Shown here piece by piece: positions 1 to 20,534 of a stretch of DNA of 20,534 nucleotides. Source of the stretch: a virus; IMG/VR virus record IMGVR_UViG_3300033571_006574, positions 1 through 20,534 of that record; one strand, written 5' to 3'. The translations under genes were made by a program, and so were the position numbers. Each line of letters opens with the position of its first letter. Position 1 is the stretch's first letter. The notes beneath the pieces were generated by a model. The model saw nothing but the letters and a program-made list of their open reading frames with translations, ran no database searches and was not told the origin of the DNA.

Positions 1-419
1 ATGGTGTCACCATGAACCAAAGTATCTGTTCCAATTGTTAAAAATTCGTTACTAGAAGAAGTAATAACACCGTCGCTGTACGTATATTCAGACAGTGGTT
101 CCGATGTAATATATTTTACTCTTTCGCTAGTGCTACGATTTGCTAAGACTGTGCTTTCCGTAATATTTGCAGGAACAGATTGATTTTTCAGTCTTACCGT
201 GATAGGTGCAGTGCTTCCATCTGGTGGTACGACGCTGTAGGCATGATGCGAATAAATATGTTTATAATCTGAAATAAGGCCACCAACTGTCAGTTCGTTG
301 CCGTTCACGTCAACAACTTCCCAGTTTTCTGCATACCCATTTAGGGCAATAACATTCTCATTTTCGTCTAAAAATGACCATTCATTGTTTTTGCTAAGAA
401 ATGATTCTGTACGTGCCAT
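1..419 (-). CDS. Probable tail fibre or baseplate-edge protein, 3' end outside window
   Basis: The first 139 codons of a gene that continues past the left edge. Translation from the ATG at 419 gives a protein starting MARTESFLSKNNEW, rich in Ser, Thr, Asn, Val and short beta-like stretches, with no signal peptide or membrane segment. The start codon shares its A with the stop of the upstream baseplate J-like gene in a TAATG overlap, which supports this start and suggests coupled translation. Position directly after baseplate J is where P2-like phages carry tail protein I followed by fibres. I see no tail protein I signature, so a receptor-binding or fibre-attachment protein is an inference from context only. 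Function is not recognised from the residues visible. Confidence 0.6.
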   Translation of the reverse strand, partial: MARTESFLSKNNEWSFLDENENVIALNGYAENWEVVDVNGNELTVGGLISDYKHIYSHHAYSVVPPDGSTAPITVRLKNQSVPANITESTVLANRSTSERVKYITSEPLSEYTYSDGVITSSSNEFLTIGTDTLVHGDT

Positions 420-2191
420 TAAACTGCCCTAGGTATTAGCACTACGGTTATGTCGGTATCGATGTCAAGAATTCTTGGTAGTGTACCTTTGTATTTAAAC
501 TTCAGGTCGCCGTTGGTCTCGTTGCCATCAGAATTGGAGTCCATCCCGGTAATTGTTATATTGCCAACAGATACGATGCCGTCAATCCCAAGTAGGAAAG
601 ATGAGATATAACTGAGTCTAAGATGTTCCTCGTTTGTTGGAAAATTATCTGGACTTATCGAGTTAGCAATAACACTTTTAATAAGTAACTCAATATTTGA
701 ATCCTGCAAAGCATCGTTATATACGACGCTGATACTTATTTCAACGTCGGCTCTAAAAAAATCTTTAACTCCTATTGTTAAACCAGAAATACTTTTTGAC
801 ATCAAATCTGCGCCAATAGCATTTTTGTCGTTGACACCCAAATCTTGGCCTATGCCATAAACAAACGCCGTGACGTAACCAGTAGAATTGGCAGCACCAA
901 TTTCTAAACTGGCAGTATCTGTGGATTGTGTTCTGTCATAAATACGACACCTAGTAACGTTCGTGTATGCGGTAGCAACATATGCTTGCAGTTGACTTGC
1001 AGTAACTAAGACGTCAGATAGTGATGCTATCTGTGTCCGTACTCTGCTCAAATATGTGAAGTCATTTTCTGGCTCAATACCGTTGGTAAATGGCGTAGGA
1101 TAGTAAACGCCAGTTACGTTGGTCACTGTTCCTACAGTTGGTGTTGTACCACCAGTGACCGTGTAACTCATGCTGGTTGTGGTGAGGATTTCTTGAACGA
1201 CTACCGATGTTGGTGAGCCTCCATGAAGAGTCCCTGAACCAGCGGTTGCTGTTAATGTACTACCGGCGACAAACCCTGAAGTTGATTCCATATTGGTAAT
1301 CGTTGCTGTCCACGGACTACCCAGGCTCCCGCCGACAGTTAGGGTTAAGTTATTCGCCGATGTTGCGCCACCAAGGCTTGCGCCCGGGATAGTAATCGTA
1401 TTTCCCAACGCATATCCAGCACCGCCAGATGTTATAGTGACCGTGATAGCCCCACTATATGCCGTGCCTCCTCCGGCTTTGGCTATCGTAAATACTGCAC
1501 CACTACCAGTACCGCTGGTTGCGCTCTGTGTGACCCCAGTATAAGTTGCTGCCCCTGCAATACTAGTTCCAGAAGCAGTAAACGTTGTAGAACCCTGCAG
1601 TAAACCATTCGCACTAATTGAACCGATAGTTCCAGTAGCACTCAAGCCGTCATCCCAAACATTAACGGACTCTAGATTGACGTTGACATTCATTGGTATA
1701 AGAGAGTCGTCGCTAATCATGGTTGGGTGTAAGCCAATAGCCTGAGAGTAAAGAGTCGCTACAGCAGTCAAGGGTGAACCAGTGTCCACGGCATCAATAG
1801 ATACATCTTCTGCTAGTTCATAGGTGTATTGATATGTGTCGCCAGCAATTTTTTCTGAGAAAGAGAAAATGCTTCCTGCTGGAATGTATGCTCCGTCGCT
1901 GTCGGCTGCAACGAATTCTACAACGACTGATGCTCGGGAACCGTAAGAGCGGCTGACTCCAAGCATTTTTGCTGTTCCTTCCATGAGTCGTGAAGGGAGT
2001 CTATTTATTGCCCCTACTGACAGGGATGACATGTATGCGAATGCCTGAAATAGTGCGTCTTCTGGGGTGCCTTGACGTAGGGTGAACTCTGGCATGGATA
2101 TGCGGGCGAGTTCTATCGCACCTAGATAGACGTCTACTGGTTGGACGTCGTATACCGTTAGGTCGATGTATGGTGAAAAATCTGCGGGCAT
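419..2191 (-). CDS. Baseplate J-like wedge protein with internal beta-rich insertion
   Basis: A 590-residue protein of the baseplate J family (P2 gpJ, Mu gp47, T4 gp6-like), which forms the wedge ring around the hub and passes the contraction signal. The N-terminal part (about 1-175) and C-terminal part (about 370-590) look like the family. The central family signature is visible as GIEPENDFTYLSRVRTQIA followed by a region resembling the conserved J-family core. Between residues about 179 and 367 sits a Gly/Ser/Thr-rich stretch with fibre-like modules (AVFTIAKAGGG, SGGAGYALGNTITIPG) that the core family lacks. This makes the protein longer than the usual 350-400 residues. The ATG overlaps the stop of the gp25-like gene (TAATG), with AGAAGG a little upstream. 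The gp25-J order is the classic one and strengthens the call. Confidence 0.88.
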   Translation of the reverse strand: MPADFSPYIDLTVYDVQPVDVYLGAIELARISMPEFTLRQGTPEDALFQAFAYMSSLSVGAINRLPSRLMEGTAKMLGVSRSYGSRASVVVEFVAADSDGAYIPAGSIFSFSEKIAGDTYQYTYELAEDVSIDAVDTGSPLTAVATLYSQAIGLHPTMISDDSLIPMNVNVNLESVNVWDDGLSATGTIGSISANGLLQGSTTFTASGTSIAGAATYTGVTQSATSGTGSGAVFTIAKAGGGTAYSGAITVTITSGGAGYALGNTITIPGASLGGATSANNLTLTVGGSLGSPWTATITNMESTSGFVAGSTLTATAGSGTLHGGSPTSVVVQEILTTTSMSYTVTGGTTPTVGTVTNVTGVYYPTPFTNGIEPENDFTYLSRVRTQIASLSDVLVTASQLQAYVATAYTNVTRCRIYDRTQSTDTASLEIGAANSTGYVTAFVYGIGQDLGVNDKNAIGADLMSKSISGLTIGVKDFFRADVEISISVVYNDALQDSNIELLIKSVIANSISPDNFPTNEEHLRLSYISSFLLGIDGIVSVGNITITGMDSNSDGNETNGDLKFKYKGTLPRILDIDTDITVVLIPRAV

Positions 2192-2487
2192 TATTGACGC
2201 CTTCTGAAAGTGAAGGATATGGTATTGCTTCCATCTCCGTCAATGTTGTTGACAACTTTTATAATTTGAACTTCCGGGACAAATCTGCTAGCATTTATTA
2301 AAAATTGTCCTTTGTCGGCTGACTGGAATGTCGGGTCATAAACACCAAAATCTGGCGTCATGCGCAATATCCCTGGTTCCGTGAGGGCAGAAATACTCAG
2401 TAGTTGCTTATAATAAGAATCGCTGCCGTCATCAAGTTTAGCAAAACCTGTTTCATTATATTCTATTGGGAACCGTAATGAATCCAT
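2191..2487 (-). CDS. gp25-like baseplate wedge protein
   Basis: A 98-residue protein matching the short gp25/gpW (baseplate assembly) family in size, position and pattern. It has an N-terminal RFPIEY start, a middle helical segment, and a C-terminal PEVQIIKVVNNIDGDG followed by a beta strand (TISFTF). In T4, P2 and related tails this protein belongs to the wedge and nucleates sheath assembly. The old lysozyme label for this family is based on fold resemblance and should not be read as enzyme activity. A strong Shine-Dalgarno sequence, AGGAGG, lies about five bases before the ATG at 2487. The next gene begins in a TAATG overlap at 2191. The call rests on both residue pattern and its place immediately before baseplate J. 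Confidence 0.83.
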   Translation of the reverse strand: MDSLRFPIEYNETGFAKLDDGSDSYYKQLLSISALTEPGILRMTPDFGVYDPTFQSADKGQFLINASRFVPEVQIIKVVNNIDGDGSNTISFTFRRRQ

Positions 2488-2537
2488 TCTGCCTCCTAGT
2501 CCACATTAATCTTACACTGCAAGCACCATCGTGGGGC

Positions 2538-2687
2538 TTATTTAATGTCAGGCGTAGTGGTTTTCTCTGACATTTCACGCATTGTGCCAATCGTTGCCTC
2601 AAGGACGGCAATGCGCTGCGCTTGTGCTGCAATCTGATTTGTCAAAGATTCAATAATCTTGTTGACATCTAATTGTACGTCACTCAT
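2538..2687 (-). CDS. Small coiled-coil protein (49 residues)
   Basis: A short open frame of 49 codons plus stop, starting at the ATG at 2687 and overlapping the stop of the spike/S74 gene in an ATGA junction. The product begins MSDVQLDVNKIIESL and is mostly one predicted amphipathic helix with hydrophobic residues at heptad-like spacing (I, L, I, I, L, I, M) up to about residue 40, ending in a polar tail. No signal peptide or membrane segment is present. It resembles in style the C-terminal helical hairpin of the preceding S74 domain. The 50-base gap to the gp25-like gene holds only that gene's ribosome binding site. Function is unknown. A trimeric helper or assembly factor for the spike/fibre is a possible role inferred from position and helix pattern. 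Confidence 0.68.
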   Translation of the reverse strand: MSDVQLDVNKIIESLTNQIAAQAQRIAVLEATIGTMREMSEKTTTPDIK

Positions 2688-4642
2688 TTGTTCTCCAATG
2701 TCTCTATCTGTTGCTTCAGGAGCGTAATCGTAGCATCCATTTCTTTGATGGCCTGTATTATTGGGGCAACTAGACCCGTATAGTCAAGTATTTGAACGCC
2801 ATTCTCTGGGTCCTCTTTATCAACTAGCGCCCAAAATGAGTAATCATCAGAACCAAGAGTATTGAGTGCTTCTTTTACGTTTTGTGCACTGAGTCCAGCC
2901 CTATATCTGGTTCCGGCGTCGATGGATACTGGGGCGTTTCCGGACTCTTCTGTGAATTGTGGGTATAGGTAGGTGAACTTAATTGGGTCAAGCAAGCGAA
3001 GGAAATTCATCCCCAATGGCAATGGGGCAATATTTTGTTTATATCTAATATCGGATGGGTTATAGAACTGGTATGCCCCAACAATGCTCCAAGCATTGAC
3101 ACCAAAGGTACCTATCCCCCAATAGTATGTGTTATTTGCTGACGGTTGTCCATGCCCAAGACCAGCCAATGTATTACCAGCGAAATTTGAAGTACCGTAT
3201 ATCCAGTTGGTGCCAAGCGAATAAATACCCGATGGGTGATACGAGGCATTCCCAGTTCCGTCTACGTTACTATTCCCGTAGTATGCGTAAGCGTTTAATG
3301 TTCCATTTGAGCCAGTCCCGGAATTGCTGCCGCGGATAGATACACCATCAGACTTGATGAGTATCCGTTCAACTCCAGCGTAATAAAAACGCGATTCACC
3401 AGCAAAGTCCTTATACATAAACCACTGATTATTGGTGTCGTCATATAGCCCAAAACTTGAGCCATTTGACATAAATACAGCGTTGCCATTGATACTGTAA
3501 CCAGCATATGTATTTTTATTACCAGTTACTTGAATTGAGCCATACTCTCCAGAAACAGCATACAGATAATGTGTTGCACTAAGATTGAATGAAGTTGCAG
3601 TTACGGCACCAGTAAAGCGCCCAGTTCCCATGACATTCAATGTATTGGTAACTTCACCGTCGGCAGGAGACTGACCAATAAGTGCGCTATCTGCTGTCCA
3701 AAAGTATTTACTTGTTCCAGTAGTATTGCTTCGGAACCCCATGCGGTACGATGCACTGATTGTTGAATAAAATGACCAACCCGTTGCGCCCTGTAGAACT
3801 GGACCATTAGCCCACGGAAGTGCCGAATCAGCAGTTGTTGATGTGTAAATTTGATTATTAACACTGTTAGGAAGAGTGACTGTCCCACTAAGTGTTAGCC
3901 CAGTTAAAGTACCAACACTAGTAATTGCTGTTTGAGCCGCACCAGTTACAGTAGCGGCAGAACCTGAAACATTTCCTGTCACGTTGCCCGTCAATGCACC
4001 AGCAAATGCCGTAGCAGTAACAGTTCCAACGACTTGAAGTGCTGTTGAAGGAGAAACAGTACCAACGCCAACACGATTATTGGTTGAATCAACTTTAAGT
4101 GTATTTGTGTCAATGGTCACATCCCCAGTAATAACTAGTGATGAGAGCGTGCCAGTCGAGGTGATGCTAGAAAGATTCCCTGTCGTAATTACCGTACCAT
4201 CAACATTAGGTAAAGTGATAGTCCTGTCTGCGGTTGGGTCAACAACAGTGACCGTTGTTTCGTAATCATTATTGGTGGCACCTTCAAAAGAAAGAGTATT
4301 GCCTGTAGAAATAATAATATTTCCGGATAGGTCAATAGTCCCCTCATTGTTTAAGGTGACATTATTTAAGGCGCCTGTAGTATCATATCGTCCATAAACA
4401 ACCAACTCTTGTTTGAGGCCATCCAGAAAGCCACAAATTACTTTGTCGCCTTTAAGTAAAGGTTGAAGCAAGGGTGAACCGACCACTTTACAGCGTTCGA
4501 ATGTCGAACGTAGTTTTTTGACGTGAACACCGACAGTATTGTCAACATAAACTATTTTAATTTCACCCAAATATGTTGCATTTGGTTGTAGTGGGTAGGC
4601 AGAACCTTTTGCCCCAGGTGTAGTTGCTCTAATGTCAGCCAT
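2684..4642 (-). CDS. Baseplate spike (gp5/gpV-like OB domain) fused to fibre and S74 chaperone
   Basis: A 652-residue protein with three visible parts. Residues about 1-95 look like the OB-fold of gp5/gpV-type spikes (YLGEIKIVYVDN, KGDKVICGFLDG, LVVYGRYD), the piece that caps the hub. Residues about 95-525 are a beta-rich, Gly/Thr/Asn-rich fibre, including GVGTVSPSTALQVVG-type repeats often found before S74 domains. Residues 530-652 form a peptidase S74 intramolecular chaperone: S530 begins the SDIRYKQNI motif holding the self-cleaving Ser, followed by YRAGLSAQNV and a C-terminal helix pair ending ETLENK. Family knowledge predicts trimerisation and autocleavage before S530. Start ATG at 4642 directly abuts the hub gene stop. 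Unusual point: spike and S74-bearing fibre in a single chain. The hub gene directly upstream supports the spike role. Confidence 0.83.
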   Translation of the reverse strand: MADIRATTPGAKGSAYPLQPNATYLGEIKIVYVDNTVGVHVKKLRSTFERCKVVGSPLLQPLLKGDKVICGFLDGLKQELVVYGRYDTTGALNNVTLNNEGTIDLSGNIIISTGNTLSFEGATNNDYETTVTVVDPTADRTITLPNVDGTVITTGNLSSITSTGTLSSLVITGDVTIDTNTLKVDSTNNRVGVGTVSPSTALQVVGTVTATAFAGALTGNVTGNVSGSAATVTGAAQTAITSVGTLTGLTLSGTVTLPNSVNNQIYTSTTADSALPWANGPVLQGATGWSFYSTISASYRMGFRSNTTGTSKYFWTADSALIGQSPADGEVTNTLNVMGTGRFTGAVTATSFNLSATHYLYAVSGEYGSIQVTGNKNTYAGYSINGNAVFMSNGSSFGLYDDTNNQWFMYKDFAGESRFYYAGVERILIKSDGVSIRGSNSGTGSNGTLNAYAYYGNSNVDGTGNASYHPSGIYSLGTNWIYGTSNFAGNTLAGLGHGQPSANNTYYWGIGTFGVNAWSIVGAYQFYNPSDIRYKQNIAPLPLGMNFLRLLDPIKFTYLYPQFTEESGNAPVSIDAGTRYRAGLSAQNVKEALNTLGSDDYSFWALVDKEDPENGVQILDYTGLVAPIIQAIKEMDATITLLKQQIETLENK

Positions 4643-5758
4643 TTAAATTAAACCCCCACTTTTAAAAAGGTATGAACCAGCAAGTCCTGTAGATGGGAAA
4701 ATTTGACCAACTTCATAATTGATAATTTTTCCATCAGGACGTTCAGGGCTGGCAAAACTAATATTGACTGGCTCTCGACTAAAATGATTAAACGAAACTT
4801 CGGTGATAAGAAATGGGCGTCCATCAAATGTTGGAATACCAAAAAGCAAGACCGTCATTCCTGGACGCAAGCATATTCCAGAAATGTAGTCAACTGTTGC
4901 GCTACCTTCTGCCGCCAATGGGTCGTCTTCCGATTGTCGCACTTGAGGGCATTGATGAAGTTGGAAAGCATTGCCTATATCCACAAAATTTTTGCTCAAA
5001 TAGTTTCTGGGCCAACGTAAAGGAATGTAGTTGAAAGTTGCACTAAATGATTTATTGGTTTGTGGGTCAATATAATCTAATTCTGTTTGATATAAGCCCC
5101 ATTTCCCTATGAGACGATGTGGGGAAACAAAAAATAGAACGCCATCACATTCAAATAATAAGTATTTTGCTTCGCTAGCAAGACCGTCCATAACTGTCCA
5201 TGTTGAATCTGCTTCAGTATCACCACTTGCTTTTGTTATTTGCTTTTTTTTACTTGTTTTTTGAACGGAGTAATCTAATTTATATTTTTTTGCTGCTGCT
5301 ATAACGAAATCTGAGCCATCACCTTTTATTGTTCCTGGTTCTTTGTCTCGTTTCATTTGCTGAACAGCCTTGGTGCGTAACTCTAGTTTTATTATTGGTG
5401 AGGAGCCACTCCCTGGCGATACCTCTACGGATGCTATTTCTAGTAGTTGTTGCAACCACTCGTTGTCATTCCTGATTGATGCCGTGGGTGTCCCAAGCAT
5501 ACTTTTATCTCCATTGAATTTGCCCATAAATACGTGCGTTCTGTACAGAACGTCTCTGCCAACTATGAAATAATTATTTCGCAGCAGGTCGAAGTTTGTA
5601 TCAACAATTTCTACTGAAAGTTGAGTTACTAAAGTCATAGAATAACTGACATTTATTGAAATAATGGATGATTTTATTTCTTCCATGATGCCAGTGGTTA
5701 GGTCGCCAAATAGTAACTCCCAGTCATCTTGTGCGGTTGTGAAATTATTTTCAGTCAT
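4643..5758 (-). CDS. Baseplate hub protein (gpD/gp27-like)
   Basis: A 371-residue protein from the ATG at 5758, two bases after the stop of the upstream gene. A longer frame back to 5830 exists but would overlap that gene by 70 bases, and the MTENNFTTAQ start is more natural. It is beta-rich, with a helical DSTWTVMDGLASEAKYLLFE segment at about 185-204 followed by DGVLFFVSP, and a C-terminal RPGMTVLLFG... GRPFLITEVSF region at about 298-323. This arrangement is typical of the hub proteins that form the trimeric adaptor between tube and spike (P2 gpD, T4 gp27, late-control D family). It lies directly before the spike gene, as hub genes usually do. No key motif gives certainty. The call rests on residue pattern, size and position between the tape measure block and the spike. 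Confidence 0.72.
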   Translation of the reverse strand: MTENNFTTAQDDWELLFGDLTTGIMEEIKSSIISINVSYSMTLVTQLSVEIVDTNFDLLRNNYFIVGRDVLYRTHVFMGKFNGDKSMLGTPTASIRNDNEWLQQLLEIASVEVSPGSGSSPIIKLELRTKAVQQMKRDKEPGTIKGDGSDFVIAAAKKYKLDYSVQKTSKKKQITKASGDTEADSTWTVMDGLASEAKYLLFECDGVLFFVSPHRLIGKWGLYQTELDYIDPQTNKSFSATFNYIPLRWPRNYLSKNFVDIGNAFQLHQCPQVRQSEDDPLAAEGSATVDYISGICLRPGMTVLLFGIPTFDGRPFLITEVSFNHFSREPVNISFASPERPDGKIINYEVGQIFPSTGLAGSYLFKSGGLI

Positions 5759-5760
5759 AA

Positions 5761-7311
5761 CTATTCCGTTACCGTAGGTGTAGGTGCAACAATACTGCCC
5801 CACACTGAATCCTGCAGAATAGGTGACCACAAATCCGGATTACCGGGCGTGCCACCACCTGGAATGGTTGGTGGTGGTGGTGTCCCCGGAATTTTCAACT
5901 TGGGCAACCTATAAAGACTTTGTTTCTCAATAGGATACTCAATCAAAGACAAACTTACTTGAGCAACAGATATAAGTGAAGGAGTAGTATTAGTTCTACG
6001 TTTCGCAGTAATACTTAAGTCCGAAATAGCCCATTCGCTAGGAACTGCCGTAACGGAAGCCTGACGTAACTGTAAATCAAAAATGCTATCCAAACCAAAA
6101 ATAGTAACAGGCAAAGGCAGGGTGGCCATTGCTCTCAGCATCTGCAAATCGTCTTCAACGTCTACATTAATACCGTCAGGAACTTCTGTATTTATTTGTC
6201 CGTTTGTTTCAATTCTTGTTCCAGCAACAATAAAAGACATTTGCACTTTAGTTAAACTCCAGGCATTCCATTCTATTAACGGGGAGTCTGTCGAGCGTGG
6301 TATCTCATTCCATTCCGAACCACCTGGTGTATAAGATATTGTTTGTGGTGTATAGGGAAAAATAAACTTTCTTTCAACTGGATTGCCATCAGTATCAGTG
6401 AACCGTTGAATAATGAAAGGACGAGTCTCCGGAGTTCTTGGTAGTATTGAACTATATCCATTATTTGTTTTGACCGACACTGTCGCTTCCCCATAATCAA
6501 CGAGAGATATGACAGGATTTTTTGATGAGTTAGATGTTGGGGGTCGCGGTCCGTTTTTGTTGCCGGGACGCGTTGGTAATATTCTAGTTTTAAAATATTC
6601 ATCAATTTGTGCTTGCGTATAACCCTGACCTAAAAGGGTGGTTGTTATTACCCCTATAATAATGCCCGGAATAGCAAACGGGTCTTTCGACGATAAATTT
6701 CCTACATTTACTGTTCCGACACCGGGTATTTCTAGATTGCCATTTTTGTCTGGATTAGTTTCTAGTTTATCATCTCCTCCAGTTAAATCTTCGTCAATCT
6801 CACCGGCGCCTACAGTGCTCGAATACCAGGCATCCATTGTTGACTGCGAGATTGCAGAATATTTGGAACGACTTTGCAGGTACCATTTCCACCCTGTCCC
6901 TAGTGAGGCATTGATGTCAGAGGTATTATAAAAAAGTTTAGGCAATGTCGTACTAGGCGAGGTTGCATTATATAAAACTGGCGACCATAGACGCTTAATA
7001 ACATATTGGTCAGTTCCAATGCCAACAGGCATTAGCCCATATCTTCCGGAAAAAACTATTTCTTTAAGACTATAGGATTCATCTCCTAGTCCAAAAGAAG
7101 TATAATATTCTTGTACGGTATTCGTATCATATGTACTGTATTTTGCGTAGTCAACTACTTTTGTTCTAATCATACTTATGCGTATGCTGCCAAAGCCGCC
7201 GCGACCTACGCCGCGAATACCAGGTTCGTTAAACGATTTTGTGACTTTAACTTTGGACCTATCAGGCCAATTGCTCGTGAGATATGGGTTAGGGTTAGCG
7301 ACGGGGGGCAT
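5761..7311 (-). CDS. Baseplate/tube-initiator candidate, paralogue B
   Basis: A 516-residue protein from the ATG at 7311, which overlaps the stop of paralogue A in a TAATG junction. An in-frame start at 7374 would overlap by 64 bases and is less likely. The C-terminal domain (about 315-460) has FIFPYTPQ, SEWNEIPRS, a WSLTKVQMSF stretch, VPDG, LRAMATLPLPVTI and AQVSLSLIEY, all aligning by eye with the neighbour. A central GYTQAQIDEYF helix precedes a Pro/Asn-rich linker. The tail holds GTPPPPTIPGGG and ends near DLWSPILQ, again shared with the neighbour. Such genes between tape measure and hub often encode XkdP-like or tube-initiator proteins. That role is inferred. I see no clear LysM domain. 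Specific biochemical role unknown. Confidence 0.62.
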   Translation of the reverse strand: MPPVANPNPYLTSNWPDRSKVKVTKSFNEPGIRGVGRGGFGSIRISMIRTKVVDYAKYSTYDTNTVQEYYTSFGLGDESYSLKEIVFSGRYGLMPVGIGTDQYVIKRLWSPVLYNATSPSTTLPKLFYNTSDINASLGTGWKWYLQSRSKYSAISQSTMDAWYSSTVGAGEIDEDLTGGDDKLETNPDKNGNLEIPGVGTVNVGNLSSKDPFAIPGIIIGVITTTLLGQGYTQAQIDEYFKTRILPTRPGNKNGPRPPTSNSSKNPVISLVDYGEATVSVKTNNGYSSILPRTPETRPFIIQRFTDTDGNPVERKFIFPYTPQTISYTPGGSEWNEIPRSTDSPLIEWNAWSLTKVQMSFIVAGTRIETNGQINTEVPDGINVDVEDDLQMLRAMATLPLPVTIFGLDSIFDLQLRQASVTAVPSEWAISDLSITAKRRTNTTPSLISVAQVSLSLIEYPIEKQSLYRLPKLKIPGTPPPPTIPGGGTPGNPDLWSPILQDSVWGSIVAPTPTVTE

Positions 7312-8906
7312 TATGGTGTCCCTGTCGGCAAAACAATAGTATTTCCTACGGCTACTTGTAAAGTAGGAGACCACAAATCAGGACCACTTGGTGTCGTTGT
7401 ATTAGTTGGTATATTTGGCACAATCTCATCAAATGATGGCCGTTTAATATTGAAAATAGTACTTGATTCAACAATAATTTCAAGCAAAGTAATGTTAACT
7501 TGTGCCGTAGTGATTCGTTGCGGAGGAGTTTTTTGACGCCTAATAGCCTCAATAGTTAAATCAGTCATTACGAACTGAGTAGGTTTCTTACTTAAAGAAT
7601 CATTAGTGTTCGTAAGAAGCGAATCCATGTTATATATAGTAATCGGCTGTTTGGTTTGAAACATTAAACGCAAGACATTCAACTGTTCATCAACGGATGC
7701 ATCCATGCCATCAGGGACTAAGACGCCACCAGGTTCTAGTCTTGTTGAAGCGACGATTAAAGAAAACGAAACTTTCATTCTTTGAAAAGAGGACCAGTCT
7801 AAGAAAGGATAGTTGTATCCGCGTGGTATCTCTGTCCATACCGATGACAATGAAGAATATTGAACGTCGCTAGGGATATATGGAAAAACAAACTTTAGAG
7901 AAGAAAAATTAGAACTTGTTTCTGTAGTACTGCTTTCTGGGATGCCATTATTTAAATCTTCGGCTGACCTTACTGGCTGATTTGCTAAATATTGAATCAT
8001 TTGCGGTTTAGTATCTTCAGCACCCGTTGATAGTGGTGGTAAAAGTCTTGGTGTCTCGTATGAACGCCCCAAACGCACTGTTACGAGTTGGCTTACTATT
8101 GGTTTGCTTACAATTCCATAAGACACAGTCTTGGATGAACCCCCACCAGGACCTCCCCTAGGTCCAGTGCCGGGAGGGTTCGAATTACTGGGGTTGCCAG
8201 TGGGAGCCTTATATACATAACTTGCCAAGAATGCATCAACGTCTGCTTGTGTATGACCTTTTTTCAATAAAGCAGCACGAAGAGCATTTTTAATGTTCTG
8301 AATAGTCTCCGCCGGGGTTTTGCCTAATGCTGCAGTTACAGTAACTCCGAAAGCATCAATGTTGGTAACAATTGCACCATATGTGCCTGTTGTAACCCCA
8401 TAGGAGAAAGAACCTGGAGAATTTAAAGTAGGTACGGGATTATAATAAGCAGCACCAACAACAAAAGGGTTAACCGTAGTTGGAGTAGGGCCAAGACCAG
8501 AACCTACAGAACCCCCAGTCACATCCACATTTACTACTTCTAGAGGAGGAGGAACCATGTGTGGTGAAGGACCAGGATTATTTGCGACAACAGCATATTC
8601 TCCGTCGGTAGTAGTCCAAAACTGGCGATACGGAGAATAATAATGATAATTTCCTCGGTTTGGACTGTTTAAAGGTTTGTATTGAAAGGATTCTTCCGTC
8701 CAAATTTCATGTGTTTTGAAAGCGGTATGAGTTGCAGTGACTTTATCTCCTGACTTGAATTCCGGATTTTTTACAAGGCCAGTAGCATTCAAGCGGACAA
8801 GAATACCGAACAATCCACTGTTTCTGTGTGAGCCTACAGGACCCTGAGAAGGATATGGGCTACGACTATTGTCCCCATTATCTTTAGGTGGCCAACTTTT
8901 TGCCAT
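7311..8906 (-). CDS. Baseplate/tube-initiator candidate, paralogue A
   Basis: A 531-residue protein directly after the tape measure gene, its ATG overlapping that gene's stop (TAATG). The C-terminal domain (about 338-472) reads FVFPYIPSDVQY, SVWTEIPRG, FLDWSSFQRMKVSFS, VPDG, LNVLRLM, PITIYNMDS, TDLTIEAIRRQ and AQVNITLLEI. A helical GHTQADVDAFL segment lies near 225, followed by a GTGPRGGPGGGSS hinge. It ends DLWSPTLQ... IVLPTGTP. Each of these has a counterpart in paralogue B, so the pair arose by tandem duplication. Position and the W-x-E-I-P-R/P-x-x-x-W pattern recall XkdP-type proteins that join tube and hub, but I do not recognise it with certainty. The N-terminal 200 residues are Pro/Gly/Thr-rich and differ more between the two copies. 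Confidence 0.62.
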   Translation of the reverse strand: MAKSWPPKDNGDNSRSPYPSQGPVGSHRNSGLFGILVRLNATGLVKNPEFKSGDKVTATHTAFKTHEIWTEESFQYKPLNSPNRGNYHYYSPYRQFWTTTDGEYAVVANNPGPSPHMVPPPLEVVNVDVTGGSVGSGLGPTPTTVNPFVVGAAYYNPVPTLNSPGSFSYGVTTGTYGAIVTNIDAFGVTVTAALGKTPAETIQNIKNALRAALLKKGHTQADVDAFLASYVYKAPTGNPSNSNPPGTGPRGGPGGGSSKTVSYGIVSKPIVSQLVTVRLGRSYETPRLLPPLSTGAEDTKPQMIQYLANQPVRSAEDLNNGIPESSTTETSSNFSSLKFVFPYIPSDVQYSSLSSVWTEIPRGYNYPFLDWSSFQRMKVSFSLIVASTRLEPGGVLVPDGMDASVDEQLNVLRLMFQTKQPITIYNMDSLLTNTNDSLSKKPTQFVMTDLTIEAIRRQKTPPQRITTAQVNITLLEIIVESSTIFNIKRPSFDEIVPNIPTNTTTPSGPDLWSPTLQVAVGNTIVLPTGTP

Positions 8907-11900
8907 TACTTTCGCTCCGTAATGCTGCGCTCGTTAGATTTAATCAATGCAAGAACTTCTGCGGCCAACTGTTGAGGATTCTTATTATAACCATTAATAT
9001 TAATAGAATAGTTATTAGTAGAACCAGAAGAAACAGCAACCCCATCCTGACCAACGGCACCCATAGAAACAGCAGTAGAAGTATCACCGGAAGCCCTAGC
9101 ATTAGGCACAACATGAAGATGACGAGCAGCATTCACACCATGGAACTCCGCAAACCCACCACTAGCCTCAACAGCAGACTTATATTGTCCAAGGTTCTGA
9201 CCAACAAGGTCCAAGGCCCCACCAGTAACATGGTCCGAGTTAATGGAACCTAAATTGAAATTACGGACACCAGAAGTTATCTGACGCTTACCCGTGACCA
9301 TGGATGATAATGCTTGATGCTTCATGAAAGTAGAGTTGAATCGTGATGATGCAGTATCGCCACGAGGAGTTGTCGTGTCTTGCAAAGCGTCGTCTATTCC
9401 ATCTTTGTTTTTGTCAATTATTGTAGTAGCAGCCGCTATGGTATTAGGAATGTTCGCTATAATTGTACCCATCTCACTTACGAAAGATTCAAGCACCGAC
9501 GTTACATCTGACAATTTCAAACCTAACGCTTCTAGTTCGGAATCAATATTAGGAGGTGTCAAATCTAACTTATCTGCCTCAACACGTGCAAATCCGTCGC
9601 CAAGGTAATCATTCATCACCCTACCTATCTCCACCGGCGTCAATTCGTTGAGACCCCTGCCCTGACGCAGGGAGGACTCCTTTGTCGGGTCCAAGAATGT
9701 TTGCAACTCATTATATCTTGCAAAATCAGTTCGTGCCAAATCAGCAAACAAACCTGGCAATGCTTCAAAAGAAGCCCCCTTCGCTTTATATGTCCCAGAA
9801 TCCAGTCCAGCAAGAGCCTCGACGTATTGCCTTTGACCCGCTAATCCAGATTCCTTAAATGTGTCACTAGACATTCCTGCTAAAAGTGCACCAAGTTCTC
9901 CAGTAGTGAACAATGAGATGATGTCAGCGTTATTGAAATACCCGTTTTCTTGCATGAAAGCCTTGCCACCAGGACCTATTTGTTCCATCAACGATACCAT
10001 TGCTTGTTGTGTATTGCCACCATAGAATTGAGTGTAAGCCTGAAACATTTCCATTATTTTGTCTGAAGCAGTAGCCGCATCTAAGGTCCCTGCCTTATTC
10101 GCTTCGTAGATTGAGCGACCAATTTCGTCAATGATTGCAGGTGCTCTTTCTTGTTCACCAAAAGTTCTTAACTTCTCCATGTTTGCGCCCATTTGGTTGG
10201 CAAAAATGCCTTGAATTTCTAGTTGTGTCGAAGCCAAACCTTCAGCAATTTTTTTGAATGTTTCACCAAAACCTTCTCGTACTTCAAAAAGGTTTGTACC
10301 AGTTTCTTTTGCTAAAGAAATTATGTCGTCTTCGCTTTTACCAAAGGCTTTAGCAAGGTCCTCTAATTTGGACTTATAACTGTCCTTGACATATTTCATA
10401 ACTGCCGCATCTGTACCACCTTTTTCTTGTATGGCAGTAAAAAATGCTTCCAAATCTCCAGTTGCTTTGTCTACCGCAGCCTGGTCAGGGAGGTATTTGG
10501 CCCAAGCGCCAGAATTGGTATCGAACTGGCGTTGAAGTTCCGCTTTCATACCTGAGTCGCCATTTTTTTCGATATCTTTCAAAGCGTCGCCTGCCATTTT
10601 TTGCAATTCAATTATTGGTCGTGAAGCATTTTCTAAAGTTTTATCAATGTTTGCCGTAGTCAACCCTGCTGTTCCTACGTTCATCAGCGTTGAAGATAAA
10701 CCTTTCATCATTTCCTGATGCGCTTCTCGAACCATGCTTTCGCCAATTTTTTTTGCTTCTTGTTTTCTCTTCTTATTTTTATTCCACCAACTACCAAGTC
10801 CAGAAATTGCTCCTCCAAGAACAGCGCCGACGGCGGCACCATAAGGGCCACCAATTTTCATTCCCATAGCAGCACCACCAGCGGCCCCCATACCTACGGC
10901 TGCTAAAGGATTTTTTGCGTTCATACCAGCACCAACAAGACCAACACCGAGACCCATCATCGGGTCAAATTGTGCGACAGCGCCACCAACGGCTAATGCC
11001 CCTTGCATTTCCTTTGGAGCAAATTGACTTCCAGCAGCAAGGGCAGCACCAATACCAAATGATGCTTTTCCACTATTTAGAGCACCTTTAAAATTTTTGC
11101 CGTCACCAAACATTTTCTGATAGGCAGCACTAGTACGTCCACCCCTAAATTTTTGACCAATATTTTTGGCACCGGTCACTAATTTCCCCACACGACCAGA
11201 GCCCGACCAAGTATCGCCGGGCATATCCGCAAGTTTTGCTTCGGAGTATCCCGGACGGAATAAGTTTTTTAATCTTCCGCCAGGCTTCCAGTTCATCTTA
11301 GGGTTTCCGTTGTCATCGAACTGTATTGCGCCGTCGGCTCCAAGGTCAAATTCTTTGTCCTGCATGGCCCATTCTTTATGACTTGATGGCCCCTGATTCG
11401 GCGAACCGATACCATCTCTAAAGTCCTGTATTTCTTTCAAGCGTTGTTCAGGGAAATTGGCTGCCCTAATATTTTTAGCGTATGCAATTCCTTTTAAGCG
11501 CTTATCTCTATCGTTTTGAGTAAGTGCTCTAGCAGGAGTGCGTGGAGTTCTTTTTGCTCGGCTAGAATCGCCAGCCTCAAAACTATCTAATAATTTTTTA
11601 CTTTCTTCCCTTGCTTTTATGGTATCACTAACAATGCCTTGCGACCTGCTAGCAATATCTGCTAGTCCTGTGCCTCCAGCAGCATCGACGACAGCAGCAG
11701 TGCTTGCCATACCAGCAACAGCAGCACCCGCTCCCGCTCCCGAATTACCAGTTGCACCAAATCTATTAGCATTTCTTACAGCAGGACCACTAGTTTGTCC
11801 TCCGGCAGTTACTCCATGCATTGGGACGCCATTGATGCTGGCGCTATTAATATTGACAACGTTGGCATTAATATCTTGTCTGGATAGTGTTCCGCCAATA

Positions 11901-13492
11901 GTCTTCTTCATTGAAGTTCCTATTGCTCTTGAACCAAGCAGCAATGCAAGTGAAGATAATTCGCCACCACCAAAAAGTTCACGAATTCCACCCATCAAAG
12001 AAAAAACGGTATCAAGAATACTAGTTAAACCATCTATGACTTTATTAATGAATGGCAAAATATCAAAGAATATGTCTCGTAAAGTTTTCCCGTATTTAAA
12101 AATTGTAATAATTAAATTACCAATTTTAGAACCAAACGCTTCAACATCGGCACGATTCTCTTGAAGTAAATCATTGATGTGCCCGAAGCCATCCGCCAAC
12201 TCTCTACCAACAATTCTAAAAATGTTTCCGAACATTTTTTCTAAAACTCTTGCACCGTCGATAAGGGGACGCAATTTTTCTAAAACGTAATCCCACCCCA
12301 TCTTAAATTGCCCCATCCATTCACTAATTTTGGAGAAGAAACCGCCTGCCTGTGGCAAAAACTTGTTAACAAATTTAACAAAAAAGTTTTCAAATTTTTC
12401 AATAGCAGAAAAAAGGCCTTCAAAAAAACTTCCTTGACTAAATACGGCGAGACTTCCAGAGATACGTACAAAAGTTTTCTTCAAAGAGAAAGCAACTTCT
12501 TCTAAAAATACTTTAGTAGGTTCAAGTAATGGTTGACCAAAGTCGGCGAACATGGCAACCGCTTGTGTTTTTAATGCCTTGAATCTACTCAAGAGAGTTC
12601 CAGATACGGCATCAAACTGCCCTGCAACACCACCAGCAAGAGCAAGCGAACCATCATTAATGGCGTTGATGAGGCCTTCCTTGGTCGTGATATTTAGGTC
12701 TGTTAGAGCCTTCTCCATTGCTGGACCAAGTTCTTCTGCCGCTTTCTTCATCTTGCTAAAATCTGCTTTAGGGTCCTGTATTGTTGCAATAAGTTTTCCT
12801 GCAGCAGCAGCACCCTTAGCAACATCTTGACCAGCCGCACCAAAATCCATTAAGGACTTCAACATTTTCTGAGTGCCACCACCATAGGTGCCAGTCTTGT
12901 AAATTTCTGCCAACGCAGCATTCAAACCTTCAGCACCAATGGTTGCCAACTGGGAATCGGTCTGCATCATCCGCATCTGGACACGGACCTGGTTAATTCC
13001 TTTGCCGAACTCTCCCATGTTTGTACCTTTGTAGGCATACATTGCGGCCTGATGTTCCCTCATTGCCGCTGCAGCAATGGAAGCAGCCGTAGCAAGAGCA
13101 CCAATAGCGCCAGCACCAGCCTTCATGAGCCAGTTCCATGCTTTCATCGCTGCCTGCCCAACAACAAAAGCGGCATGAACAGCCAACAATGCCGCACCAA
13201 GAGCAGCCACCTGAATAGTGGCAAACTTTGCAGACATCGCAATACCTTTATGAATCATTCCACCAGAGGCTTTAACCATCTTGTCAATGCCATCAAAATG
13301 TTTTCTGTGGATTCTAGTCTGGTCCGTCAAACTTTTAGACATTTTGTCAGTGTAGGCACCTAAACTTCGAGCGGACTCTTTAAAATTCTGTGCATTGGCT
13401 AAACGGGCAAGTTTCTTGAGTTGGTGACCTACCTTAGTAAGTTTCCACGCACCATCAACACCAATATTAACGTCAAGGTTTGCCTCTGCCAT
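8906..13492 (-). CDS. Tape measure protein with C-terminal M15-like peptidase signature
   Basis: A 1528-residue protein, by far the longest here, which sets tail length and is ejected through the tube. At roughly 1.5 angstrom per residue the helical ruler would correspond to a tail of about 200 nm. Hydrophobic segments lie at about 86-143, and a Gly/Ala-rich zipper-like stretch at about 810-900 (GLGVGLVGAG, GAAGGAAMGMKIGG), followed by a basic KNKKRKQE run. Near the C-terminus D1360-x-N-x-D-G-I-x-D1368 resembles a calcium-binding loop. Residues about 1395-1465 carry S-x-H1421-x-x-G-x-A-x-D1428 and H1458-L-H1460, the zinc-ligand pattern of M15 peptidases that cut wall peptides. The catalytic acid is not obvious. 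TAGGAG lies seven bases before the ATG at 13492. It follows the frameshifted chaperone, as expected. Confidence 0.94.
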   Translation of the reverse strand: MAEANLDVNIGVDGAWKLTKVGHQLKKLARLANAQNFKESARSLGAYTDKMSKSLTDQTRIHRKHFDGIDKMVKASGGMIHKGIAMSAKFATIQVAALGAALLAVHAAFVVGQAAMKAWNWLMKAGAGAIGALATAASIAAAAMREHQAAMYAYKGTNMGEFGKGINQVRVQMRMMQTDSQLATIGAEGLNAALAEIYKTGTYGGGTQKMLKSLMDFGAAGQDVAKGAAAAGKLIATIQDPKADFSKMKKAAEELGPAMEKALTDLNITTKEGLINAINDGSLALAGGVAGQFDAVSGTLLSRFKALKTQAVAMFADFGQPLLEPTKVFLEEVAFSLKKTFVRISGSLAVFSQGSFFEGLFSAIEKFENFFVKFVNKFLPQAGGFFSKISEWMGQFKMGWDYVLEKLRPLIDGARVLEKMFGNIFRIVGRELADGFGHINDLLQENRADVEAFGSKIGNLIITIFKYGKTLRDIFFDILPFINKVIDGLTSILDTVFSLMGGIRELFGGGELSSLALLLGSRAIGTSMKKTIGGTLSRQDINANVVNINSASINGVPMHGVTAGGQTSGPAVRNANRFGATGNSGAGAGAAVAGMASTAAVVDAAGGTGLADIASRSQGIVSDTIKAREESKKLLDSFEAGDSSRAKRTPRTPARALTQNDRDKRLKGIAYAKNIRAANFPEQRLKEIQDFRDGIGSPNQGPSSHKEWAMQDKEFDLGADGAIQFDDNGNPKMNWKPGGRLKNLFRPGYSEAKLADMPGDTWSGSGRVGKLVTGAKNIGQKFRGGRTSAAYQKMFGDGKNFKGALNSGKASFGIGAALAAGSQFAPKEMQGALAVGGAVAQFDPMMGLGVGLVGAGMNAKNPLAAVGMGAAGGAAMGMKIGGPYGAAVGAVLGGAISGLGSWWNKNKKRKQEAKKIGESMVREAHQEMMKGLSSTLMNVGTAGLTTANIDKTLENASRPIIELQKMAGDALKDIEKNGDSGMKAELQRQFDTNSGAWAKYLPDQAAVDKATGDLEAFFTAIQEKGGTDAAVMKYVKDSYKSKLEDLAKAFGKSEDDIISLAKETGTNLFEVREGFGETFKKIAEGLASTQLEIQGIFANQMGANMEKLRTFGEQERAPAIIDEIGRSIYEANKAGTLDAATASDKIMEMFQAYTQFYGGNTQQAMVSLMEQIGPGGKAFMQENGYFNNADIISLFTTGELGALLAGMSSDTFKESGLAGQRQYVEALAGLDSGTYKAKGASFEALPGLFADLARTDFARYNELQTFLDPTKESSLRQGRGLNELTPVEIGRVMNDYLGDGFARVEADKLDLTPPNIDSELEALGLKLSDVTSVLESFVSEMGTIIANIPNTIAAATTIIDKNKDGIDDALQDTTTPRGDTASSRFNSTFMKHQALSSMVTGKRQITSGVRNFNLGSINSDHVTGGALDLVGQNLGQYKSAVEASGGFAEFHGVNAARHLHVVPNARASGDTSTAVSMGAVGQDGVAVSSGSTNNYSININGYNKNPQQLAAEVLALIKSNERSITERK

Positions 13493-13521
13493 ACTGACTC
13501 CTAGTAAAACAAAAGAAAGGT

Positions 13522-13722
13522 CTACTTACCTCTCTTGGCTCTACGTTCCTGCTCTTCTCGGTCTTGCGCTATTACTCTAGCACTTGCTATAAGTATAGAC
13601 CATTCAGCGTCTGTGACGTCCAAAAGTTCGAGAGGATTAACATGCCATAATTCTGCCAATCTGGCAGCAGAAATAACGTAAGAGTCGTCTACGAGGTCGT
13701 CTACGACTCCTTCGTAGGGTCC
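13522..13722 (-). CDS. Tail assembly chaperone, C-terminal part in the -1 frame
   Basis: An open frame of 66 codons lying in the -1 frame relative to the upstream chaperone gene, closed upstream by a TGA at 13725-13723 and ending with TAG at 13524-13522. It encodes GPYEGVVDDLVDDSYVISAA at the start, then ELWHVNPLELLDVTDAEW and a charged REEQERRAKRGK tail, which is typical of the downstream (T) part of tail chaperone genes before tape measures. There is no ATG or GTG start with a ribosome binding site, so it is probably reached by -1 ribosomal frameshifting between 13722 and 13704, giving a fusion of about 230 residues. A gap of 29 bases separates it from the tape measure. A sequencing error is the alternative explanation for the frame break. 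Confidence 0.7.
   Translation of the reverse strand, partial: GPYEGVVDDLVDDSYVISAARLAELWHVNPLELLDVTDAEWSILIASARVIAQDREEQERRAKRGK
13684..13722 (-). other. Candidate -1 frameshift region with repeat/hairpin
   Basis: The two chaperone frames overlap only between the -1 frame TGA (13725-13723) and the zero frame TAG (13703-13701), so any shift must occur here. The best slip point is GGACCCT at 13722-13716 (zero-frame codons GAC CCT): Pro-tRNA re-pairs well from CCT to CCC, but Asp-tRNA re-pairs poorly from GAC to GGA, so this is not a canonical X-XXY-YYZ site. Eight bases downstream is a perfect small hairpin, GTCG-TAGA-CGAC (13707-13696). It is part of an 11-base direct repeat at 13684-13694 and 13696-13706. 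Confidence 0.5.
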
Positions 13723-14216
13723 TCAGTCTCAACCGAATCAGAATATCCTGCGGCGTCAAGAATCGATAAAGCAGCAGCCTCAACATGAGGTTCAATACCA
13801 AAAAGAGCGATGACAGCATCAGGGACAGGGCGAACAGAGTCAGTCATATCCAAGATGACATCTGAAGCAAAGTTTAAAACATTCCCGGCTTCGTCATATA
13901 CCTCTTCTTCGTTAAAAAGAATACCAACAGTGGTGTGGCCAACTACGTAGGCAGCAAACTTGGTGGCATTCATGCCAGCCTTGGTGTCTTCACCGGAGTT
14001 ACGTCGCCAAGAACGCATCTGCTGCTGAGTAATATTTGGGCTAATACGTAAACTTACACCAGGACGCTCAGGAACAGCCAAACGAACCACAGGGCGTTCA
14101 ATCTTCTTCGTAATTGTCTCTCGAAGTCGGTCAAGAACGGTGAGTTCTTTTGCCGTACCCTTCAATGGGGATTTCTTCGCGTCTGGTGTATCTTCTGAAT
14201 AAAGTTGTTCTGTCAT
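13701..14216 (-). CDS. Tail assembly chaperone, upstream part
   Basis: A 171-residue acidic protein from the ATG at 14216. A TTG three codons upstream is possible but weaker. The C-terminal half (EEEVYDEAGNVLNFASDVIL, DAVIALFGIEPHVEAAALSI) is helical. Its size and place between tail tube and tape measure fit the first product (G) of the two-part tail chaperone system, which coats the tape measure while the tube polymerises. The frame ends ETEDPTKES at a TAG at 13703-13701, where a -1 open frame takes over. I see no clear Shine-Dalgarno sequence before the start. A TAGTTT seven bases before the ATG could be a -10 element for a near-leaderless transcript, but the evidence is thin. Confidence 0.75.
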   Translation of the reverse strand: MTEQLYSEDTPDAKKSPLKGTAKELTVLDRLRETITKKIERPVVRLAVPERPGVSLRISPNITQQQMRSWRRNSGEDTKAGMNATKFAAYVVGHTTVGILFNEEEVYDEAGNVLNFASDVILDMTDSVRPVPDAVIALFGIEPHVEAAALSILDAAGYSDSVETEDPTKES

Positions 14217-14279
14217 AAGATGCAAACTAGCATAGGTATGGCAGTGAAAATGTAACTTTTAAAGAAAAATTATTTATTA

Positions 14280-14753
14280 CTAGGAGGTAGCGGCTGTGGG
14301 TACTGAAACGCTTTGAATCGCGAAAGTGAGAGCAAAAGTTGCTGGAGCACCCGAAGATGAGTCACCATCAGGTTCAGTCAAACCAACCAGAAGAGACTTC
14401 GAATACACTCGGTCAGTTCCCGGAACTGCAATATCGCAGTCATAAACCTTGACGTTAATAGTGTAATAGGCGCGTCCTACTAGGTCTCGTAGTTGCTGCA
14501 ACTTCTTAGCAAGAGATGTCGTTTCTGTGAGTCCGTCATCATAGTGGGCAGTCAACGTGATGTCACCAATTTCGAAAGGTGCACATAGAACTGTTGGCGA
14601 ACGTGACCCACCTTCGTAAATCTTCTCAACTGAAGCAGTAATTTCGCCACCGGAAATTTGTGGAAAAATAAAACCAGTAAACGTCGGGGATGTCGCCGCA
14701 TTAGCCGGAATAATTTCTGCCTGAATCTGTCTCTGAGATACTTTCTTTGCCAT
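14280..14753 (-). CDS. Tail tube protein
   Basis: A 157-residue beta-rich protein directly after the sheath gene, matching the size and place of gp19/gpFII/XkdM-type tube proteins, which stack as hexamers to make the inner tube. Visible beta segments include GEITASVEKIYEGG, DITLTAHYDDGL, YYTINVKVYDCDI and a C-terminal FALTFAIQSVSVP. The helix with KKLQQLRDLVGRAYY sits in the middle as in many tube proteins. ATAGGAGC lies just before the ATG at 14753, and the gap from the sheath stop is 12 bases. The stop TAG is followed in frame by TAA and TAA, a triple stop. The call comes from sheath-tube-chaperone-tape measure order plus fold-like pattern rather than one decisive motif. Confidence 0.85.
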   Translation of the reverse strand: MAKKVSQRQIQAEIIPANAATSPTFTGFIFPQISGGEITASVEKIYEGGSRSPTVLCAPFEIGDITLTAHYDDGLTETTSLAKKLQQLRDLVGRAYYTINVKVYDCDIAVPGTDRVYSKSLLVGLTEPDGDSSSGAPATFALTFAIQSVSVPTAATS

Positions 14754-14765
14754 ATTATGCTCCTA

Positions 14766-16247
14766 TCAAACTACTGAAGTGGTAAGGTTGGATTTTACAA
14801 TACTTACTTCGATACTGTCTCCAACGCCCGAGACACGGAGTCCAACACGTGCAGTAATGGTACCGTTGGCCAGATTTGCTATCGGATTCAATGATGCATT
14901 ACACTTAACAGTGTAGCCATAGTCGACACGATTGCCCAACTGGTCAAAAGCCTCATAAAGGGCGCCGTTGAGACGGAGTGGTTCAAGAATACCGATGAGT
15001 CGTGCCTCAACTTCAGCGAAGATACGGCCACGGCCATCAATGACGCTGAACAGGATGTCCTCAAGGGCTCGTTCTGCTTCAACGACCACATGGTTGACAA
15101 CATCTTGCGCTGTGATGTAACGGAAGTTATCGGTATCGTCTGACAATGAACGTGCACCGTAGATGCGGATACTGTTATTGATGAAACGAATGACGTTAAC
15201 TTTTGCTTCATCAAGGGTGTCTGCACTAGTCTTTCCAATTTCTGCTTCCACACCATTAATGTAGCGTGTAGTAGAGATAATACCCGCACCAGGCTGATGT
15301 TGGCCAATATTGTTATGGGCACGAGCACGGGCTCCGGCAGCATATCCGTCCGGTGGGATAAGACGGTTGACGCCCGGTGTTCCTGATGGTGCATAAACCC
15401 ACGGGTAGTAGATTGCTACGTGTTCCAAGTTGTCTGCAACGCTACCAGTAATGTATTCTGCTGCATCTTGTGCTTGTGCTGCTGTTTGACCATCATCGGT
15501 GTGAAGGATGGCGATACGATTGTTGGCATTTGCATGAGTGATGAGTGCTGCAGGTACGGTACCAACGCTTGATGCTGTTCCTGTGTGTTCTGGGCATGCA
15601 ACAGCGCCAGAGCCGTACGAGTCCAGGAATAAATCCAGGGCTGTAACGTGGTTGGCTTCAGTCGGCGTTGTGCCATCTGCGCCTCCAGTAAGGGCGGCCA
15701 GAGCACTGGTGGTGATAAGACCAGCGAGAGCATTTCCTGCCGAGGCAACAATATAGTTGCTGGCAATGAGGCTGTTATTGATTTTTCCAATGATTTGCGC
15801 ATTGGTAGTGCAGTTTCCGGTGGAGAAAATAAGAACATCGTCATAATAAATCTTCACTATGACAGAGTTCGCAATAGAACCAGCGACGACTAACACGTCG
15901 AGGTCGGCGCTCCATGCACCAGCACCAATAGCGGTCAGGACGACGGCACCATATGGTGATGTATCCGAAAGAACTTTTGCGCCAGTAGTCGCATTGGCAT
16001 TAATAGCACGAGCGATATAGCACTGCGAGCCGCCTTCTTCAAAGAATGCTTCCACAGTCGAATGTAGATAGGCATTAGCAACATAGCCGCCATAGACTAA
16101 TTCATATTCTTCCATTGAACTAACTTTGACGGCGGTATTGGTCGGCCCACGCTGCGCTATGCCAACGAAGAACGCCTGCGAAGATTCGCGAACCGTAGTT
16201 GATGTGGGGCCGGTTCGCACCGCTGTTGAAATCTGTACACCAGGCAT
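14766..16247 (-). CDS. Contractile tail sheath protein
   Basis: A 493-residue protein clearly of the phage tail sheath family. The N-terminal MPGVQIS...ESSQAFFVGIAQRGP and SMEEYELVYGG parts, the middle YYPWVYAPSGTPGVNRLIPP with GYAAGARAR (the conserved proline-glycine loop), and the C-terminal VIDGRGRIFAEVEARLIGIL and LRLNGALYEAF segments follow the family order. The sheath stores energy in its extended state and contracts to drive the tube into the cell. Residues about 110-230 form the variable outer domain. AGGAAGG stands four bases before the ATG at 16247. The preceding 84-base gap holds a TACAAT box and a short AT-rich palindrome but nothing firm. This gene shows that the tail is contractile. 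Confidence 0.94.
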   Translation of the reverse strand: MPGVQISTAVRTGPTSTTVRESSQAFFVGIAQRGPTNTAVKVSSMEEYELVYGGYVANAYLHSTVEAFFEEGGSQCYIARAINANATTGAKVLSDTSPYGAVVLTAIGAGAWSADLDVLVVAGSIANSVIVKIYYDDVLIFSTGNCTTNAQIIGKINNSLIASNYIVASAGNALAGLITTSALAALTGGADGTTPTEANHVTALDLFLDSYGSGAVACPEHTGTASSVGTVPAALITHANANNRIAILHTDDGQTAAQAQDAAEYITGSVADNLEHVAIYYPWVYAPSGTPGVNRLIPPDGYAAGARARAHNNIGQHQPGAGIISTTRYINGVEAEIGKTSADTLDEAKVNVIRFINNSIRIYGARSLSDDTDNFRYITAQDVVNHVVVEAERALEDILFSVIDGRGRIFAEVEARLIGILEPLRLNGALYEAFDQLGNRVDYGYTVKCNASLNPIANLANGTITARVGLRVSGVGDSIEVSIVKSNLTTSVV

Positions 16248-16331
16248 AGGACCTTCCTATTCATTTAAAGGAAATCGAATTTTTCGATAACCATATTGTA
16301 TCCAAACTGCTTTAAACGTAGCGGAACTGTA

Positions 16332-16772
16332 TTATAGACTATCAGAATTTTGTGTTTCTGAGACGATGTTTGTTGCTTCGTCTTGTACAGTTTCAACTAT
16401 TTCATTTTCTTCAGAAGGAGTGGAAACTCCTTCTTCGACCTGGACAGCCACTATTTCTTCTACTGGCTGTTCTTCTGTAATTGTTTCTTTTTCTTCAATT
16501 TTTGCAGACTTTTTGTTTGACTTTTTGCTGTCTTCGAATTTTTGCGGAATTGAAGGTTGTAAAACGATGGAAACCGTACCACTTTCAACCAGTTTTGCCA
16601 CTTCTTGGCCAATTTCACTAATTGCCGCATGTCCAAAGGGGAGAATGGTATAACCATCGGGGGGGAGTCTCAAAATTGTTTTTTTGTTGTTTAGGACAAT
16701 GAAGTACCCATCATCAACGTGAGATTCAAAATCTTGAATGTGTGGATTTTCGATAAAATATTTTTTTTCCAT
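16332..16772 (-). CDS. Unknown protein with acidic C-terminal tail
   Basis: A 146-residue protein I do not recognise. Residues 1-75 look folded (VDDGYFIVLNNKKTILRLPP, FGHAAISEIGQEVAKLVES). Residues 76-146 begin with a Lys/Ser stretch (KFEDSKKSNKKSAKIEEK) and then become strongly acidic and rich in Glu, Val, Thr and Ser, probably disordered. No membrane segment or signal peptide. It sits between the probable tail terminator and the sheath. The ATG at 16772 has no Shine-Dalgarno sequence but is preceded by a TATAAT box ending six bases upstream, an arrangement suited to leaderless translation. A virion-associated or assembly role is only inferred from position. Confidence 0.75.
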   Translation of the reverse strand: MEKKYFIENPHIQDFESHVDDGYFIVLNNKKTILRLPPDGYTILPFGHAAISEIGQEVAKLVESGTVSIVLQPSIPQKFEDSKKSNKKSAKIEEKETITEEQPVEEIVAVQVEEGVSTPSEENEIVETVQDEATNIVSETQNSDSL

Positions 16773-16778
16773 AAGATT

Positions 16779-16784
16779 ATTATA
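16779..16784 (-). promoter_or_regulatory. Consensus -10 box for a possible leaderless transcript
   Basis: In the 70-base gap between the tail terminator candidate and the next gene, the minus strand reads GGTATAATAATCTTATG. TATAAT is a perfect sigma70-type -10 hexamer and ends exactly six bases before the ATG at 16772, placing the expected transcription start on or next to the A of the start codon. There is no Shine-Dalgarno sequence at normal spacing and no good -35 box. If real, it would give the sheath/tube genes a second, internal promoter. Confidence 0.42.
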
Positions 16785-16842
16785 CCTAAACTTTCTTACT
16801 ACAAACAGAGAAATGACTTATTAGTTTAATCTTCATTTATGT

Positions 16843-17445
16843 TTAGAATGGCAAATTTTCAAGAGGGCCAACCGACTGTGCCGCAAAATCAATTTCAGAG
16901 ACAGTACCCGAAGGCTTCCTCATAATTATTTCGTCTATATGTAAATCGTATGAAATATAAGCCCCAGCCAGAACCCTGTCCCCCTTGAGGAGGGTGAGGT
17001 CGGAATATTCTTCTCTAACAGAACCCTCATCAATAACAACACGAAACGTTTGTCGCGTGTCAATAGCATCCAGGGCGGGATGGTCCATTAACGAAGAACG
17101 AACAACCGTAGAGAGCCTATCTCGCATCATTGTAGCCTGTTCAGGACCTTCTGTTCTTGTCCAAACATATGTTCTCATACTGTAAGAAACTCTATATATG
17201 GGTTGAATTCTGTCCCAGCCGATACGTTCAAAACCAGTAGTTGAAATTACTACAGTAATAATTGTTGGCCAGTCATCCATCGCTAAGGGTTCATAACCAA
17301 AGTAAGCAACAGGAGTAGGAAGGGTTATGTCATCAACACCCCAACCATTGCGATAATCAACGAGACGTGCAGGGATATCCCCCGAAAGATAAGTGTTGAC
17401 ATAGGACTTGGCGAAGTGCGGCCCATGCATTAGGTCTATAGTCAT
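16843..17445 (-). CDS. Probable tail terminator / neck protein
   Basis: A 200-residue soluble protein placed after the gpG-like gene and before the sheath, where tail terminator proteins usually lie. It shows an alternating strand/helix pattern with PTIITVVISTTG, YRVSYSMRTYVWTR, a helical EQATMMRDRLSTVVRSSLM stretch, and RVLAGAYISYDLHIDEII. That is a common terminator layout: a short-term beta sheet, a central helix and a final strand. These proteins cap the tube and join it to the head connector. No single diagnostic motif is visible, so the name leans on gene order. The ATG at 17445 follows the upstream stop by eight bases, with GGTAGAG as a modest ribosome binding site. The C-terminal 30 residues look flexible. 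Confidence 0.58.
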   Translation of the reverse strand: MTIDLMHGPHFAKSYVNTYLSGDIPARLVDYRNGWGVDDITLPTPVAYFGYEPLAMDDWPTIITVVISTTGFERIGWDRIQPIYRVSYSMRTYVWTRTEGPEQATMMRDRLSTVVRSSLMDHPALDAIDTRQTFRVVIDEGSVREEYSDLTLLKGDRVLAGAYISYDLHIDEIIMRKPSGTVSEIDFAAQSVGPLENLPF

Positions 17446-17453
17446 AAAAAACT

Positions 17454-17921
17454 CTACCTAGCGCCTTTTTCAATATGGTCAGCAGCCCAACCGGCCCATA
17501 CCTTACTAGAGCCCAAAGGTTCAAAAACGACTCTACGCATAGGCATCTTCGTTGTCCCATATTGATGGAACTCGGCATATTTGACAGGGGTGCCAAATGT
17601 TGCCTTCTTATCCCTAATAATGTTGACGGTACCGCGCAAATTGCCTAAACTACTGAATAATCTACCACTACGAATCATGGGTGGCATGCCGGGAAAGTTA
17701 ACTGATTTCCATGAAGCATAACCAGGGTCAAGTGGAGCCCAGCCCCCAGAAGGGAGACCGTTGGTCATGAAATTGTTTGACCATACTTCCTCTAATTCGT
17801 CCCTAATTTTTTCGAAGACAGGACCAAAATCTTTGGCTCTTTTACGCATATCATCGAGGGCATCAACCAAATCATCAGGGTTAAAATCTATATCTATCTT
17901 AATTCTTATATCATTAGCCAT
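17454..17921 (-). CDS. Mu gpG / HK97 gp10-like morphogenesis (tail completion) protein
   Basis: A 155-residue protein with the recognisable pattern of the phage virion morphogenesis family. It has an N-terminal helical part (DLVDALDDMRKRAKDFG, IRDELEEVWSNNF), then GGWAPLDPGYASWKS, an IRSGRLFSSLGN segment, YAEFHQYGTTKMPMR and a final VFEPLG. The W-x-P-L...SG-R-L...YA-x-x-H-Q-x-G...P-x-R sequence of motifs is typical. In Mu and HK97-like phages these proteins act in head-tail joining or tail completion. The ATG at 17921 overlaps the adaptor stop in a TAATG junction. Neighbours on both sides are consistent with a neck gene cluster. Confidence 0.82.
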   Translation of the reverse strand: MANDIRIKIDIDFNPDDLVDALDDMRKRAKDFGPVFEKIRDELEEVWSNNFMTNGLPSGGWAPLDPGYASWKSVNFPGMPPMIRSGRLFSSLGNLRGTVNIIRDKKATFGTPVKYAEFHQYGTTKMPMRRVVFEPLGSSKVWAGWAADHIEKGAR

Positions 17922-18781
17922 TAGGACACACGAACCCGACGATATTTTTTGACAGACGCCAGTTCCCTATCTGAGAATCCTGTTTCCAATGGGGCAACGT
18001 TACGAGAGTTCAAATCTTTGACACCCACAACGTCGTCATGCATATTTTGCATTTCTCGTGTTGCGGCACGAAGAATGAGCAACTTAAAAAACGGGATTTC
18101 TTCTCCGTCTAAACCAGCCTGATATTCAATGGCTACGGTGTCGTTGGCAAAACCCCGAAATAGTTCAATTCCGAATCTACGAACAATATAATCATTGCCT
18201 GTTGCTTTGGCTTGCCCGCCTTGGGTCATTGCTCCAATGGCGGTTGGCATATTACCTACAGTGAATGTACTGGCGGTGACTGCCGTTATGTCCTTGGAGG
18301 CTATGTTGTATGCATTTGGGAGCATACCAACGATAGAGACACGTTGACCAATCGTAAATTTGTGGGCAGCCGCCGTATAGGTGACATTTGTACTGGCCTG
18401 GGACGTTGCCGTAACTGTTGCCTCACGGAGCATTGCTTCTCCCATATATACGGGAGGGTATGCATAACTCTTTATTCGAACACTAGTTACGCTAGTAACT
18501 GGAGAATTTCTCAGTGGAATTGTTGCTGGTGGCTGAGAGTAAGTCAGTGGAGTATATGCGGTGTCCAAGGAAGAGTTATAGAAAAATGAAGTAGTTGGCA
18601 TGCCGACGTAGTCTGAAGGCAACGTGTATTCCTCAATAAAAGTAGTTGACTCTATTGGGCGTCTAAGATATGTTTCTAATTCACTCTGCAGGCCAGCCAA
18701 AACAATCTCTGCTGCATCTTGCTGACGCAGGGAAAATCTAATGTCCATAAAAGTGACTAAATCATTTGTAGTAACAAGCAT
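17921..18781 (-). CDS. Head-tail adaptor (HK97 gp6/SPP1 gp15-like) with inserted beta module
   Basis: A 286-residue protein. The N-terminal part resembles the helical head-tail connector family (SLRQQDAAEIVLAGLQSELE, then TYLRRPIE), as does the C-terminal FFKLLILRAATREMQNMHDD. The family sits under the portal and links it to the tail. These proteins usually run 90-200 residues. Here residues about 120-195 form an extra Thr/Ala/Val-rich module (VTYTAAAHKFTIGQRVSIVG, ITAVTASTFTVGN), which looks like a small beta domain of the kind seen in phage decorations and fibres. AAGGTGA lies six bases before the ATG at 18781. The gene opens the neck cluster, right after the small Arg-rich gene. Confidence 0.75.
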   Translation of the reverse strand: MLVTTNDLVTFMDIRFSLRQQDAAEIVLAGLQSELETYLRRPIESTTFIEEYTLPSDYVGMPTTSFFYNSSLDTAYTPLTYSQPPATIPLRNSPVTSVTSVRIKSYAYPPVYMGEAMLREATVTATSQASTNVTYTAAAHKFTIGQRVSIVGMLPNAYNIASKDITAVTASTFTVGNMPTAIGAMTQGGQAKATGNDYIVRRFGIELFRGFANDTVAIEYQAGLDGEEIPFFKLLILRAATREMQNMHDDVVGVKDLNSRNVAPLETGFSDRELASVKKYRRVRVS

Positions 18782-18803
18782 GTTATGTCACCTTAATAGT
18801 GTG

Positions 18804-19004
18804 TTAGTTACGACGGTTCCGTGTTCGGGTAGGACGTGCCCTCTGGGGCCTTGGTGGACGTGCCCTATTGGGTCGATTGGCACGAGCAGGGCCAACACCG
18901 AGGGTGTTACGAAGCGCATTGATGCCAGCGGCTATTCTGCGCTTAATTCGACCAGGTCCACCAATTTCGTCTTCTTCATCTGCGTTTGCATCTGGAAATG
19001 GCAT
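18804..19004 (-). CDS. Small protein with acidic head and Arg/Pro-rich tail
   Basis: A 66-residue protein. The N-terminal 14 residues are acidic (DANADEEDEIGG), a short helix-like IKRRIAAGINALRNTLGV follows, and the last 30 residues are dominated by Arg, Pro and Asn (RPNRARPPRPQRARPTRTRN), very basic and probably unfolded until bound. An ideal AAGGAG stands five bases before the ATG at 19004, and a good promoter candidate lies just upstream, so the gene is likely real and well expressed. No family is recognised. A nucleic-acid-binding or minor virion role can be suggested from charge and position next to the head-tail adaptor, but it is inference. Confidence 0.72.
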   Translation of the reverse strand: MPFPDANADEEDEIGGPGRIKRRIAAGINALRNTLGVGPARANRPNRARPPRPQRARPTRTRNRRN

Positions 19005-19034
19005 AAGAACTCCTTGAAAAACTTAATCTAAAAA

Positions 19035-19064
19035 ATTGTAGCATGTATTAAGGGTTTATGTTAA
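19035..19064 (-). promoter_or_regulatory. Sigma70-like promoter, extended -10
   Basis: On the minus strand TTAACA (19064-19059) is followed after 18 bases by TACAAT (19040-19035), with TGC immediately before it, forming an extended -10 (TGCTACAAT). The predicted start is near 19028, giving a leader of about 23 bases that contains the AAGGAG of the Arg-rich gene. The -35 box overlaps the stop codon of the ParB-like gene. It would separate transcription of the structural block from the accessory pair upstream. Confidence 0.55.
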
Positions 19065-19612
19065 CGGTCTGCGTTTGGGGGAGTTTCAATAATTGCTGGC
19101 GCTTTATCTATTGTCCCTGGTGGAGCCTCTACCGGCACCCACGCGCGAGAGTAATTGTGAGATTTGATATCGCGTTGTTTGATGATTGTTCCATCAAGCA
19201 TGAGTTCTAGTTCTACTGATTTCATAGACAGACGATTTTCAAAATCTTTAATACTATATTTGCGTGACCTCTTCAGAGTGCGAATAATATGAGAGATTTT
19301 TTTGGCTACGGCGGCTCCTCGTGCACGGTTTATCTGCAAATGCAGGAACATGGCATCAAGTTCCTCACAGTCAACGTAGTTCACTGGTATTTCGTTCATG
19401 ATTGCATCAGCCAAATTCTTATTACCGCGAATCAATAAAAGCCGTTGGCTGCCGTCAATGACGACATTCCCTTCGCGTTGGACAATAAGTGGTGATAAAA
19501 TACCAAAAGAAGCAATAGAGTCAGCCAAACTCATCAAATCTGGTTTTAAAATATAAGTAGCATTCCACTCAGGAATAACCAAAACATCCTCTTTAACAAA
19601 ATCAATCTTCAT
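19061..19612 (-). CDS. ParB/sulfiredoxin-fold protein, IbrB-like
   Basis: A protein of 183 residues from the ATG at 19612, overlapping the end of the upstream PAPS-reductase-family gene by 11 bases. The frame is open back to 19675, but MKIDFVKEDVLVIPEWN is a normal start for this family. The ParB N-terminal-like core is clear: LMSLADSIASFGILSPLIVQ, VVIDGSQRLLLIRG with the G-x-x-R motif, IPVNYVDCEELDAMFLHLQI, then a helix containing AVAKKISHIIRTL. Proteins of this fold may bind nucleotide or act in DNA binding, ATP hydrolysis or nuclease roles. Coupling to a PAPS-reductase-family gene matches the IbrA/IbrB arrangement known from enterobacterial prophages. The C-terminal 40 residues are Pro-rich and probably flexible. 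No centromere-like repeats are seen, so plasmid-type partition is not supported. Confidence 0.8.
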   Translation of the reverse strand: MKIDFVKEDVLVIPEWNATYILKPDLMSLADSIASFGILSPLIVQREGNVVIDGSQRLLLIRGNKNLADAIMNEIPVNYVDCEELDAMFLHLQINRARGAAVAKKISHIIRTLKRSRKYSIKDFENRLSMKSVELELMLDGTIIKQRDIKSHNYSRAWVPVEAPPGTIDKAPAIIETPPNADR

Positions 19613-20534
19613 AAAACTCAACATCATCCTTTGCTGCAGCAAGACGCATCGTATGCGCCCTAGTTTTTGGACCAACCGGAGTTACCGCCCGATTTCCCAA
19701 TTCATTCAACATAATGTTCCTAATCAACCACTCAATTGGATATGAGTAAGGGTCCAAAGCATGCTTCTTGCGAAACTCTGCAGCAAAACTTTGTGCCCTC
19801 TTCTTCTTGGTTGGACCCACCATGAAGTAATCAATGGCTTCCCGCACGCCATTCCAGCCCAATGCAGCATATGAAGCGATAACCTTCTCAATGTCGTAAT
19901 CTGGCCACCATCTGCGTTGCGCATCAATATGGGGGAAGCATTCGTACAGGCGGTCATAGAAGTCTGGCTCAGTAGCAACGAGGTCTCCAATGCGACGAAT
20001 AGCAATTGAGTGCAACGGAATACCAACCCTGGTATTAGAACCCGTCAAGGCGGCAAGGTCGTAGTACTCGCAGTAGTCGGCCCCATGTTCTTCGCTTAAG
20101 AACTTGAAAACATCGTTGATTTGCCAATCATAGATAACTTTAGCAAACTTTAACGGCATACCTTTTTTGCCACGATAAGGGGTGACAATATAGTTTTCGT
20201 GAAGTTTTTGAACACACGAACGGTAACGAATCATTGACTCAGAGGCACGAACACCAGTCAAGAAAGCAACCTTACCCTTCTTGCCTTGCATCGTGTAGTA
20301 GTCAACGTCTTCAGGGACAGGCTTTGAGTGCGTTAAACCAAAGTGATACCCAGTGATGGCCCATGGCGGAATTTCTCGCACTAGACGCCCTTCCTTCATG
20401 CGCTTCTCGCCCCAAAGGATAACTGACTGTCGTTGTCCAAGAACCCATACTTCAGCGCCATACGGGATGCAATACCACTCCATATCGACCCAGTCATAGT
20501 CACGAACTTTCATGACGTAATCAACGACTAGGGG
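19602..20534 (-). CDS. PAPS reductase / PP-loop family protein, IbrA-like, 5' end outside window
   Basis: The frame is open through the right edge (codons for PLVVDYV precede the Met at 20513, with no ribosome binding site), so this is the C-terminal 310 residues of a longer protein. The PP-loop SGGKDS motif expected in the family would lie beyond the edge. Visible family features are WYCIPYGAEVWV, EIPPWAITG, FLTGVRASESMIRYRSC (the G-x-R-A-x-E-S-x-x-R signature), and KVIYDWQINDVFKFLSEEHG followed by YDLAALTG. The family activates or reduces sulfate compounds or uses ATP for nucleotide-type chemistry. The IbrA branch has no settled reaction to my knowledge. It overlaps the ParB-like gene, suggesting joint function. 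Confidence 0.8.
   Translation of the reverse strand, partial: PLVVDYVMKVRDYDWVDMEWYCIPYGAEVWVLGQRQSVILWGEKRMKEGRLVREIPPWAITGYHFGLTHSKPVPEDVDYYTMQGKKGKVAFLTGVRASESMIRYRSCVQKLHENYIVTPYRGKKGMPLKFAKVIYDWQINDVFKFLSEEHGADYCEYYDLAALTGSNTRVGIPLHSIAIRRIGDLVATEPDFYDRLYECFPHIDAQRRWWPDYDIEKVIASYAALGWNGVREAIDYFMVGPTKKKRAQSFAAEFRKKHALDPYSYPIEWLIRNIMLNELGNRAVTPVGPKTRAHTMRLAAAKDDVEFYED

Follow-up and report, generated by a model that had tools for sequence, protein, structure and literature searches.

The window analysed here, the whole 20,534-nucleotide stretch of the IMG/VR virus record IMGVR_UViG_3300033571_006574, encodes in one chain an OB-domain protein at the gene position of a central tail spike, a long fibre region and a peptidase S74 chaperone with intact catalytic residues; the first-pass annotation had already read spike, fibre and S74 chaperone in a single polypeptide. 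Homology searches, structure prediction and gene order make it probable that the central spike of a contractile tail has here been rebuilt as a central fibre matured by its S74 domain, a judgement that covers architecture and maturation and is separate from the question of receptor binding. Comparison with its relatives places the protein in a modular family whose members carry a variety of extensions.

Gene layout and the C-terminal chaperone

The gene runs on the minus strand, a detail absent from the first-pass annotation, whose coordinates were otherwise right; the plus strand across 2684-4642 is full of stops, and the ATG follows directly after the stop codon of the upstream gene. Its parts are as follows.

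2684..4642 (stop codon included), minus strand: whole gene of the spike-fibre-S74 protein, 652 aa (open reading frame and translation)
4367..4642, minus strand: N-terminal tail and OB domain, residues 1-92, proposed to dock under the hub (AlphaFold model of a 49-member profile, structural matches)
3056..4366, minus strand: fibre region, residues 93-529, with repeats common to separate fibre genes of relatives (identity to the fibre of relative L014)
2687..3055, minus strand: peptidase S74 intramolecular chaperone, residues 530-652, 123 aa (Pfam PF13884, E = 7.6e-07; phrog_4636 tail spike, E = 4.5e-13)
3038..3055, minus strand: expected cut before S530, with the Ser-Lys dyad S530/K535 (SDIRYK) (invariant in nine aligned S74 domains; spacing as in MyRF and endoNF)

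The C-terminus is almost certainly a peptidase S74 domain. The Pfam model Peptidase_S74 (PF13884) matches residues 530-596 with 29.8 bits against a cut-off of 22, tail-spike and tail-fibre families of PHROGs match over the C-terminal part, and S530 and K535 are both present, which bears out the earlier description of a 123-residue chaperone with S530 in SDIRYKQNI. The two residues are invariant across the nine aligned S74 domains, SPO1 gp2.52 included, and are kept even in the divergent L060 copy, where the neighbouring Asp is lost; in relative G016, whose gene is split, the Ser and Lys of the S74 copy are also five apart. The same spacing is found in MyRF (S587/K592) and endoNF (S911/K916), and alanine at either MyRF residue abolishes the cut, which falls between P586 and S587 (PMC8326128). 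In the window protein P529 precedes S530, so that a Pro stands before the Ser as in MyRF. Self-cleavage at P529/S530, which in peptidase S74 takes place ahead of the serine and in the trimer only, is a prediction that we consider likely; the computed products are a released piece of 123 residues and 13.8 kDa and a remainder of 55.2 kDa.

The OB domain and its genomic setting

The first-pass annotation had assigned the N-terminus to the OB domain of a gpV/gp5 spike, an assignment that stands at the level of fold and finds a weak match by sequence alone. The first 95 residues on their own matched no spike family model in Pfam or PHROGs, and a sequence search of the PDB with the whole protein returned no match. 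Relatives were gathered through the neighbouring hub gene, giving 80 viral loci, and the N-terminal profile was made up of 49 relatives. Strands of the OB domain are predicted between residues 23 and 85, and the profile folds in AlphaFold, with modest confidence (pLDDT 69), as a five-stranded OB domain whose structural matches include, at Z 8-9, P2 gpV, Mu gp45 and the R2 pyocin spike as well as baseplate proteins of P1 and A-1(L); a fold match of this region to solved spikes was thus found. Because unrelated OB proteins, among them initiation factor IF1 and proteasome OB domains, reach scores equal to those of the spikes against this model, the fold alone identifies an OB domain and is no proof of a spike. 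Weak sequence signals agree with the spike reading: Pfam Phage_base_V is reached weakly by three of the 49 relatives (best E = 0.0045), and in the PDB two baseplate proteins of contractile injection systems are matched weakly (E 0.08 to 0.1). Comparison of the OB profile by hhalign with a small alignment of seven Mu gp45 relatives was not significant.

Since the OB fold is generic, it is gene position that decides the identity of the protein as a central spike, and the neighbouring genes on which this turns are listed below.

4643..5758, minus strand: hub gene, 371 aa, proposed docking partner (model pLDDT 82.7; PDB matches, best E = 3.1e-11)
2191..2487, minus strand: gp25-like baseplate wedge gene, downstream of the spike gene (phrog_5026 baseplate protein, E = 1.4e-11; GMA6 baseplate profile match, E = 1.5e-15)
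419..2191, minus strand: baseplate J-like gene (position only: order as in Mu gp44-gp47)
14766..16247, minus strand: tail sheath (phrog_23, E = 1.3e-41; PDB sheath proteins, E = 2.8e-26)
8906-13492, minus strand: presumed tape measure (read from size and position)

The genes are arranged in the order sheath, tube, tape measure, two related proteins, hub, spike gene, gp25-like gene and J-like gene; a tail assembly chaperone gene is also present, and the sheath gene marks the tail as contractile. The succession of hub, OB, gp25-like and J-like genes is that of Mu gp44-gp45-gp46-gp47, the J-like gene itself having no family match in PHROGs. All 50 PDB matches listed for the hub model, T4 gp27, Mu gp44 and VgrG included, are by title tail or injection-system hubs or VgrG-type proteins, and Pfam hub matches among the hub relatives are weak; as neither the hub nor the gp25-like profile gave a significant match to small Mu-family alignments, the identity of the hub rests on its predicted fold together with these weak Pfam matches. 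The hub profile also matches proteins of the Gordonia phages GMA6 and UBSmoodge and of Arthrobacter phage Lymara.

Searches with the OB profile found exactly one gene in each of eight records, a 106-kb record being among those checked. In the same eight records no PAAR protein was matched and no other gpV-type protein was detected, the sole weak, sub-threshold match being the OB gene itself. This lack of a second spike or PAAR protein in perhaps incomplete records is a suggestive hint that the OB gene is the spike. Overall, the OB protein is likely to occupy the central position of the tail.

Further features of the window lie around these genes. The J-like protein carries a Gly/Thr-rich repeat insert at about residues 190-340, which is also present in L002, the L050 version being shorter. 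At the C-terminus of the presumed tape measure, the stretch SGVRNFNLGSINSDHVTGGALDLVG...HLHV resembles, by eye, an M15-type peptidoglycan peptidase, with no match in Pfam or PHROGs. The proteins encoded at 5761-7374 (minus strand) and 7311-8906 (minus strand), between tape measure and hub, are 31% identical over 336 residues and probably represent an old tandem duplication in the baseplate region. A gene truncated at the edge of the window, 3-419 (minus strand), continues in the 106-kb record (L001 10224-12300), where its product reaches 692 aa or more and contains two Lcl C-terminal domains, the domain that tips the spike of relative L048; it is probably a second adhesin. Upstream of the neck and tail genes, at 19061-20513 (minus strand), lie two overlapping genes, one PAPS-reductase-like (phrog_2302, E = 9.1e-46) and the other ParB-like (phrog_2159, E = 3.5e-19).

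Relatives, module exchange and alternative readings

Among 63 distinct hubs, the next gene was readable in 60. In 45 of these it encodes a minimal OB protein, about 100 to 158 residues long and in many cases with an apparent coiled coil at its end. In the other 15 the OB domain is followed by a long extension, which has collagen-like repeats, carries an Lcl C-terminal domain or another fibre tip, or is a fibre with S74. The S74 domain stands in one frame with the OB domain in six relatives, the seventh being the split G016, and L013 has the same OB-to-fibre transition with a different tip. In G016 the OB domain and collagen-like sequence lie at one contig end, while collagen-like sequence and the S74 domain, followed by a gp25-like gene, lie at the other. 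The ends of this 158-kb contig (L053 end, L100 start) overlap by 101 bases within the collagen-like repeat; because the overlap falls within a repeat, we only infer that the two halves of the spike are joined across them, and the arrangement points to a genome that is circular, or circularly permuted, and was broken within the spike gene. On the hub tree the S74 carriers require four changes, one of them caused by a truncated relative, so that S74 appears to have been acquired separately at least three times, and probably four, with the split G016 counted.

Searches of a phage collection turned up no cultured phage with an OB and S74 protein in the slot between hub and gp25-like gene. A possible laboratory surrogate is the cultured Arthrobacter phage Lymara, whose 656-aa minor tail protein gp26 (L104 7684-9654) is matched weakly at its N-terminus by the OB profile (E = 0.005) and, further along, matches a Phage tail repeat. 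A match in Pelagibacter phage HTVC008M falls in what is annotated as a baseplate wedge initiator gene, whose genomic surroundings differ. SPO1 also has an S74 gene, which we rejected as a precedent: this gene encodes a tailspike of its own and is surrounded by a glucosaminidase-like gene and tRNAs, with no hub or gp25-like gene annotated nearby.

The joint between the OB domain and its extension can be followed in the closest outgroup, L014, which encodes an OB-only protein and keeps its S74 fibre in a separate gene two positions further along. Residues 147-255 of the window protein are 71% identical in protein and 80.5% in DNA to that fibre. Because L014 keeps the matching fibre as a separate gene, the window gene has the appearance of an OB spike to which a fibre module, independent in this relative, has been joined; joining is the presumed direction of change, and the splitting of a fused gene is possible as well. 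L011 and L026 are 22% identical in the OB domain and 94% in the next 52 residues, the DNA match beginning at the joint, a pattern by which modules are judged to be exchanged at the OB/fibre joint. Separate fibre genes lie between the spike and gp25-like genes at L026 11063-12841, L007 3801-5192 and L014 8772-10178, two of them with S74-like ends.

Several other readings of the gene have to be weighed against this background. If the OB domain were a mere attachment domain, the protein could be a side fibre on the baseplate wedge or periphery and the true spike some unrecognised protein; S74 domains are indeed best known from side fibres and tailspikes, the OB fold by itself does not single out a spike, and the S74 fibre of L014 is a gene of its own. 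However, in Mu it is the spike gene that lies between hub and gp25-like gene, most relatives fill this slot with a minimal OB protein that has no fibre to attach, and the eight records offer no other candidate for a spike or PAAR tip, which leaves a side fibre unlikely. Assembly error is a further concern, as fibre repeats common to neighbouring genes in relatives could mislead an assembler into fusing two genes. The separate 106-kb IMG/VR record (L001) nevertheless holds the same ORF, with 3 mismatches in 12,758 bases, the OB-to-fibre transition of L013 leads to another tip, and the combination of OB and S74 recurs in other lineages; an assembly chimera is therefore highly improbable and was rejected on the strength of the repeated ORF.

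The remaining alternative accepts a central spike with a fibre and concerns the fate of the S74 domain, which might stay uncut as a trimerisation cap or receptor-binding tip. The distance of its sequence from the Pfam model (29.8 bits) speaks for this, as does the finding that many residues near the MyRF site affect cleavage (PMC8326128). Yet a dyad that is invariant in nine domains, even in L060 without the neighbouring Asp, that retains its spacing in the split G016 copy and that follows a Pro in the window protein as in MyRF makes an uncut domain quite unlikely, and we retain the reading of a central spike rebuilt as a fibre that matures by cleavage.

Proposed working and wider significance

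In the architecture that we infer, three copies of the protein would dock through their N-terminal OB domains under a trimeric hub encoded by the upstream gene, in the place taken elsewhere by gpV, gp45 or gp5; rather than ending in a short pointed tip, each chain would run on along the tail axis as a fibre of ~440 residues. The S74 domain would bring the three chains together, assist the folding of the fibre and then cut each chain at P529/S530 by means of S530-K535, which would free a 13.8-kDa chaperone and leave about 55 kDa of each chain in the fibre. The exposed fibre would touch the host first and act as an axial adhesin or contraction trigger rather than a long needle. The first-pass annotation had proposed that a long tip pierces the membrane, a proposal for which we see no support: neither a pointed beta-helix nor a PAAR-like tip came to light, the relatives lack an extension in three-quarters of cases, and the extensions vary in the manner of adhesins. 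For these reasons an attachment or trigger fibre is likelier than a longer needle, and the fibre is most likely a central adhesin or contraction trigger, although receptor binding is less secure than the central position or the cleavage.

The protein shares with the spikes gpV, Mu gp45 and T4 gp5 its N-terminal OB domain and the position of its gene between a gp27/gp44-type hub and a gp25-like gene. It differs from them in that the short pointed beta-helix appears to have given way to a long fibre with an S74 domain, with no PAAR match in the eight records, and a significant sequence relationship to them was not found. Its C-terminal S74/ICA domain following a fibre region, with Ser and Lys five apart, is shared with the endosialidase endoNF, the T5 L-shaped fibre, GA-1 gp12 and MyRF, whereas these are side fibres, tailspikes, neck appendages or a transcription factor and the window protein has an OB domain in the spike slot. 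Siphophage central fibres (Tal, lambda gpJ) also lie on the tail axis below the hub and are used for attachment. There, in contrast, the tail is non-contractile and the fibre is an extension of the hub protein itself, whereas the window has a sheath gene and separate genes for hub and fibre, so that its fibre would continue a separate spike protein of a contractile tail.

Closer to the present case, Gp111 of Bacillus phage Vp4 and Gp188/Gp186 of Deep-Blue combine a spike-like N-terminal part with subsequent host-binding domains, the two parts lying on one protein or on two; these spikes carry carbohydrate-binding modules, and S74 on a spike is not reported there (PMC11406892). Domain shuffling in tail proteins, baseplate spikes included, has likewise been described (PMC10684548). 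OB spikes, S74-matured fibres and spikes with host-binding domains are therefore already known, while the literature searched, which leaves most subscription journals outside, yielded no account of a contractile tail whose OB spike bears an S74-matured fibre, nor one of the modular family.

As a tentative extension of these observations, the spike of a group of uncultured contractile phages may be their main receptor-binding organ, with adhesins (collagen-like, Lcl-type and S74-matured fibres) swapped by recombination at one joint onto the docking OB domain. In the usual description of contractile tails, receptors are bound at the periphery and the centre does the piercing. If the spike is an exchangeable adhesin, binding and piercing would be joined on one axis, as in the central fibres of siphophages; the host would be sensed and held on the tail axis, and the same protein would be driven inward on contraction. 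Contractile phages could then change the surface that they recognise through the exchange of a single module, a possibility that bears on how contractile machines couple contact to contraction.
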